Positions 1 through 64,000 of a stretch of DNA of 64,000 nt are shown here, piece after piece. Position numbers and translations under genes: made by a program. The notes under the pieces were generated by a model. That model saw nothing but the letters and a program-made list of their open reading frames with translations, did no database searches and was not told where the DNA came from. Positions within the stretch are counted from its first letter, which is position 1. Each line of letters opens with the position of its first letter. Location: the NCBI GenBank assembly GCA_944324845.1, contig CALUXX010000005.1, positions 1 through 64,000 of the forward strand, written 5' to 3'. Source of the stretch: Candidatus Gastranaerophilales bacterium. Lineage in GTDB: Bacteria > Cyanobacteriota > Vampirovibrionia > Gastranaerophilales > Gastranaerophilaceae.

Positions 1-13
1 AATGAGTATAGAT

Positions 14-99
14 AACTGCAAATAACAGTTTGTAGGGGAGTTCTGATACTCCCCTATAAAAATGGCTATTTATCAACCATTTGTTGTGACATAGCCATT
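14..99 (+). other. Series of RNA hairpins at the window edge
   Basis: Three inverted repeats follow one another: AACTG/CAGTT (14-18 with 26-30), a perfect 9-bp stem TAGGGGAGT/ACTCCCCTA (33-41 with 48-56), and AATGGCTAT/ATAGCCATT (61-69 with 91-99). A strong terminator follows at about 104. No reading frame covers the stretch. This looks like the 3' part of a structured RNA that begins before the window. I could not identify it: there is no T-arm as in tmRNA or tRNA. Confidence 0.4.
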
Positions 100-103
100 T
101 AAA

Positions 104-134
104 AAAAGAACTCTAAAATAGAGTTCTTTTTTTT
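104..134 (+). terminator. Rho-independent terminator
   Basis: AAGAACTCTA and TAGAGTTCTT form a 10-bp stem around an AAA loop, followed by a run of T from 127 to 134. It ends whatever transcript enters from the left edge, probably the structured RNA. Confidence 0.85.
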
Positions 135-143
135 ATTGCAATA

Positions 144-169
144 AAAATAGCCGCGTTAATCGGCTTTTT
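144..169 (+). terminator. Second, weaker terminator-like hairpin
   Basis: AGCCG (149-153) pairs with CGGCT (161-165), extended by A-run and T-run flanks. Its position 15 bp after the first terminator suggests a backup terminator. Confidence 0.5.
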
Positions 170-332
170 CGGTAAAAGGTTAGTGTGTAGGAGAAAATAA
201 AGAAAAAGAAAATGGTTTATCTACTCTATATATACCCAAGATATCCTAGAAGAAAACATGATATGTGCGAAATTTTACATAACTTTACAATTTATTCTGA
301 TTATCACCATTGTTTTTGAGGATATTTCGGGT

Positions 333-361
333 TTGCATTTCGGATTTGTTTTGGTTAAAAT
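333..361 (+). promoter_or_regulatory. Promoter of the lptB operon
   Basis: A -35 TTGCAT (333-338) and a -10 TAAAAT (356-361) are separated by 17 bp, about 25 bp before the lptB start. The stretch between 181 and 332 shows no convincing gene. Confidence 0.55.
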
Positions 362-387
362 GTTTACTATAGTTAGAAGGGGATAAG

Positions 388-1113
388 ATGAAGATTGAGG
401 CTAAGAACTTAGTTAAGATATATGGGGAAAGAAGTGTTGTATCAGATATTTCGTTTGATATAAACAAAGGTGAAGTTGTTGGGTTATTAGGACCTAACGG
501 AGCCGGTAAAACCACTACATTTTATATGATTGTTGGTTTAGTAAAACCAAATTCGGGTGTAGTTACTATTGATGGAACTGAAATTACGAATTGGCCTATG
601 CACAAGCGTTCAAGAGCCGGGATTGGTTATTTGCCTCAAGAAGCATCAAGTTTCAGAACTTTATCTGTTGAAGATAATATCAAGTTAGTTTTAGAGATGA
701 ATATGAAACTGACTGAATGTGAAAAGAAGGCAAAATTAGAAGAATTATTGGCAGAATTTGGGGTTGCAAGACTTAGAAAAGCGGCTGCAATTTCTTTATC
801 AGGTGGTGAAAGAAGAAGGGTAGAACTTGCAAGAGCGCTTGCTGCAAGTCCTGATTTTATTTTGCTTGATGAACCGTTTACGGGGATTGACCCGATTGCG
901 ATTGGGGAGATTAAGGATAATATTAGAAAATTGTCTGAGGATAAAGGGTTAGGGGTTTTGATTACTGACCACAATCCAAAGGCTACTTTATCTATTACGG
1001 ATAGAGCTTATGTAATTTTTGACGGAAGAATTAAAATTCAGGGTAAAAGTACTGATGTTGCGGTTGACCCTGTGGCTAAAGAATTTTATTTAGGAAAGGA
1101 TTTCACTTTATAA
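388..1113 (+). CDS. lptB: LPS export ABC transporter ATPase LptB
   Basis: This 241-aa protein is the ATPase that powers LPS extraction from the inner membrane by the LptBFG complex. Walker A GPNGAGKTT (about residues 36-44), signature LSGGERRRVE and Walker B ILLDEPFTGID are all present, and the length is normal for LptB. The start follows an AGAAGGGG ribosome site. The stop overlaps the ATG of the next gene (TAATG), and that gene encodes a YjgP/YjgQ permease. This coupling distinguishes it from other ABC ATPases and supports the LptB call. It implies the cell makes LPS. Confidence 0.93.
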   Translation: MKIEAKNLVKIYGERSVVSDISFDINKGEVVGLLGPNGAGKTTTFYMIVGLVKPNSGVVTIDGTEITNWPMHKRSRAGIGYLPQEASSFRTLSVEDNIKLVLEMNMKLTECEKKAKLEELLAEFGVARLRKAAAISLSGGERRRVELARALAASPDFILLDEPFTGIDPIAIGEIKDNIRKLSEDKGLGVLITDHNPKATLSITDRAYVIFDGRIKIQGKSTDVAVDPVAKEFYLGKDFTL

Positions 1114-2231
1114 TGAGTTTTAAATTTCCTAAAATTACTATATATGACAGATACATGTTTAAGCAGGTAGCATTGGCTTCTATGGTTGCTATTTTGCTAT
1201 TTACCATTGTTTGGGTTGCGCCTGAAATGTTATTGAATATCATCAAAGGTGCTTTGGCCGGTGAATATGGTTTGAAAACTGCTGTGTATTTGTTCATTTG
1301 CGAGTTGCCTAAGATTTTAGAAAAGGCTTTTCCTGTTGGTTTGTTGTTAGGTTCTTTATTTACATTTGACAAAATGAGTAAGGATTCTGAGTTAACAATA
1401 TTTAGGGCTGTCGGAATGTCTTTTCCTAGAATTATTGCCCCTGTTGTTCTGTTGGGAGTTATTTTCACGGTTTGTTCATTTCTAATCGCTGGAAAATTAA
1501 CTTCAAAATCAGAAGACAAATTGAGAGCTATTCGTGGGGATGTTATTTCTACGCAGTATATTTATGCTCAAAAAGATAAAAAAGGTCATCCTCGAATGGC
1601 TGTTGTTGTTTCAAAATCTTATGGGCGTGAGTTAAGAAGGGTTATTGTATTAGATTTTTCTGATAATATTTATCAAGATGTTCATCAGTTATCTCATATT
1701 TATTCTGCTGAGAACGGTTATGCTTATGATGATCGTTGGGAATTACGTAATGTAACTAATTATAAGATTTCTTCCGAGGGAATTTTTGAATCGATAAATA
1801 CGATTGATAAAATGGATATTTTGGAAGGTGAATCGGCTAAAAATGCTTTCACGCTTTTGACTTATTCGTCTGTTAAGGTGCGTGATATTAATAATAAGAA
1901 TTTAAGACGTTATGTTAAACTTCTGAAAAAAGAAAATTTAGCAGAAGAATACAATTCTATGTTGAATAAATATTTGCAACGTTTTACACAACCTCTTGTG
2001 TGTTTGTTGATGGCTGTTTTGGGAAGTTTGTTGGGCTTTAGCAAACCGCGTGAGCAAAAATTTATTGGAATGGTTATTGCGATTGGTATGATTTTCCTAT
2101 ACTATGTTACGCTCCCATTCTTTGATTTATTGGCGGAAAAACAAATTTTGTCCCCATATATCACTTCAACGCTTCCAATATTAGCATTTATGTATGCAAT
2201 TAGTGTATTTTATAAATTAAAGGATCTGTAG
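1113..2231 (+). CDS. LptF/LptG (YjgP/YjgQ) family permease
   Basis: This 372-aa inner-membrane protein has the YjgP/YjgQ layout: an N-terminal pair of membrane segments, a periplasmic beta-rich middle (about residues 120-270) and C-terminal membrane helices (about 290-368). It forms the membrane part of the LPS exporter. It starts inside the lptB stop, so the two are translationally coupled. Only one permease is present here; in many non-proteobacterial genomes one subunit is encoded elsewhere or acts as a homodimer. I cannot decide between LptF and LptG from sequence alone. Confidence 0.85.
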   Translation: MSFKFPKITIYDRYMFKQVALASMVAILLFTIVWVAPEMLLNIIKGALAGEYGLKTAVYLFICELPKILEKAFPVGLLLGSLFTFDKMSKDSELTIFRAVGMSFPRIIAPVVLLGVIFTVCSFLIAGKLTSKSEDKLRAIRGDVISTQYIYAQKDKKGHPRMAVVVSKSYGRELRRVIVLDFSDNIYQDVHQLSHIYSAENGYAYDDRWELRNVTNYKISSEGIFESINTIDKMDILEGESAKNAFTLLTYSSVKVRDINNKNLRRYVKLLKKENLAEEYNSMLNKYLQRFTQPLVCLLMAVLGSLLGFSKPREQKFIGMVIAIGMIFLYYVTLPFFDLLAEKQILSPYITSTLPILAFMYAISVFYKLKDL

Positions 2232-2232
2232 T

Positions 2233-3042
2233 ATGAAACATTTGAAGAAATTATTATTTGTTGTATTTTTAATGATCGCTTGTGTTAGCCCGACTTTTGC
2301 TCGTGGGGATATAAGTGTAACTAAGGATAATGGGGTTTACCATGTTATTTTGAAGGGTGAACGTATTAAGAAAAAAATGAAGTTTGTTGTTTCTGAAGAT
2401 TTAATTACTAACAGAGAAGCTCATATTAGAGGGCGTTCAGAACTTACAATTAACACCGGATTTTTTGATCCTAAAAATGCAAAATCTATATCTTATATCG
2501 TTACTGATAGAATGATTTCCGGTGATCCTATGTTTAATAGTGCGTTGTTGGCTAATCCTTTCTTCAGAAAAAATATGAATAAAATTCTTAACCGTACTGA
2601 ATTCAGAATTATGGAATGCGGTAATAAACGTGAATATGCTATTGTAGCTCACAATGCTGAAGTTCCGTTTGGTTGTGTTGTCGAAACATCTGCTCAAGGC
2701 GGACCTTTGATTTGGCCTGAATTGAGATTAGAAGAAGAAGGTTTTATTGTTAAAAATGCGGCTGGTGAAGTTATTCGTGAATCTGCTCATGTCTTACAAA
2801 AAACTTCTCGTACTATTATCGGTATAAAAGGTACTGATGAATGTCATATTCTAATTATTACAGATGAAAACCCTATGGATATGTATGAAGTTCAACAGTT
2901 GTGTAAAGATTTGCAGCTTGATAGAGCAATGGCTTTCGATGGAGGAAGCTCAACTTCATTTAATTATAAAAATATCGAAGTTATTTCAACTAAAGGTGAT
3001 GGTGCGGGTAGAATGTTGAAGTCATTTATGGTAATTCACTAA
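2233..3042 (+). CDS. Secreted phosphodiester glycosidase family protein (NAGPA-like)
   Basis: This 269-aa protein begins with a signal peptide (basic start, hydrophobic core to about residue 22, cleavage after TFA). The rest resembles the DUF2233/phosphodiester glycosidase fold of the mammalian uncovering enzyme: TGFFDPKN, GGPLIWP, RTIIGIKG and the hallmark FDGGSSTS near residues 240-248. The family cleaves sugar phosphodiesters and is often annotated as exopolysaccharide-related. It sits one base after the permease stop, so it is in the lpt operon. A role on envelope polysaccharide is inferred. Confidence 0.78.
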   Translation: MKHLKKLLFVVFLMIACVSPTFARGDISVTKDNGVYHVILKGERIKKKMKFVVSEDLITNREAHIRGRSELTINTGFFDPKNAKSISYIVTDRMISGDPMFNSALLANPFFRKNMNKILNRTEFRIMECGNKREYAIVAHNAEVPFGCVVETSAQGGPLIWPELRLEEEGFIVKNAAGEVIRESAHVLQKTSRTIIGIKGTDECHILIITDENPMDMYEVQQLCKDLQLDRAMAFDGGSSTSFNYKNIEVISTKGDGAGRMLKSFMVIH

Positions 3043-3075
3043 ACCATTTCTTTTAGGAATTTTTATTGATATTTG

Positions 3076-3107
3076 AAAACCTGTAAAGAGTTATCTTTAC
3101 AGGTTTT
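3076..3107 (+). terminator. Terminator of the lptB operon
   Basis: AAAACCTGTAAAGA and TCTTTACAGGTTTT form a 14-bp perfect stem around GTTA, ending in a T-run. Confidence 0.85.
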
Positions 3108-3120
3108 GTATATTTTATAA

Positions 3121-3260
3121 TGACAAGACCCTGAAACAAGTTCAGGGTGACGTGTATATTTACCCCTGAAACAAGTTCGGTGTGATGTGTTTATTTGCTC
3201 CTGAAACGATTTTGGTTGTTTGGTAGGGCAACTTTGTCACCCTGAATTTATTTCAGGGGC
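3121..3260. repeat. Dispersed palindromic repeat cluster (CCTGAAACAAGTTCAGG type)
   Basis: The stretch contains CCTGAAACAAGTTCAGG followed by GTGAC, two decayed copies, and GTCACCCTGAATTTATTTCAGGGG. These are the same two palindromes that make up the tandem array at 43.1-43.9 kb. They lie between the lpt operon terminator and a convergent gene, a typical place for REP-like elements. No coding potential is seen. Confidence 0.75.
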
Positions 3261-3330
3261 TAGATGTTAAGATACCTCATGTTTTTCTAGTGTTGATAAA
3301 AATTCGGGGTGATAATTAAATAATTGGGGG

Positions 3331-4122
3331 TTATGAACTTGTGTCACGATGGAATTTTCGGATTTGTTCGGTTAATTCTCCGGGAATTTTTATGTTTTGT
3401 AATGCCATATGGTATTTTTTTAGGTTAGCAATACTTTCAGATTCTTCTAATAAATTTCTTTCCGGTTCAATTTTAATATTATCTTTTACTTTTTCAAAGT
3501 CTGTTTTTGCTTCTTTGGCTATAATTTTTGCAACGACTTCATCCAAATCACTTCCGCCCACTCCGTATTTTGAGGCAATTTCCGGAACTGTTTTTCCTTG
3601 AGGGAAAGTATAGAGCCAGTTTACTGAAAGTCTGTCCCCATCTCCTACGTGTAAAACACCCTTTTGGTGCGGGGTGTACATAATATCTCTTTTAAAAGGG
3701 CTATGGCCCAGTCCTATGGCGTGTCCTATTTCGTGAAGTATTGTATGGTAAACTTCACCTTCATCCATATAATCTGCGTGTACAAGTCCGTCTGTTAATC
3801 CTATGGATACATTTGCGCTGTATAGACGATTTGCTTTGTCATAGTGAAAGTAACAATAGCCTAAGGCTTGTCTTTCAACTCTTTTCCATTCTATATCTAC
3901 ATTAGAATTGTTTAACTTGTCTACAATAACAAATGATACTTTTCCGTTAGAAACTTTGTGCCATTCATCAAGTGCTTTTTTAACCAAAGCACGGTATTTG
4001 GAGTCTTGTCCTTGTTTGGAATAAAACTTCATGGGTGCAATATATACTTTTAATGGCATAAAACTCCAGCGAATTAATCGCCCGTTTTTTACAGATTCTT
4101 GTAAATAAGTTTTCTTCTCCAT
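3331..4122 (-). CDS. Matrixin-like zinc metalloprotease (M10 family)
   Basis: This 263-aa protein carries the full metzincin zinc site HEIGHAIGLGHS (about residues 131-142) followed by a DIMYTP Met-turn, as in M10A/matrixin proteases. Upstream is a matrixin-like region with the invariant short strands. No signal peptide or membrane segment is visible, which is odd for a secreted protease. The C-terminal 80 residues are charged and lack haemolysin-type GGXGXD repeats. The substrate is unknown. The gene stands alone, divergent from ybaB, and a TACAAT box ends 6 bp before its ATG. Confidence 0.8.
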   Translation of the reverse strand: MEKKTYLQESVKNGRLIRWSFMPLKVYIAPMKFYSKQGQDSKYRALVKKALDEWHKVSNGKVSFVIVDKLNNSNVDIEWKRVERQALGYCYFHYDKANRLYSANVSIGLTDGLVHADYMDEGEVYHTILHEIGHAIGLGHSPFKRDIMYTPHQKGVLHVGDGDRLSVNWLYTFPQGKTVPEIASKYGVGGSDLDEVVAKIIAKEAKTDFEKVKDNIKIEPERNLLEESESIANLKKYHMALQNIKIPGELTEQIRKFHRDTSS

Positions 4123-4198
4123 ATTTTTATTGTATAATAAACTGTACTATAAGAAAAGTAAGTTATTACATAATAAACACAGACTAAGGAGAAAAAAT

Positions 4199-4540
4199 AT
4201 GGGTATGAATTTAATGAACATTATGAAAACTGTTCAAAAAGCTCAAAGCAAAGCAGTTGAAGTTCAAAAAGAATTAGAAGAATTGGAAATTACTGGTGTT
4301 GCTGGTAATGGTTCTATTAAAGTTATTTGCAACGGACAAGGAAAATTTAAGTCAATTAAAATTGCACCTGAAGCAATTAATCCAGAAAATCCATCTTCAG
4401 TAGATGCTGATTCAATCGAAATGCTTGAAGATTTAATTTCTTCTGCTATGGCACAAGCTAATGAACAATCTTCAAAAATTATGTCAGAAAAAATGAAGAA
4501 AATTACCGGTGGAATTAGTATTCCGGGACTTAATTTCTAA
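4199..4540 (+). CDS. ybaB: YbaB/EbfC family nucleoid-associated protein
   Basis: The protein is 113 aa from the ATG at 4199, which follows AAGGAGA at a good distance; an upstream in-frame extension to 4130 lacks a ribosome site. The sequence has the YbaB pattern: coiled N-terminal helix KTVQKAQSKAVEVQKELEEL, the GNGSIKVICNGQGKFKSIKI core and a helical C-terminus. The family binds DNA as a dimer. Its stop overlaps the recR start, and ybaB-recR is a widely conserved pair. Confidence 0.92.
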   Translation: MGMNLMNIMKTVQKAQSKAVEVQKELEELEITGVAGNGSIKVICNGQGKFKSIKIAPEAINPENPSSVDADSIEMLEDLISSAMAQANEQSSKIMSEKMKKITGGISIPGLNF

Positions 4541-5136
4541 TGATTTATCCAAAGTCAATAGCAGCATTAATCGAGCAGTTTCAGAAATTCCCTTCAGTAG
4601 GTCCGAAATCTGCTCAACGTATGGCATTTTACTTGCTTAGAATGCCGATGGCTGATGTTGAAAATTTTGCAAAAGCAATGATTGAAGCAAAGAAAAATAC
4701 TCACGCTTGTGAGATTTGCTTCAATCTTTCTTCGCAAAGTCCTTGTGAAATTTGTTCATCACCTCAAAGAGATAGGTCTGTTATTTGCGTTGTTGCTGAA
4801 ACAAAAGATCTTATTGCTATTGAAAAAACTAATGAATATAAAGGTTTATATCATGTTTTGCAGGGCTTAATTTCCCCAATGGATGGCGTTGGTGCTGATG
4901 ATATAAGAATAAAAGAATTGTTAAACAGGCTTACTGATGAAGGAGTTAAAGAAGTTATATTGGCTTTGAGTCCTTCTGTTGAAGGTGAGGCAACAAGTTT
5001 GTATTTAACAAAATTGATTAAGCCTTTCGGTATAAAAGTTTCTCGCATTGCGTTTGGTCTTCCTGTGGGTGCTGACTTAGAGTATGCTGATGAAATTACT
5101 ATTGCAAAAGCTCTGGAAGGTCGGCACGAAATTTAA
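4540..5136 (+). CDS. recR: Recombination protein RecR
   Basis: This 198-aa protein has the normal RecR length and order: an N-terminal helix-hairpin-helix (FPSVGPKSAQRMAFYLL), a four-cysteine zinc finger (CEICFN...CEIC, about residues 57-72) and a Toprim domain with the VVAET and LSPSVEGEATSLYL motifs. RecR works with RecO/RecF to load RecA on gapped DNA. It is translationally coupled to ybaB. Confidence 0.95.
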   Translation: MIYPKSIAALIEQFQKFPSVGPKSAQRMAFYLLRMPMADVENFAKAMIEAKKNTHACEICFNLSSQSPCEICSSPQRDRSVICVVAETKDLIAIEKTNEYKGLYHVLQGLISPMDGVGADDIRIKELLNRLTDEGVKEVILALSPSVEGEATSLYLTKLIKPFGIKVSRIAFGLPVGADLEYADEITIAKALEGRHEI

Positions 5137-5138
5137 GC

Positions 5139-5167
5139 AAAAAAAACCTGATTTCAAAGAAATCAGG
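5139..5167 (-). terminator. Terminator for the leftward small gene
   Basis: CCTGATTTC (5147-5155) pairs with GAAATCAGG (5159-5167). The eight A residues at 5139-5146 make a T-run on the minus strand, so it terminates leftward transcription from the 56-aa gene. It may weakly serve recR too. Confidence 0.75.
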
Positions 5168-5212
5168 GAAAAATTTGTAGGGGAAAAATTAAATTGGAGT
5201 TAAAAAAATCTT

Positions 5213-5383
5213 TTATGCAATGTGTAATAATTGCTTGTTGTAACTTGCGATAAAGTTCATTTGTTGGAATAATAAATCAGATCTGTCAACAAATGGTTCT
5301 TGCGGTGAAACTGTTGTTGTTACTTGGTTTTGATATAATTCGTTTAATTTCTTATCTAATTTTTTTAAATTTTTAAGTGCCAT
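5213..5383 (-). CDS. Small hypothetical protein, 56 aa
   Basis: A short frame starts MALKNLKKLDKKLNELYQ and ends NKQLLHIA. Its start follows a GAGAGAG ribosome-site candidate, and a minus-strand terminator lies 46 bp past its stop. Upstream, a 15-bp AT palindrome (5422-5436) is identical to one before the CHAP gene at 9.4 kb. The peptide is soluble and helical, with no signal or membrane segment. The family is not recognised. The flanking signals make it a likely real gene. Confidence 0.6.
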   Translation of the reverse strand: MALKNLKKLDKKLNELYQNQVTTTVSPQEPFVDRSDLLFQQMNFIASYNKQLLHIA

Positions 5384-5421
5384 AATTTACTCTCTCAATC
5401 TTCTTATTCATCTCTCGTGTA

Positions 5422-5436
5422 TATATAAAGTATATA
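5422..5436 (-). promoter_or_regulatory. AT palindrome upstream of the 56-aa gene
   Basis: TATATAAAGTATATA (TATATA arms around AAG) lies 38 bp before the start. The identical 15-mer occurs at 9415-9429, 29 bp before another leftward gene. It may be a shared operator or an AT-rich promoter element. The rest of 5437-5672 holds only likely promoter sequence for the LCP gene. Confidence 0.4.
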
Positions 5437-5672
5437 CAAAAGTCTAAATTTCAGAAAAGAGTATATATCGTTACAAAACTTAACAATATTCTGCAAGCCT
5501 TTACAATGCTGGATGTTATAGCTTTTGCGATGGCAAAAACCTTTAAATAAAGGAATTTAGGCTGTGGGGTGAAATCTTTCCTTGCATATTGTTAAAATAC
5601 ATAGTTTATACTATATCTATTCCGTGATTTTATTATAAAATGGGATTATAATAGGATTAAAAAGTTTGAGAT

Positions 5673-7052
5673 ATGTTAAATATGCAAGATAGAAACAAGA
5701 AAAAGAGGGTATCTAGTTATACGCAAAAGCGTAAACGTAGTGTAGATGGTTCGGAAGCTCATTTTTCATCATACCCTAGTTATAGAGTTAAAAAATCAAA
5801 TTCATTCAGAAAAATATTAACTTTAATGATAATAGTATTTTTCGTTGCGATATTTGCAATATTATTATTTGCAAATAATAAGGAAATATTGATTGGTAAA
5901 TTAGGTGAAAATTCATATATTTCTACATTTTTATCTAAATTATCAAAAGAGAACAGTTCAAAGGATCCGGGATTTTCATTACCTTTTGGTTTGAGAAGAC
6001 AAAATATTTTGTTATTGGGTGTAGATTCTAATGGTGCGGATTCTGACTTGTGGGTTGGAACACGTACTGATACTATGATAGTTTTGAATATTGACCCTAA
6101 AACAAAAACTGTTAATGCTTTAACTATACCTCGTGATAGTAAGGTTTATTTGCCTAAGGGAATGGGAATTCAAAAAATTAATGCTGCCCATGCTATTGGT
6201 GGTGTTGATATGACTAAGCAGACAATAGAAGATACTTTGGGTATTCATATTGACAGATATATTATGGTTCATGATGATGCTGTTAGAGAAATTGTTAAGG
6301 CGCTTGGCGGTGTTGATATTTATGTAGAAAAAGATATGCACTACAACGACAACGCTGGAAAATTACATATTAATATTTCAAAGGGTAAGCATCATTTAAC
6401 AGAAAAAGATGTCGTTGAATATTTGCGTTTCAGACACGATGCATTGGGTGATATTGGAAGAACTCAGCGTCAACAATGGTTTTTGAGAGGTCTTCTTGCT
6501 GAGATACAAAAACCTGAAACTATTGCAAAAATTCCTAAGATAATTTCTGTTGCAGGTAAATACATTAAAACAGATATGTCTGTTTATGAAATGACTCAAT
6601 ATGCATCGTTAGCTAAGCATTTTGACAAAGATAATATAGAAAGTGCAATGCTTCCTGGTGCTCCAAATAAACATGGTTATACAAGTTATTGGATTTTAGA
6701 TCCGAAAATGACACAAGAAGTTGTAAACAGACTTATCTACAGGCAAATGGCAGGTGAGCGCAAAGAAAAATATACTGCAAGTATTATGAGTTCTCCTGAT
6801 GATGTGGCAGAGGCTAAAGCACTAAAAGCAGCATTAGAAAATGCAGGTATTGAAGTTAAATGTTCAGGAACATTACGTTCTACTCATTCACAATTTATAG
6901 CTCACTCAAAATATGTAACTATAGATTATTATGCAGATTTGAAAAAAGCAGTTCCTGAAGTTAAGTCAAGACAATTTGTTTATGCTCCATCAACATTTAT
7001 GTGTGCTGATACAGATTTTACGATTGTAACCGGCGGGGAAAACGGTATTTAG
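5673..7052 (+). CDS. LytR-CpsA-Psr (LCP) family glycopolymer transferase
   Basis: This 459-aa type II membrane protein has a basic cytoplasmic tail, one membrane helix (about 46-66), an LCP domain (about 110-260, with RTDTMIVLNIDPKT, IPRDSKVYLP and the FRHD-type arginines) and a C-terminal LytR_C domain (about 365-455). LCP enzymes move lipid-linked glycopolymers such as teichoic acid or capsule to the cell wall. This fits the CDP-ribitol polymer cluster at 18-24 kb. A minor upstream part of the start region offers MLNM; the first ATG was kept. Confidence 0.87.
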   Translation: MLNMQDRNKKKRVSSYTQKRKRSVDGSEAHFSSYPSYRVKKSNSFRKILTLMIIVFFVAIFAILLFANNKEILIGKLGENSYISTFLSKLSKENSSKDPGFSLPFGLRRQNILLLGVDSNGADSDLWVGTRTDTMIVLNIDPKTKTVNALTIPRDSKVYLPKGMGIQKINAAHAIGGVDMTKQTIEDTLGIHIDRYIMVHDDAVREIVKALGGVDIYVEKDMHYNDNAGKLHINISKGKHHLTEKDVVEYLRFRHDALGDIGRTQRQQWFLRGLLAEIQKPETIAKIPKIISVAGKYIKTDMSVYEMTQYASLAKHFDKDNIESAMLPGAPNKHGYTSYWILDPKMTQEVVNRLIYRQMAGERKEKYTASIMSSPDDVAEAKALKAALENAGIEVKCSGTLRSTHSQFIAHSKYVTIDYYADLKKAVPEVKSRQFVYAPSTFMCADTDFTIVTGGENGI

Positions 7053-7079
7053 AAAACAAACAAAAGAGGGAAATATCTT

Positions 7080-7718
7080 ATGGTAATGAATGCAATTATA
7101 AACAGAAAAAGTGTTAGAAAATATTCAGATAAACCTATTAGTGATGAAGTGTTAAATAAGATATTGGAAGCAGGCAGACTTGCTCCTTCTTGGGTTAACG
7201 TTCAGCCTTGGAAGTTTATAGTTGTTAAAAATCAAGAGGTAAAAGATTTATTATCATTAGCATCTGGTGGACAAAAACAAGTTAAAACCGCAAATATTTT
7301 GATTTGTTGTGTTGCGGATTTGGATAGCTGGAATAGAACAAATTTTGGCAAAGTTCTCGAGCAAAAAGGTCTTGATGAACAAGCAAGAGAAGGTATTGTG
7401 ACTTCCAAATTGTTAAATCCTTCAACTTTAGGTGAGCAAATAGCTTTATTAAGAAGCGTTGAACAGGTTACTTATGCAGTTGCTTATATGACTTTGGAAG
7501 CTGAAGAACAAGGAGTTGGATGTTGCGTTATTGGTGCAACTTCTAATGAATTAACCCATCTTGATGATGGTTATGCACAACAGGTTAAAGAGAAATTAAA
7601 TCTTAATGAAAGACAGGTGCTTGTGGATATTCTTGCTTTGGGTTATGAAGAACCTGTAATAAATGCTAAAAAGCTTAGAAAAGAACCTTCTGAAGTCATT
7701 TTTCACGAGTCATTATAG
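7080..7718 (+). CDS. Nitroreductase family protein
   Basis: The 212-aa protein has the FMN-binding nitroreductase pattern: INRKSVRKYSDKPI at the N-terminus, LAPSWVNVQPWKFIVV, and the C-terminal LALGYEEP. The family reduces nitro compounds, quinones or flavins with NAD(P)H, and the true substrate cannot be read from sequence. The start follows AAGAGGG by a normal distance, and the gene lies 27 bp after the LCP gene. It may be co-transcribed with it. Confidence 0.85.
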   Translation: MVMNAIINRKSVRKYSDKPISDEVLNKILEAGRLAPSWVNVQPWKFIVVKNQEVKDLLSLASGGQKQVKTANILICCVADLDSWNRTNFGKVLEQKGLDEQAREGIVTSKLLNPSTLGEQIALLRSVEQVTYAVAYMTLEAEEQGVGCCVIGATSNELTHLDDGYAQQVKEKLNLNERQVLVDILALGYEEPVINAKKLRKEPSEVIFHESL

Positions 7719-7738
7719 ATAATATTTTAGTTCATGGA

Positions 7739-7767
7739 TTGTAACCCTTTGAAAAACATGGTATAAT
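7739..7767 (+). promoter_or_regulatory. Promoter of lemA
   Basis: TTGTAA (7739-7744) and a perfect TATAAT (7762-7767) are spaced by 17 bp, 30 bp before the gene. Confidence 0.75.
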
Positions 7768-7797
7768 CAAATATACACAACAAAAGAGGATACTAGG

Positions 7798-8403
7798 ATG
7801 ACTTACATTAATGAAGGAGATTTTACAATTATGATTACAACACTTGTACTTGTGGTTATTGCGGTGATTATTGTTGCTGCCTTGTATGGTATGTATACAA
7901 GACTTATCCAATTAAAAAACAAAGTAAAAGAGGCAATGAGTGGTATTGATGTTCAGTTGAATAAAAGATACAGCCTTATTCCAAATATATTGACTATTGC
8001 AAACAAATTTATGGAACACGAAAGAGAATTGTTCCAAAGTATTACAGAATTGAGATCTCAGGCATCAAGCATTCGTTCAACTCAAGATACTATTGCTAAG
8101 AAAATTGATTTGGATAATCAAATTGCATCTAAGATGGGTCAGTTGATGGTGAATGTTGAAAATTATCCGCAATTAAAATCTGATCAAACTATGATGAATG
8201 CAATGCAAACATATTCAGAAATTGAGGAACATATTGCAGCTGCAAGAAGATTTTATAACAGTGCTGTTAATGAAATCAATAATGCGATTGAAATTTTCCC
8301 AAGTTCTTTGATTGCAGGTATGTTGGGAATGAAGGTTTATCCGTTCTTCGAAGCAAATGAAGCTGCAAGACAAGAAATTAATGCATCAAATTACTTTAAC
8401 TAG
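7798..8403 (+). CDS. lemA: LemA family protein
   Basis: The protein has a short N-terminus, one membrane helix (VLVVIAVIIVAALYGMY) and the LemA helical body starting QLKNKVKEAMSGIDVQLNKRYSLIPNIL, with the usual NSAVNEINNAIEIFPSSLIAGMLG near the end. The family is membrane-anchored with the body on the far side, and its function is unclear. Two starts are possible: 7798, after AGAGGA, or 7831, after GAAGGAG. The second gives the normal short LemA N-terminus. The gene has its own promoter and terminator. Confidence 0.88.
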   Translation: MTYINEGDFTIMITTLVLVVIAVIIVAALYGMYTRLIQLKNKVKEAMSGIDVQLNKRYSLIPNILTIANKFMEHERELFQSITELRSQASSIRSTQDTIAKKIDLDNQIASKMGQLMVNVENYPQLKSDQTMMNAMQTYSEIEEHIAAARRFYNSAVNEINNAIEIFPSSLIAGMLGMKVYPFFEANEAARQEINASNYFN

Positions 8404-8430
8404 GATGGAAAATAAAATATAGCTTTTGTG

Positions 8431-8455
8431 AAACGGGTTGAAATAGACCCGTTTT
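8431..8455 (+). terminator. Terminator of lemA
   Basis: AAACGGGT pairs with ACCCGTTT around an 8-base loop, ending in TTTT directly before the tRNA gene. Confidence 0.75.
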
Positions 8456-8457
8456 AA

Positions 8458-8531
8458 GTGCCCGTAGCTCAGGAGAATAGAGCGTGAGTTTCCGAAGCTC
8501 AAGGTCGGGGGTTTGATTCCCCCCGGGCACG
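8458..8531 (+). tRNA. tRNA-Arg (anticodon CCG)
   Basis: A cloverleaf can be drawn: acceptor GTGCCCG/CGGGCAC, D stem GCTC/GAGC, anticodon stem TGAGT/GCTCA with loop TTCCGAA (anticodon CCG) and T stem GGGGG/CCCCC. No CCA end is encoded. The T loop reads TTTGATT instead of the usual TTCGANT, a small oddity. It reads codon CGG. Confidence 0.88.
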
Positions 8532-8536
8532 ATTTT

Positions 8537-9385
8537 TTATGCAACCGGGATGAATATTGCTGTAATATTTCCTCTGATTTTATCTGTTATACCATCGGAA
8601 ACTGCACGACCATCTCCTGTTGTGATTTCTGTATGACCGTATCTTGAGTTGTAGCCAGAAACTCCACGTTCATAAACTAATATACAGCCTGGTGGCAAGG
8701 TATTTGGATTAACTCCTTGGGCAGGTATTTCTTTAAAATTCTTGTTATTTCTAAGAATGTTAATCATTTCGTATGCATGTCCGCTTACGTATTGTCCTAA
8801 ACCGCAGCTTGCGATTGCATTTTTTACATACCTTGCACAATATCCGGTAAAGCCTACTGCTCTTGATAATGCCGTTCTTGCTAATCTTAGCCCTGAAGAT
8901 GCGTTATAACCCATTTTTTGTAACCAAGAAGGTGTTACGTTTACTCTTTGGGTTGTATTGGTTGATGAAATTGGATTTGTATTAGTGTTAGGAGTATAAT
9001 AGTTGTTTGATATATTATAATTAGGGGTTGTTCTATTGCTCATAGTCAAACTTCCAAATTGATAATTAGAAGTTTGTTGTTGATATTGTTTTAACAATTC
9101 GGCTTGTCTTTTATAATTAGCAGCCAGTTGTGCGGCTGTTTGCATCATATTTTGAATAAAGATGTTTGTGCAGGTTAATATTGGCGGTGTATATGCCATC
9201 GGTGCCATAAACATCGGTGTAAATATTGGAAAACTTGGTATCATAGGTACCATTGGACGAAAACTGCAACAACCAAAACCACCAAAAATTGGCATAGGTG
9301 TTATCACAGGACGTGGTATAATTGGCATTGCACATCCTGTCATAAATGGCGCTGGACATATTGGTAGTCTTGGTATTCCAAACAT
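8537..9385 (-). CDS. CHAP-like amidase/peptidase with Met/Pro-rich N-terminus
   Basis: The last 130 of 282 residues look like a CHAP/NlpC-P60-type papain-fold domain: catalytic cysteine in GFTGYCARYVKNAI (C183), a PPGCILVYE strand, and the histidine in YGHTEI (H251). Such enzymes cut peptidoglycan cross-links. Residues 1-70 are made almost only of Pro, Met, Ile, Phe and Cys, followed by an Asn/Thr-rich linker. No standard signal peptide is seen. The gene ends 5 bp from tRNA-Arg and has the shared AT palindrome upstream. Confidence 0.65.
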   Translation of the reverse strand: MFGIPRLPICPAPFMTGCAMPIIPRPVITPMPIFGGFGCCSFRPMVPMIPSFPIFTPMFMAPMAYTPPILTCTNIFIQNMMQTAAQLAANYKRQAELLKQYQQQTSNYQFGSLTMSNRTTPNYNISNNYYTPNTNTNPISSTNTTQRVNVTPSWLQKMGYNASSGLRLARTALSRAVGFTGYCARYVKNAIASCGLGQYVSGHAYEMINILRNNKNFKEIPAQGVNPNTLPPGCILVYERGVSGYNSRYGHTEITTGDGRAVSDGITDKIRGNITAIFIPVA

Positions 9386-9414
9386 ATAGATATTTCCCTA
9401 TTATTCCCCTTATT

Positions 9415-9429
9415 TATATAAAGTATATA
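9415..9429 (-). promoter_or_regulatory. AT palindrome upstream of the CHAP gene
   Basis: The 15-mer TATATAAAGTATATA is identical to 5422-5436 and lies 29 bp before the leftward start. Confidence 0.4.
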
Positions 9430-9498
9430 TTCCATAAATAATTGCCCGCTTTTTATTTCATGTTACGATATGTTAATTTATAGAGTTATTCTTGTTGA

Positions 9499-9527
9499 TT
9501 GAACTTAGGTGGTGTTTGTAATAAATT
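9499..9527 (+). promoter_or_regulatory. bioF promoter, possibly leaderless transcript
   Basis: TTGAAC (9499-9504), a 17-bp spacer and TAAATT (9522-9527) place the expected transcription start at about 9534, the A of the bioF ATG. No Shine-Dalgarno site lies close to the ATG. Confidence 0.45.
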
Positions 9528-9533
9528 ATAGTT

Positions 9534-10667
9534 ATGTATGAAGATTATCAAAAGATACTTGAGGAATTAAAAAATCACTCTCATTTCAGAAGTTTAAGGG
9601 ATTTTACTGATAAAGATGAAAAATTCATTTATTATAGAGGGAAGAAGTTATTAAATTTATCTTCCAATAATTATTTGAATTTTGCTGATAATTCATCTTT
9701 AACCCGTGAATTTTTAGATTATGTTGGGGATAAATATTCTTTTGGCAGTGCTTCTGCAAGGTTATTAACAGGAACATTGCCTGTGTATAACGAATTAGAA
9801 AATCTTCTAGCAAATTTATATGGAAAAGAGTCTGCCTTGCTTTATAACAGCGGCTATCATGCAAATGTCGGAATTTCCAGTGCTTTGAATAAAAAAGGGG
9901 ATGTTATATTTTCTGATAAGCTAAATCATGCAAGTATTATTGATGGAATGCAATTATCTCAAGGTAAATTTTTCAGATTTCCGCATAATGATATAGAGGC
10001 GTTAGAAAAACTTCTTATCAGAGAACGTGAAAATTATAATGAAGCATTCATTGTTACAGAAAGTGTTTTTTCTATGGATGGTGATATTGCTGATTTAGTT
10101 AAAATTGTTGAATTGAAAAAGAAATATAATTGCGGATTAATAATTGATGAAGCACATGCTTTTGGGGTGTTTGGTCAAAAAGGTTTGGGTGTTGCTGAAG
10201 AATTAAATTTGATTAACGATATTGATTTAATTGTTGGAACTTTTGGTAAAGCTGTCGGATCTATGGGGGCTTTTGTTGTTGGTTCTAAAGTTTTGATTGA
10301 TTATCTTATAAATAAATCCCGTTCGTTTATATTTTCAACAGCATTGCCACCAATTAATATTGCATTTTCAAAATGGATAATAGAAACTCAATTCCCAAAA
10401 ACTTTGCAAAAAAGAAGAAGAATGCTTGAAATTGCAAAAAATATGGGTAGTTCAAGTCATATAATTCCTGTAATAGTTGGTGAAAATAAAGATACTGTCG
10501 ATTTATGTGAAGTTTTATTCCATAATGGGTATTTTACGTTACCTATACGTCCTCCGACTGTGCCTGTCGGAACTTCTCGGATTAGGTTATCTTTAACTTG
10601 CCAGATAGAAGAGGGTGAATTGGATGTTTTGAAGGAGAAAATTGGTGAAAGCATATTGGTTAAATAA
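9534..10667 (+). CDS. bioF: 8-amino-7-oxononanoate synthase
   Basis: The 377-aa PLP enzyme condenses pimeloyl-ACP with alanine in biotin synthesis. Family marks are LSSNNYLNFA, SARLLTGTLPVYNELE, LYNSGYHAN, the DEAHAFGVFG aspartate-histidine pair and the PLP lysine in VGTFGKAVGSMGAF. Its length is normal. It is the first gene of bioF-bioG-bioC, each overlapping the next. Related 2-amino-3-ketobutyrate ligase is the alternative, but the biotin neighbours settle the call. Confidence 0.92.
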   Translation: MYEDYQKILEELKNHSHFRSLRDFTDKDEKFIYYRGKKLLNLSSNNYLNFADNSSLTREFLDYVGDKYSFGSASARLLTGTLPVYNELENLLANLYGKESALLYNSGYHANVGISSALNKKGDVIFSDKLNHASIIDGMQLSQGKFFRFPHNDIEALEKLLIRERENYNEAFIVTESVFSMDGDIADLVKIVELKKKYNCGLIIDEAHAFGVFGQKGLGVAEELNLINDIDLIVGTFGKAVGSMGAFVVGSKVLIDYLINKSRSFIFSTALPPINIAFSKWIIETQFPKTLQKRRRMLEIAKNMGSSSHIIPVIVGENKDTVDLCEVLFHNGYFTLPIRPPTVPVGTSRIRLSLTCQIEEGELDVLKEKIGESILVK

Positions 10668-11325
10668 AAATAATAAGAAAAAGGTAATAGTATTTTTTGC
10701 AGGATGGAGTTTTGACAATTTTCCGTTTGAAAAGATGCTATGTGCTGACGAATATGATGTTTTAATGCTTTATGATTATAACGATATGTCTTTGCCTGAA
10801 GATTTGAATTGGTTGGAAGGATATGAAGAAAAAATTCTTCTTACTTGGTCAATGGGAGTTTTTGCTGCGTATTTGAACAAGGATATGTTGAGTCAATTTG
10901 ATTATAAGATTGCTCTTAACGGTACAATTACTCCTGTAGATGACAAATTTGGTATTCCTGTTAAAATTTTTGAACTTACACTAAAACATGCAACAACAGG
11001 TCTGGGGGGTAAATTTTATAAAAATGTTTTTTCCAAAGATGAGGAATATCAAAAATATGAGTTATCTCCTGTTCAAAGAAGTATTGAAAATAGAGTTTCC
11101 GAACTTGAAAATCTTTATGAATTGATAAAAAAACAACCTTTAGGTTTTGATAATGTTGAGTTTTATGATTTTGCGATTGTTTGTGAAGGAGATAAAATTA
11201 TTCCTCCACTTAATCAATTAGCGAGTCATAAAAAGAATAATGTTCCTGTTATTACACTTCCATATGGACATTTTCCGTTTTATAATTTTTCTAAATGGGA
11301 TGAAATTGTGAAATTATGCCAATAG
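10645..11325 (+). CDS. bioG: Pimeloyl-ACP methyl ester esterase BioG (DUF452)
   Basis: The protein matches the DUF452/BioG pattern: VIVFFAGWSFDNFPF near the start, a WSMG nucleophile elbow (serine in LLTWSMGVFAAY) and a late histidine in LPYGHFPFYNF. BioG removes the methyl group from pimeloyl-ACP methyl ester, ending the BioC-primed cycle. The start chosen is GTG at 10645, seven bases after AGGAG; a TTG three bases earlier is too close to the ribosome site. It overlaps bioF by 23 bp and bioC by 10 bp. Confidence 0.85.
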   Translation: MKAYWLNKNNKKKVIVFFAGWSFDNFPFEKMLCADEYDVLMLYDYNDMSLPEDLNWLEGYEEKILLTWSMGVFAAYLNKDMLSQFDYKIALNGTITPVDDKFGIPVKIFELTLKHATTGLGGKFYKNVFSKDEEYQKYELSPVQRSIENRVSELENLYELIKKQPLGFDNVEFYDFAIVCEGDKIIPPLNQLASHKKNNVPVITLPYGHFPFYNFSKWDEIVKLCQ

Positions 11326-12083
11326 ATTTTAAGCATGTAAAAAAACAATTTGAAAAAAGTATGGCAGATTATGATAAAAATGCCGTAGTTCAAGATATGA
11401 TGGCATCAAAAATGATGTTTGAATTGCTTAAATTGTCTAATCAATATGATAATATTCTCGAAATCGGAACAGGAACCGGACTTTTGACAAAATATATTGT
11501 AAAAGATTTGAAATATAAACGCTATTATGGCAATGATATTGTTGAAAAGTCAAAAAATTATGTTAAAAAAGCAATTCCTAATGCTGATTTTATATGCGGA
11601 AATGCTATGAAAATTAAACTTGATAGAAAGTTTAATCTTGTTATTTCGAATGCAGTTTTTCAGTGGTTTGAAAATATTGATAAAATTATTAAACTCTTAA
11701 GTTGTTCTATGTTGCAGGATGGAATTATTGCATTTTCAACTTTTTCACCGAAAAATTTTAGTGAAATAACTGAAATTACCGGGCTTTCTTTAAAATACAA
11801 ATCTAAGGAAGAATTAATTCAGGTTATGAAATCTTGCGGATTTGAAGTTTTGTACTGTGAGGAATTTTATGAACCTGTGGAATTTAAAACTCCGCTTGAA
11901 ATGCTTGCTCATATGAAAAAAACAGGAGTAAATTCCTTGTCAGATAAAACATGGTCAGTTAAAAATATCAAAGAATTTTGTGACAAATATTCAAACAAAT
12001 ATCCAAAAACAACTTTGACCTATGCCCCAATTATAATGATTGCAAAATTAAACGCCAATCCAATTCAAATGACCAATAATTAA
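11316..12083 (+). CDS. bioC: Malonyl-ACP O-methyltransferase BioC
   Basis: The 255-aa SAM methyltransferase has motif I ILEIGTGTGLLTKYI (about residues 49-63), an NDIVEKS acidic loop and VISNAVFQWFENI, which is typical of BioC. BioC methylates malonyl-ACP so that fatty-acid synthesis can build the pimeloyl chain. It follows bioG, so this operon can make pimeloyl-ACP and the BioF product; bioA, bioD and bioB are not in the window. Its 3' end overlaps the convergent chromate transporter gene by 36 bp. Confidence 0.88.
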   Translation: MPIDFKHVKKQFEKSMADYDKNAVVQDMMASKMMFELLKLSNQYDNILEIGTGTGLLTKYIVKDLKYKRYYGNDIVEKSKNYVKKAIPNADFICGNAMKIKLDRKFNLVISNAVFQWFENIDKIIKLLSCSMLQDGIIAFSTFSPKNFSEITEITGLSLKYKSKEELIQVMKSCGFEVLYCEEFYEPVEFKTPLEMLAHMKKTGVNSLSDKTWSVKNIKEFCDKYSNKYPKTTLTYAPIIMIAKLNANPIQMTNN

Positions 12084-12593
12084 TCCTGCAAGTGCGGCAA
12101 TTCCAAGATATGCCAGCGGGTCTAATTTTTTTATAAAACTTGTTGCGATTAGTATTACTAGCAAAAGAGTTCCAAATAAATGTAAGTTTGATGTAAATAA
12201 TAATTTTATTCCTACTGATGTTAATAATGCACATCCTGCAGGTTTTAAACTTCTTACTGCTCCTTTTACCATTTGGTTTGTTTTAAATTTTTCAAGAGTT
12301 TTTGAAACGATTGTTACTATTATAAAAGAAGGTAATACAACAGCCGTTGTTGCAAGTAATGATCCGAATATTCCACCGCTATTAAATCCTGCAAATGTTG
12401 CAACGTTAACTCCAACAGGTCCTGGTGTTATTGATGATACGGCAAGCATATTGGTTAGTTCTGATGTTGAATACCAGTGAAATTTGTTTGCAATTTCGTA
12501 TAAAAACGGCATTGTTGCATATCCGCCGCCAAAAGAAAATATTCCGATTTGGAAAAATTGCCAAAATAATTGTATATATAGCATTACTCGCAA
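12048..12593 (-). CDS. Chromate transporter, CHR domain subunit (second half)
   Basis: This 181-aa membrane protein has one CHR domain: FQIGIFSFGGGYATMPFL near the start and LAVSSITPGPVGVNVATFAGF. It overlaps the end of the other CHR gene by 10 bp, so the two form a pair of short-chain CHR proteins that together match one long ChrA. The family exports chromate or exchanges sulfate; paired short CHR proteins are known in Firmicutes. The substrate here is unproven. Confidence 0.85.
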   Translation of the reverse strand: MRVMLYIQLFWQFFQIGIFSFGGGYATMPFLYEIANKFHWYSTSELTNMLAVSSITPGPVGVNVATFAGFNSGGIFGSLLATTAVVLPSFIIVTIVSKTLEKFKTNQMVKGAVRSLKPAGCALLTSVGIKLLFTSNLHLFGTLLLVILIATSFIKKLDPLAYLGIAALAGLIIGHLNWIGV

Positions 12594-13147
12594 TCCTCCT
12601 TAATCTTTTTATTATCTTCATATTTTTGCCAAAAAATTCCAACAACTATTGAGGCGATTATGATTAATGGTAATGGAATTTTTCCGCATAGTGCAGCTAT
12701 TAAACATACAAGGTATATTGCTAATGTGAATTTGTCTGTCACTGATTTTGTCCACATTTCTTTTACTGCTAAAAATAATAAAACAATTACCCCTATTCCA
12801 ACTCCCCAAAATATATTTTGCACTGTTGGAATACTAACAAGAGCACTGAATAAATATGCAAGTAGTATTATTGATATAAAAGCCGGTAAAACCATTCCGG
12901 TTACGGCTGCTATCGCTCCTTTTGTCCCAAGTAACTTTCTTCCTGTAAAGATTGCGGTGTTAGCTGCGATTATGCCAGGTAAGGCTGTACTTAATGCATA
13001 ATATTCACATAATTCATCTGAGGTTATCCATTTTTTCTTTTCTACTAATTCACTCGTTAATAACGGTAAAATTACATACCCCCCGCCAAGTAACATTGTG
13101 CCTACTTTGAAAAATGTTTTAAATATAGTGTAAAAATTTTTATTCAT
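12584..13147 (-). CDS. Chromate transporter, CHR domain subunit (first half)
   Basis: This 187-aa CHR-domain membrane protein contains FFKVGTMLLGGGYVILPLL and YALSTALPGIIAANTAIFTG, which mirror the two motifs of its partner. It is the upstream gene of a two-gene leftward operon. The two halves have diverged, with PGII here against PGPV in the partner, as expected for antiparallel subunits of a heterodimer. Confidence 0.85.
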   Translation of the reverse strand: MNKNFYTIFKTFFKVGTMLLGGGYVILPLLTSELVEKKKWITSDELCEYYALSTALPGIIAANTAIFTGRKLLGTKGAIAAVTGMVLPAFISIILLAYLFSALVSIPTVQNIFWGVGIGVIVLLFLAVKEMWTKSVTDKFTLAIYLVCLIAALCGKIPLPLIIIASIVVGIFWQKYEDNKKIKEDCE

Positions 13148-13213
13148 ATTAATATTTTACTCAATAAAAATATTTTGTTATTAATTTGAAATGATAAATA
13201 TGTAAAATGAAAC

Positions 13214-13252
13214 AAAACACCGAATTAAAATTTTATTCTAATTCGGTGTTTT
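13214..13252. terminator. Terminator of the 697-aa gene region
   Basis: AAAACACCGAATTA and TAATTCGGTGTTTT form a 14-bp stem with an 11-base loop. A-run and T-run flanks make it usable in both directions; it most likely ends the leftward gene at 13282-15375. Confidence 0.75.
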
Positions 13253-13281
13253 ATATTTGTTGTTAAGTTTTTATTTGGGGA

Positions 13282-15375
13282 TTATTTTTGAGCACAATTA
13301 CCTAAAAAACCTGCCATAGATGGTGCTTTTGCCATGTATCTTTGCATTGCCAATCCAGGATTTGCTATAGGTTTATTGCAATCTCCATTTTCCTTTTTAA
13401 TTCTGTTTTCTGTCATTTTTTCACATGCGTGTGTTAACCATATAATCAAACTTGGTACAAGTACTATTGTTGATAGGAAGCCAAATGCACTGTTACATGT
13501 TTTTGCCATTTTTAGCATGCTGTTTTCTTTTTCAAACAGTTTGTAGAAGTTCTTGATTAAGTCGCCATTTTCTTTACGTGCAGCTCTTAATCCATCTTTT
13601 ATGTCTGATACTGATGCTTTTGCATAAGTTGTTGCAGGATCAACATGTTTTTTAAGAATTTCTTCAACTGCTGCTTTAACATCTTTATCCTTTGCAAATG
13701 CTTTCTTCAAGTTTCCGCCGCTTTGTTCGATAAAATCCATAAAGCCTTCTACACCATTTTTGAATTTATCAATATTCATATATTTAGATTCTAATTGCTT
13801 ACTTGATAATACACTGTGTCCAGCGCTGCTTGGTTGTACATAGGCAATGAATTTTTGGAATGCGTTTTTACCTTCTATATTCTTATGGTTAAGTGCTAAA
13901 CCTGTAAGTTTTGTGAATAAATCAGTTGACAATCTTGCAACTGCTTTTGCTCCAAATAACAATGCTGTAAATGCTGTCATATCACGAAGCATAATTTCAC
14001 CAAAGTCGTATTTGTCTTGAGCATTTGTTAATCTTGGTGGAATACAGAAGCCATATAATAAGGTCGCCATTGCTCCACCTGAAATTATTGAACCGTTTAA
14101 TTCAAACATATCAGTTATATATTTTGCATGTTTATTATTGAATGCTTTATTTGCTATATCACCGGCTTTTGATGCTAGACCTGTAAATGCTACATCTTTT
14201 TTAGCGTCTGCTTCATTTCCTACTTTTGCAGGTTCTGCATTCGGTTGCTGTTTTTGTTGGGCAAGGGCAGGATTCTTTGATAAGCCCCAGTTATACATCT
14301 TCGGTATTTGTGTATAGAATAATGCTACTGCTCCAAAGATACCAAAGTTTGTTAATAATCTTGTTCCCATTTTGTTATGTGTGAATGATTTAACTGTATT
14401 GGTTATATTTTCTGCACTTAAATTTTCTTTTAAAGCTTTTGCAGTTGTTTTAGAGATATCATTGAAGTAATTATCCATTGCTTCAAGTAATTCTCCAATA
14501 CTTCCGCCGTTGAGTTGTCCTTTAGATGAACTCATAAGAACTGACATTTCATCAACTGTTCCGCCAATGTGTCCTTTCTTTAATTCCATAAATGAATCTA
14601 CTACACTGCCGCCGATTTCTTTAATTTTTGCACTCTTAGCTTCCTTGCTTAAAGATTTTTGCGACATTATATCTTCAATTTTTACTTGTCTTTGTGCATA
14701 TTCTTCTGCAATGTTTGCAACTTGTTTTGCATCTAGTTTTTCACCATCTGCTAATTCTCTATTTACACTGTTTTCAATAACATCTTGGAATACATTCTTA
14801 TAGAATAATTCTTTTCCTGTTTTTGTATTGTCAGTTTGTATAAGATTTGCATTATCATTTACAAATTTAATATATGGATTTTGGAAACTGTCAAGATAAT
14901 TCATTTTTACAGCATTCGCAGAACCAAATTTATTTTTGATAAATTTAAGCATGAATAATGGTATTAAGAATGAACTTGGCCCTGTAATTATTTCACGTAA
15001 AAATTCTTTTCGTGCAAATGCCCAGTTTAATTCATGTTCAGGCTTTCCTTCTTTATCAAGAATAACGTTCCCATTTTCATCTGTTTTTTCAGGACCGCCA
15101 CGTAACAAACCTTTGCCTACACGAGGAACAATGAATCCTAAACCGTCTTGAATAATAAATTCAGCAGCATAACCACCTTTTTCTATAAAATCCATCAATC
15201 CTACAATTGGATTGAGTCCGGTGAATGCTACTGATGATGAGTTTTTATTATTTGACACTCTATGCGACATTTCATTATTGGACGCGTATGTTATAGGTCG
15301 CATGTTCATCTCTTTTTTGAATTTATTTTTATTATTGTTTGAATCTACGCTTGGTATTATTGGTGTTACTGACAT
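13282..15375 (-). CDS. Large lineage-specific membrane protein, unknown function
   Basis: This 697-aa protein is of no family I recognise. Several hydrophobic segments are visible (about residues 345-365, 435-455, 465-485 and 645-670), separated by long charged helices. The motif VAFTGL occurs twice, near residue 48 after a low-complexity Asn/Ser tail and near residue 392 after a Gln/Ala/Lys linker, hinting at two related halves or processing sites. Related-looking short motifs occur in other unknown proteins of this window. It is expressed alone, with its own terminator. Confidence 0.75.
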   Translation of the reverse strand: MSVTPIIPSVDSNNNKNKFKKEMNMRPITYASNNEMSHRVSNNKNSSSVAFTGLNPIVGLMDFIEKGGYAAEFIIQDGLGFIVPRVGKGLLRGGPEKTDENGNVILDKEGKPEHELNWAFARKEFLREIITGPSSFLIPLFMLKFIKNKFGSANAVKMNYLDSFQNPYIKFVNDNANLIQTDNTKTGKELFYKNVFQDVIENSVNRELADGEKLDAKQVANIAEEYAQRQVKIEDIMSQKSLSKEAKSAKIKEIGGSVVDSFMELKKGHIGGTVDEMSVLMSSSKGQLNGGSIGELLEAMDNYFNDISKTTAKALKENLSAENITNTVKSFTHNKMGTRLLTNFGIFGAVALFYTQIPKMYNWGLSKNPALAQQKQQPNAEPAKVGNEADAKKDVAFTGLASKAGDIANKAFNNKHAKYITDMFELNGSIISGGAMATLLYGFCIPPRLTNAQDKYDFGEIMLRDMTAFTALLFGAKAVARLSTDLFTKLTGLALNHKNIEGKNAFQKFIAYVQPSSAGHSVLSSKQLESKYMNIDKFKNGVEGFMDFIEQSGGNLKKAFAKDKDVKAAVEEILKKHVDPATTYAKASVSDIKDGLRAARKENGDLIKNFYKLFEKENSMLKMAKTCNSAFGFLSTIVLVPSLIIWLTHACEKMTENRIKKENGDCNKPIANPGLAMQRYMAKAPSMAGFLGNCAQK

Positions 15376-15588
15376 AATCCCTACTACTTATAAATCTATC
15401 GCTACTACATGATATTAAAAACAAATTAATTTATTTAATTGTCATTTTTTACGGGTAATGTTTCAAAACATTAACATTATTAATGTGATTTTCAAAACAA
15501 GTGTATTCATTATACTTAATCGGTAAAAAAAACACAATAGATTTTACTACATTTATAATAAAACTTAACATATATTAACAATATGCGT

Positions 15589-15617
15589 TTGACACAACGC
15601 TTTTAGCAATATAAACT
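15589..15617 (+). promoter_or_regulatory. trmFO promoter, possibly leaderless transcript
   Basis: TTGACA (15589-15594), 17 bp and TAAACT (15612-15617) put the transcription start near 15624, the trmFO ATG itself. The bases before the ATG contain no Shine-Dalgarno sequence. Confidence 0.5.
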
Positions 15618-15623
15618 ACAGAA

Positions 15624-16925
15624 ATGGAAGTCAATATTATAGGTGCAGGGTTAGCTGGTTCAGAAGCAGCTTTACAACTGGCAAAACGAGGATTTAAAGT
15701 TAATTTATTTGAAATGCGTCCTGAGGTTAAAACAGGTGCTCACACTACTGAGGATTGTGCGGAATTTGTTTGTTCAAACAGTCTTGGTTCTGATGATATT
15801 ACAAATGGCAGCGGTTTATTGAAGTGTGAAATGGAAATGCTGGGCGGCGAGCTTATTGAAATTGCAAAAGCATGCCGAGTTCCTGCGGGTAATGCGCTTG
15901 CTATTGACAGGCATAAATTTTCGCAAACTGTTACTGCTAAAATTCTTGAAAACGAGAATATCAATCTAATTCGAAAAGAAGTTGTAGAAATTCCTGAAGG
16001 GCCTGTAATTATTGCATCTGGTCCTTTAACAAGTTCTGAATTTGCAAAAAGTATCAAGAATTTTACTCAAAGTGAATATCTACATTTCTTTGATGCTATT
16101 GCGCCTATTGTTGAAGTTGACAGTATAAATTTTGATATTGCTTTTTGGGCAAGTCGTTATGATAAGGGTGAAGCGTCTTATATTAACTGTCCAATGAACA
16201 AAGAACAATATGAAAAGTTTTATAATATCTTGATTAATGCACCAAGAATTGAACAGCATGACTTTGAAAAAGGTGCAAAATTTTTTGAAAGTTGTTTACC
16301 GATAGAAGTTCTGGCTTCTCGTGGTGAGGATACTTTAAGATTTGGTCCGATGAAACCTGTTGGGCTTGTAGATAAAAGAACTAATGAAAAAAATTATGCT
16401 GTTGTTCAATTAAGACAGGATAATTCGGCTAAAACATTATTTAACCTTGTCGGCTTTCAAACAAATCTTAAATGGGGAAGCCAAAAAGAACTTTTACAAT
16501 CTATACCTGGATTGGAAAATGTTAGTATCGTTAGATATGGTGTTATGCATAGAAATACTTTTATTAATTCTCCAAATCTTCTTCATCCGACATTGCAAAC
16601 AAGAGCCAGAAAAGATTTATTTTTTGCAGGGCAAATTACCGGTACTGAAGGTTATACTGAATCTATAGCATCAGGCTTATTAGCAGGAATTAATATGGCA
16701 AGACTTTTGAATGGCGAAGAACTTTTAGAGTTACCTAAAGATACCATGCTTGGTGCTTTAACTCATTATATTACTAATCCTGAACATACTAATTTTCAGC
16801 CGATAAATTCAAATTGGGGAATTGTTCCGCCTGTTGATTTGCCTAAAAAAGAACGTAAAAATAAAAAATTAAAAGGTGAACTTATGGCCAAACGTGCCAT
16901 TGAATCCGTGAAAAGTGTTTTGTAA
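15624..16925 (+). CDS. trmFO: tRNA (uracil-54-C5) methyltransferase, folate/FAD-dependent TrmFO
   Basis: The 433-aa flavoprotein makes ribothymidine at tRNA position 54 using methylene-tetrahydrofolate. It has the FAD site GAGLAGSEAALQLAKRG at residues 6-22, then FEMRP, AEFVCSNSLGSD, RFGPMKPVGL and FAGQITGTEGYTESIASGLLAG. Length and motifs are those of TrmFO and not of the larger GidA/MnmG. The start is well fixed by the family, which makes the absent ribosome site noteworthy. Confidence 0.95.
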   Translation: MEVNIIGAGLAGSEAALQLAKRGFKVNLFEMRPEVKTGAHTTEDCAEFVCSNSLGSDDITNGSGLLKCEMEMLGGELIEIAKACRVPAGNALAIDRHKFSQTVTAKILENENINLIRKEVVEIPEGPVIIASGPLTSSEFAKSIKNFTQSEYLHFFDAIAPIVEVDSINFDIAFWASRYDKGEASYINCPMNKEQYEKFYNILINAPRIEQHDFEKGAKFFESCLPIEVLASRGEDTLRFGPMKPVGLVDKRTNEKNYAVVQLRQDNSAKTLFNLVGFQTNLKWGSQKELLQSIPGLENVSIVRYGVMHRNTFINSPNLLHPTLQTRARKDLFFAGQITGTEGYTESIASGLLAGINMARLLNGEELLELPKDTMLGALTHYITNPEHTNFQPINSNWGIVPPVDLPKKERKNKKLKGELMAKRAIESVKSVL

Positions 16926-16934
16926 TTTTTATTT

Positions 16935-18179
16935 TTAATGTTCTAATTCTGTTTCAAGAAGCGGCATTTCAAGTGCGGTTACAGGTTTTATGGCATTTCC
17001 TGAAATTCCTTGTATTGAACCATACATGTCTGTTGTGGCGGATAATACATTTAAAATTTCTTTTTCTCGTTTTTTCCAAATTTTGTTCATTGCACGTTTT
17101 TCAGCTTCCAAATCTGTCTGCATACCTACAAATGCGTTGACTATTGTTTCAAATTGAAAACGGAATTCTGTACTTGTTAAATAATTGTATAATAGTGCGC
17201 TTTTTTCATGTCGATTTTCTTGTAGTGACTTTATCTCACTTAGTTTTATTATGTTTTCTCTTAAAATATGTGAAAGTGCTTTAAATTCTTCATATGTACA
17301 GATATAAACTCCGTCTTTTAGTCCCATACGAGTCATATCTTTCGGGTAAATTGCTGTTACAAGAACTCCTATATCTGCACCCTTTGCTTGAATATCATTT
17401 TTAAACTTTTTTATCCATTCTTCATTAAATGTTTTTGTGCGTTTGCTTTCATAATATATTGTTCCACAGTTTGGTTTTTGGGGAGTGTTAACTATTTGTA
17501 TTGAATCCGCTCCCATGTCTCCTTTTCCAACTTCTTGGATATCATCATATTTAAAATTTTCGGCAAGATATTTTTCTATCGCAAGTTCTTGAATTTCGCC
17601 TTGTAGTTGCATTGAACCTTGTTCTTGTCGCTTTTTCATTTCTTCGGTTAGATTTTTTTGATCTTGAAGTTGTTTTTGAAGGGTTGCTATTTGAAGTTCG
17701 TATTTTTCTTCTGCACTTTTTTGCATTTTTTGTTTTTCTTCTGCAAGTTTTTGAGTGAATTCTTTTTCTGCTTCTGCTGTCAGTTGCTCTTTTAGTTCTG
17801 ATTTTTCTCTTTCAAGACGTGATTTTTCTGCTCTTAGCTTGTTTAAATCTTTTAATTGGGCGGATTTTTCTTCAAGTTCTTTTTCAAGTGTTTTGTAGGC
17901 TTCTTCTTGTTCTGCAATAGCGTCTTTACGTATTTTTTCTTCTTTTAGTTTTAATTCTTTTTTTTGATTATTTATTGTTTCTTCAATAAGTTTTTCTTTT
18001 TCTTCTTCGTATTTATCTTGTAATTTTTGAAAATCTGATTTGTATTTTTTTATTTCTTTTTCATATTCTGATTTTTGTATTGCCAGCTCTTTATCTACAA
18101 CTTCTTTTGAACCTGTTAGAATTAAATTTTCTATATCTATTTCTTCTCCGCATTTCGGACATTTAATTTTGTTTGCCAT
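16935..18179 (-). CDS. DUF2130 domain protein with coiled coil
   Basis: The 414-aa protein starts with a CPKCGEEI zinc-knuckle-like motif, then a Lys/Glu-rich coiled coil (about residues 30-190), then a DUF2130 domain (about 195-400) with QGEIQELAIEKYLAENF, GADSIQIV and YYESKRTKTF. The DUF2130 core resembles PD-(D/E)XK nuclease folds, with E and K in YESKRTK. The role is unknown. It lies convergent with trmFO with only 9 bp between the stops. Confidence 0.82.
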   Translation of the reverse strand: MANKIKCPKCGEEIDIENLILTGSKEVVDKELAIQKSEYEKEIKKYKSDFQKLQDKYEEEKEKLIEETINNQKKELKLKEEKIRKDAIAEQEEAYKTLEKELEEKSAQLKDLNKLRAEKSRLEREKSELKEQLTAEAEKEFTQKLAEEKQKMQKSAEEKYELQIATLQKQLQDQKNLTEEMKKRQEQGSMQLQGEIQELAIEKYLAENFKYDDIQEVGKGDMGADSIQIVNTPQKPNCGTIYYESKRTKTFNEEWIKKFKNDIQAKGADIGVLVTAIYPKDMTRMGLKDGVYICTYEEFKALSHILRENIIKLSEIKSLQENRHEKSALLYNYLTSTEFRFQFETIVNAFVGMQTDLEAEKRAMNKIWKKREKEILNVLSATTDMYGSIQGISGNAIKPVTALEMPLLETELEH

Positions 18180-18351
18180 CTTTTCACCCTTCCTTACAAA
18201 AGGGTAATTTATTAAGATTTGATTGTCAACTTGTGTGTAATAATTTTCAATAATATATGAATATTTGATATGTTTATATTATGATTACTATGCTGACAGT
18301 AGCAGGCTGATATTGTTTTTAGTACCCTGCGTTATTATGAGGTAAAGTTTA

Positions 18352-19698
18352 ATGAAGTACAGCATTTTGAGTGTACTAATGTCATGGGTTTTTCCAACTC
18401 AAAAAGACCGTAATAAATTTAGAAAGTTTTGCGAAAGTTTAGATAACAGAGCTAAAATTAAACAAGCACATTCCAGATATCCCAAGATTATTTCCGATAT
18501 AAGAAGGAATAGAAATTCAAGAATTAAAGTTTTGTTTTTGGTTAATGAAAATTCCAAATGGAAAACTCAATCTTTGTATGATTGTTTCATGAAATCAGAA
18601 GATTTTGAGCCGGTTATTGCTTTGACTATTGCTGATGCTCAGAATAAATTATCTAAGGACGAAAAAATTAAATGCTTGGAAGAAAATTATAAATATTTTG
18701 ATGACAGAGGTATGAGATGTATTTATGCTTGGGATAAGAAGTCTAATAAGGCATTGAATTTGAAAAACTTTAAACCCCAAATCGTATTTTATCAGCAGCC
18801 TTGGTATCTTCCAAAAGTGCAAAGACCTGATGTGGTTTCTCAATTTGCACTAACTTGTTATGTTCCGTATTTTGTTCCTAATTATGGAATTATGAATATG
18901 GATTATTTTGATTTTCACAAATTCTTGTTTAGAAATTATGTATTAAACAAGGATTGGGAAAATATTTATAAAGAGTATGCGGGGGATGAATATAACGATA
19001 ATATTCGCGGGCTTGGTCATACTATGCTTGATGGTATAAGTTTTGTGGACGAGTCTGGAGATGAAGAAGATGAAGAAGATAGTGAAAAAGAAAAGAAAAA
19101 AGACTATGTAATTTATGCTCCGCACTGGTCTATACCATATAAAGGCAACGAAAATGATGAAAATTACGGAACTTTTTTATGGAATTACAAGTTGATATTA
19201 AATTATGCTAAAAACCATCCTGAAATAAATTGGGTATTTAAACCTCATCCTACATTGAAATTGGCGTTGTTAAGGACGGGACTTTTCACGCAAGAAGATA
19301 TTGATAATTATTACAAAGAATGGGAAAGTATATCTACTCCTTGTTATTCGTCCAATTATATGGATATTTTTATGGAATCAAAAGCTTTGATTACTGATTG
19401 CGGTTCTTTTTTGGTAGAGTATTTCTGTACCGGAAAACCTGTTATTCATTTGATTTCTGACAAATGTAAAATTGTTCCGCCGGCACCATCTCAAAAGATT
19501 TTTGATACTTTTTATAAAGTACATAATGTTGGGGAATTTTATAATGTTTTGGATTCTTTGATAAGAAGAGAAAATGATTATAAAAAAGAAGACAGGTTGA
19601 GAGTTTTAAAAGAATTAAATATTGAAGATTGTTGTGCTGCTAAAAATATTTGTCAGGATTTGTTAGCAGTAATAAAAGGAGATAATAATGCAAGATAA
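18352..19698 (+). CDS. CDP-glycerol/ribitol phosphotransferase family protein
   Basis: The second half of this 448-aa protein matches the CDP-glycerol:poly(glycerophosphate) glycerophosphotransferase family (TagB/TagF type): APHWSIPY, WVFKPHPTLK and LITDCGSFLVEYFCTGKPVI. A short acidic insert EDEEDSEKEKKK sits near residue 240. The family adds glycerol- or ribitol-phosphate to a lipid-linked carrier at the inner face of the membrane. It is the first gene of a cluster that also makes CDP-ribitol, and it overlaps the next gene by 11 bp. Confidence 0.85.
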   Translation: MKYSILSVLMSWVFPTQKDRNKFRKFCESLDNRAKIKQAHSRYPKIISDIRRNRNSRIKVLFLVNENSKWKTQSLYDCFMKSEDFEPVIALTIADAQNKLSKDEKIKCLEENYKYFDDRGMRCIYAWDKKSNKALNLKNFKPQIVFYQQPWYLPKVQRPDVVSQFALTCYVPYFVPNYGIMNMDYFDFHKFLFRNYVLNKDWENIYKEYAGDEYNDNIRGLGHTMLDGISFVDESGDEEDEEDSEKEKKKDYVIYAPHWSIPYKGNENDENYGTFLWNYKLILNYAKNHPEINWVFKPHPTLKLALLRTGLFTQEDIDNYYKEWESISTPCYSSNYMDIFMESKALITDCGSFLVEYFCTGKPVIHLISDKCKIVPPAPSQKIFDTFYKVHNVGEFYNVLDSLIRRENDYKKEDRLRVLKELNIEDCCAAKNICQDLLAVIKGDNNAR

Positions 19699-21043
19699 AT
19701 TGAAAAATTATGGAATAATATTAGCATCAGGTGTTGGTAGTCGATATAGTAGTGATATTCCTAAGCAGTTTATTAAAATTGCCGGAAAAACTGTTCTTGA
19801 ACATACTGTTGAAATTTTTGAAAAATCACCTAATATTGATGAAATTATTCTTGTGATTACTCCTGAATATCGCTATATGGCAGAAAATATATTATTGAAA
19901 AATAATTATAAAAAGATTTCAAAATTGTTAAATGGCGGTGCTACAAGAAAAGACAGTTCATATATTGCGATTTCTTCTATTGATGATGAAGAAGCAAATG
20001 TTTTAATTCATGATTGTGCAAGACCTTTTGTTACTGAAAATATTTTATCAGAATGTGTTAAGGCTCTTGAATCATATAGTGCGGTTGATGTTGCTATACC
20101 TTCTGCTGATACCATTATAAAGGTTAAAGATAATATTATTGACAGTATTCCAAATCGTGCAGAATTACAAAGAGGACAGACGCCACAGTGTTTCAAATTA
20201 TCATTGATAAGAAAAGCGCATGAACTTTCAAAAGGTGATAATAATTTTACTGATGATTGCGGACTTATCGTGAAGTATAATTTGGCAGATGTTTATGTTG
20301 TAAATGGTTCAGGTGAAAATATTAAAATTACTTATCCTGAAGATATTTTTATGGCAGATAGATTGTTTCAAATAAGAAGCGCTGTTTGTCCTGAAAAGAC
20401 ATCACTTGAAAATTTAAAAGATAAAGTTATTGTAGTTTTTGGCGGAACAAGCGGAATTGGACAGTGTATTGTCGAACTTGCTCAAAAGTATGGTGCTAAA
20501 GTTTATGCTGAATCTTCCAGAACCGGATGCGATATAACAAATTATGATAGTGTTTGTGCTGTGCTTGAAAAAGTTGCGGCTAAAGATAAAAAAATCGATT
20601 ATGTTGTTAATTCTGCCGGTGTTTTAAGGATGGGAAAACTTTTGGACCGTGATATTTCTGATATTAAAAAAGACATTGAAATAAATTATATCGGTTCAAT
20701 AAATACTTCAAAAGCAAGTATTCCTTATTTACAAAAAACAAAAGGGGCAATATTATTGTTCGCATCAAGTTCTTATACAAGAGGCAGGGCATTGTATTCT
20801 ACATATTCTTCAACAAAAGCCGGTTTAGTTAACCTTTCTCAAGCTTTAGCTGAAGAACTTATTTCTGATAATATAAGAATAAATGTTATCAATCCTGAAA
20901 GAACTGCAACTCCTATGAGAACAAAAGCTTTTGGTAAAGAACCCGAAGGTAGTTTGCTTCAACCTGAAAAAGTTGCTTTAGCTTCTTTAAAAACTTTACT
21001 TTCTGATTTGACAGGTCAGGTAATTGATGTTAGACGCAGTTAG
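19688..21043 (+). CDS. Bifunctional ribitol-5-P cytidylyltransferase / SDR reductase
   Basis: The 451-aa fusion has an IspD/TarI-like cytidylyltransferase (about residues 1-230; ILASGVGSRYSSDIPKQF, HDCARPFVT, LQRGQTPQ) and a short-chain dehydrogenase (about 245-451; VVFGGTSGIGQ cofactor loop, catalytic Tyr and Lys in YSTYSSTKAG). This is the layout of Haemophilus Bcs1, which reduces ribulose-5-phosphate and activates ribitol-5-phosphate to CDP-ribitol. The product would feed the transferases on each side. The start follows AAGGAG. It is not the isoprenoid IspD, because of the fusion and neighbours. Confidence 0.88.
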   Translation: MQDKLKNYGIILASGVGSRYSSDIPKQFIKIAGKTVLEHTVEIFEKSPNIDEIILVITPEYRYMAENILLKNNYKKISKLLNGGATRKDSSYIAISSIDDEEANVLIHDCARPFVTENILSECVKALESYSAVDVAIPSADTIIKVKDNIIDSIPNRAELQRGQTPQCFKLSLIRKAHELSKGDNNFTDDCGLIVKYNLADVYVVNGSGENIKITYPEDIFMADRLFQIRSAVCPEKTSLENLKDKVIVVFGGTSGIGQCIVELAQKYGAKVYAESSRTGCDITNYDSVCAVLEKVAAKDKKIDYVVNSAGVLRMGKLLDRDISDIKKDIEINYIGSINTSKASIPYLQKTKGAILLFASSSYTRGRALYSTYSSTKAGLVNLSQALAEELISDNIRINVINPERTATPMRTKAFGKEPEGSLLQPEKVALASLKTLLSDLTGQVIDVRRS

Positions 21044-21057
21044 TAGGAATTTTTAGA

Positions 21058-22314
21058 ATGGGAATTTTACAAAAAATATTTGAAATTACTAATATTGATA
21101 ATCACAAAGTTATTACAATTTTGGGATTAAAATTGAAGTTGAAAAAACAGCCAACGAAGGAAAAAAAATATATTTTAGAACATATTTTTTGTTATTTTGT
21201 GAGTAAATTTTGTAAGGTTAAGAAAAATAAGATTGTTTTTATTAACTTTATAAATTGGCAGTTTGCGGATAATCAGAAATATCTTGCTGAAGAATTTTTA
21301 GCTCGTGGTTTGAATAATCTTGATTTAGTTTGGTTTTCTAATAATCAAACAGATTTGAAATTAATCCCGTCAGGACTTAGAGTTGTTAATTACAATTCTG
21401 TAAAGGCATTATATGAATTTATGACTGCAGGAATTTGGGTTATTAATGCTAATCCGTTTTTAATGCTTAAAAAGGGTGCTAAAAAATTAAAGGGTACAAT
21501 TTGTATGCAAACCTGGCATGGTACAATGGGGATTAAACAAGAAAGTGCCGCAGCATCAAGTGCATATCAAAATTTAGGTTGGACAAAGTGGCAAAAATTA
21601 TCTGCTCAAATGTATGATTATATTTTTACAGATAGTGAGTTTGAAAAAGAAAAATATAAAACTGCATTTTGGGGTTATGGTGAAATTTTAAAATATGGTA
21701 TTCCACGTGATAAAAATTTTTATATTAAAGGGGTAGATTATTCTAAAAAGATTAAGGAATACTATAATATTCCGCAGGAAAATAAAATTTTATTATATGC
21801 TCCGACTTGGAGAGTTGATAAAAGATGTAATGTTTATAATATTGATATTAAATTATTGAAAAGAGTTTTGAATCAGCGATTTGGCGGTGAGTGGTCAATT
21901 CTTATAAGAAGTCATGTTCAAATGAAAAAGGCGATATTTAATGCGTTGTATGATAAAAATGAAATTGTGAATGCGGCTTTATATCCTGATATGCAAGAAT
22001 TATTACTGGCTGCTGATGCTTTAATAACAGATTACAGTTCTTGTGTATCTGAATATACAATATTACAAAAGCCTTCATTTATTTATGCCGCTGATATTAA
22101 AGATTTTGAACAAGGTTTTGCTTATCCGATAACTGATTTGCCGGGTGATGTTGCAACTGATAATGGTGAACTTGCTCAAAATATTTTGAATTTTGATTAT
22201 GATAAATTTAGACAGAAAGCACAACGTTTTCTTGATGATAAAGGTCATTATGACGATGAAAATTCTTGCAAAAGAATTGTTGATTTTATACTTGATAAAA
22301 TGGAGCAAAAATAA
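21058..22314 (+). CDS. CDP-glycerol/ribitol phosphotransferase (TagF/TarL-like)
   Basis: This 418-aa member of the same transferase family as the gene at 18352 shows the standard motifs: QTWHGTMGIKQ, APTWRVDKR, RSHVQMKK and LITDYSSCVSEY. The histidine-containing HGT motif is the family's catalytic hallmark. With the CDP-ribitol synthase just upstream it probably polymerises or primes ribitol-phosphate. The cluster is tightly packed, with 14 bp before it and 5 bp after. Confidence 0.87.
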   Translation: MGILQKIFEITNIDNHKVITILGLKLKLKKQPTKEKKYILEHIFCYFVSKFCKVKKNKIVFINFINWQFADNQKYLAEEFLARGLNNLDLVWFSNNQTDLKLIPSGLRVVNYNSVKALYEFMTAGIWVINANPFLMLKKGAKKLKGTICMQTWHGTMGIKQESAAASSAYQNLGWTKWQKLSAQMYDYIFTDSEFEKEKYKTAFWGYGEILKYGIPRDKNFYIKGVDYSKKIKEYYNIPQENKILLYAPTWRVDKRCNVYNIDIKLLKRVLNQRFGGEWSILIRSHVQMKKAIFNALYDKNEIVNAALYPDMQELLLAADALITDYSSCVSEYTILQKPSFIYAADIKDFEQGFAYPITDLPGDVATDNGELAQNILNFDYDKFRQKAQRFLDDKGHYDDENSCKRIVDFILDKMEQK

Positions 22315-22319
22315 TAAAT

Positions 22320-24350
22320 ATGATGTGTTACGATTTATATTCATTTGATATTTTTGATACGATAATTACCCGAAAAGTTGCAAAACCTAATGGGATTTTT
22401 GCACTTATGCAAAACATTATAAGATCTGATTTAAAATATTCTGATTTACCCAATGATGTTAAAACAAATTTTTTCAAATACAGAATTAATGCAGAATATA
22501 GACAAAGAAGAATTCATATACAGTGGAAAGATAATAAGGATATTACTTTTGATCAAATTTATCAGGATATAAAGGAGAATTATTTTTTATCAGATTCTCA
22601 AATTGATGCTCTAAAAGAACTTGAATTAAATCTGGAATACGAAAATATTATTCCGATAAATGAAAATGTTCAAAAGATAAATAATTTGATTAGTAACGGT
22701 AAAAGAGTAGTATTAATTTCTGATATGTATTTGCCTGAAGAGTTTATAAGAAAACTACTTTCAAAAACTCAGTTACTTCCTGATATCAAAATTTATTTAT
22801 CATCTGTTGTCGGATACAAAAAAGATACCGGTGATATTTTCAAGTATGTTAAATCCCAAGAAAATGTCGAGTATGAAAATTGGTATCATCTTGGCGATAA
22901 TGAATATTCTGATTATAAACAGGCACTTTATCTTGGAATAAATTCCGAATTGTACCATTACACACAGTTAAAGTGTTATGAGGAAAAACTTTTAAATAGT
23001 AATGTTGAATCTCCTGTAATACAGTTGACAATCGGGTGTGCTAAGAATTTACGATTAGCGAATTATAAAATTTCAGATAAATTTGATTTAGGTGTTTCAC
23101 TTGCTGCGCCAATATTTTACCCTTATGTAGAATGGTTGTTAGAGCAAGCGCAAAAACGTGAGATTAAATATCTTTATTTCTTGGCTCGTGACGGGTATAT
23201 TTTGCAAAAAATTGCGGATATCATTATCAAAGACAGAAATCTCAATATTAAAACCGAATATGTATATGGATCTAAAAAAGCCTGGAGATTGCCTTCATTA
23301 TCATTGGAAAATAAAATGCTTAAAAAGCAATTTGTTGAAGTTTTAATGTGGGAATATAAAAAATTAGACAAAATGTTAGGTCTAAATCCTAAAGAGTTAC
23401 AATCTCTTTTGCCTAAAGAATTTTGCAAATATCGTTCTACAATGAGTGATAAAAAATTGAAAAAGTTTAAAGAATTTTTATTAAAAGACGATTCATGGTT
23501 GAAACTTGTAATAGAAAAGAACAAGGATAGAAAAGTTCCTGCTATCAATTATTTGAAACAACTTGTACAAATGGCAAACGGAGAAAAATTTGCATTTGTT
23601 GATGTTGATGGAACTCGTTTTACTATGAATTGTATGAGTTCTTTGATGCGAGAAGTATATGACGGAGATTTGATAACTTTTTATCTAACAAGTACTCCAA
23701 ATGTTTTTGAGGCAATAAATATTGAATATTATCATTTTTACGCCCTAAAACGTTCATTGGTCGGTCATGTTATGGAACTGCTTGCAAGAGCGCCACATGG
23801 TCAGACTTTAGGTTATGAATATAAAGATAATAAATATGTTCCGATTTTAGAGAACTTGCCTTCTAAAATATTTGAAAATTGGCAATTCGATAAGTATATT
23901 GAAGGTATTGAAGCATTTACAAAATGTATGTGTGAATATGAAAAACAATTCCAAAATATATCTTTCGAAAATCAACAAATAATGGAACGCTATATTCATT
24001 TTATGGCAAGAGATGTTGATAGAGATACTGCAAATCTTTTGGGAACAATCGTTCACAGTTTATATGGTTCTGAACAAAAAGAATTTGCACCGAAAGTTGG
24101 TTTTGCAGAAGCGTTGAAATATATAATTACTAAAAAAATTGCAACTGAAAATATTTTATATTCCAAAGTTCGTTCTAATATTGTTATTCAAAAAATGATA
24201 GATTATAGATTAGCTCATCCTGATATTAGAAAAGAGATGATTAACCTATTCATTCATAAAAGAAGAAGACAAGCATACTTGACAATATTAGGAATAACAA
24301 TAGATTTTGGAAATATTCTTTTCAAAAAAAAGAATGTATCAAATAATTAA
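22320..24350 (+). CDS. HAD-like surface-polysaccharide protein, 676 aa
   Basis: The N-terminal 230 residues are a haloacid dehalogenase domain: SFDIFDTIITRK (nucleophile Asp and Thr), VLISDMYLP and the late LGDNEYSD acidic motif. The C-terminal 440 residues are a helical domain with LYFLARDGYIL, often seen in HAD-like proteins of capsule or LPS clusters. Its activity is unknown; phosphate removal from a polymer precursor is an inference from context. It is the last cluster gene before a DNA methyltransferase. Confidence 0.72.
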   Translation: MMCYDLYSFDIFDTIITRKVAKPNGIFALMQNIIRSDLKYSDLPNDVKTNFFKYRINAEYRQRRIHIQWKDNKDITFDQIYQDIKENYFLSDSQIDALKELELNLEYENIIPINENVQKINNLISNGKRVVLISDMYLPEEFIRKLLSKTQLLPDIKIYLSSVVGYKKDTGDIFKYVKSQENVEYENWYHLGDNEYSDYKQALYLGINSELYHYTQLKCYEEKLLNSNVESPVIQLTIGCAKNLRLANYKISDKFDLGVSLAAPIFYPYVEWLLEQAQKREIKYLYFLARDGYILQKIADIIIKDRNLNIKTEYVYGSKKAWRLPSLSLENKMLKKQFVEVLMWEYKKLDKMLGLNPKELQSLLPKEFCKYRSTMSDKKLKKFKEFLLKDDSWLKLVIEKNKDRKVPAINYLKQLVQMANGEKFAFVDVDGTRFTMNCMSSLMREVYDGDLITFYLTSTPNVFEAINIEYYHFYALKRSLVGHVMELLARAPHGQTLGYEYKDNKYVPILENLPSKIFENWQFDKYIEGIEAFTKCMCEYEKQFQNISFENQQIMERYIHFMARDVDRDTANLLGTIVHSLYGSEQKEFAPKVGFAEALKYIITKKIATENILYSKVRSNIVIQKMIDYRLAHPDIRKEMINLFIHKRRRQAYLTILGITIDFGNILFKKKNVSNN

Positions 24351-24364
24351 CTTTAAAGGTTTTT

Positions 24365-26341
24365 ATGGAATATTTGTCACTTGAAGAACTAAGTAATGAA
24401 TTGTCAATTTCTGTCGCAACGGCGAAAAATTGGCTTCGGCTTGGTAAAATTAATTTTCAAAAAACTAAAGGTAATACTAAATATTTTTCTCGTGAATATC
24501 TTGATAAGTTGCTTGTAAATATTCGCCAAAGTGATGATAATGTTTTGAAAAGCAGGAGAAATAAAAACTATATCAAAGGTAATTTTTTCTATAAAGATTA
24601 TGTACCTTCTTCGTCAAAAAATATAAAAACAGTAGAAAGTCTTTTGAATACGTTATCTTCAGATAGATTAGCAGATGAAGATTATACCAAATATATAGTT
24701 GCTGATTGCGCTATTCAGTTGTTGGTTCAGGCTAAAAAGATTTCTTCTGTTGGTGAAAATTTTTTGTTAAATTATCTTGAAAATAAGCTAAATCTTGGGT
24801 TTTATTCGCAGTTGATTGATTTTTTTATTGAAGATAAAAATAAGGCGATATTGTTTATAAACAAGTTTGCGGATTTATTCCAATTCAATTTTGTGTACGA
24901 AAAAAATGAAGATCTTTTAGGACTTTTGTATCTTTCGTGTTCTAATATGAATAAGCGAAAACAATGCGGAATGTATTATACCCCTACAAAAGTTGTCCAA
25001 TTAGCAATAGAAAATCTTTTATCTAAAAATGAAATTACAAAAGAAGATAAAATTCTTGATTGCTGTTGCGGGACAGGAAATTTTTTGTTGAATTTGCCTG
25101 ATAGTGTAAAACTTGAACAAATCTACGGAAATGATATTGATATTATCAGTTCTCATATTACAAAAATCAATCTTGCCTTAAAACATGATATTAAGGATTT
25201 AAAGATTTTAGATAATAATATTACGAATTGGGATTTTTTAACTGAATATAATCAAGCTGATTTTAACTATATTATCGGAAATCCTCCTTGGGGATATTGT
25301 TTTTCAAAGGTTCAGAAAGAAAACTTGTCAAAAAATTATTTGACTGCCCAAAAGGAAAATGTTGAATCCTTTGATTTGTTTATAGAAAAATCTTTGTCTG
25401 TTTTGAAAAAAGACGGGATACTAACATTTGTCCTTCCTGAATCTGTTTTGAACGTCAAATCTCATATTGCAATTCGGCAAATTATCAAGGATAATAATTC
25501 AATTCAATATATTAATTATCTTGGGAATATTTTTGATGGAGTTCATTGTCCGGGGATTGTTTTGCAAATTAAACATACTAAATCTCCAATGTTAACTTCA
25601 GGCATGGTTATTGGTACCGAGAAAAATCTTTTTGAAATTTCGACACAAAGAGATGTAAATATAGATAATTTTAATTTTAAAATTTGTGATAATGAATATA
25701 AACTTCTAAAAAAAATTTTAGATCCTCAAAATAAGAAATATTTGAAAGGTAATGCCGAATTTGCACTTGGAATTGTAACAGGTAATAACAAACTATATTT
25801 ATCTCCTAAAAAATCAGAAACAAATGAAGTTATAATAAAAGGCTCTGATATTTCACCTTATAAAATAAATGACGGGAAAAATTTTATTACTTATGACAAA
25901 AAATTATTTCAACAATCTGCACCGCTTGAAATGTATAGAGCTTGCGAAAAACTTGTCTATAAATTCATAAGTAATAAATTCGCATTTGCTTATGATGATA
26001 ATAAAAGATTGACCTTGAACAGCTGTAATATACTAATTCCTAAAATAAAAGGTATGGATATAAAATATATTCTTGCAGTTTTAAATTCTTCTGTTGCTCA
26101 GTTTGTCTATCAAAAAGAATTTAATTCGGTGAAAGTTTTGCGCTCTCATCTTGAAAAAATTCCAATACCAATATGCCAAGCCAAAGTTCAACAAGAAATT
26201 ACCCAATTTGTTAATGCAATTATTGCCGCAGAGGATATGGAATGTTATAAAAATTTGTACGATACTTTAGATGACAAAATAAGTCAATTATATGGTCTTA
26301 ATTATAAAGAATGCCTATTGATAAAAGAGTCTATAGTATAG
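24365..26341 (+). CDS. N6-adenine DNA methyltransferase with N-terminal HTH
   Basis: The 658-aa protein begins with a MerR/excisionase-like helix-turn-helix (residues 1-50, LSLEELSNELSISVATAKNWLRLG). It continues with an unassigned helical region and then a gamma-type N6-adenine methyltransferase (about 200-400): CGMYYTPTKVV, SAM motif ILDCCCGTGNFL and catalytic NPPWGY. The C-terminus (about 450-640) looks like a TaqI/Eco57I-type target-recognition domain. No PD-(D/E)XK or other nuclease motif is seen, and no restriction gene adjoins it. It sits 14 bp after the polymer cluster and may be co-transcribed. Confidence 0.85.
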   Translation: MEYLSLEELSNELSISVATAKNWLRLGKINFQKTKGNTKYFSREYLDKLLVNIRQSDDNVLKSRRNKNYIKGNFFYKDYVPSSSKNIKTVESLLNTLSSDRLADEDYTKYIVADCAIQLLVQAKKISSVGENFLLNYLENKLNLGFYSQLIDFFIEDKNKAILFINKFADLFQFNFVYEKNEDLLGLLYLSCSNMNKRKQCGMYYTPTKVVQLAIENLLSKNEITKEDKILDCCCGTGNFLLNLPDSVKLEQIYGNDIDIISSHITKINLALKHDIKDLKILDNNITNWDFLTEYNQADFNYIIGNPPWGYCFSKVQKENLSKNYLTAQKENVESFDLFIEKSLSVLKKDGILTFVLPESVLNVKSHIAIRQIIKDNNSIQYINYLGNIFDGVHCPGIVLQIKHTKSPMLTSGMVIGTEKNLFEISTQRDVNIDNFNFKICDNEYKLLKKILDPQNKKYLKGNAEFALGIVTGNNKLYLSPKKSETNEVIIKGSDISPYKINDGKNFITYDKKLFQQSAPLEMYRACEKLVYKFISNKFAFAYDDNKRLTLNSCNILIPKIKGMDIKYILAVLNSSVAQFVYQKEFNSVKVLRSHLEKIPIPICQAKVQQEITQFVNAIIAAEDMECYKNLYDTLDDKISQLYGLNYKECLLIKESIV

Positions 26342-26451
26342 TGTTTGCGGGGTAATTTTATGCAAAGATTTCCAATCAAAAAGGTTATTGATTTTTATAA
26401 GTTTTTGTTGTATTATCTATTTGCTGGTAGAAATAATAGTTGGGGTTAGAG

Positions 26452-26685
26452 ATGCTGGTTTCATCGATTGGTTATTTGAATTCTAACAAAGATATTAAGT
26501 CCGTCCCTGTAAAAAGTAAGAGTAATAAAAGTAGTAAAGATAATAGTGGTTTTGGTCATGTTCAGGGGTTGGGCAATATAAGTGTTTATCATAAAAATTC
26601 GTTTGCTGCCGTATTGGATTCTCTTAAATCATTTTTTGTCGGTCAAAACGAAAAGAATAATGATAATTTGTCGTTAATTGCTTAA
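26452..26685 (+). CDS. Small hypothetical protein, 77 aa
   Basis: The frame from ATG 26452 (MLVSSIGYLN) follows a GGGG-containing ribosome-site candidate; a TTG 12 bases earlier is less likely. The middle is Ser/Lys/Asn-rich and low in complexity, with a helical amphipathic tail AAVLDSLKSFFVG. No family is recognised. Its stop lies 4 bp from the end of the convergent MFS gene. Confidence 0.45.
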   Translation: MLVSSIGYLNSNKDIKSVPVKSKSNKSSKDNSGFGHVQGLGNISVYHKNSFAAVLDSLKSFFVGQNEKNNDNLSLIA

Positions 26686-26689
26686 TTTA

Positions 26690-27859
26690 TTATTCTTGTT
26701 CTTGGAATAAGAATTTGACGAATATTATTGAGAAAATTGCCGGAAATGCTGATATTACTGCTAGAACCGGTGCAATGCTTGTTGCCTGTGCAATAAATCC
26801 GATGATAGACATTGCAATCGCAACGATACCCCAAGAAAACCCATTTATAAATCCACCGATTATACTTTTATATTGAGGCAAAACTTTTTGAGCCATGCTC
26901 ATTGTAATTGGTGTTGCAAACATTGTTATAAAACCCATCAAAGCATAAACAATGAAAGATAAAACAAGGTGAGTTTTGTATGTTAGCATAAATATAATCA
27001 TCAGCGGGAATGTTGTAATCATAGAAATATAAAATACGTTTGCGGTACCTATGATTTTTTCAAATTTCGGGCTTAATAATGAACTTATTCCACCTAAGAA
27101 AATAAATAAAAACAGTGCAAATCCTATTTGAAATTTTGAATACCCCATAGATTTCCAAAGGAAAGGTAAAAGTATTGAACAAGATGTTGTTACAAGTGTT
27201 TTTAGAACTGCTATTATATTTAGAATATTTAATTTTCTGTTTGTCAAAATATCAATGAACGCTTGTTTTAATTTGATATTCATTGGTGGGGTTTTGATGT
27301 TAGAAAATTTTGGGACAAATAAAAACATGCATAATGCGCAAATGATACCTATGATTGCTAAAAAAGGCATTTTGCTAAGCCCAAAATATTGTGCAATAGC
27401 AGATGATAACAACGGCCCCATCGCAAAACCTAAAGAACCGCAGGCAATAAATGTTCCCATATTTTTAACTGTATCAGTGGTTGAAAATTTTACAACAAAA
27501 CCTAAAGATTGTGGGTGAAAAAGACTGGAGCCCAAACTGCCAAGGATAATACATAAAAGCATTATACTTATATGTGTTGATACAGGAACTAATGAGATAA
27601 AGGTTGAAGTAAATAATAATCCCCAAAATATGAAGGCTCTTTTTTTAATAATATCTGCAAAAAATCCGAAATATGGCTGTAATAAAGATGCAAAAATATG
27701 CGAGCAACTTAGGATAATTGTTGCAATCGGCATTGAAATTTTAATTTGCTCAGCTATAAATGGCATAATCGGGTTTAATAAACCTGTATAGATGTCATTA
27801 ACAAAGTGTGCGCTGCAAAGCCAAATCTGGGTTTTTCTATTTTTATTATCATCAGTCAT
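26690..27859 (-). CDS. MFS transporter, fosmidomycin-resistance (Fsr) type
   Basis: This 389-aa protein has twelve hydrophobic segments. The N-terminus reads LCSAHFVNDIYTGLLNPIMPFI, and LGSLGSSLFHPQSLG is characteristic of the Fsr subgroup of drug-export MFS proteins. The substrate is unknown. It is divergent from a DtxR-family regulator with 107 bp between the starts, so metal-dependent control is possible. Confidence 0.82.
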   Translation of the reverse strand: MTDDNKNRKTQIWLCSAHFVNDIYTGLLNPIMPFIAEQIKISMPIATIILSCSHIFASLLQPYFGFFADIIKKRAFIFWGLLFTSTFISLVPVSTHISIMLLCIILGSLGSSLFHPQSLGFVVKFSTTDTVKNMGTFIACGSLGFAMGPLLSSAIAQYFGLSKMPFLAIIGIICALCMFLFVPKFSNIKTPPMNIKLKQAFIDILTNRKLNILNIIAVLKTLVTTSCSILLPFLWKSMGYSKFQIGFALFLFIFLGGISSLLSPKFEKIIGTANVFYISMITTFPLMIIFMLTYKTHLVLSFIVYALMGFITMFATPITMSMAQKVLPQYKSIIGGFINGFSWGIVAIAMSIIGFIAQATSIAPVLAVISAFPAIFSIIFVKFLFQEQE

Positions 27860-27922
27860 AATATCATAATTGCACTAACAATTAGAAAAATCAAACACGG
27901 GAGGCGGTGATAAAAATATTAC

Positions 27923-27951
27923 TTGACAAAGTGTTAGGCATGCCTTACAAT
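27923..27951 (+). promoter_or_regulatory. dtxR-family promoter with overlapping palindromic operator
   Basis: A near-perfect sigma70 promoter TTGACA-17 bp-TACAAT is present. Its spacer and -10 contain TTAGGCATGCCTTA (27934-27947), a DtxR/IdeR-box-like palindrome with the perfect core AGGCATGCCT. A bound repressor would cover the promoter, so autoregulation is likely. Confidence 0.7.
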
Positions 27952-27966
27952 AATTCAGGAGGTTAT

Positions 27967-28431
27967 ATGAACCAAATTTCAGATACATTATCTTCAGGAT
28001 TAGAAGATTATATAGAGGCAATATATGTTGCGCATATAAACGAAGCATCTTTAAAAGGAGCAGAACTTGCAAGGAAATTGAATGTTTCAAGAGCTTCTGT
28101 ATCTGAAGCATTGTCAAAGCTAGTTGCCAAAAAATTGATAACATATAACAGTTATGAATCAATTACTTTGACAAAAGAGGGGATAGAACTTGCTAAAGCT
28201 GTATATAATAAACATCATATATTGCAGAACTTTTTTGAGCAGATTTTAGATATTCCCTCTAAGGAAGCCGGTGAGAATGCTTGCAAAATTGAACATATAA
28301 TTTCACAAAACATATTAAACAAAATGGTAGAATTTAGCGAATTTTGTCAAAAACATGAAAGTTTTATTACCGAGTTTAAGAAGGAAGTTACCCAAAATGC
28401 CACAAATATCATCAATAGGAAAATTTCTTGA
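27967..28431 (+). CDS. DtxR/MntR family metal-dependent transcriptional regulator
   Basis: The 154-aa protein from ATG 27967, four bases after AGGAGG, has the family's winged helix (residues 5-65: GLEDYIEAIY, GAELARKLNVSRASVSEALSKL) and a dimerisation domain with metal-ligand pattern KHHILQNFF and CKIEHIIS. It lacks the C-terminal SH3-like domain, as in MntR. An in-frame extension upstream would run through the promoter and is rejected. It overlaps the next gene by 35 bp. Confidence 0.85.
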   Translation: MNQISDTLSSGLEDYIEAIYVAHINEASLKGAELARKLNVSRASVSEALSKLVAKKLITYNSYESITLTKEGIELAKAVYNKHHILQNFFEQILDIPSKEAGENACKIEHIISQNILNKMVEFSEFCQKHESFITEFKKEVTQNATNIINRKIS

Positions 28432-29452
28432 TCAGCCTATTTTAACTGCAAAATTAAACAAAAATATGCCTGCAATTTTAACAGGAGGTTCCTCATTATT
28501 TCTTGCAAATCAATTACATAAAACGCCGGAGGATGAACGGTTCAAAAGCGGTTTAAAATCATTCATTGTACTTGGAGCAACAGGTATTGCAGCTCTAAAT
28601 GCGCCAAAAATTGCCGCATATATTACTAAAAAGGAAACGACAAAACCTTTTGCACAAATTATTAAAAATAATGAAAAATTAGTTGAAGAATATCTTAAAA
28701 ATAACACTTTTAGCAAAGAAATCAGTAAAATTTTAGAAAAAGCCAAAAATAAAGTATTATCAATTAAAGAAATTGATAAATTAAATATTCCGGAACATAA
28801 GACCTTTTTAGATAAACTAATTCCACCACCTGAAAATATTCAAGCAAAGGATTTGTTTAAAGAAATCGGCTGGCTTTCAATATATGGTGCAATTCCTGTG
28901 GCCGGTGGAATTGTTGGCGGTATTGTTGCTGATAGAATGACTGAAAGGAATTGGAAAAAGCAGGTTCCAAATAAAATTAATGAAGGTATTTATCAGTATT
29001 TAGCAAATATTTTTATGTGTAATATTGGAGCAGGTGCAGCACTTGGTATTTTAGAAAAATGCAATATAAAATCAAAGGCTGCAAGATGTGTTGGAATGAC
29101 AGCAGGTATAATTTTGACGGGTGTAATCGGTGGAAGTGCGGTTGCAAATTATATTGGGAACAAAATTATAAATCCGTTGCTTTTGAAAAATCATAAGAAC
29201 GAAACTCGAACACCGGAACTTTTAGATATCGGACTTCATTCGGATGATATTGCAACGGTGTCTTTGTTATCAGGGTTAAAATGGATAGAACCATCATTAC
29301 CTTTATTGTACTCAATATCAGGATATAGAGCAGGAATTGGGTACAGAAACGACAAATCTCAATGTAAAAAACTTGATGAACATGATAAAAATAAACATTC
29401 TAAAAATGTTAAGAATGAAGAAAAAGCTCATTTTTTACGACAAAAGTGTTAG
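28397..29452 (+). CDS. Membrane protein of unknown family, co-transcribed with the DtxR regulator
   Basis: The protein is 351 aa from ATG 28397 (MPQISSIGKFL), nine bases after AAGGAAG, overlapping the regulator gene. It has several glycine-rich hydrophobic segments: ILTGGSSLFLANQL, FIVLGATGIAALNAPKIAAYI, WLSIYGAIPVAGGIVGGIV, IGAGAALGIL and GMTAGIILTGVIGG. The tail is Lys/His-rich (HDKNKHSKNVKNEEKAH). No known metal-transporter signature is seen. A role in metal handling is suggested only by its operon partner. Confidence 0.65.
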   Translation: MPQISSIGKFLDQPILTAKLNKNMPAILTGGSSLFLANQLHKTPEDERFKSGLKSFIVLGATGIAALNAPKIAAYITKKETTKPFAQIIKNNEKLVEEYLKNNTFSKEISKILEKAKNKVLSIKEIDKLNIPEHKTFLDKLIPPPENIQAKDLFKEIGWLSIYGAIPVAGGIVGGIVADRMTERNWKKQVPNKINEGIYQYLANIFMCNIGAGAALGILEKCNIKSKAARCVGMTAGIILTGVIGGSAVANYIGNKIINPLLLKNHKNETRTPELLDIGLHSDDIATVSLLSGLKWIEPSLPLLYSISGYRAGIGYRNDKSQCKKLDEHDKNKHSKNVKNEEKAHFLRQKC

Positions 29453-29462
29453 GCATATCTAA
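29449..29462. promoter_or_regulatory. Second DtxR-box-like palindrome
   Basis: TTAGGCATATCTAA is embedded in the larger inverted repeat AGTGTTAG-CTAACACT. It shares AAAGTGTTAGGCAT with the operator before the regulator gene, 1.5 kb upstream. It overlaps the 3' end of the membrane-protein gene. A terminator follows 45 bp later. Confidence 0.55.
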
Positions 29463-29506
29463 CACTACCTTATTTTACATTACCCGAAACTACTGTACAC
29501 AAATTC

Positions 29507-29531
29507 AAGGCGGCTAACCGCCTTTTTCTTT
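29507..29531 (+). terminator. Terminator of the DtxR operon
   Basis: AAGGCGG and CCGCCTT pair around CTAA, followed by a T-rich run. Confidence 0.85.
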
Positions 29532-29587
29532 TTTTTAGTACTAGCAAAATTATTTTTTATGGGTTTTATAATAAAAAAGGAGGAAAT

Positions 29588-30169
29588 ATGAACGAGATAA
29601 ATTTTACATCTACATATAGAATACCTATTACACAAGCGGGGGTTAATGCGGCGAAAAAAGCAAAACTAAAGGAACTAATCCAATCATATCCAAACGGACT
29701 TATTGGAAATAGCAAAGTAGGAAATGCAAGGGTTTCAATGCCTGATAGTGAAGATGCAACATTTATTCAAAAACTTAAGACTATAGGTTATAAAGTTTTT
29801 CAAAAATTTGAAGGAGAAAACATTCCAAAAGAGGAAATGGATGTTTATATCAAGGAAAGACTTGATAACAGAAATTATAACCAAATAGGTAAAAAAATGA
29901 AAAGAATGAGCAGAGAAATGAAGGAAAAAAGAAAATTTGATAACAGTTTTGATGCTCCACCTAAAGTAGTTAAAAAAGAAGAAGCTGTTGAAGAAATTCA
30001 ACCAATACAAACAAATAAAGAGCCGGTAAAAGTTGCTAAGAAAAATTCAGCACAAGAAGCAGCTCAAAAGGCTTCAATGGAAAGAATTAAACAAACTCCA
30101 GGTTATATAAAATGCAAAGAACAATATGGTGAAGAATTTGCTAATGCTGTTTTCTTTGATATAAGATAA
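29588..30169 (+). CDS. Hypothetical charged protein, 193 aa, with INFT motif
   Basis: The start follows a strong AGGAGG. The N-terminus MNEINFTSTYRIPITQ has the short INFT motif shared by other unknown proteins here. Most of the rest is Lys/Glu-rich and helical, with a disordered KKEEAVEEIQ linker, and it ends TPGYIKCKEQYGEEFANAVFFDIR. It has no signal peptide or membrane segment. No family is recognised. Confidence 0.6.
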   Translation: MNEINFTSTYRIPITQAGVNAAKKAKLKELIQSYPNGLIGNSKVGNARVSMPDSEDATFIQKLKTIGYKVFQKFEGENIPKEEMDVYIKERLDNRNYNQIGKKMKRMSREMKEKRKFDNSFDAPPKVVKKEEAVEEIQPIQTNKEPVKVAKKNSAQEAAQKASMERIKQTPGYIKCKEQYGEEFANAVFFDIR

Positions 30170-30190
30170 AATTCAATATTTATAATACTA

Positions 30191-30221
30191 AAAACAGGCG
30201 GATATATTTTTCGCCTGTTTT
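30191..30221. terminator. Bidirectional terminator between convergent genes
   Basis: AAAACAGGCG pairs with CGCCTGTTTT, with A and T runs on both sides. It separates the 193-aa gene from the leftward HEAT-repeat gene and overlaps the latter's stop. Confidence 0.8.
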
Positions 30222-31389
30222 ATAATGCGTAAATTACGGCTCTTAAGTTTTCATCCGAAATTGAATTTAGAGCAGTTTCTTTATCTTTTGGGGTTATAAC
30301 TTCAAGCATTTTTAATACTTCTAATGCTTTTAGAACTAAAGTCGGGTTAGAAGAGTTTAAAAGATTTCTAACCAAGGCCTCATTTTCTGTATATTCAAGT
30401 GCATTAAAAACAAATAAACTATCTTGATTAAGCTCATTGTCAGTTAAATTGAATAAATTTGCTGCATCTATAGAGTTCAATAAATTTTTTATTTCTAAAA
30501 TTTCTTGTTTTGTATCTTTTGTTTCATCAAAAAGATACTCATCATTTTCTGTTAATGTTTCAAATTTGTCTTGTGCTGCAAGTAGAACTGTAGCAATTTG
30601 TGAATTTAGCGGTTCTTTTATCAGCATTTCTATAAATTCATACAGTTGGAAATCAAAGACTTGAGAAAGATTTAAAATTTCTCCAAGACCTTCTATTATT
30701 GCATTAAAAACATAAAGTCCATAGTTTTTTTGTTTGTTATAAATACTAAATAAATCCGTTAAGTATAACAATTCTCCTGCGATATTATCAGCCATAGAAG
30801 ATTTCATCATAGCTTTTATTATTTCATCAACTGCGCTTTTGTCTTGGTATGAAACAAGAAATCTAACGGCGTCAAGTTTTGTGAAATCATCATCTGATAA
30901 TAACATTGTGATTGATTTGTCATACAAAGATCTGTCACCTATATTAGCAAGTGCCAAAGCACAATTTGAGCTAAGGTAAGTGTTTGAATTATATGCGTAT
31001 TCTTTTAACAAATCGGTTGCAGTGTCATTTTGGGTTAACGAAAAATATTTTGCACAATATGTTTTTTCTTCGATTGTTCCGTTTTTAAAAATATCTAACA
31101 TTTTATCAGTCAAATTTTTGTCAGAATATTTTACTAATGTTGAAACAATAAAATCTTCATATGATGGAGAATAGAATTTCAAAAAGTTTAGCAAATTCAA
31201 ATAATTTGATTGGTTGCAGACTTTTTCAAGTCGTTTTGCAACATTTTGTTTGACAAAATCGAATAAAAAATCATCTTGTTCAACGAGTTCACTAAATAAC
31301 TCAATATCAGAATTATTGACAAGATTATATGCTGCGGGTTCAAAATCGGCAGGATTTTTGCCCGTAAGTTTTTTTAATTTTTCGCTCAT
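30220..31389 (-). CDS. HEAT-repeat-like protein, 389 aa
   Basis: Residues about 85-210 contain HEAT-like helical pairs (CALALANIGDRSLYDKSITMLLSDDD, AVRFLVSYQDKSAVDEIIKAMM). The rest is all-helical and acidic. No signal peptide or membrane segment is seen, so it is probably a cytoplasmic scaffold or binding protein. It lies 20 bp after the SLOG-domain gene and is probably in the same leftward operon. Confidence 0.65.
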   Translation of the reverse strand: MSEKLKKLTGKNPADFEPAAYNLVNNSDIELFSELVEQDDFLFDFVKQNVAKRLEKVCNQSNYLNLLNFLKFYSPSYEDFIVSTLVKYSDKNLTDKMLDIFKNGTIEEKTYCAKYFSLTQNDTATDLLKEYAYNSNTYLSSNCALALANIGDRSLYDKSITMLLSDDDFTKLDAVRFLVSYQDKSAVDEIIKAMMKSSMADNIAGELLYLTDLFSIYNKQKNYGLYVFNAIIEGLGEILNLSQVFDFQLYEFIEMLIKEPLNSQIATVLLAAQDKFETLTENDEYLFDETKDTKQEILEIKNLLNSIDAANLFNLTDNELNQDSLFVFNALEYTENEALVRNLLNSSNPTLVLKALEVLKMLEVITPKDKETALNSISDENLRAVIYAL

Positions 31390-31409
31390 AAAGTTATTCC
31401 CTAAAAGAA

Positions 31410-32009
31410 CTAATCCAGATAGAATACTGTAATAACTTTATGACGTTCTTCAGCATATTGAACTGCGTTATGAAGAGTTTTACTTGTGTGAGAAAGGAAA
31501 CAAATTAATTGATTACATTCATCAATAATTTCTCTGTTACAAACTCTGGAAGCATCCGCAAGAGTCATCATAGCTCTGTCTAAATGCTCAATAATATTAG
31601 GAACACCAATTAACTGATTTTGAACATCAGAAGGCTGTTGGCTAATAGTTTGCGGAAGAATAACGCATAATTTATCAGGATTAGCTTTCATTGCTCCTCG
31701 AATAGCAGCAGCGTTTGTACCTGAAGAACCGCCTGATGTAATAATTGTATTGTCTTGCATAACTAAAGCTGTCGCAAGAGTTTCAATCATTTGCTGATGA
31801 GTGATTGGAAGATTACGACTACCGATGATAGCGATTTTCTTTGCGGATTGTTTAATTGTTGCCAATTCCATTGCCAATTCATCAACTGTATTAGGAGTAT
31901 CTGATTTTACTGTATCTAAATCATCATCTATAGGTACCACTATGGATTTTTGTGCGTCCTCCTGATTATCATCTGAACTCAATATAATTTCCATATCACT
32001 GTCTGTCAT
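31410..32009 (-). CDS. DprA-like Rossmann (SLOG) domain protein
   Basis: The 199-aa protein has an acidic disordered start (1-55) and a DprA/SLOG-type nucleotide-binding fold: KIAIIGSRNLP, then ITSGGSSGTNAAAIRGAM, then CVILPQTISQQP. Cyanobacteria encode similar short DprA-like proteins. It lacks the C-terminal winged-helix domain of full DprA. A role in DNA uptake is not proven; nucleotide sensing is the alternative. Confidence 0.7.
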   Translation of the reverse strand: MTDSDMEIILSSDDNQEDAQKSIVVPIDDDLDTVKSDTPNTVDELAMELATIKQSAKKIAIIGSRNLPITHQQMIETLATALVMQDNTIITSGGSSGTNAAAIRGAMKANPDKLCVILPQTISQQPSDVQNQLIGVPNIIEHLDRAMMTLADASRVCNREIIDECNQLICFLSHTSKTLHNAVQYAEERHKVITVFYLD

Positions 32010-32094
32010 TTTGTCTTTTACCTTCTGATTGCATTAATTACATTTTTAAACTATCCTAGATTATAGCATATATTTTTTGATTTGGGAAGAGGTC

Positions 32095-34632
32095 ATGGAA
32101 AATCTATTAGAAAATCTTAATAAGGAACAGCAGGAAGCTGTTCAGACAACAAAAGGTCCGTTATTAATATTAGCCGGTGCAGGTTCAGGAAAGACAAAAG
32201 TTCTGACGACTCGTATTGCTTATATGATACGAAATGGTGTCAGACCTGCAAATATTTTAGCAGTTACATTTACCAACAAAGCTGCAAAGGAGATGAAAGA
32301 GCGTATTTCTAAAATCCTTGGTGAAGACGCTGTTAAATATATGTGGGTTGGTACTTTCCACGGGATTTGCGGCAGAATTTTACGAGAAAACATTGATAAA
32401 TATAATACTGCAACAGGTAAAAATTTAGACAAGAATTTCACTATATATGATGATTCTGATACTAATCAGATAATTACAAGAGCGATAAAAAAATTAAATC
32501 TTGATGACAAGGTATATCAACCAAAACTTGTAAAATCAATTATTTCTAATGCAAAGAATAAAATGCAGGATGCAACGACATTTGCGACTTATGCAAGAGA
32601 TTTCAAATCTCAAAGAATTGCAGCTGTATATGAAGAGTATGAAAAGACATTAAATAACAATAATGCGATTGATTTTGACGATATGTTAATGTTGACCGTA
32701 AAATTGTTAGAGCAAAATGAAGAGGTTAGAACTCATTATTTCGAAAGATTTCAGCACATAATGGTTGATGAATATCAGGATACAAACCTTGCACAGTATA
32801 ACCTTGTTAATATGCTTTATACAAATTTATCAAAGGAAGTTCCGCCGGAACGATCATTATGCGTTGTAGGTGATGTTGACCAGTCAATATATTCTTGGCG
32901 TGGGGCTGATTTCACAATAATAATGAATTTCCAAAAAGATTATCCGAAAACAAAACTTATTAAACTTGAACAAAATTATCGTTCAACAGCTCATATTTTG
33001 CAGGCTGCGAATGCTGTAATCGAAAATAATAATGAACGTGTTGAAAAAGTTTTGTATTCAAACAAAGGTGAAGGCGAAAAATTAAGTTATTATATAGCAA
33101 ATGATGAGGCTGATGAGGCAAATTATATTGTTAGCAATATAAAGCGAACAGCAGGCGGAAATTATAATCAGTTTGCGATTTTATATAGAACAAATAACCA
33201 ATCAAGAGCATTAGAAGAAGCTTGTATGGCAACAGGTGTTCCATATAGGATATATGGCGGTACAAAGTTCTATGATAGAGCAGAAGTAAAAAATGTAATT
33301 TGCTACTTAAAACTTATAAACAATACCGAAGATTCTCAGAGTTTGCGCAGGATAATAAATATTCCAAAACGTGGATTAGGCGATACTACGCTAAAAAATC
33401 TTACGGATTTTGCAAATTCTAAGGATATAAGTTTATTTGAGGCAATAAAAATTTGTGAAGAATCCGAAATTTCTGCAAAAACACAATCCAAATTGAAGGA
33501 TTTTGCAACTTTAATTCAAAAGTTTAAAGATGCACAAAAATCATACAATTTGAAAGATTTTGTGACACTTGTTATCGAAAAATCAGGATATTTGGCAGAA
33601 CTTCAATCAAAAGCGGCAAGTGAACCTGAGTATCAGGATGATATAAATAACTTACAAGAACTTGTTAACGTAGCAGAAGAATTTGTGCCGGAAGAAGAAG
33701 ACAATTTGCTTGGCGAATTTTTACAACAAGTGGCACTTGTTTCTGATTTGGATTCTATGCAAGATGAAGCAAATAACGTTACAATGATGACGCTTCACGC
33801 AGCAAAAGGTTTGGAATTTCCGACAGTATTCATTGCCGGCATGGATGAGGGAATTTTCCCAAGTCAAAGAACACTTCAAGTTCCTTCAGAAGTCGAAGAA
33901 GAACGCAGATTGATGTATGTCGGAATTACAAGAGCAGAAGAAAAATTATATCTAGTTTCAGCTAAAAGACGTCAAACTTGGGGTGAGTATCGTTATTATA
34001 ATCCTTCAAGATTTATTGAAGAAATTCCGCAAAACCTTATTGATTCGTTTGAATCAGACAATAGGTATGATACTTCTTCAACATTTAGAAATGCTGTTTC
34101 AAAGGCAAGAGAAGAATCTCATACCTCTTCAACCCCTGATGGTTATGTAAGACCAACAACAGGTTTTGGCGCAAATTTTGTTGCCCCTAAAAGAAGCGGA
34201 CTTTCAACAACAACCGTTACGAAGAAAACGACATCTTCATCAAGCTCAAGTTATTCTTCTAACTATCAAAGACCACAACAAAATCGTACTCCGCAAAGAA
34301 CGATTATTGTTAAATCTGCAGTAAATAAGAAAAAAGAAGAAGAAAAAATAGCGGCATTTTTCAAAGATAATGCAATAAAAAGAATGGCGGAAGAAAGACG
34401 TCAAAAACGTGCTGCAGAAGAACTTGAAGCTCAGAAAAAACGTGAACAAACTCAAAGTGGTTTTATAGAAGATGCTTATCAAACAGGACAAAGAGTATTT
34501 CATGAACAATTTGGAATAGGGCATATCACTGATGTTTTGAATGTCGGCGATGGTGTTATGTACACCGTTGATTTTGGCAAAATGGGCAAAAAGGCAATGG
34601 ATGCGGCGTATGCTAAATTGAAGAAGTTTTAA
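32095..34632 (+). CDS. pcrA: UvrD/Rep family DNA helicase PcrA
   Basis: The 845-aa superfamily 1 helicase has all motifs in order: LNKEQQEAV (Q-motif), Walker A GAGSGKT, FTNKAAKEM, VDEYQDTN (motif II), GDVDQSIYSWRGAD (III), QNYRST (IV), TLHAAKGLEFPTVF (V) and VGITRAEEKLYL (VI). The C-terminal 60 residues form the PcrA Tudor-like domain (GQRVFHEQFGIGHI). ATG 32095 follows GAAGAGG and gives the normal N-terminus. It unwinds DNA in repair and clears stalled forks. Confidence 0.93.
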   Translation: MENLLENLNKEQQEAVQTTKGPLLILAGAGSGKTKVLTTRIAYMIRNGVRPANILAVTFTNKAAKEMKERISKILGEDAVKYMWVGTFHGICGRILRENIDKYNTATGKNLDKNFTIYDDSDTNQIITRAIKKLNLDDKVYQPKLVKSIISNAKNKMQDATTFATYARDFKSQRIAAVYEEYEKTLNNNNAIDFDDMLMLTVKLLEQNEEVRTHYFERFQHIMVDEYQDTNLAQYNLVNMLYTNLSKEVPPERSLCVVGDVDQSIYSWRGADFTIIMNFQKDYPKTKLIKLEQNYRSTAHILQAANAVIENNNERVEKVLYSNKGEGEKLSYYIANDEADEANYIVSNIKRTAGGNYNQFAILYRTNNQSRALEEACMATGVPYRIYGGTKFYDRAEVKNVICYLKLINNTEDSQSLRRIINIPKRGLGDTTLKNLTDFANSKDISLFEAIKICEESEISAKTQSKLKDFATLIQKFKDAQKSYNLKDFVTLVIEKSGYLAELQSKAASEPEYQDDINNLQELVNVAEEFVPEEEDNLLGEFLQQVALVSDLDSMQDEANNVTMMTLHAAKGLEFPTVFIAGMDEGIFPSQRTLQVPSEVEEERRLMYVGITRAEEKLYLVSAKRRQTWGEYRYYNPSRFIEEIPQNLIDSFESDNRYDTSSTFRNAVSKAREESHTSSTPDGYVRPTTGFGANFVAPKRSGLSTTTVTKKTTSSSSSSYSSNYQRPQQNRTPQRTIIVKSAVNKKKEEEKIAAFFKDNAIKRMAEERRQKRAAEELEAQKKREQTQSGFIEDAYQTGQRVFHEQFGIGHITDVLNVGDGVMYTVDFGKMGKKAMDAAYAKLKKF

Positions 34633-34695
34633 ATATTATTTGTAAAGAATTATGTAAGGAAATACTTGTGTTTTGCGATTTTCCATGATATATTA

Positions 34696-34764
34696 ACTAC
34701 TGTCAGACTGTCGAAGCAAGCCTGCAAGAGTTAGGCACCATTAATTCGATAAGTGACGAGTAGT
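34696..34764 (+). ncRNA. Structured leader RNA before rpsH-rplF-rplR
   Basis: A nested set of stems is visible. ACTACTGTCA (34696-34705) pairs with TGAC-G-AGTAGT (34754-34764, one bulged G). Inside, TCGAA (34711-34715) pairs with TTCGA (34745-34749), and GCCT (34720-34723) with AGGC (34733-34736). It stands between pcrA and the ribosomal protein block and is followed by a terminator-like hairpin. A ribosomal-protein-binding leader is the natural guess; it is not a family I recognise. Confidence 0.55.
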
Positions 34765-34797
34765 ATGGATACTCCGTAGCAAAATAAATAACAAAAC

Positions 34798-34827
34798 AAC
34801 ATACCGCAAGGTTTTGTGTGTTTTTTA
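34798..34827 (+). terminator. Attenuator-like terminator in the rpsH leader
   Basis: AACATAC (34798-34804) pairs with GTGTGTT (34816-34822), followed by T residues to 34826. A competing stem CAAAAC (34792-34797) with GTTTTG (34811-34816) would prevent it. It ends 43 bp before the rpsH start. Confidence 0.5.
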
Positions 34828-34869
34828 GAATATTAGTTTCGGAAGTCCGCAAGAGAAAAGGAAAATAGA

Positions 34870-35265
34870 ATGAACACAGATCCTATAGCAGATATGCTAA
34901 CAAGAATCAGAAATGCAAACACAGTTAAGCACCCTTCAGTAGAAGTTCCTGCTTCAAAATTGAAAGTTGAATTAACAAAACTTTTAAAAGAAGAAGGATA
35001 TATTGCTGATTATGAAGTGCGTGAAGCAGGTAATTTCAAAGTTATCAATATCACTTTGAAATATGATGAAAAAGGTAATCCTGTAATTACAAAACTTGAA
35101 AGAATTTCAAAACCTGGTTTACGTCACTACTCAAAAGCTAAAAACTTACAAAAAGTTTTAGGCGGTATGGGTGTTGCTATTGTTTCAACTCCAAAAGGAT
35201 TGTTGACAGATAGAAAAGCAAGAAAAGAAAACGTTGGTGGCGAAGTTCTTTGCTACGTATATTAA
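34870..35265 (+). CDS. rpsH: Ribosomal protein S8
   Basis: The 131-aa protein has the S8 start [17 protein letters not shown] and the C-terminal signature [27 protein letters not shown]8 binds the central domain of 16S rRNA. In most bacteria it lies inside the long spc operon, after L5 and S14. Here it is the first gene of a block of three, behind pcrA and a structured leader. Confidence 0.97.
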
Positions 35266-35362
35266 TATAAATTTTTCAGATTTATATTAAGTTAATTATT
35301 TCAGGTGCAATTGGTAGAAAAGCCTGAAAAAGTACAAGATATACCATAAGGAGAAAATAAAA

Positions 35363-35902
35363 ATGTCAAGAATTGGTAAAAAACCGATAGAAATTCCTCA
35401 AGGTGTTGAGGTAAAAATTGAAGGACAAGTAGTAACAGCAAAAGGACCTTTGGGTGAAGAAGTTGTTAACGTTCGTCCTGAAATTGCAGTAAAAATCGAA
35501 GATAACCATATCGTATTATCAAAAGTAGGAACATCTCGTGAAACTGATGCTTTATATGGTTTATCAAGAACCCTTGTTGCTAATGCTGTAACCGGTGTTA
35601 AAGAAGGTTTTGTTAAAAAACTTGAAATTAACGGTGTAGGTTACAGAGCACAAATGCAAGGTACAACATTAAATATGGCACTTGGATATTCACATCCTGT
35701 AGATATCGTTCCACCTGAAGGTATTACAATTTCTGTAGAAGCAAATACAAAAATTACCGTAAAAGGTTCTAACAAACAAAAAGTTGGTGATGTTGCAGCT
35801 TTAATCAGATCTAAACGTAAGCCTGAAGTTTATAAAGGTAAAGGTATCAAATACGAAGGTGAAGTTATCAGACGTAAAGCTGGTAAAGCAGGTAAAAAAT
35901 AA
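35363..35902 (+). CDS. rplF: Ribosomal protein L6
   Basis: The 179-aa protein starts MSRIGKKPIEIPQGVEV and ends with the L6 signature GKGIKYEGEVIRRKAGKAGKK. It binds 23S rRNA near the sarcin-ricin loop. The gap from rpsH is 97 bp, large for this pair, and holds the inverted repeat TTAATATAAAT/ATTTATATTAA. The start follows AAGGAGA. Confidence 0.97.
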   Translation: MSRIGKKPIEIPQGVEVKIEGQVVTAKGPLGEEVVNVRPEIAVKIEDNHIVLSKVGTSRETDALYGLSRTLVANAVTGVKEGFVKKLEINGVGYRAQMQGTTLNMALGYSHPVDIVPPEGITISVEANTKITVKGSNKQKVGDVAALIRSKRKPEVYKGKGIKYEGEVIRRKAGKAGKK

Positions 35903-36015
35903 TAAACTTGCAGCCTGATAGATATTAGGTTAAATAAGTAAATACAATAAAAGCCCATATAAACTCTTGAACTGGTTATTCAAGTCGGTTTGGGTGAAAC
36001 GAAAGGAAAAGAAAA

Positions 36016-36384
36016 ATGATTAAACAACAAGCAAGAAAACCATTAGTTCAAAAAAGACATAGATCAATCAGAGTGAAATTAGCTGGTACTGCAGAATTCC
36101 CAAGATTAGCAGTTTACAGAAGTACAAAACACATCTATGCTCAATTGATTGATGATGATAACCATGTAACACTTGCATCAGCATCATCTAACGACAAAGA
36201 GTTAAAAGAAAAATTATCTCACGGCGGTAATATTGAAGCTGCTAAAGTTGTTGGTGAAGCTATTGCTCAAAAAGCTAAAAAAGCAGGTATTGAATGTGTA
36301 GTATTTGACCGTGGCGGATTTTTATACCATGGTAGAATCGCTGCACTTGCTGATGCTGCAAGAGAAGCTGGTTTGATGTTCTAA
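36016..36384 (+). CDS. rplR: Ribosomal protein L18
   Basis: The 122-aa protein has the L18 marks [33 protein letters not shown] and [24 protein letters not shown]. It carries 5S rRNA into the large subunit. It lies 113 bp after rplF, in a gap with the hairpin CTTGAA/TTCAAG, and is followed at once by a strong terminator. S5, L30, L15 and SecY, the usual next genes, are absent here. Confidence 0.97.
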
Positions 36385-36404
36385 TAGAATTATCTTAATA
36401 AATT

Positions 36405-36440
36405 AAAGGCGGCAGACTTACTTGTAAGTCTGCCGCCTTT
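36405..36440. terminator. Strong terminator after rplR
   Basis: AAAGGCGGCAGACTTA and TAAGTCTGCCGCCTTT form a perfect 16-bp stem with loop CTTG. It closes the ribosomal block and the convergent gene. Confidence 0.9.
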
Positions 36441-36454
36441 GTGTGTTAAACACC

Positions 36455-37081
36455 TTATGCTAATTTAATGAAATCCTTTGGATCCGGGAGTTTAATTCGC
36501 GTATCCTCATAATTTTTTGAACTTCCAACAAACCAAGGATTTGTAGGAAATTTAGGTACATCGGCAAGTATTCCTTCTTTTGGGAATGTTTTTTGTTCCG
36601 GTTCTGCTTGTGCCCAAGTTCCTGCTTGGGTTTCAAAATATTTTGGACCGTTTTCGTTGATGTATGATTTTAAATTCCTGAAACTTATGTTTCCGTTTTC
36701 ATCTACTTTGAAGCTTGGGTTTAATGTGCCATTTTTTGACATTATATCTTCGGCTTTCAAATCAAGACCTAAGATTTTGATTTCTTCCAAAAATTTTGTT
36801 ACTTGTTCTTTTTTTACTTTTGCTAATTCTTTTGGCTCTTTGCCATTCATTATATCTGTAATAGTTTGAGGTTCGTTTTTAACGATTTTTCCTTTTCTTA
36901 CAACTCCATCTTTATCGACAACCATCTGATATTCGTCATCTTTTGTTTTTAATCTAAGTTTTTTTATTAGTTCTGCAAAATCTTCATTAATTTCTATTTT
37001 TGGATTATTACCTTTTGCCGGTACTAAATAACCTGTTTGTAAAATACTTTGTGTGTTAATCCCTAATCCGTCTCCTTGCAT
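36455..37081 (-). CDS. Hypothetical protein, 208 aa
   Basis: A charged, apparently soluble protein with no signal peptide. The N-terminus MQGDGLGINTQSILQTGYLVPAK is followed by Lys/Glu-rich helices and a Pro-rich C-terminal tail (FPTNPWFVGSSKNYEDTRIKLPD). The start follows AAAGGGG. No family is recognised. It is transcribed alone toward the rplR terminator. Confidence 0.55.
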   Translation of the reverse strand: MQGDGLGINTQSILQTGYLVPAKGNNPKIEINEDFAELIKKLRLKTKDDEYQMVVDKDGVVRKGKIVKNEPQTITDIMNGKEPKELAKVKKEQVTKFLEEIKILGLDLKAEDIMSKNGTLNPSFKVDENGNISFRNLKSYINENGPKYFETQAGTWAQAEPEQKTFPKEGILADVPKFPTNPWFVGSSKNYEDTRIKLPDPKDFIKLA

Positions 37082-37314
37082 AGTTTTTCCCCTTTCTTAA
37101 TTTTCCCCGTTAGATCGTGCTATATTCTTATAAAGTTTTTTTTAGGTGTAGAATTGCTCAAATTCCATTAAATGTTAAGCAATATTAAGAATGCATTTAA
37201 GGTGTAAGAAAATATGCTTTTTGAAATATTATTTTTTTCTTAATATTATCCAAACACGTTGTTTTTATGTTACACTTTAACAATAAGACTAAACTTGGGG
37301 AAGGATATACATTA

Positions 37315-39954
37315 ATGATAAAATTTCTATTGAAACTTCTAGGCGATCCGAATGAAAAAAAAGTAAAATCCATGATGGGTATTGTTGAGCATATAAACGC
37401 ATTAGAACCGGAATTTGCTCAGTTGACAGATGATGAATTGAGAGCAAAAACTCAAGCTTTTAAAGAAATATTGGCAAAACGTCCAACTTCTAAAAATTTT
37501 AAAGAGGATTTGAAATTAGAAAAGGAAGCCTTAGATAAAATTTTACCTGAAGCATTTGCAACAGTTAGAGAAGCGGGAAAACGTGTTTTGAATATGCGTC
37601 ATTTTGATGTTCAGTTAATAGGCGGATATTTTTTACATAATGGTCATATTGCAGAGATGAGAACAGGTGAAGGTAAAACTCTTGTAGCAACGTTACCTGC
37701 ATATTTGAATGCTTTAACAGGTAAGGGTGTTCATGTTGTTACGGTAAACGATTATCTAGCTAAACGTGACAGTGAATGGATGGGAAAAATTTATAAATTT
37801 CTTGGACTTAGCGTTGGTGTTGTTTTATCAAATGGTGAAGGTGCAAGGGATTTTGAAGTAAAACGTCATGCTTATCAATGTGATATTACTTATGGTACAA
37901 ATAATGAATTTGGATTTGACTATTTGCGTGACAATATGGCAAGTAGTGAAGAAATGCTTGTTCAAAGACCATTTAATTATGCAATTATCGATGAAGTTGA
38001 CAGTATTTTGATTGATGAAGCAAGAACACCTTTAATTATAAGTGGCAGACTTGCACAATCTGCTGAAACATATCAATTAATGGCAAAAATTGCACCTCAA
38101 CTTACTAAAGATGTTGATTATACTGTTGATGAAAAGAATAAAAACGTAATTTTAACCGAAGAAGGTATTGATAGAGCGCAGGATTTGATTGGTATTAAAG
38201 ATTTATTTGATATTCAAACTCAATATGCGCATCATTTATTACAAGCATTAAAGGCAAAAGAATTATTTGTTAAAGACACCGATTACGTTGTTCGAAACGG
38301 TGAAGTTATGATTGTAGATGAGTTTACCGGACGTTTGATGGAAGGCAGACGTTGGTCTGATGGTTTGCATCAGGCTGTTGAAGCTAAAGAAGGTGTTGAA
38401 ATTCAGGATGAAACTCAAACTCTTGCAAGTATTACATTCCAAAATCTTTTCAGATTGTATCCAAAACTTTCAGGTATGACAGGTACTGCAATGACTGAAG
38501 AGGCTGAATTTGGAAAAATTTATAATCTTGAAGTTACTACAATTCCTACAAACAAGCCTGATATAAGAATTAATTATCCTGATGTAATTTATAAATCAGA
38601 AGCTCAAAAATATTTGGCTGTAGTAGATGATATTATTGAGCAACATAAATTGGGCAGACCTGTTTTGGTTGGTACAATAAGTATCGAAAAATCTGAATAT
38701 GTTTCAAAACTTTTGACTGAGCGTGGAATTAAGCATAATGTATTGAATGCTAAGCACCACGAAAAAGAAGCATATATCATTGCACAGGCTGGTCGTTTGA
38801 ATGCTGTTACGATTGCGACAAATATGGCAGGTAGAGGTACTGATATTTTATTAGGTGGTAACCCTGAATATTTGGCAAAATCTGATTTGGATGAGCAGGG
38901 AATTGATGAAACTAACCCTAATTATAATGAATTAAAAGAAGAAACACTTGCCAAAGCACGTGCAATAACTGAATATGAACATAGTAAAGTTGTTGCGGCA
39001 GGCGGTTTGCATGTAATCGGAACAGAGCGTCATGAATCTCGCCGTATTGATAACCAATTACGTGGTCGTGCTGCTCGTCAAGGTGACCCTGGTTCTACAA
39101 GATTTTTCTTGTCCTTGGAAGATAATTTGATGCGTATTTTCGGCGGTGAGAAAATTACTCAACTTATGACAGCTATGAATGTTCCTGAAAATATGGCAAT
39201 AGATCATCCTTTGATTACAAAGCGTATTGAATCAGCTCAGAAAAAGGTTGAAACTTTCCACTTTGATATGAGAAAATCTGTTCTTGAATATGATGACGTT
39301 ATGAATATTCAGCGTGAAAAATTCTATCGCCAAAGACGTAAAGTTTTAGCAGGTGTCGGGTTGCAGGAAGATATCTATTATATGATTGAACGCGAAGTTG
39401 ACAGATTGATAAGAAGTTATATTTCACCTGAACAAAAAGTGGAAGAATATGTTTATGAAGACTTGCAAACATTGATTAAAGAACTTCACTCAACTGTTCC
39501 GCAATTATCATCTTTCGAAGTTTCAGATATTCAAAATATGCGTTTTGAGCCTATGTATAACAAGATTAAAGATTATGTTATAGAAGCGTACAAAACTCAT
39601 GAAATTGAAATTATAGAATTCTATAATCACGTTGTTGAAGAATATGGAATTTCTCCTGATAAACAGGTTCCGTTCTCTGAAAAAAATGTTGTCAGACAGT
39701 TAGAAAAAGATATTTTACTTAAAGTTGTTGATAACAAATGGATTGATCATCTTCATAATATTGATATGTTAAGAGAAGGTATAGGCTTAAGAGCTTACGG
39801 TCAAAAAGATCCGCTTATTGAATATAAAAAAGAAGCTTATGATTTGTTTAATAAAATGATGTATGAAATTCAAAGTGATACAGTTAAGCATTTATTCAGA
39901 ACAAGGTTTGGTGTTCAAGTAGTAAATACTGATGCTGTTGAAGATGATGAATAA
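37315..39954 (+). CDS. secA: Protein translocase ATPase SecA
   Basis: The protein is 879 aa from ATG 37315 (MIKFLLKLLGDPNEKK), nine bases after AAGGA; a start at 37267 would add a non-family tail. SecA motifs are complete: MRTGEGKTLVATLPAYL (Walker A), VNDYLAKRD, YGTNNEFGFDYLRDNMA, DEVDSILIDEARTPLIISG, MAGRGTDI, LRGRAARQGDPGSTRFFLSLED. The C-terminal zinc-binding SecB tail is missing (the protein ends in an acidic VEDDE), as in several lineages. It drives secretion through SecYEG. Confidence 0.96.
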   Translation: MIKFLLKLLGDPNEKKVKSMMGIVEHINALEPEFAQLTDDELRAKTQAFKEILAKRPTSKNFKEDLKLEKEALDKILPEAFATVREAGKRVLNMRHFDVQLIGGYFLHNGHIAEMRTGEGKTLVATLPAYLNALTGKGVHVVTVNDYLAKRDSEWMGKIYKFLGLSVGVVLSNGEGARDFEVKRHAYQCDITYGTNNEFGFDYLRDNMASSEEMLVQRPFNYAIIDEVDSILIDEARTPLIISGRLAQSAETYQLMAKIAPQLTKDVDYTVDEKNKNVILTEEGIDRAQDLIGIKDLFDIQTQYAHHLLQALKAKELFVKDTDYVVRNGEVMIVDEFTGRLMEGRRWSDGLHQAVEAKEGVEIQDETQTLASITFQNLFRLYPKLSGMTGTAMTEEAEFGKIYNLEVTTIPTNKPDIRINYPDVIYKSEAQKYLAVVDDIIEQHKLGRPVLVGTISIEKSEYVSKLLTERGIKHNVLNAKHHEKEAYIIAQAGRLNAVTIATNMAGRGTDILLGGNPEYLAKSDLDEQGIDETNPNYNELKEETLAKARAITEYEHSKVVAAGGLHVIGTERHESRRIDNQLRGRAARQGDPGSTRFFLSLEDNLMRIFGGEKITQLMTAMNVPENMAIDHPLITKRIESAQKKVETFHFDMRKSVLEYDDVMNIQREKFYRQRRKVLAGVGLQEDIYYMIEREVDRLIRSYISPEQKVEEYVYEDLQTLIKELHSTVPQLSSFEVSDIQNMRFEPMYNKIKDYVIEAYKTHEIEIIEFYNHVVEEYGISPDKQVPFSEKNVVRQLEKDILLKVVDNKWIDHLHNIDMLREGIGLRAYGQKDPLIEYKKEAYDLFNKMMYEIQSDTVKHLFRTRFGVQVVNTDAVEDDE

Positions 39955-39971
39955 TTTTAGATGATAGTTAT

Positions 39972-40013
39972 AAAGCGGGCATTTTGAAAACTTTCAAAAT
40001 GCCCGCTTTTTTA
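39972..40013. terminator. Terminator of secA
   Basis: AAAGCGGGCATTTTGAAA and TTTCAAAATGCCCGCTTT pair over 18 bp and end in T6. It can work in both directions and also ends the convergent TPR gene. Confidence 0.9.
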
Positions 40014-40032
40014 ATATTGTATATATTTTATA

Positions 40033-41634
40033 TTAGTCAAATAAAGCATTAATTTTATCTGTAATATCTTGCGGATCAATTTCGTGTGTAACTTTGTTTA
40101 TATCTTGAGAAATTTGATATAATTTAGCTGCTTCAATCTTATCTCCTGTAATTGCTATTGTACGAGCAAGATTGAAATGAGCAAGTGCATAATTTGGATT
40201 ACATTCAACTGATTTTTTGAACATTTCCATTGCATCTTTTACTCTGCCTAAATCATCAAGATATATTACTCCAAGATTGTTGTATGCAATATCATAATTA
40301 TTATCAAATTCGATAGCTAATTCATATTCTCTTATTGCTTCATCAGTGTCGCCTTTACCCCAGTATAAAAATCCTAAATTACAGTGAATTTTTGCATTTT
40401 TAGGGTCAAGGTCAAGTGCATTTCTGTATATTGCAAGTGCGTTTTCATAATCTTCTTTATCATAAAATGCACTACCTAGGTTGATATAAATATCAATATC
40501 TTCTGGAGTTAGCAAATATGCACTTTGATATGAAGTAATTGCAGCATCCAAATCTTGTTTTGATTCTTGGAATACATATCCAAGTGTTTGGTTAATAACA
40601 CTTGTCCATTCTTTATTAGGATTTAATGTAACTGCTGTTTGGAAATGTGATATTGCACCTTCAATATCGCCTTTTACATATAAAATATTGGCTAAATTTG
40701 AATGAAATTCAGGCATATTTGGCATAATTTGAATAAGTTTTTTATATGTTTCAATCGCGCTTTCATAGTCGCCTAAATCTTCATAAGCCTTGCACAAATG
40801 GCGATATGCAGGAATATTCAAGTTATCTAACCATATTGCCATACGGTATTCTGTAATCGCATTTTCAAATTGTCCTAATGAAGAATAAATATCTCCTAAA
40901 AGGCAATATAACGGCACAAATCCCGGTGCTTTTTCTACTGCATTAATGTATATGTCTAATGCGCCATCAAGTCCTTTGGTTTGTACTTGAAGATAACCTT
41001 TTATTAAAATCGGCAAAAATTTCAAATATGACAAAGATTCTTTTACCTTTTTAATTGCTTCGGCATCAAAAGGAAGTGTTAATGTTGCCATAAAATATTC
41101 ATATGCCGATTTTATTTGATTTTTGAAAATCCTAAATGATGAAACTTTGTACAAATTATGAAGAAGGTAATGCGCGCAAGAACTTGCCAGTGGTGAATAC
41201 TTAATCGCTTTTTTGGCATTAACTTCTGCATCTAAAAATCTTGCTTTTTTTGTATAAACTTCTGCCAGCATATAATATGCTTTTGCATATTTTTCATTTT
41301 TAGCTACAGTTTTGTCAAAATAATTTATTGCTTTATCTAAGTCACCTTTATAAAATTGTGCAAGACCTATTTTATAATAAATTTCGTATTCAATATCTTC
41401 AGTGCAAGATTCCAGGGCAATATTATATTCTTTTATTGCTTCATCAATGTATTGGCAAGATGTGTATATATCTAAGTGCCAAGCCATATATAAATCACCC
41501 AAACGCAAGTGAAGATTTGCATTTGTCGGATCGGATTGAATTTCTAATTGACATAGCGCTATCGCTGATTTTACATTCCCGCCTTTTAACTCTTTATTTA
41601 TCTTTTTTTCTAAAACTCTAGTATTATTCTTCAT
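40033..41634 (-). CDS. TPR-repeat protein, 533 aa
   Basis: At least ten tetratricopeptide repeats are visible with the W-LG-Y-A-F-A-P spacing, for example YYKIGLAQFYKGDLDKAINY and IHCNLGFLYWGKGDTDEAIR in the second half. There is no signal peptide or membrane segment, so it is probably a cytoplasmic scaffold. Between two repeat blocks (about residues 170-215) is a non-TPR linker. The partner is unknown. It stands alone, between secA and a divergent metabolic gene. Confidence 0.85.
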   Translation of the reverse strand: MKNNTRVLEKKINKELKGGNVKSAIALCQLEIQSDPTNANLHLRLGDLYMAWHLDIYTSCQYIDEAIKEYNIALESCTEDIEYEIYYKIGLAQFYKGDLDKAINYFDKTVAKNEKYAKAYYMLAEVYTKKARFLDAEVNAKKAIKYSPLASSCAHYLLHNLYKVSSFRIFKNQIKSAYEYFMATLTLPFDAEAIKKVKESLSYLKFLPILIKGYLQVQTKGLDGALDIYINAVEKAPGFVPLYCLLGDIYSSLGQFENAITEYRMAIWLDNLNIPAYRHLCKAYEDLGDYESAIETYKKLIQIMPNMPEFHSNLANILYVKGDIEGAISHFQTAVTLNPNKEWTSVINQTLGYVFQESKQDLDAAITSYQSAYLLTPEDIDIYINLGSAFYDKEDYENALAIYRNALDLDPKNAKIHCNLGFLYWGKGDTDEAIREYELAIEFDNNYDIAYNNLGVIYLDDLGRVKDAMEMFKKSVECNPNYALAHFNLARTIAITGDKIEAAKLYQISQDINKVTHEIDPQDITDKINALFD

Positions 41635-41741
41635 ATCTGTAAAACAACTCTGTAATATATATTTTAATTAAGATTATATAAAAAAGCAAGTTATTTAACA
41701 TAATTTTGTGTATAATAGAATTTATTAGATGAGGTAGTAAT

Positions 41742-43049
41742 ATGGCAGACAACAGAATTTATTTTGTAGATGTTACAAACCGTGATGGTGTTCAAACATC
41801 TAGGTTGGGATTAGCGAAGTTAGAAAAAACAATTATCAATTTAATGCTTAATGATATGGGGATTACTCAGTCAGAATTTGGGTTCCCTACCACAAAGCAC
41901 GAATTAAATTATTTAAATGGTAATTTAGAACTTGTTAAAAGAGGGGCGATTTCAACAACAAAACTTTCAGGTTGGATGAGAGGAATTGCATCTGATGTTG
42001 AAGAGTCTTTTAGAAATGTTCCTGATTTGCAATATGTGAATTTGTCACAATCTACTTCAGAACAGATGATTAATGGGAAGTATTTAGGGAAAAAGACTGC
42101 TGATGATATTATCAAAATGACTAAAGAAGCTGTTGAATGTGCAAAAGATAAAGGTGCTAAAATAATTGGCGTTAATGCTGAAGATGCATCTCGTAGTGAT
42201 ATTGATTATTTGATTAAATATGCAAGTGAAGCAAAAAAATCAGGCGCTCATAGATTTAGATATTGCGATACTTTGGGTTATGAAGATCCTAAAACTTCTT
42301 ATGATAGAATATACCAGATTGCTAAAGCAACAGAAATGCCGATAGAACTTCATTATCACAATGATTTAGGTATGGCCGTTGCTTGTTCTGTTATGGGTGC
42401 TAAAGCTGCAATAGATGCAGGTGTTGATGCTTATATCAATACTGCAATAAACGGTATGGGTGAACGTGCAGGTAATGCTGATTTAGTTTCTTGCTTGTTA
42501 GGATGTTTAAAATCAGCAGGTTTTAAAGGCAAATATAAAATTGATGAAAATATAAGACTTGATAGAGCTTGGAAACTTGCAAAATATGCGGCTTATGCAT
42601 TCGGTGTTGATATTCCGATAAATCAACCTGCAGTTGGTGATAATGCCTTTGCTCATGAATCCGGTATTCACGCAGATGGTGCTTTAAAGGATCGTAGAAA
42701 TTATGAATTGTATGATTTCGAAGAACTTGGACGTGGGGAACCTGAAATTATTGAAACCGGAAGAACTATTACCACAGGTGAATATGGCGGAATTAAAGGG
42801 TTTAGAAACGTATATAATAAACTTGAACTTGAATTTAAAGATGAACACGAAGCTCGCAACGTACTGGAACTTGTGCGATGCGCAAACGTTCATACCCAAA
42901 AACCACTTACAACAAGTGAATTGAGGTTTATTTATTACTACCCTGATATTGCTGCAAAAATTATGACAGTATCACCATACTATGAGCCGGTTGGTGCCAT
43001 TAAAGATAGGGTAGAACATCAACAATGTCATCCGGATGGTATGATATAG
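41742..43049 (+). CDS. Homocitrate/isopropylmalate synthase-like DRE-TIM metallolyase
   Basis: The 435-aa enzyme shows the family's start DVTNRDGVQTSR and the metal-binding ELHYHNDLGMAVACS and NGMGERAGNADLV. It then has FAHESGIHADGALKD. It lacks the long C-terminal leucine-feedback domain of LeuA. Homocitrate synthase, Re-citrate synthase and citramalate synthase are all possible, since family members differ in few residues and no neighbour decides. It adds acetyl-CoA to a 2-oxo acid. Confidence 0.78.
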   Translation: MADNRIYFVDVTNRDGVQTSRLGLAKLEKTIINLMLNDMGITQSEFGFPTTKHELNYLNGNLELVKRGAISTTKLSGWMRGIASDVEESFRNVPDLQYVNLSQSTSEQMINGKYLGKKTADDIIKMTKEAVECAKDKGAKIIGVNAEDASRSDIDYLIKYASEAKKSGAHRFRYCDTLGYEDPKTSYDRIYQIAKATEMPIELHYHNDLGMAVACSVMGAKAAIDAGVDAYINTAINGMGERAGNADLVSCLLGCLKSAGFKGKYKIDENIRLDRAWKLAKYAAYAFGVDIPINQPAVGDNAFAHESGIHADGALKDRRNYELYDFEELGRGEPEIIETGRTITTGEYGGIKGFRNVYNKLELEFKDEHEARNVLELVRCANVHTQKPLTTSELRFIYYYPDIAAKIMTVSPYYEPVGAIKDRVEHQQCHPDGMI

Positions 43050-43076
43050 AAGATTTAAGAAGAGGGTAATTTCGGG

Positions 43077-43940
43077 TGCTGAAACAAGTTCAGCATGACA
43101 TTTTTGACAAAAAAACTAATTACTACAATTTGTCACCCTGAATTTATTTCAGGGTCAAGAAGATGTTTGACAAATCTACAAGACAAATAGATGCTGAAAC
43201 AAGTTCAGCATGACATTTTTGACAAAAAAACTAATTGCTACAATTTGTCACCTTGAATTTATTTCAGGGTCAAGAAGATTTTTGACAAATGTACAAGACA
43301 AATGGATGCTGAAACAAGTTCAGCGTGACATTTTTGACAAAAACTAATTGCTACAATTTGTCACCTTGAATTTATTTCAGGGTCAAGAAGATTTTTGACA
43401 AATATACAAGACAAATGGATGCTGAAACAAGTTCATCATGACATTTTTGACAAAAAAACTAATTACTACAACCTGTCACCCTGAATTTATTTCAGGGTCT
43501 AGAAGATTTTTGACAAATGTACAAGACAAATAGATGCTGAAACAAGTTCAGCATGACATTTTTGACAAAAAAACTAATTGCTACAATTTGTCACCTTGAA
43601 TTTATTTCAGGGTCAAGAAGAATTTTGACAAATGTACAAAACAAATAGATGCTGAAACAAGTTCAGCATGACATTTTTGACAAAAAACTAATTACTACAA
43701 TTTGTCACCCTGAATTTATTTCAGGGTCAAGAAGATTTTTGACAAATATACAAGACAAATGGATGCTGAAACAAGTTTAGCGTGACATTTTTGACAAAAA
43801 ACTAATTACTACAATTTGTCCCCCTGAATTTATTTCAGGGTCAAGAAGATTTTTGACAAATCTACAAGATAAATAGATGCTGAAACAAGTTCAGCATGAC
43901 AGTTAAAGTTCAGCATGACAGGCAAAGTTCAGCATGACAG
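43077..43940. repeat. Eight-unit tandem array of a ~115-bp double-palindrome repeat
   Basis: Units start at 43077, 43192, 43307, 43420, 43535, 43650, 43764 and 43878 (the TGCTGAAACAAG word), a period of 113-115 bp. Each unit has two palindromes, TGCTGAAACAAGTTCAGCA and CCCTGAATTTATTTCAGGG, joined by GACATTTTTGACAAAAA and CTACAATTTGTCACC. The array ends with three short copies of AAGTTCAGCATGACAG. No frame or unique spacer is present. The same palindromes occur singly at 3.1-3.3 kb, so this is an expanded REP/MITE-like element. Confidence 0.9.
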
Positions 43941-43952
43941 GTAAAATATAAA

Positions 43953-43982
43953 AAAGAGGCAAATCATTCGATTTGCCTCTTT
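43953..43982. terminator. Terminator of the pilin gene
   Basis: AAAGAGGCAAATC and GATTTGCCTCTTT form a 13-bp stem with loop ATTC. It serves the leftward pilin gene and also borders the repeat array. Confidence 0.85.
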
Positions 43983-44002
43983 CAATTCTTTTAACAAGAT
44001 AA

Positions 44003-44710
44003 TTATTTTGATTGGTTCAATACATATCTTGCAGCATCTGTGATAGGTTCAACTGTACCATCGTGGAATACAACTGGGAAGATATCACCCATATCTGCTG
44101 CGTTGTTTCTTACGATACAGCTACCAACTGAAGATGCAACTGTAGCTGAACCAGTACTACATCTAACTTCTTTGTTAGGTAGAGTTGGTCCGTTTACATC
44201 GATGAAACCACGGCATTTAGCAGCTAAACCTGTGATAGGATCTCCAGGTGCTAAAGTACAAGAAGCTAGAGCTTTATCAAATGCAATTACAGAACCATCA
44301 GCTAATTGGTATGCTACCATACTTGTCTTTGCAACGCTTGTAAGGTTACTACTGATAGAATATGCAGTTGTAGAGCCAGGTATTTTCATCGCACTAGCTG
44401 TTGAATAGTATGTAGCACCTGATAATGTACCGTTAATTAATGCACACATAGATGCTTTTACATCCGGTTTTTCTGTTCCACCATTTGTAGTACAAGCAGT
44501 TGTTACAGATGCATAATCTAAGTCATATTGAGCAGTACCCATTAAAGCTGCTTGGTTTAATGTTGATAAAGTCTTTTTGTATTGAGATTTGAATTTAGCA
44601 CTGTTAGTATTTGAAATCAATGTAGGAATTGTCATAGCGGCAACTACACCAATGATACCTAAAGTAATCAATACTTCTGCCAAAGTAAAACCGAATCTTT
44701 TTGTTGTCAT
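44003..44710 (-). CDS. Type IV pilin-like / type II secretion pseudopilin
   Basis: The prepilin signature KRFGFTLAEVLITLGIIGVV opens the protein: a short basic leader, cleavage between Gly and Phe, Glu at +5, then a hydrophobic helix. The 200-residue globular part has several cysteines (TTACTT, ASMCALI, ASCTL, KCRGF) that could form disulfides. The start at 44710 is seven bases from AAAGGTG; the ATG two codons earlier is too close. No other pilus gene is adjacent. It probably forms a surface pilus or pseudopilus. Confidence 0.87.
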   Translation of the reverse strand: MTTKRFGFTLAEVLITLGIIGVVAAMTIPTLISNTNSAKFKSQYKKTLSTLNQAALMGTAQYDLDYASVTTACTTNGGTEKPDVKASMCALINGTLSGATYYSTASAMKIPGSTTAYSISSNLTSVAKTSMVAYQLADGSVIAFDKALASCTLAPGDPITGLAAKCRGFIDVNGPTLPNKEVRCSTGSATVASSVGSCIVRNNAADMGDIFPVVFHDGTVEPITDAARYVLNQSK

Positions 44711-45265
44711 AATCATTCACCTTTCTTAATTTTTAATAAACTATAACATACGCTTTACATAATCATTATATTACTATTTTTTTCAAAATCTGTCAATCAT
44801 TTGTATGATTTTTCCCGAAAACAGGGGCTTTTCATGCTTTTTCTGGAGGATGAACTTTTATTATTTTGTGTATCAAAACACCTGATATTATATAAACTTT
44901 ATTCACTCCAAAAAGCAAAGAAATCATTGCGCACTTGCCTTATAAATATAAAGAGCAAGTGCGACTTATTTTATTCGGTGTTGCTATAAACCTTTTTATT
45001 AATCAAATTTATTATCCTCATGAATGTATATTTATAGTTAACCCAGATTACTTGACAAAGTAACATAAAACTAAAAAATTAATACTTTTGGATTAATGTT
45101 TCTTAAAATTATTCTCTGAAATTCAGATATAGCAAGGAAAGTTCTTTTTAAATTTCTATTTAACATTTATTAATATTTTATTTTGTTGCTTAATATTTGT
45201 TTACATATTAGCAAATTTGATTTCAATAAAACCTTTATACACATGTAAAATAAAGGGGAATTAAA
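44711..45265. other. 555-bp gap with one hairpin
   Basis: No supported gene is seen. The pilin promoter must lie at the left end. One inverted repeat, CGCACTTGC (44930-44938) with GCAAGTGCG (44955-44963), has a 16-base AT-rich loop and no T-run. The rest is AT-rich without clear structure. Confidence 0.5.
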
Positions 45266-45340
45266 ATGGGAATATTACTTATAACTGTTCAAGTTGTAGC
45301 GCTTGGTGCTTTATCTAAAGATTTGCTATCTCGTTGCTAA
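45266..45340 (+). CDS. Possible 24-aa membrane microprotein
   Basis: ATG 45266 follows AAAGGGG by eight bases, a strong ribosome site. The frame reads MGILLITVQVVALGALSKDL and ends SRC: a single hydrophobic stretch with a short polar tail. It overlaps the convergent GH57 stop by 4 bp. There is no homology support, and it could be chance. Confidence 0.35.
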   Translation: MGILLITVQVVALGALSKDLLSRC

Positions 45341-47592
45341 GCAGGTCTTGTAACTGATAAAACCATTTCATTTGGAATATAAAAATCTTTTATCCCATAG
45401 TTTGCGTTTACGAATAAAAATTCCAAAGTTTCGCCATTATTTATTCCGAGGGCATCAAACGGAATTTTTAAATCTAGGGTTTCGCCATAAGCTGTTTCTA
45501 CTGTTCTGGCTTGTTCTAATACCCACATGTCTCCAGGTATTGCTCTGATTAAGCGAACTAATTGCAAACAATCGTTTCTTATTGCAATTTGCATTTCTTT
45601 ATGGAATTTTTCCATTGAAATTGGTGAAATATTTTCTGTTTTATTTATCAAACGTACAGGTGATAGAGTTTGTTTATGGTGTGACTTTCTGAAATATATG
45701 TACATTTGATAAGTTCTTTTAGATAATTCGGAATTTTCTTTTATGTATTTATTCATATTGAATTTTAAGTAGAAATTATCTTTATCGTTTCCAAAACGAA
45801 TTTTATCAAATAATTTAGATTCTCTCAGAACAGGTCCATCAGGGATTTCGATATATCCTGCATTATTCCATTCACCATCTGCGGTAACGTTTTTCCCGGA
45901 AATTTCAGGAGTGATAAGTGATTTTGGGTATTTAGAAGGTTTTGTTGCCGTAACATCTGATAATGCGTCATCTAAAAATGCAGGTGTATCTAGTTCTAAA
46001 TATCTATAGACATTTTTTAGGTGTGTTCTATATAGAAAATCAAATATATTATCACGACCTGAATCATTTGGTTCACCATACCACCAAAACCAGTCACTGC
46101 CTTCGCATATTAATATTTCTTTATGGGCGGCATCAAGATTCGGATGATTTGGTTCACGTTTTGCAAATTGGCTGAAATCTTTTTTAACTCGTTTTAAGTA
46201 TGTCCAAGCCAAATCTTTTACCGGTTCATCAATCCATAATTTGAAATCTCTGTTTATCCAAGAACCTGAAGCAATTCTATCCAGTGGTTTGTCTTCTTTT
46301 GTATTTGCAAGATAATCTGAAATTAGCACTGTTTCTAAAGTTTTATCTTCGGTTATTAATTTATATAATGTTTCCAAGAAAGATTCACCGTCTTCAAGAT
46401 AATTTTCCCAACAATTTTCGCCATCAAGTGCTATTGTTAGTAGATGTTCTTTATCAGGCGATGATAAGACTTTGCTTTGAATTATTTTTATACGGTCATA
46501 TAAATCATTTGCCGTTGCTATAGGATCGTGGTTTTGGTATTCAAAACTTATCAAATTCGGTATTGTTGATTCTCTAAAAATCATTTTTATATCTGATTGA
46601 TTTGTTTTGAATTTGTAGGTTTTTAATAAATGGTAAGGTTCGCTAATATAACCTTTGAAATCGTGTTCAAATTCAAATTTTATTGAATTTGCTAAAATCC
46701 CTTCATCTGAAATTGACCATTTTACTCCAAGTTTTGATAACATTGCTAAGGTTTTTTTGCTTACGCAATGTTCTGATGGCCAAATACCTTCAGGACGTTT
46801 GCCAAAAACTTCTTCAATTCTGTCAAGTGCCAACTTAACCTGAAGTTCTGCGTCTTGTTCAGGGTTAAATCCTGTTATATCATCATCAGGCAGAGGATTT
46901 TTTTTGATATTTTTGAAGTCTAACAATATTGGTAATATCGGATGATAGTATGGGCTTGTAATTACTTCAATTTTATTTTTTTTGATAAGTGTTTTCATTG
47001 TAGGGATAATTTTTTTTATTATTTCCCTTTGAATATCAATAATTCTTATTCTGTCTTCGTCTGTGTAATTTTTGCCTTTTTTAATTAGTTTTTTCAGTTC
47101 AGCATTACTGTTTCTGAAAGACGAATCAATCCATACCAAGTTAAAAAATGCTGTTAAATCTGCGTATTCTTGATTGGTTAATACAGAAATATCGTTTCCG
47201 CCGGAGGCTTGAACTGTTTTATATAACCTGTGATATTCTTCATTTGGAAGTATCATTGTTTGATAGTTTGCATCAAAAAAATTTGTTAAGATGAATAATT
47301 TGTCTTCATCATTTAATCTATCAACAGGTTTTATGGTAATTCTTGAATGTATGTCGTGAGCATTATTTTGAGCATAGTCAATTATGGCATCAACAAGTAC
47401 AGGTACAAAATTGAAATTTAGTTTTAGTTTTTCAATTTTTTTTGCCCATAAAATCATATCTAAATAATCTTTTACGGCATGTAACCTTACCCAAGGCATT
47501 AAATAATCACCATTTGGAGCAAGTTGATACACCGGTTGGTGCATATGCCAACAAAAAGCTATTGATAATTTTTTAGTTTGGCTCATCATCAT
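45337..47592 (-). CDS. Glycoside hydrolase family 57 (amylopullulanase-like)
   Basis: The 751-aa protein starts with the GH57 motif SIAFCWHMHQPVYQL and has the nucleophile region GIWPSEHCVS (Glu) and acid/base ALDGENCWENY (Asp), as in amylopullulanase-type GH57 enzymes. The last 200 residues form a beta-rich domain (YIEIPDGPVLRESKLFDKIRFG) like the C-terminal domain of related enzymes. There is no signal peptide, so it probably acts on cytoplasmic glycogen or maltodextrin. Three ATGs in a row leave the start uncertain by two codons. Confidence 0.88.
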   Translation of the reverse strand: MMMSQTKKLSIAFCWHMHQPVYQLAPNGDYLMPWVRLHAVKDYLDMILWAKKIEKLKLNFNFVPVLVDAIIDYAQNNAHDIHSRITIKPVDRLNDEDKLFILTNFFDANYQTMILPNEEYHRLYKTVQASGGNDISVLTNQEYADLTAFFNLVWIDSSFRNSNAELKKLIKKGKNYTDEDRIRIIDIQREIIKKIIPTMKTLIKKNKIEVITSPYYHPILPILLDFKNIKKNPLPDDDITGFNPEQDAELQVKLALDRIEEVFGKRPEGIWPSEHCVSKKTLAMLSKLGVKWSISDEGILANSIKFEFEHDFKGYISEPYHLLKTYKFKTNQSDIKMIFRESTIPNLISFEYQNHDPIATANDLYDRIKIIQSKVLSSPDKEHLLTIALDGENCWENYLEDGESFLETLYKLITEDKTLETVLISDYLANTKEDKPLDRIASGSWINRDFKLWIDEPVKDLAWTYLKRVKKDFSQFAKREPNHPNLDAAHKEILICEGSDWFWWYGEPNDSGRDNIFDFLYRTHLKNVYRYLELDTPAFLDDALSDVTATKPSKYPKSLITPEISGKNVTADGEWNNAGYIEIPDGPVLRESKLFDKIRFGNDKDNFYLKFNMNKYIKENSELSKRTYQMYIYFRKSHHKQTLSPVRLINKTENISPISMEKFHKEMQIAIRNDCLQLVRLIRAIPGDMWVLEQARTVETAYGETLDLKIPFDALGINNGETLEFLFVNANYGIKDFYIPNEMVLSVTRPA

Positions 47593-47779
47593 ACTTAACT
47601 CTATCCTTTATTCCATTGTAACATTTAAAAATATATTAACAAGCACTTGAACAATCAATAAGTGTAACAGTTAGTAACAACATTTAATCCGATTTTATAT
47701 GTTTTTGCTATACTGTTAGTAATATGGTTGGAATTTACCTCGTGTGACTAACCGATGATAGTTCTGAAAGGATAGTAGA

Positions 47780-49387
47780 ATGAAGAAATTTTTAGGTTTG
47801 ATTATGTCATTATTATTTAGTATTCAACAAGCTGGGGCTATGAGTGTTGACGCATTTATGGATAAACATATTGCGCCAATATCCGACTTTGTTGCAAGTT
47901 TAATATTTTTGCCTATCCCGCTTTGTGGTTATAAGGTTCCGATAATTATTTTTTGGATTCTTATTGCCGGAATATTCTTCACAATTTACTATCGCGGAAT
48001 TGCAGTTTGGGGATTTAAGCATGCTCTTGATTTGATTATGAAGCCTGCTGAATCTTCTGACAAAGATGGTAATTGTGGTGAAGTTTCATCATTCCAAGCT
48101 TTGGCTACTGCTTTATCCGGTACTATCGGAATTGGTAGTATTGCAGGTGTTGCAATTTCTATTTCTATTGGCGGGCCGGGGGCTGCGTTTTGGATTTTTG
48201 CAGGTGCAATACTTGGGATGTCTATAAAATTTGTTGAAGCTACTTTGGCTGTTAAATATAGAAGATTTAATACGGACGGATCTATTTCAGGTGGTCCGAT
48301 GCACTATATTGCGCATGGTTTAACTAGAAAAAATATGCGCTGGTTAGGTCAGCCTTTGTCTGTGGTATTTGCTATTCTTTGTATTGGCGGTGGTATTACA
48401 GGTGGTAATATGATTCAAATTAACCAATCTGCTCACCAAATCGTTTTTATTACAGGTGGGGCTCATAGTTTTATGCACGGTTATACTTGGGTTTTCGGTT
48501 TAATTGTTGCTATTTTGATCGGTTTGGTTGTTGTTGGTGGTATCAAAAGTATAGCTAAAGTTACAACTATTCTTGTTCCTACAATGTGTATTTTATATAT
48601 TGTTTCAGGTCTAATTGTTATTGGCGCTAATATTGCTAATATTCCAAGTGCACTTGTTTTAATCATGAAAGAAGCTTTCCATCCGACTGCTGTTGCAGGC
48701 GGTGTTTTCGGTACAATTATTATTGGTTTAAGACGTTCTGTTCAATCTAATGAAGCCGGTACAGGGGCTGCTGCTATTGTTTATGCTACGGCGCAAACTA
48801 AGGAGGCTGTTTCTCAAGGTTTCGTTGCTTTGTTAGAAACTTTCTTGACTGGTGTTCTTTGTTTATTTACTTCTTTTGCGATTGTATTTTCAGGTGTGCT
48901 TGCTAAAACTCATATAGGAAAAATTTCAGGTATTGAACTTGCGTCTAATGCTTTTCAATCTGTTATTCCGTTTTTCCCGTATATTTTATCTTTAATCGCA
49001 ATTTTATTCGCTTTATCTACTTTAATTTCTTGGGCTTATTACGGACAAAAAGCTTGGACTTTCCTTGTGGGTGAAGGTAAGAAAAGAGCTTTAGCTTTCA
49101 ATATTATTTATTGTATTTTCATTGTTATTGGTTCTGTTATGAACGTTCAATCTGTTATTAATATTACAGATGCAATGATGATTGCTATGTGTGTGCCTAA
49201 CGTAATTGTTTTATATGTTTTGGCACCTGAAGTTAAAAAAGATTTGAAATTGTATTGCCAAAAATATAATTTAGGAAGATTGGTTTATCCAAAATGGTTC
49301 AAAGATGAGCCTGCTAAAGTTGAGATGAAAGCTGAGGAAGAAAATATTCCTGAATTTGTTGAAGTAAATGTGGAGGATAACAAATAA
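47780..49387 (+). CDS. Sodium:alanine/glycine symporter (AGCS family)
   Basis: The 535-aa membrane protein has the AGCS signature GTIGIGSIAGVAISISIGGPGAAFWI and GGPMHYIAHGL, with about ten hydrophobic segments. The N-terminal MKKFLGLIMSLLFSIQQAGA looks like a cleavable signal or first helix. The family takes up alanine or glycine with sodium. The stop overlaps the start of an ACT-domain gene, which hints that an amino-acid sensor is co-produced. Confidence 0.9.
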   Translation: MKKFLGLIMSLLFSIQQAGAMSVDAFMDKHIAPISDFVASLIFLPIPLCGYKVPIIIFWILIAGIFFTIYYRGIAVWGFKHALDLIMKPAESSDKDGNCGEVSSFQALATALSGTIGIGSIAGVAISISIGGPGAAFWIFAGAILGMSIKFVEATLAVKYRRFNTDGSISGGPMHYIAHGLTRKNMRWLGQPLSVVFAILCIGGGITGGNMIQINQSAHQIVFITGGAHSFMHGYTWVFGLIVAILIGLVVVGGIKSIAKVTTILVPTMCILYIVSGLIVIGANIANIPSALVLIMKEAFHPTAVAGGVFGTIIIGLRRSVQSNEAGTGAAAIVYATAQTKEAVSQGFVALLETFLTGVLCLFTSFAIVFSGVLAKTHIGKISGIELASNAFQSVIPFFPYILSLIAILFALSTLISWAYYGQKAWTFLVGEGKKRALAFNIIYCIFIVIGSVMNVQSVINITDAMMIAMCVPNVIVLYVLAPEVKKDLKLYCQKYNLGRLVYPKWFKDEPAKVEMKAEEENIPEFVEVNVEDNK

Positions 49388-49662
49388 TGGCTAATCAGAT
49401 TATTGTTACTGTTTTTGGTGCAGATAAAATCGGTATCGTTGCTGAAGTTACTTCCGTTCTAGCTAAATACGAAATTAATATTGAAGATATTAAACAAACT
49501 CTTATGCAAGGGCATTTTGTTATGTTTATGCTTTGTGATATAGAAAAATCAAAATATTCTTTCAAAGAAATTAAAGAAGCATTAACAGCTAAAGGCTCAG
49601 ATATGGGTATGGAAATCTGGGTTCAGAAAAAAGAAATTATTGATAATATGCACAAAATTTAG
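49387..49662 (+). CDS. ACT domain protein (UPF0237 type)
   Basis: The 91-aa protein is a single ACT domain: IIVTVFGADKIGIVAEVTSVLAKYEINIEDIKQTL. It matches the UPF0237 group of stand-alone ACT proteins. ACT domains bind amino acids as dimers. Translational coupling to the alanine symporter suggests sensing of the transported amino acid (inference). Confidence 0.88.
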   Translation: MANQIIVTVFGADKIGIVAEVTSVLAKYEINIEDIKQTLMQGHFVMFMLCDIEKSKYSFKEIKEALTAKGSDMGMEIWVQKKEIIDNMHKI

Positions 49663-49666
49663 GTTG

Positions 49667-49963
49667 CTATTTGTTCAAATTTTTAACTTTATATATGTGA
49701 TCATACATTTGAACTGCAATATTTGTGTCTAAGTCTTTGTTTCTTAGAACTGTTGTAAACGGTCCATAATTCATTAGAGTAACATTGCTATCTTTTTCTA
49801 AAAATGTAAGTGGGAATTTTTCATCTTTGATTACTCTTTGTAATGATGGAAGTTCTTGCTCTATTTTCTTGTAAATTTCGTTATTTTTATTAATGTTAAA
49901 ATTTATCTGAGCATTTTGTGCTTTTGTATCAATATGTTTGAAGATGTTAAAGTTAATTTTCAT
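49667..49963 (-). CDS. Hypothetical protein, 98 aa
   Basis: A small soluble protein starting MKINFNIFKHID, with INFN repeated at about residue 20. The C-terminal half (MNYGPFTTVLRNKDLDTNIAVQMYDHIY) looks folded. No family is recognised. The start follows GAAAGGAAG. It is convergent with the ACT gene, with 4 bp between. Confidence 0.5.
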   Translation of the reverse strand: MKINFNIFKHIDTKAQNAQINFNINKNNEIYKKIEQELPSLQRVIKDEKFPLTFLEKDSNVTLMNYGPFTTVLRNKDLDTNIAVQMYDHIYKVKNLNK

Positions 49964-50064
49964 TTTCTTCCTTTCACTATTTTGAATTTTAAAGATATAA
50001 AAGCAGAAAATAAAAAAATTTGCTAATATTTTACTATTTTTTTACATTTCGGAATATAGTAAAT

Positions 50065-50511
50065 TTAATAATTTTCAATTTGATTACCATTTTTATCATA
50101 ATGTGTTACAGTACCATTTAGGTTTACTCTGTAACTACCCATTTTATTTCCATATTTATCGTAATATGTTGTTTTGTTTCCATATCTTTTGTACGCCCCT
50201 GTTTTTTCACCATATCTGTTATAGGTGTTAACAATTTTACTGCTTCTTTTGTATGGGCGTCTTTTGATTTTGTAACCATTGGTTTTGCTTATAACTTGTC
50301 CATTTTTATCATAATAGGTTACTGAACCGTTCATATTTCTTTTGGTACTGCTTATTACATTCCCATCTTTGTCGTAGCAAGTTGTTTTATGCCCATACCT
50401 TTTGCAACAATTTGTTTTATTATGGCACTGTTGCTTGTAGGTTGTGCATCTTGCAAATGCTGGAATGGTAGTTATACATAATATTATAAAAATTGCGATA
50501 ATCTTTTTCAT
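50065..50511 (-). CDS. Secreted YDKxG-repeat protein, 148 aa
   Basis: A signal peptide (KKIIAIFIILCITTIPAFA) precedes a Cys/Lys-rich segment and at least five copies of a ~20-residue YYDKNGNxI-type repeat, in the style of YwqK/MORN-like beta-hairpin repeats. The protein is very basic (many Arg, Lys and Tyr). It is probably periplasmic or surface-exposed. Its role is unknown. It is the last host gene before the tRNA-Gly island. Confidence 0.65.
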   Translation of the reverse strand: MKKIIAIFIILCITTIPAFARCTTYKQQCHNKTNCCKRYGHKTTCYDKDGNVISSTKRNMNGSVTYYDKNGQVISKTNGYKIKRRPYKRSSKIVNTYNRYGEKTGAYKRYGNKTTYYDKYGNKMGSYRVNLNGTVTHYDKNGNQIENY

Positions 50512-50692
50512 AAATTTTTCCCATATTTATTAAAATAGAAAAAAGATTAAAATTGTGTGAATTTTGTTATTTTGTTATTAATTGTTAAGTAAATTTTTGT
50601 ATTGATATTGTATAATACGAGAGAAATTAACAAATGTGAAAAAGTGTTTAAAATATATTTTTTGTGCTATATATTAATTAAAGTTGGATTAT

Positions 50693-50764
50693 GCGGGTAT
50701 AGTTCAGTGGTAGAATGTCTCCTTCCCAAGGAGAAGATCGCGAGTTCGAGTCTCGTTGCCCGCT
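50693..50764 (+). tRNA. tRNA-Gly (anticodon CCC), island insertion target
   Basis: Acceptor GCGGGTA/TGCCCGC, anticodon stem TCTCC/GGAGA with loop TTCCCAA (anticodon CCC) and T loop TTCGAGT form a good cloverleaf. No CCA end is encoded. The 3' half from 50723 on is supplied by the integrated element; the displaced original 3' end lies at 60290-60332. Confidence 0.93.
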
Positions 50765-50765
50765 A
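50723..50765. repeat. Left attachment repeat (within tRNA-Gly)
   Basis: The 43-bp core starts TTCCCAAGGAGAAGATCGCG and ends GTTGCCCGCTA. It is identical base for base to 60290-60332 and includes the anticodon loop through the 3' end of the tRNA, the usual target of tyrosine integrases. Confidence 0.93.
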
Positions 50766-50856
50766 TTAGAAAAGAGCCTTAAAAGGCTCTCTATTATTGA
50801 AATCTTAAAATTTTTATTATATGTTTACCAATTATTTATTAGAAAAATTTTGGTAA

Positions 50857-50875
50857 TGTGACATAATTGTGACAT
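50857..50875. promoter_or_regulatory. Candidate integrase arm-type sites, left end
   Basis: TGTGACAT occurs at 50857-50864 and 50868-50875, exactly 11 bp apart (one helical turn), between the att site and the integrase stop. The same word, with the same period, is at the other end of the island. Confidence 0.6.
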
Positions 50876-50881
50876 AAAATT

Positions 50882-51952
50882 TTAACTTACAGCATACAAG
50901 TTATCCAAAACAGATTTAAATTTTTGAGCAGATTCATCTAAAACATGAGTATAAATATTTAGTGTGACATTAGCGGATGAATGCCCCATTTCTGTTTGTA
51001 CTCGTTTGGGGGAAACATTATTTTCAATAAGTTGACTACCAAAGGTATGCCTTAAATCATGAAATCTTAGGTGTCCTATATTACAGGCTTTAACAACTGG
51101 ATTAAAAAGACGTTTGGTCACATTATCACCAATATACATTTCACCTTTAGAATTCGGAAAAACATATTTACTTTTTGATGTTTTTAGTTTTTGTTCTAAT
51201 AAAACTTTCTTTAACATTGGACATATAGTGATATTTCTATATGAGGCTTTACTTTTGGGAGTATATAATTTCCCTTTATATTCACTATATTTTACCTTAA
51301 TTATACAATTATTTAAATCTACATTTTCCCACATCAAGGCAACTAATTCCCCTCTGCGCATGCCCGTAAATAGAGCAGTAAATAACATTGGAAAAAAGTT
51401 TGGTTTTATTCTTTTACAAGTATTTAATAATATATTTATTTCATCTTTATTTAATGCTCGTGCTTGCCTAGACTCTACTTTATCACAATGCACTTTTTTT
51501 ACTACATTATTATAAATAATACCCTTTTCTACTTGTCTTTCAATGATAGATCCTAGCAATGTTTTATACTTACATATTGAAGCAGAACTTAATTTTTTTT
51601 CTTTCTTCAGGTGTAAAATAAAATTTTCAACATCATTTTGAGATAATAAATACAATTTATATTTACCTAAATAAGGAATTATTATTCGGTTAATAATTCT
51701 TGTATATTCATCTTTTGTTTTTTCTTTTAAATCCTTCAACTCCATATATTTATGTATGAAGTACTGGCATGCATCAATTAAAGTAATATCCTTGTTTATT
51801 ACATTACTAATACCCTTATTATTATTTGCTTTCAATTTTACGAAGGCATTTTCAGCTTCTGCCTTTGTGTGAAAGCCACTTTTTCTTATTCTTTTACCTG
51901 ATATATCAGTGAAATCAATTTGCCAAGATTTGTTTCGTTTTCTTATAGCCAT
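50882..51952 (-). CDS. int: Tyrosine recombinase/integrase
   Basis: The 356-aa protein has an N-terminal arm-binding three-strand domain (1-45, RKRNKSWQIDFTDISGKRIRKSGF), a core-binding helical domain (60-150) and the catalytic domain. The catalytic set is visible: Arg199 in TGMRRGEL, Lys near 235, His298 and Arg301 in HDLRHTFG, His324 in MGHSS, and Tyr334 in IYTHV. It is pointed at the tRNA-Gly att site 117 bp away and should cut and join there. The start follows AAAGGA. Confidence 0.93.
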   Translation of the reverse strand: MAIRKRNKSWQIDFTDISGKRIRKSGFHTKAEAENAFVKLKANNNKGISNVINKDITLIDACQYFIHKYMELKDLKEKTKDEYTRIINRIIIPYLGKYKLYLLSQNDVENFILHLKKEKKLSSASICKYKTLLGSIIERQVEKGIIYNNVVKKVHCDKVESRQARALNKDEINILLNTCKRIKPNFFPMLFTALFTGMRRGELVALMWENVDLNNCIIKVKYSEYKGKLYTPKSKASYRNITICPMLKKVLLEQKLKTSKSKYVFPNSKGEMYIGDNVTKRLFNPVVKACNIGHLRFHDLRHTFGSQLIENNVSPKRVQTEMGHSSANVTLNIYTHVLDESAQKFKSVLDNLYAVS

Positions 51953-52028
51953 ACTATTTTCCTTTCGTTGATAAAAGTACTTTTTTCATATAATACCCTT
52001 TATATAATTTGAAATCAAGTACTTTTTT

Positions 52029-52289
52029 CTATAACCCTAGATAGTCCTTTATCGCAGAACCTTGAAATAATAATTTACTACCAGATTTAATACAAGGTAA
52101 TTTCTTATTATACTTCCATTTATATATGGTATTAGGTTGTACTCTAAGTATTTCTGCCGTTTCATTAACTGTATATAACTTATCAGGTTTAATAGTATAT
52201 GTAATATTTTCTTTTTCAGTTGCTTTTTCATTTTTTCTATCATATTCTATCTTTCTAGATAGTAATTTATATAAAATTTCTGTATCCAT
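52029..52289 (-). CDS. Excisionase-like helix-turn-helix protein
   Basis: The C-terminal 55 residues of this 86-aa protein (YTVNETAEILRVQPNTIYKWKYNKKLPCIKSG, then KLLFQGSAIKDYLG) are the MerR-like HTH of the excisionase/helix_turn_helix_17 group. The N-terminal 30 residues are a charged helix. It lies just upstream of the integrase on the same strand. It could direct excision or repress the integrase; both roles are known for this family. Confidence 0.78.
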   Translation of the reverse strand: MDTEILYKLLSRKIEYDRKNEKATEKENITYTIKPDKLYTVNETAEILRVQPNTIYKWKYNKKLPCIKSGSKLLFQGSAIKDYLGL

Positions 52290-52396
52290 TTTGTATTCCT
52301 TATTTTTTATCTCATTCTAAATTTGAAACCTTAAATTATATAATCAGGCATATATCCTTATATATAATGTAATACCCTATTCATAATTATTTAAAG

Positions 52397-53293
52397 TTAT
52401 TCTATTTGAAAATCTGGGGTATAATATATATAATCTTGAAACTCTTTAAATTCGTCTTTGGTAACCTGTTGTAGAGGGTTATATTGATAAACATTTTTCC
52501 AGTTTAAAAGGGCTTTTCCGTTAAACTCTTCAAATGTCATATTCATAATGTTTTCAAGATATTTTATAAAATCTTTCATATAATAGTAAGTTTTTTTGAT
52601 TTCATATATCTTTGTTTTTCTGATTTTTTTAGATTCTAATTCTTTTACTGATTTTCCAATGTTTAAACCATATAATATGTTTAAGATATTTTTATCACGA
52701 TTAGCTAAAGTATTTTTAGGATGTTTTATAATGTTTGTTTTAAATTGATTGTGTAAAATATTAGTATTTATTGTAAAGTCTTCACCTTGCATTAAATCTA
52801 ATTCTCTGTGAATATCTTTATGTATTGGTGTTAAATTTGAAATCTCATTTTGGTCTTTATGTTTATTGTTATGGTGTACTTCATATATTCCAGAAATATT
52901 TGTATATAAACACATGTTTAAACGATGCAATGAAAATAAGTTATCACCTTTTAAGCCCGCCTCATATTTCATATATAGACCTCTATTTAAAAGGAGCTTG
53001 AAAATTTCAGGGGAAATGTTGTTGATACAATGTTTTCGCGATTTTAAATATTCTGATGCAGGATCATATAATTTTAAATAAATTTTTTGTGGATTATCAT
53101 AATTTTCTATTATTAAATAATTTTCACCAAGCCTATAATTTTTATTTTCTCCAAGATTTTGGAATAATACAATATAATAATTATTTAGAAAATTTGCACC
53201 TAATATTATTATATTATTGTTTTGATTTATGTATTTTTCAGTTATTTTTTCTTGTAAGAATTTGTGATAAATTCTTTTTATTATGTTTGGCAT
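52397..53293 (-). CDS. HNH homing-type endonuclease, 298 aa
   Basis: The middle holds an HNH nuclease pattern: YEVHHNNKHKDQNEISNLTPIHKDIHRE (HH pair, Asn and final His). The C-terminal part has a helix-turn-helix-like segment (GKSVKELESKKIRKTKIYEI), as in homing endonucleases with modular DNA-binding tails. The first 110 residues are unassigned. It sits inside the island, opposite in direction to cas9. Homing, element competition or defence are all possible. It is not a Cas9 fragment. Confidence 0.65.
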   Translation of the reverse strand: MPNIIKRIYHKFLQEKITEKYINQNNNIIILGANFLNNYYIVLFQNLGENKNYRLGENYLIIENYDNPQKIYLKLYDPASEYLKSRKHCINNISPEIFKLLLNRGLYMKYEAGLKGDNLFSLHRLNMCLYTNISGIYEVHHNNKHKDQNEISNLTPIHKDIHRELDLMQGEDFTINTNILHNQFKTNIIKHPKNTLANRDKNILNILYGLNIGKSVKELESKKIRKTKIYEIKKTYYYMKDFIKYLENIMNMTFEEFNGKALLNWKNVYQYNPLQQVTKDEFKEFQDYIYYTPDFQIE

Positions 53294-53878
53294 TTTTTAT
53301 TCTCCTTTTTGTTTTGTGAATTCTATTCATTTTTTACCTCTTTCTTTTAACTTTTCTGCACATTAAATTAACTATATAAACAAATATGTCTATATATGGC
53401 TTTTATTACTGGCTAAATAAAAACCAATAATTTACACAACAAATAAACTAAACAAGAAATTATGGCCTATTTCTCCCTAGTGTATTTTTGTTATGATCAA
53501 ACTTTAGCCAATGTCAGTTTAATATTTTGTTTTTCTTTTATTAGTGTGTAATCAGTATATCATATAAAACTGTGCATGTCAACCTCAAACCCTTTTGGCA
53601 CAAGGGTTTTGCGAGTTTTGTAAAATGAGTGTAATTGATTTAGGTAAAGTCTTCAAAATGTCAATCACGAAAAAGTTTTTTTATTTTGCCCTTGTCCCCC
53701 AAGGGTTCTGGAAGCACTTTTAAAAAGGTGGTATCAAATTTGGACGTTTTGATGTTGTCGAATATCCTGATATCCCCTAAAAATAAAAGGTTCTTATTTG
53801 CGATGCTAGGTGTCTTAGATTTAATCTGTAAAAAAGTAAATAATATTATATTAAAAGTGGATAAAGACATTATGTAAC

Positions 53879-53897
53879 AAGGGCTTTAGCCTTTTTT
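53879..53897 (+). terminator. Terminator just before the cas9 promoter
   Basis: AAGG and CCTT arms with an inner GC pair and a bulged G, followed by T6. It insulates cas9 from transcription entering from the left. Confidence 0.55.
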
Positions 53898-53987
53898 GTA
53901 GTTTTGTGTAGTGTCGTAGAATACATTTCAATAAATGTAAAAAAGGTACTAAATTCCGTTATTGTAAAATATTTTAGAGTTTTGTAG

Positions 53988-53993
53988 TATAAT
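53988..53993 (+). promoter_or_regulatory. cas9 operon -10 box
   Basis: A perfect TATAAT lies 21 bp before the cas9 ATG. The best -35 (TTGTAA, about 20 bp upstream) is poorly spaced, so basal expression may be low or assisted. Confidence 0.5.
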
Positions 53994-54014
53994 AAATCCA
54001 AAAGGGGCAAGTAT

Positions 54015-57000
54015 ATGAAGAGAGTTTTTGCATTTGATTTAGGAAAAGCAAGTATAGGTTATTGTGTAAGAGAAGATTTAGAAATAAAAGAAGCTAATTC
54101 AATTATTATTGATAAAGATCATTCTGAAATTATTTCATTAAGAGATAGACGCAGAGTTAAAAGAACTTTAGAGGCTCATAAGGCGCGTGAAAACTATTTT
54201 ATAAATATCTGGCATGAGTGTGGACTAATTCCTTTATCTACAAGTGATGACAGATTTAAGCAGGAATTTGGTAAAGGTAATGATTCTACAATATACACAT
54301 CATGCCTGTTAAGAATTGCGCTTTTACAAAATAAAAAATTAGAAGAGTGGCAAATATTTAAAGCCATATATAATGCAATTCAAAGAAGGGGATATGATCC
54401 CAATTTAGCTTGGAAATCAGCACTGACAGATGATGACAAAGAAAATACCGAACTGGTACAAAAATATACACAAGAAAATGGATTTGAACTTATTCAAAAT
54501 GAGGAATATAAATATCCTTGTTATTATGATGCTATCAGATTAGGACTTTGGAATGAAACAGAGCCAAATAAATTCAATGCAAAAGTTCAAAATCCAATTA
54601 AAGTAAGATGTACTTCATATGTAGCTCCTCGTAAACTTGTAGAAAAAGAACTTAAACAACTTTGGTTAAATGCACAAAAACAATTACCACAACTCAACAA
54701 ATATAAAGTTGAACAATTTTTATATGGCGAATATGAAGAAGCATACGGATCATATCTAAATCCAGATTACCAAAAGTATTTGGGGACAGAACATGACTGG
54801 CAAGGTGTTTTAGGACAAAAAATACCAAGATTTGATAATAGAATAATCTCTAAATGTAAATTATTACCTAAAAGAAATGTATGTAAGGCAAATACTATAG
54901 AGAATGTAAGTATAGTCTTATTATTAAAACTTAAAAACTTACGTTTGAATTGTACAGATGGCAATAAAATCTTATTAAGTTCCGAAGATATAGCACAGAT
55001 TTATGAAAATTGGTTAAAAAAAGTTGAACAAAATGTACAAAAGTACGAAGAAAAAATGTTGAAAGAAGGTAAAGAACCTGATAAAAAAGAAACCAAACTT
55101 GACACTACTATTACAAAAAAAGAAATAGAAAATGTTATACAAAGAACTATTACTGATAAATTAGAGCCGATGAAAGCGAATATTTCTGGACGTTCTTCAT
55201 TCTGTAAACGGGCATGTTTAATTATGAAAAAATTTATTTTATCAGGTGAACTATATCCGAAAAACTTAGATATAAGTGAATTTGTAGATGCACCAACCTG
55301 TAAAAACGGTATAACAGAAGAAGAAATTCGCACAATGTTATCAAAGATTGGCGATTGGAATAAATTATATATTCCTGACAACCGAGATGAGAATGTACAA
55401 ATGTTTGATGATACTCGTCAAAAAACAGATTTAATGATTGGTAATATTACAAATCCTATTGTTAGAAATAGATTACAAATTTTTAGGGATTTACTTTTAT
55501 CATTAGAAAAAGATTATGGAAAACCTGATGAAGTTATTTTTGAGTTTGTTCGAGATGGTGCAGACAATTCACTATTTGGCAGAGTGAAGGCTCAATCAGT
55601 TGAACAAAACATGAAAAAGCAAGAAAAAGAAAATGCTTTAATTGTTGAAGAATTAAAAAAAGCCAATGCATACAATGCAACAAATTTTGAAAAATTAAAA
55701 TTACTAAAAATGCAAGGTGGGCAATGTATATATTCAGGAAGCAATATTGCGATTAATGATTTTGATAAATGTGAAATAGACCATATATACCCAAGAACAA
55801 TGGGGGGAAATGACGCATTATATAATAGAGTTTTGTGTTACAGAATAGAAAACCAAAACAAACAAGGTAGAACACCTTATGAATGGTTACATTCAGATTC
55901 TGAAAGATGGGCAAACTATGTTAATAGATTAACTAATATTAAAGCAAGTTTAGGTAAAAAGAAATTTGAACTTTTAACAAGCAAACCCGAAGATTGTGCA
56001 AAACTTATTGAAAGTTACAATGGATTAGCCGAAACTAGTCATATAGCGAGAGTAGCGCAACAAATTACCGCACTTGCATTTGATTGGGGTTTACAAGTCG
56101 AAGGTGAAAAAAGACATATTTTTGTAAATAATGGCTCATCAACAAATGCAATAAGACGTAGATATGGATTAAATTCATTACTAGGAAATGATCAAAAGAA
56201 AAACCGTTCAAATGATAAGCACCACGCACTAGATGCAATTTGTATAAGTTTTTCTAGAGATTTCAAATATGATAAAGAGTCTAAAAAAGATGTAATTCAA
56301 GGATTTACAAGGGACGCAGTAAAAAAAGTCATAGATGAAATTATTCCATATCCATATACAAACAAAAAACCATTTAAAGGTAACTTGCGACCTTTAGAAA
56401 CAATATATGGATTAAGAACTTATGGAAACAAATCATATATAACTCAAAGAATATCAATAGAAACAATAGAACAAAAGGATAAAAAAATAAAAACTATTAT
56501 TGATGAAGTTATAAAAAATGATTTATTAGAAAAACTTTCTCAAAAAATGGATGCAAAAGAATGGTTAGCAATGCTACAAAACTATACTCATCCAACAAAG
56601 AAAACCAGAGTTAAAAAAGTTATGGTAGTAGTATCAGAAGGTGCAATAGAAAAAGACTCTAACGATAGAGAAAGAATTGGAGAATTCTGTGATTTTGGAA
56701 CCAAAGGGACAAAACACCAATTCAAACATTCTAAAGGGCATAAAGGTCAAATTTTATACTTTAATGAAAAAGGTACTGTAAAAGTTATGCCTATTTATGC
56801 AAATATGAAAACTTCTGAAGTAAAAGAAAAATTACTAACTATGGGTTGTAAGTTGTATAAAAAAGGTACTGTTTTCTATTCAGGTTGTTTGATTAAAGTA
56901 GATAAACCATTTGATGCAACTGTATATTATAAAGAAACAGATGAAAACGGCAAAGAAAAAACTATTTCGGTTAAACAAACCGTTCCTGAAGGCATTTTCA

Positions 57001-57119
57001 AGTTGAGGACAATTATATGTACTGGATCAACAAAACTAGAAAACAACGTAGGTTTAGAAATTGTAACATCTGCTAGTACTTTAATCAATGCTGGTTTAGG
57101 TATTTATAAAAAATATTGA
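54015..57119 (+). CDS. cas9: Compact type II-C Cas9 nuclease
   Basis: The 1034-aa protein is the RNA-guided effector that cuts both strands of target DNA. Visible parts are RuvC-I FAFDLGKASIGYC (Asp8), the Arg-rich bridge helix (about 42-59), RuvC-II VIFEFVRDG (Glu510), an HNH domain with CEIDHIYPRTMGG (His590) and NQNKQGRTPYEW, and RuvC-III HHALDAI (Asp740). A C-terminal PAM-interacting part follows. All catalytic residues are present. The ATG follows AAAGGGG. Size and the absence of csn2 and cas4 place it in II-C; the region around GYDPNLAWKSAL recalls Akkermansia-type Cas9 (from memory). cas1 follows after 30 bp. Confidence 0.97.
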   Translation: MKRVFAFDLGKASIGYCVREDLEIKEANSIIIDKDHSEIISLRDRRRVKRTLEAHKARENYFINIWHECGLIPLSTSDDRFKQEFGKGNDSTIYTSCLLRIALLQNKKLEEWQIFKAIYNAIQRRGYDPNLAWKSALTDDDKENTELVQKYTQENGFELIQNEEYKYPCYYDAIRLGLWNETEPNKFNAKVQNPIKVRCTSYVAPRKLVEKELKQLWLNAQKQLPQLNKYKVEQFLYGEYEEAYGSYLNPDYQKYLGTEHDWQGVLGQKIPRFDNRIISKCKLLPKRNVCKANTIENVSIVLLLKLKNLRLNCTDGNKILLSSEDIAQIYENWLKKVEQNVQKYEEKMLKEGKEPDKKETKLDTTITKKEIENVIQRTITDKLEPMKANISGRSSFCKRACLIMKKFILSGELYPKNLDISEFVDAPTCKNGITEEEIRTMLSKIGDWNKLYIPDNRDENVQMFDDTRQKTDLMIGNITNPIVRNRLQIFRDLLLSLEKDYGKPDEVIFEFVRDGADNSLFGRVKAQSVEQNMKKQEKENALIVEELKKANAYNATNFEKLKLLKMQGGQCIYSGSNIAINDFDKCEIDHIYPRTMGGNDALYNRVLCYRIENQNKQGRTPYEWLHSDSERWANYVNRLTNIKASLGKKKFELLTSKPEDCAKLIESYNGLAETSHIARVAQQITALAFDWGLQVEGEKRHIFVNNGSSTNAIRRRYGLNSLLGNDQKKNRSNDKHHALDAICISFSRDFKYDKESKKDVIQGFTRDAVKKVIDEIIPYPYTNKKPFKGNLRPLETIYGLRTYGNKSYITQRISIETIEQKDKKIKTIIDEVIKNDLLEKLSQKMDAKEWLAMLQNYTHPTKKTRVKKVMVVVSEGAIEKDSNDRERIGEFCDFGTKGTKHQFKHSKGHKGQILYFNEKGTVKVMPIYANMKTSEVKEKLLTMGCKLYKKGTVFYSGCLIKVDKPFDATVYYKETDENGKEKTISVKQTVPEGIFKLRTIICTGSTKLENNVGLEIVTSASTLINAGLGIYKKY

Positions 57120-57149
57120 TTTTAAGAAATAAATTATTACATGTAGAAT

Positions 57150-58097
57150 ATGAGTTATCATATTCTACATCTTACAACACCTAATTGTTATCTTTCGGTA
57201 GAAAGAGGTCTGTTGTTTTGCAAATTTGATAATGATGAAACAAAAATGATTTCCCTACAAGATATAAAAGCAATTATTGTTGTTACTCATGGCATATCTT
57301 TTTCCAATCACTGTTTAGCTAAACTCTTAGAAAATAATGTTGTTATATTGCATTGTGATAATCGCTATCAGCCGACAGGATGGAGTCTGCCACTAGAAAG
57401 GATAGTTAGAACAAAAGTTTTTTATAATCAAATTGCTAGAAATGAAGTATTTGAAAATGAATTATGGAAAAAAATTTTAAAAGTTAAAGTTTTAAATCAA
57501 GCAAATACTTTAAATTTAATGGGAGATAATGAACACAATTTATTTAGGTTAATTGAAAGACCTTTGATGAGTGAAGCCAATATTGCAAGACAATATTGGG
57601 AACATTATTTTTCTGATATAGGAAATCCTCAAAAGCGAGAACATCAATGGGCAGAAACCTTTGAAAACGGTTGTTTAAACTATGGTTATGCAGTAATTAA
57701 TACTTTAATTTATCGCTCAATAATTATACATGGGCTTATTGCAAGTTTAGGTATTCATCACTTAGGAAAATACAAAAGTACGCCATTGGTCTATGATTTG
57801 ATGGAACCATATAGACCTTTTATTGACTATTACTTCTATGTTTTTTCACAAGAATATGAGAAAGATTATGATACAAAAAATTTTAAAAGTTGGAGTAAAT
57901 ATATTGCAAATTGTATAAAAAATTATAGATTAAAAATTAATGATACCAGTTATAAATTAGTCGATACTATAGATATTTATATAGAAAAAATTACTGATGC
58001 CTATATAAAATATGATTGTTCAAATATATTTGTTCCAAGGATTGAAGAACAATATTTATATATTGATAAACAAAGGAACCGAGAATATGAGGAGTAA
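57150..58097 (+). CDS. cas1: CRISPR integrase Cas1 (type II)
   Basis: The 315-aa protein has type II Cas1 features: HCDNRYQPTGWSLPL early, NGCLNYGYAVINTLIYRSIIIHGL (metal-binding region), LGIHHLGK and the late DLMEPYRPFIDYY. With Cas2 it inserts new spacers at the array. It starts 30 bp after cas9 with a weak ribosome site, so it probably depends on upstream translation, and it overlaps cas2. Confidence 0.96.
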   Translation: MSYHILHLTTPNCYLSVERGLLFCKFDNDETKMISLQDIKAIIVVTHGISFSNHCLAKLLENNVVILHCDNRYQPTGWSLPLERIVRTKVFYNQIARNEVFENELWKKILKVKVLNQANTLNLMGDNEHNLFRLIERPLMSEANIARQYWEHYFSDIGNPQKREHQWAETFENGCLNYGYAVINTLIYRSIIIHGLIASLGIHHLGKYKSTPLVYDLMEPYRPFIDYYFYVFSQEYEKDYDTKNFKSWSKYIANCIKNYRLKINDTSYKLVDTIDIYIEKITDAYIKYDCSNIFVPRIEEQYLYIDKQRNREYEE

Positions 58098-58434
58098 ATA
58101 TCGCATGGGTTGGTTAATAGTATGTTTTGATTTGCCTGTTGGTGATAAGGAAGAAATGCGCCAAGCAAATTCTTTCAGAAAATCCCTACTAAATCAAGGT
58201 TATTTTATGTTACAGAATTCTATCTATGTTCGCTCTTGTGTTACTTATGATAAAACAGAACAGCATATTAGAAACTTGAAAATGATTGCGCCACTAACAG
58301 GAACAATATCTGCATTTTATATAACAGATAGACAATGGAGTCTAGCAGTAAATATTCAACAAATAGATTACAAAAAATCAAAATACCAAAAACAAGCTGG
58401 CGAAAACATAGAAAAGCAGATGACATTTTGGTAA
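58087..58434 (+). CDS. cas2: CRISPR adaptation protein Cas2
   Basis: The 115-aa ferredoxin-like protein starts MRSKYRMGWLIVCFDLPVG, with the first-strand Asp of Cas2, and has SFRKSLLNQGYFMLQNSIYVRSC. The start at 58087 overlaps the cas1 stop; an upstream extension to 58012 lies inside cas1 and lacks family similarity. It bridges two Cas1 dimers in the adaptation complex. It is the last gene of the cas9-cas1-cas2 operon; no csn2 or cas4 follows. Confidence 0.95.
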   Translation: MRSKYRMGWLIVCFDLPVGDKEEMRQANSFRKSLLNQGYFMLQNSIYVRSCVTYDKTEQHIRNLKMIAPLTGTISAFYITDRQWSLAVNIQQIDYKKSKYQKQAGENIEKQMTFW

Positions 58435-58440
58435 TTTTAT

Positions 58441-58568
58441 TATACAATGTTATTATATTAGTATTAAATTCTTAGGATTTAGAGAATGAATTATTTCGTA
58501 CAGTATTGCAGAGGATCTAACTATTCTCTTTTCAATTATGATTGGACTATTAGTTTAAAGTATATTAC
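58441..58568 (-). ncRNA. tracrRNA candidate
   Basis: On the minus strand, 58568 down to about 58535 is an anti-repeat. It pairs with crRNA repeat bases 11-34 with one mismatch and two G-U pairs, then across a small bulge with bases 1-9 (one mismatch). Downstream, AGAGAAT (58523-58529) and ATTCTCT (58481-58487) can form a 7-bp stem. It lies between cas2 and the array and shares the array's direction. The 3' end is uncertain; no T-run terminator is seen. Confidence 0.85.
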
Positions 58569-58574
58569 ATATTC

Positions 58575-58603
58575 ATTATATCATAATTTATTTAATTTGT
58601 ATA
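58575..58603 (-). promoter_or_regulatory. tracrRNA promoter
   Basis: On the minus strand, TATACA (58598-58603), a 17-bp spacer and extended -10 TGATATAAT (58575-58583) predict a start near 58568, exactly where the anti-repeat begins. The promoter inside repeat 1 (58608-58636) also reads into this RNA. Confidence 0.7.
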
Positions 58604-58607
58604 TCCT

Positions 58608-58636
58608 ATTATAACATATTTTAAACTAATAGTAAA
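58608..58636 (-). promoter_or_regulatory. Promoter inside CRISPR repeat 1 (present in every repeat)
   Basis: Minus-strand TTTACT (58631-58636), 17 bp, then TATAAT (58608-58613) with TG one base before it. In the other repeats the same promoter would start transcription within the neighbouring spacer; in repeat 1 it reads through the leader into tracrRNA. The degenerate repeat 19 keeps TGTTATAAT although its crRNA-handle part has changed. Confidence 0.7.
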
Positions 58637-59825
58637 TCAAAACAGTTAGGGCCGCTAACCAAATCGGGAACATATTATAACATATTTTAAACTAATAGTA
58701 AATCAAAACATAGCGACCATTATTATAAAGAATAATATCATTATAACATATTTTAAACTAATAGTAAATCAAAACTAACAGCATTACCTGCAACAATTTG
58801 TAAATTATAACATATTTTAAACTAATAGTAAATCAAAACCATAACAACTACAAAAGAATTTTTGGGAGCATTATAACATATTTTAAACTAATAGTAAATC
58901 AAAACAAGAAAACAAATAATTGCGAGCATGCCTTGATTATAACATATTTTAAACTAATAGTAAATCAAAACGTTGAATTGAACAGACAAGTAAGGGACGC
59001 TATTATAACATATTTTAAACTAATAGTAAATCAAAACCAGCAAATGAAATATTGGAACAGTCATATAATTATAACATATTTTAAACTAATAGTAAATCAA
59101 AACGAAACAGTGAGAGGGTTGCCGTTTTCATCAATTATAACATATTTTAAACTAATAGTAAATCAAAACTTGCGGTTTATAATAATCATATTTTGCACAT
59201 TATAACATATTTTAAACTAATAGTAAATCAAAACATATAGCCACCTCTCTTGTAACTACTTCAAATTATAACATATTTTAAACTAATAGTAAATCAAAAC
59301 GAAAAATCGACCGTTAAAATATAACCGGTAATTATAACATATTTTAAACTAATAGTAAATCAAAACTATTCGTGGCATTGTTCTGGTTGACATTACATTA
59401 TAACATATTTTAAACTAATAGTAAATCAAAACCACCAATAAATTTTATATTCACAATTATATATTATAACATATTTTAAACTAATAGTAAATCAAAACTT
59501 GAGTGGCTTTGAAGAATTTATAAATGGATTATAACATATTTTAAACTAATAGTAAATCAAAACCCTGGCGTGATGATGTTTCAAGGAAATCAATTATAAC
59601 ATATTTTAAACTAATAGTAAATCAAAACTATATTTTTTCAGGTAAAGACGAAAGTTCATTATAACATATTTTAAACTAATAGTAAATCAAAACTTCTTTT
59701 GTTACACCTTTTGCAAGTAACAATTATAACATATTTTAAACTAATAGTAAATCAAAACGAATGTTGAGAGCATATCAACCATTCCAACATTATAACATGT
59801 TTTAAAATTAATAGTAGATCAAAAC
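58608..59825 (-). CRISPR. Type II-C CRISPR array, 19 repeats and 18 spacers
   Basis: The 36-bp repeats begin ATTATAACAT and end AATCAAAAC on the plus strand; 18 are identical. Spacers are 28-30 bp, mostly 30. The last repeat (59789-59825) is 37 bp and degenerate, marking the old end, so new spacers enter beside the cas genes. In crRNA sense (minus strand) each repeat starts GTTTTGATTT and ends TGTTATAAT, an extended -10, with TTTACT 17 bp upstream. Transcription from each repeat is therefore expected, leftward. Confidence 0.97.
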
Positions 59826-59937
59826 TATATTTGTTCTTTGTCTAACTTACATAAGGTAAATAATAATAAACAATTTTAAAAATGTATGGGGGTGTGCTAT
59901 ATTTATATATGAAATACTATTATTTAAGGAAAATAAT

Positions 59938-60138
59938 ATGCCAAGAGGTGGGAAAAGAGAAGGTGCAGGACGTAAAGGTGCAAATAAGCCTACTACAAAA
60001 GCTACGATATATCTTGAAGATAGAGAGTTGCTGAATAATTATGCAAAATCTTTGAATTTGCCAGTAAATGAATTTCTTCACCGAATAATCAATAATGAAC
60101 GATTTAGCGCATTTATTAAAGATTTAGAGACAAATTAA
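59938..60138 (+). CDS. Small DNA-binding-like protein, 66 aa (island cargo)
   Basis: It starts PRGGKREGAGRKGANKPTTKATIYLED, the Gly/Arg-rich start common in small phage and mobile-element proteins. It continues as a ribbon-helix-helix-like segment (ATIYLEDRELLNNYAKSLNLPVNEFLHRIINN). The ATG follows AAGGA. It lies between the array and the right att site. It may regulate element genes; no toxin partner is adjacent. Confidence 0.65.
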   Translation: MPRGGKREGAGRKGANKPTTKATIYLEDRELLNNYAKSLNLPVNEFLHRIINNERFSAFIKDLETN

Positions 60139-60140
60139 CT

Positions 60141-60169
60141 TGTGACATTTTTGTGACAGAAATGTGTCA
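60141..60169. promoter_or_regulatory. Candidate integrase arm-type sites, right end
   Basis: TGTGACAT (60141), TGTGACA (60152) and TGTGTCA (60163) are spaced by exactly 11 bp. This matches the two words at the left end (50857, 50868). The stretch 60170-60289 is AT-rich and otherwise featureless. Confidence 0.6.
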
Positions 60170-60289
60170 AAATCTATCCAAAAGTATCTAAAAATTTGTA
60201 GAATAAAATATATAAAAATGCTTGAAAATTCAATATTTATATAATATTATCCAAAAAGAGATAAATTTATCTAAAAGGGTTAATTCTCT

Positions 60290-60332
60290 TTCCCAAGGAG
60301 AAGATCGCGAGTTCGAGTCTCGTTGCCCGCTA
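60290..60332. repeat. Right attachment repeat (displaced tRNA-Gly 3' end)
   Basis: The 43-bp core is identical to 50723-50765. It lacks the 5' half of the tRNA, so it is not a tRNA gene but the original 3' end pushed away by integration. Host sequence resumes after it. Confidence 0.93.
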
Positions 60333-60372
60333 ACTTTTGTAAGATTATTTGGGGAATAGGTGTGAGGTTTTT

Positions 60373-61284
60373 ATGTCGTATTATGATGAATTATTAAAAA
60401 AAATTCCCAAAATTAAAAGATTTTTGGATTCCGGGGATAATTGCACTATTTATCATTATACGAAGCCTGAAAAACTTTTGAATATTTTATCTGGTGGTAC
60501 AATTCGTTTTTCTAATGCCTTGTATCTTAATGACAAGGAAGAAATAGCTTATTCTTACAAACTTATTATTGAATTGATTGACCAAACTGAAAATCTTAAT
60601 CAGGATCTTTTCGAAAAAATAAAAAATCATTTTAATAATAAATATAAACATATTGTTGATGGAAATACTGATTTTGTTAATAAATTAGAGTATTTTACAA
60701 CTTCTTTTTCCACTGAAAGTGATAATTTAACGCTTTGGAATAATTATGCTAAAGGGAAAAATTATACCGGTTATAACATTGGGTTTGATAAACAAAAACT
60801 TGTGGGTGAGATGGATCAAAATAATTATCTTCCGATTTTTGGAAGTGTTATTTATGATAAGCAAAAACAGATTAAAATTATTCGTGCTATTTTTAAAAAA
60901 TGGAACAGCCTTTTTGAAAGAGCATTAAAATCTAAAAAATCTAATGAGGTTAAATTGTTTGATATCTTGTTTGAGCTTGTTGATATATTAAGTATTGTGA
61001 GTATATTTTTCAAAAATCCTCAGTTCAAAAATGAGCATGAATATCGTATTGTTATGGTGAATGTTTTTGGGGCTGAAAATTCTAAACCTACAGGTGTTGT
61101 TGAAAAAAATGGTTTATTTGTTCCGTATCTTGAATATCATTTTTCTAAGGATTCGGTTGTTTCTGTTAATATCGGACCAACTTTTGATGAAAATATCTTC
61201 TATACAAGTACAAATAGAATGCTTTTGAATTATGGTTATCAAGGTAAAGAGGTTAAGCGTTCTAAAATTCCTTTGAGATATTAG
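60373..61284 (+). CDS. DUF2971 family protein
   Basis: From ATG 60373 (MSYYDELLKKIPK), five bases after GAGG, the protein is 303 aa. It has the DUF2971 pattern: IYHYTKPEKLLNILSGGTIRFSNALYLNDKEEIAY, then FTTSFSTESDNLTLWNNYAKGKNYTGYNIGFD. The family is widespread, of unknown function, and sometimes seen near defence genes. It sits right beside the island but outside the att repeat. It overlaps the next, convergent gene by 4 bp. Confidence 0.75.
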   Translation: MSYYDELLKKIPKIKRFLDSGDNCTIYHYTKPEKLLNILSGGTIRFSNALYLNDKEEIAYSYKLIIELIDQTENLNQDLFEKIKNHFNNKYKHIVDGNTDFVNKLEYFTTSFSTESDNLTLWNNYAKGKNYTGYNIGFDKQKLVGEMDQNNYLPIFGSVIYDKQKQIKIIRAIFKKWNSLFERALKSKKSNEVKLFDILFELVDILSIVSIFFKNPQFKNEHEYRIVMVNVFGAENSKPTGVVEKNGLFVPYLEYHFSKDSVVSVNIGPTFDENIFYTSTNRMLLNYGYQGKEVKRSKIPLRY

Positions 61285-62726
61285 CTGGCGAGCGAGTCCA
61301 TTCTCAAGGTATTTAGTATGTATGTTGGAGTTAATGAAGCATTAGGATTTTTTGAGTTTACGGTTTTACATATATTATCTAAATGTGTGTATAGCGGATC
61401 TTTTAGGGCTGCCATTTCTGCTTCTCTGGCTCCAATTTCTAATGGTGATTTTAGGTATTGGGTAAATGTTCCATTTAGAGGTTTTTGTGCAATCATTCGT
61501 GCTGTTTCTGCTGCTTTTTCGGCTGTTCTTGGCTGTGATATCATTTCTTTTGTCATTGCTTGATATATGTTTTTGCCCATCTCTGTCGGCATCATTGTAT
61601 TTAGACCTTTTTCGATAACTATTCTTGCATATTGGTCGATATGTTCTCTTTCGTGTATTGTTACTATTATTCTTTTTAATTCAGGACTCAAATTTTTATA
61701 TGCTTTTTGAAGTTCATTGTATTTATCAACAATACTTGCGGCAATTTCTTCTACTATTGTTTTGTTGGTTTCTTTATCTAAAAATGTAAATTTATAAGTA
61801 TCATTAGTCTTTTTTATTTCTAATGTTTTATATTTGTCTACTGCAGGGATTCTTGTTTTGTTATCATTTATAATAATAGTACATGTGTTGCCTATGGCTT
61901 TTCCTGCTGTGAATTCCGGTAGTGTTTGATATTCTAATTGAGGTTTTGTGTGTATATTATACTTTTGTGCCCATTTTTCTAATACAACCTCAGGAAGTTT
62001 GTCATATTCTACATTATAATCCGCAAGTTCTTGTTTTAGTGTTTTAAGTTCTGCGGGGCTTAAGTTTTTGATACTTTTTAGTTCTTGTGCTGTTGCTTGT
62101 TTAAAATAGATACTTCTTTCAAGTTCGGCATTGTATTTTGGGTTTGTTACTGTATCTATTACTTCAGAAAATTTTTTCTGGTTAAATAATTCTTTGTTTA
62201 TTCCGATTTTTCCATATTTAGCGAAGGTCTTTAATTTTGTTATTGATTTTGGTACAAAAGGTAAAGATAATGCTAAATCTACTGTGTCTTCGCCAATAGT
62301 TTCTAAATTTTTTCTTGCTATATCATATTCTTCATTGCGATTATTTTTAGCAAATTCAAGACAATGTTTTGTTGTTTTTATTGTGGCAAAAGTTGCAAAT
62401 CCAACAGCAAGAGCACTTCCGCCTACTGCTATTGGAATTCCTATTATTGGTAATATTGATAACCCTGCTGTAATCCCTACTAGTCCTAATAGGCATTTAG
62501 GATTTTCAAACATTTCTTTGGCTGTCGATATACATTGTTGTTTTATTCCTTCCCATAATATTTGCATGCCCTCATCAAATTTAATGGGTTTGTTATTTAG
62601 GTTCGTGTTGGTAGTATTACTATTGCCAAAATTAACAGAAGACTTGTTATATTGATTTGTCCTGTAATCAATATAATTTCCATTATTATTGTATCTCTGT
62701 GTATTAAAATTATCTACTCGTATCAT
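61281..62726 (-). CDS. Membrane protein with HEREH zincin-like motif
   Basis: The protein is 481 aa from ATG 62726; a TTG nine bases earlier is possible, and neither has a clear ribosome site. The N-terminal tail is Asn-rich and disordered, with SSVNFGNSN. Two hydrophobic segments (about 80-115) follow. The C-terminal half has IHEREHIDQYAR, an HExxH zinc-protease-like motif. No family is recognised; a membrane-anchored metallopeptidase is a guess. Confidence 0.6.
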   Translation of the reverse strand: MIRVDNFNTQRYNNNGNYIDYRTNQYNKSSVNFGNSNTTNTNLNNKPIKFDEGMQILWEGIKQQCISTAKEMFENPKCLLGLVGITAGLSILPIIGIPIAVGGSALAVGFATFATIKTTKHCLEFAKNNRNEEYDIARKNLETIGEDTVDLALSLPFVPKSITKLKTFAKYGKIGINKELFNQKKFSEVIDTVTNPKYNAELERSIYFKQATAQELKSIKNLSPAELKTLKQELADYNVEYDKLPEVVLEKWAQKYNIHTKPQLEYQTLPEFTAGKAIGNTCTIIINDNKTRIPAVDKYKTLEIKKTNDTYKFTFLDKETNKTIVEEIAASIVDKYNELQKAYKNLSPELKRIIVTIHEREHIDQYARIVIEKGLNTMMPTEMGKNIYQAMTKEMISQPRTAEKAAETARMIAQKPLNGTFTQYLKSPLEIGAREAEMAALKDPLYTHLDNICKTVNSKNPNASLTPTYILNTLRMDSLAS

Positions 62727-62863
62727 GGTAATCAATTTTTATTTTTTTATTATAAAACATGTAATAAATTTTTTTGCTACATTTATAAGATAAATTTACA
62801 CTAAATGTCTATTTATTTTTTTGTTATCTGATATTATAATGAAGTCTTAAAGGGAGGGCAAAT

Positions 62864-63169
62864 ATGTTAGTTGAATTAAATAGTCAAAATTTTGACGAAG
62901 AAACTAAATCCGGTTTGAAGTTGATTGAATTTTATACAACTTGGTGTGGATATTGCAGAAATCAAAGAATAGAATTACAGGATTTTGAAGATTCAAAAAT
63001 ATGGATTGGGCTTGTGGATGCCGATGAGTCTCCTGAAATTGCGCAAAAATATAATATTAATGGATTTCCAACTTTTGTATTGCTAAAAGATGGAAACCCC
63101 GTAACAAAGATTGTAGGTTTCCATCAAAAATCACAATTATTAAACGAGCTTATGGGGCATTTAAACTAA
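62864..63169 (+). CDS. Thioredoxin-like protein
   Basis: The 101-aa thioredoxin fold has redox motif WCGYC in LIEFYTTWCGYCRNQ, the cis-proline loop GFPTFVLLKDG and the usual length. The CGYC pair differs from the CGPC of classic TrxA, so its redox potential or partners may differ. There is no signal peptide, so it is cytoplasmic. The start follows GGGAGGG. It overlaps the convergent partial gene by 4 bp. Confidence 0.88.
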   Translation: MLVELNSQNFDEETKSGLKLIEFYTTWCGYCRNQRIELQDFEDSKIWIGLVDADESPEIAQKYNINGFPTFVLLKDGNPVTKIVGFHQKSQLLNELMGHLN

Positions 63170-64000
63170 GCTTTAGTATTAGTGGTTGTTGCTTGTTCTT
63201 CTTTTACGTTCGGATCCCAAAAGCTACTAAATGTATATTTATTGAAATCAATTTTCTTAATCTGTGGTTCAACTATTTTCTTAAGAAGAACTTTTTCAGT
63301 AAATTCATCTATAAATTTCATAGTTAAAATTAATGCTGCAAATGAACCTGCTGATTTCCAAGCTTTTAATTTGAAAATTTCTTTATCAAAAGTTTTGTTT
63401 AGTGAATCTAAATTAGGAGCTGTTTCAATAATATCTTTAAATCTATTATTTGCAAATTCTGTTAGACGTTTTTTGTCAGCAGTTGCTATTGCTCCGCGTT
63501 TTGAATTGCCAAGAATTTTATCATATAATTTCACAAATATATTTTTGTCTTGATAACTTTTTGAACTGTTATTGTAGAAGTTGTCAAAACTTTTTTCAAA
63601 ATCTTTTGAAATTTTTTCTTTGTTTTGATAAGGTTCAAAAATTCTTTCAGATGCCGCGAAGTTTTTGATATATCTTAGCGTTTGTTCTTTTGCGTTAGTT
63701 GTAAGCTTTGAACCTCTGTACTGATCGATATGCGAAAATGCACTTGCTCCCATATGTCCAAAAATCATTGGCATAAATATACTTGCATTTGCCTGAAAGA
63801 CTGCTTGCGAAAATGCTCTTTCTGCATTTGGATCATATACATTTCCTTTGTTTTTGTATTTGTCATAAACATCTGCTCCAAAATACATTAATGCAGGAAC
63901 CCAGCATAATGTTGCAAATGTTGGAAATAATTCGTTAATCGCTACACCTACATCATTTGTGTAACCTAAAAGTCTTAAGGGGTAATTTTGTAATGGATCT
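63166..64000 (-). CDS. Partial membrane protein, 5' end beyond the window
   Basis: The frame is open to the right edge (upstream codons read DPLQNYPLRLLGYTNDVGVA), so the ATG at 63888 is internal and the start is outside. The visible 277 residues have hydrophobic stretches (about FPTFATLCWVPALMYFGA, IFMPMIFGHMGASAF, AGSFAALILTMKFI), charged helices between, and a Thr-rich tail. The layout resembles the 697-aa protein at 13.3 kb. Its function is unknown. Confidence 0.65.
   Translation of the reverse strand, partial: DPLQNYPLRLLGYTNDVGVAINELFPTFATLCWVPALMYFGADVYDKYKNKGNVYDPNAERAFSQAVFQANASIFMPMIFGHMGASAFSHIDQYRGSKLTTNAKEQTLRYIKNFAASERIFEPYQNKEKISKDFEKSFDNFYNNSSKSYQDKNIFVKLYDKILGNSKRGAIATADKKRLTEFANNRFKDIIETAPNLDSLNKTFDKEIFKLKAWKSAGSFAALILTMKFIDEFTEKVLLKKIVEPQIKKIDFNKYTFSSFWDPNVKEEQATTTNTKA

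Follow-up and report, generated by a model that had tools for sequence, protein, structure and literature searches.

The window, meaning the whole 64,000-nucleotide stretch of DNA that was analysed, contains a type II-C CRISPR-Cas locus whose tracrRNA is placed between the cas2 gene and the array; every perfect repeat of that array ends in a full match to an extended -10 element. Individual promoters for the crRNAs, one predicted at the end of each repeat, are well supported by the sequence of this array and of its relatives. The reading as a whole, a II-C locus with an extended -10 promoter in each repeat, tracrRNA pairing, trimming of crRNA 3' ends, integration that copies the promoter and an oldest repeat acting solely as a promoter, is considered very probable. 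The features of the locus are as follows.

54015 to 57119, plus strand: cas9 (1034 aa; Pfam HNH_4, 2e-15; PADLOC Cas9, 1.6e-50; NCBIfam TIGR01865)
57150 to 58097, plus strand: cas1 (Pfam Cas_Cas1, 9e-26; PADLOC Cas1_II, 4e-62)
58012 to 58434, plus strand: cas2 (Pfam CRISPR_Cas2, 7e-14; PADLOC Cas2_II, 6e-32)
58482 to 58568, minus strand: predicted tracrRNA, with a start at about 58568, an antirepeat at about 58568-58534 and a GAGAAT/ATTCTC hairpin at 58528-58482
58575 to 58603, minus strand: predicted tracrRNA promoter, TATACA, 17 bp and TATAAT after TG (TGATATAAT at 58583-58575)
58597 to 58607, minus strand: leader anchor AGGATATACAA, adjoining the newest repeat and overlapping the -35 (TATACA) of the tracrRNA promoter
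58608 to 59825, read on the minus strand: CRISPR array, composed of 18 perfect repeats (36 bp) and a degenerate one (37 nt)
58608 to 58616, minus strand: extended -10 of the newest repeat, at the same place as in all 18 but with the tracrRNA gene instead of a spacer in front of it
58608 to 59758, minus strand: the 18 perfect repeats with their spacers, every copy ending in TGTTATAAT
59789 to 59825, minus strand: degenerate oldest repeat, first to be transcribed, with three substitutions and one inserted base, the -10 and TG intact

The cas9 match to TIGR01865 was above the cut-off with both pieces joined, and the lower coordinate of the tracrRNA is the end of the hairpin, standing in for the 3' end. 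Among the flanking ORFs examined, cas9, cas1 and cas2 were the only cas genes, with neither csn2 nor cas4, and a gene for RNase III is present in the genome. Upstream of cas9 lie a tRNA gene (50693-50764), a tyrosine integrase gene on the minus strand (50882-51952) with a small excisionase-like DNA-binding protein near it, and an ORF (52397-53293) encoding an HNH-like motif with no Pfam match; the region 50693-53293 is possibly an integrated element beside the CRISPR locus. PADLOC weakly matched (1.3e-07) a DUF2971 protein, encoded beside the array at 60349-61284, to the candidate defence family PDC-S31.

Read on the minus strand, the repeat sequence is GTTTTGATTTACTATTAGTTTAAAATATGTTATAAT, and its terminus forms the extended -10 TGtTATAAT. 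TTTACT occupies positions 8-13 and is separated by 17 bp from TATAAT, which takes up the final six positions (31-36); TG stands at 28-29, and the spacers are 28-30 nt in length. An earlier note on this DNA had described each repeat as TTTACT, 17 bp and an extended -10, and a consensus scan confirmed this arrangement in 18/18 perfect repeats, each scoring 10/12 matches together with the TG. Across the genome, with up to three mismatches allowed, copies of the repeat were confined to the array at 58608-59758. The same note held that the degenerate repeat had kept its -10 while changing elsewhere; TGTTATAAT is indeed retained exactly, but the changes take in the rest of the promoter, with TCTACT at the -35 and a spacing of 18 arising from the inserted base. 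The predicted duplex with the tracrRNA is -23.9 kcal/mol for the perfect repeat and -12.7 kcal/mol for the degenerate one.

The cas operon lies on the plus strand, and the antirepeat and predicted crRNA orientation lie on the minus strand, indicating that the array probably runs opposite to the cas genes; the antirepeat, found on the same strand as the crRNAs about 40 nt past the last repeat, fixes this direction independently. The arrangement of the array, with the degenerate repeat at the far end and perfect repeats and a conserved leader anchor at 58608, appears to follow the polarity of type II-C loci, and relatives are alike in this. In a 21-sequence alignment the tracrRNA, its GAGAAT/ATTCTC hairpin included, is conserved among relatives and GGATATACAA of the leader anchor is invariant; this stretch of the leader may have a part in integration as well as in transcription of the tracrRNA. 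In a second Cas9 subclade of the class (L066, L068-L072) approximately 4.4 kb separate the array from the tracrRNA, whose promoter is TTGACA/TATAAT and whose antirepeat reaches into the -10 of the repeat.

In the proposed mechanism RNA polymerase would start approximately 5-8 nt into every spacer on the minus strand, with crRNA guides of about 22-25 nt. The tracrRNA would be transcribed from a separate extended -10 promoter next to the array and would pair with the next repeat, RNase III would probably trim the crRNA 3' end and Cas9 would use the resulting pair. New spacers would enter at the cas2/tracrRNA end, probably at 58608, and the promoter would be copied along with the repeat at each integration; the oldest repeat would then act as promoter of the oldest spacer only, so that its handle half would be free to decay. 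Promoters of this kind would fix crRNA 5' ends only. The suggestion in the earlier note that the crRNAs are independent of processing is thus unsupported, since an RNase III gene and a strong tracrRNA-repeat duplex are both present and crRNA 3' ends are therefore probably processed. By itself the RNase III gene is compatible with crRNAs that need the enzyme and with crRNAs that do not. Read-through from upstream repeat promoters is expected, with longer precursors coexisting with the short transcripts, and in the subclade to which the window belongs the promoter of the newest repeat faces the tracrRNA gene and could add tracrRNA transcripts. No significant purine bias was detected at the expected start position among 685 unique spacers. 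Searches of viral contigs with the last 21-22 nt (3' end) of three spacers produced no match, so that targets provide neither a PAM nor an orientation.

Because 18 identical copies amount to a single observation, the arrays of relatives were collected. A Cas9 scan of genome contigs gave one distant relative only and was replaced by whole-genome searches; the Cas9 searches covered 98 relatives, followed by 382 genomes from the same bacterial class, yielding 43 Cas9-linked arrays with 27 distinct repeats in 10 clusters (first 30 nt at 70% identity). The script used to orient arrays partly required that repeats end in AT, but the unfiltered list indicated that no array had been lost thereby, and the antirepeat supports the chosen orientation in most loci. 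When the AT-rich window repeat was shuffled, an exact TATAAT fell at the 3' end in 0.5% of shuffles and TGnTATAAT at the end in 0.04%. Among the relatives the last six bases were within one mismatch of TATAAT in 9/10 clusters against a shuffling expectation of 0.18, bearing out the conservation of the -10 that the earlier note had anticipated. Distinct repeats ended in TATAAT in 23/27 cases and in TAYAAT in 26/27 across the 43 arrays, and the -10 terminus was kept even where the first 30 nt of the repeat were 43-57% GC; of these GC-rich-bodied repeats L074 and L075 end in TATAAT or TACAAT, the sole exception being L073, which ends in TACGAT. In weighted columns T-12, A-11, A-8 and T-7 were near-invariant and each base of the TG was present at 88%, whilst the base between TG and hexamer was free and the third -10 position was T or C, a profile that fits a sigma-70 extended -10 element as judged from these alignments.

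The -35 region did not behave in this way. TTTACT was present in only 8/27 distinct repeats, and a best -35 match of at least 4/6 at 16-18 bp spacing was found in 12/27 against approximately 4 expected, many of the 27 being close relatives. The -35 lacks conservation between clusters, and a generally conserved element at this place is unsupported. Over 458 kb of the genome that carries the window (31% GC, with TATAAT common) TGNTATAAT occurred upstream of genes 12 times in the sense and 5 times in the antisense orientation, a modest excess.

The same termini might be kept mainly for integration, with Cas1-Cas2 recognizing the leader-repeat junction at which the TATAAT end meets AGGATATACAA. 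The leader does adjoin the repeat 3' end, part of it is invariant as described above, and the newest repeat was unmutated in every array examined. We nevertheless consider this explanation unlikely, as the base separating TG from TATAAT is variable and the third -10 position takes T or C, both in keeping with sigma-70, and as the oldest repeat, at which integration is not to be expected, generally retains its -10. This was apparent from 31 arrays with enough flank, in which the stretch ending 29-31 nt before the first intact repeat was inspected; this first-repeat element kept the array's own -10 with at most one mismatch in 24/31 arrays, against a background of 0.019 per position. Integration and promoter functions may be exercised together at the repeat 3' end. 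Pairing with the tracrRNA does not explain the -10 hexamer, since in the window the antirepeat of the tracrRNA extends only to about repeat position 31.

The first repeats of the relatives are informative in their own right. Mismatches numbered 300 in their 5' halves and 141 in their 3' halves, and in several arrays (L030, L032, L072, L073, L090 and L098) the 5' half was unrecognizable, the first repeat being cut down to approximately 7-16 nt around the -10 in exact spacer-length register. Some remnants appear cut, whilst L079, L091, L095 and the window show scattered changes, and decay of the outer half could be partly geometric, reflecting truncation from outside. Promoter function is the simplest reason for the retained -10, because integration is unexpected at this position and a remnant lacking the handle cannot pair with the tracrRNA. 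Feussner 2025 (PMC12080349) reported that 60% of II-C first repeats are mutated, mostly in the first 15 nt, with weaker tracrRNA pairing, and its authors suggest that the extra repeat must retain promoter function. The weaker predicted pairing of the degenerate repeat in the window agrees with this general finding, whereas in some of the relatives examined here decay goes further, down to promoter-only remnants at exact spacer register. A joint proposal, that many II-C oldest repeats are selected only as promoters (the handle erased, 9-20 nt around the -10 left in register, the oldest spacer expressed and no extraneous crRNA made) and that in the window subclade the newest repeat may give the tracrRNA a second start, appears to us evenly poised between holding and failing. 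No terminator-like site was found upstream of the window array. In L079 and L095, approximately 300 nt upstream of the main array, the opposite strand carries what may be separate repeat-like copies, and similar candidate copies were seen farther from the array in L025 and L075.

Alternatively, transcription could begin at the first repeat or outside the array and yield a single long precursor, which tracrRNA and RNase III would process, with the internal -10s weak or silent. RNase III and a strong antirepeat duplex are available for such processing and polymerases that initiate at the first repeat would go on to transcribe the rest of the array, but an identical -10 in all repeats argues against this scheme, as do the want of a good outside promoter (the best upstream minus-strand site, TTGGCA-17-AATAGT, matches at 9/12) and the position of the newest spacers, which would come last on the transcript and hence be served worst; we regard it as improbable. 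That an AT-rich repeat acquired its -10 match by chance is scarcely credible, for whilst the genome is 31% GC and TATAAT arises somewhere within 16% of the shuffled repeats, the terminal match recurs in nine of ten divergent clusters where 0.18 would be expected, GC-rich bodies included.

Promoters within each repeat, the reading preferred here, have been described in other type II-C systems. In Campylobacter jejuni (Dugar 2013, PMC3656092) starts were mapped to spacer position 5, the repeat ends in GGTAAAAT, and RNase III makes the crRNA 3' end, one RNase III event per crRNA being sufficient. The window locus shares with C. jejuni the cas9-cas1-cas2 set and a -10 at the 3' end of every repeat, and differs in that its -10 is the full TGtTATAAT consensus and is known from sequence alone. 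For Neisseria meningitidis (Zhang 2013, as cited in PMC7038990 and PMC5006608) the citing papers describe a promoter inside each repeat, a leader promoter that is unneeded and crRNAs reported to be independent of RNase III; the likeness to the window locus lies in the repeat-internal promoters, whilst RNase III independence is, as cited there, a claim about Neisseria. Repeat promoters have been stated for type II-C generally (PMC12080349), but Riemerella II-C repeats are reportedly without them (PMC5006608) and the trait is therefore not universal in this subtype. In Clostridium cellulolyticum H10 (PMC7038990) the last nine bases of the repeat are similar to an extended -10 element and guides are 23-26 nt, the small-RNA data coming from expression in E. 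coli; the window array, here read from its DNA only, shares this repeat end and the orientation opposite to cas. Published work on C. jejuni and N. meningitidis already describes the mechanism; the window locus adds another case and leaves it unchanged. Beyond these systems, a quantitative test of conservation extends repeat-embedded crRNA promoters to a further bacterial class, and a sequence rule for orienting such arrays, TGnTATAAT at the repeat 3' end, is provided. The freshest elements are the class-wide test itself and the promoter-only remnants of oldest repeats, which separate promoter function from tracrRNA pairing and from integration.
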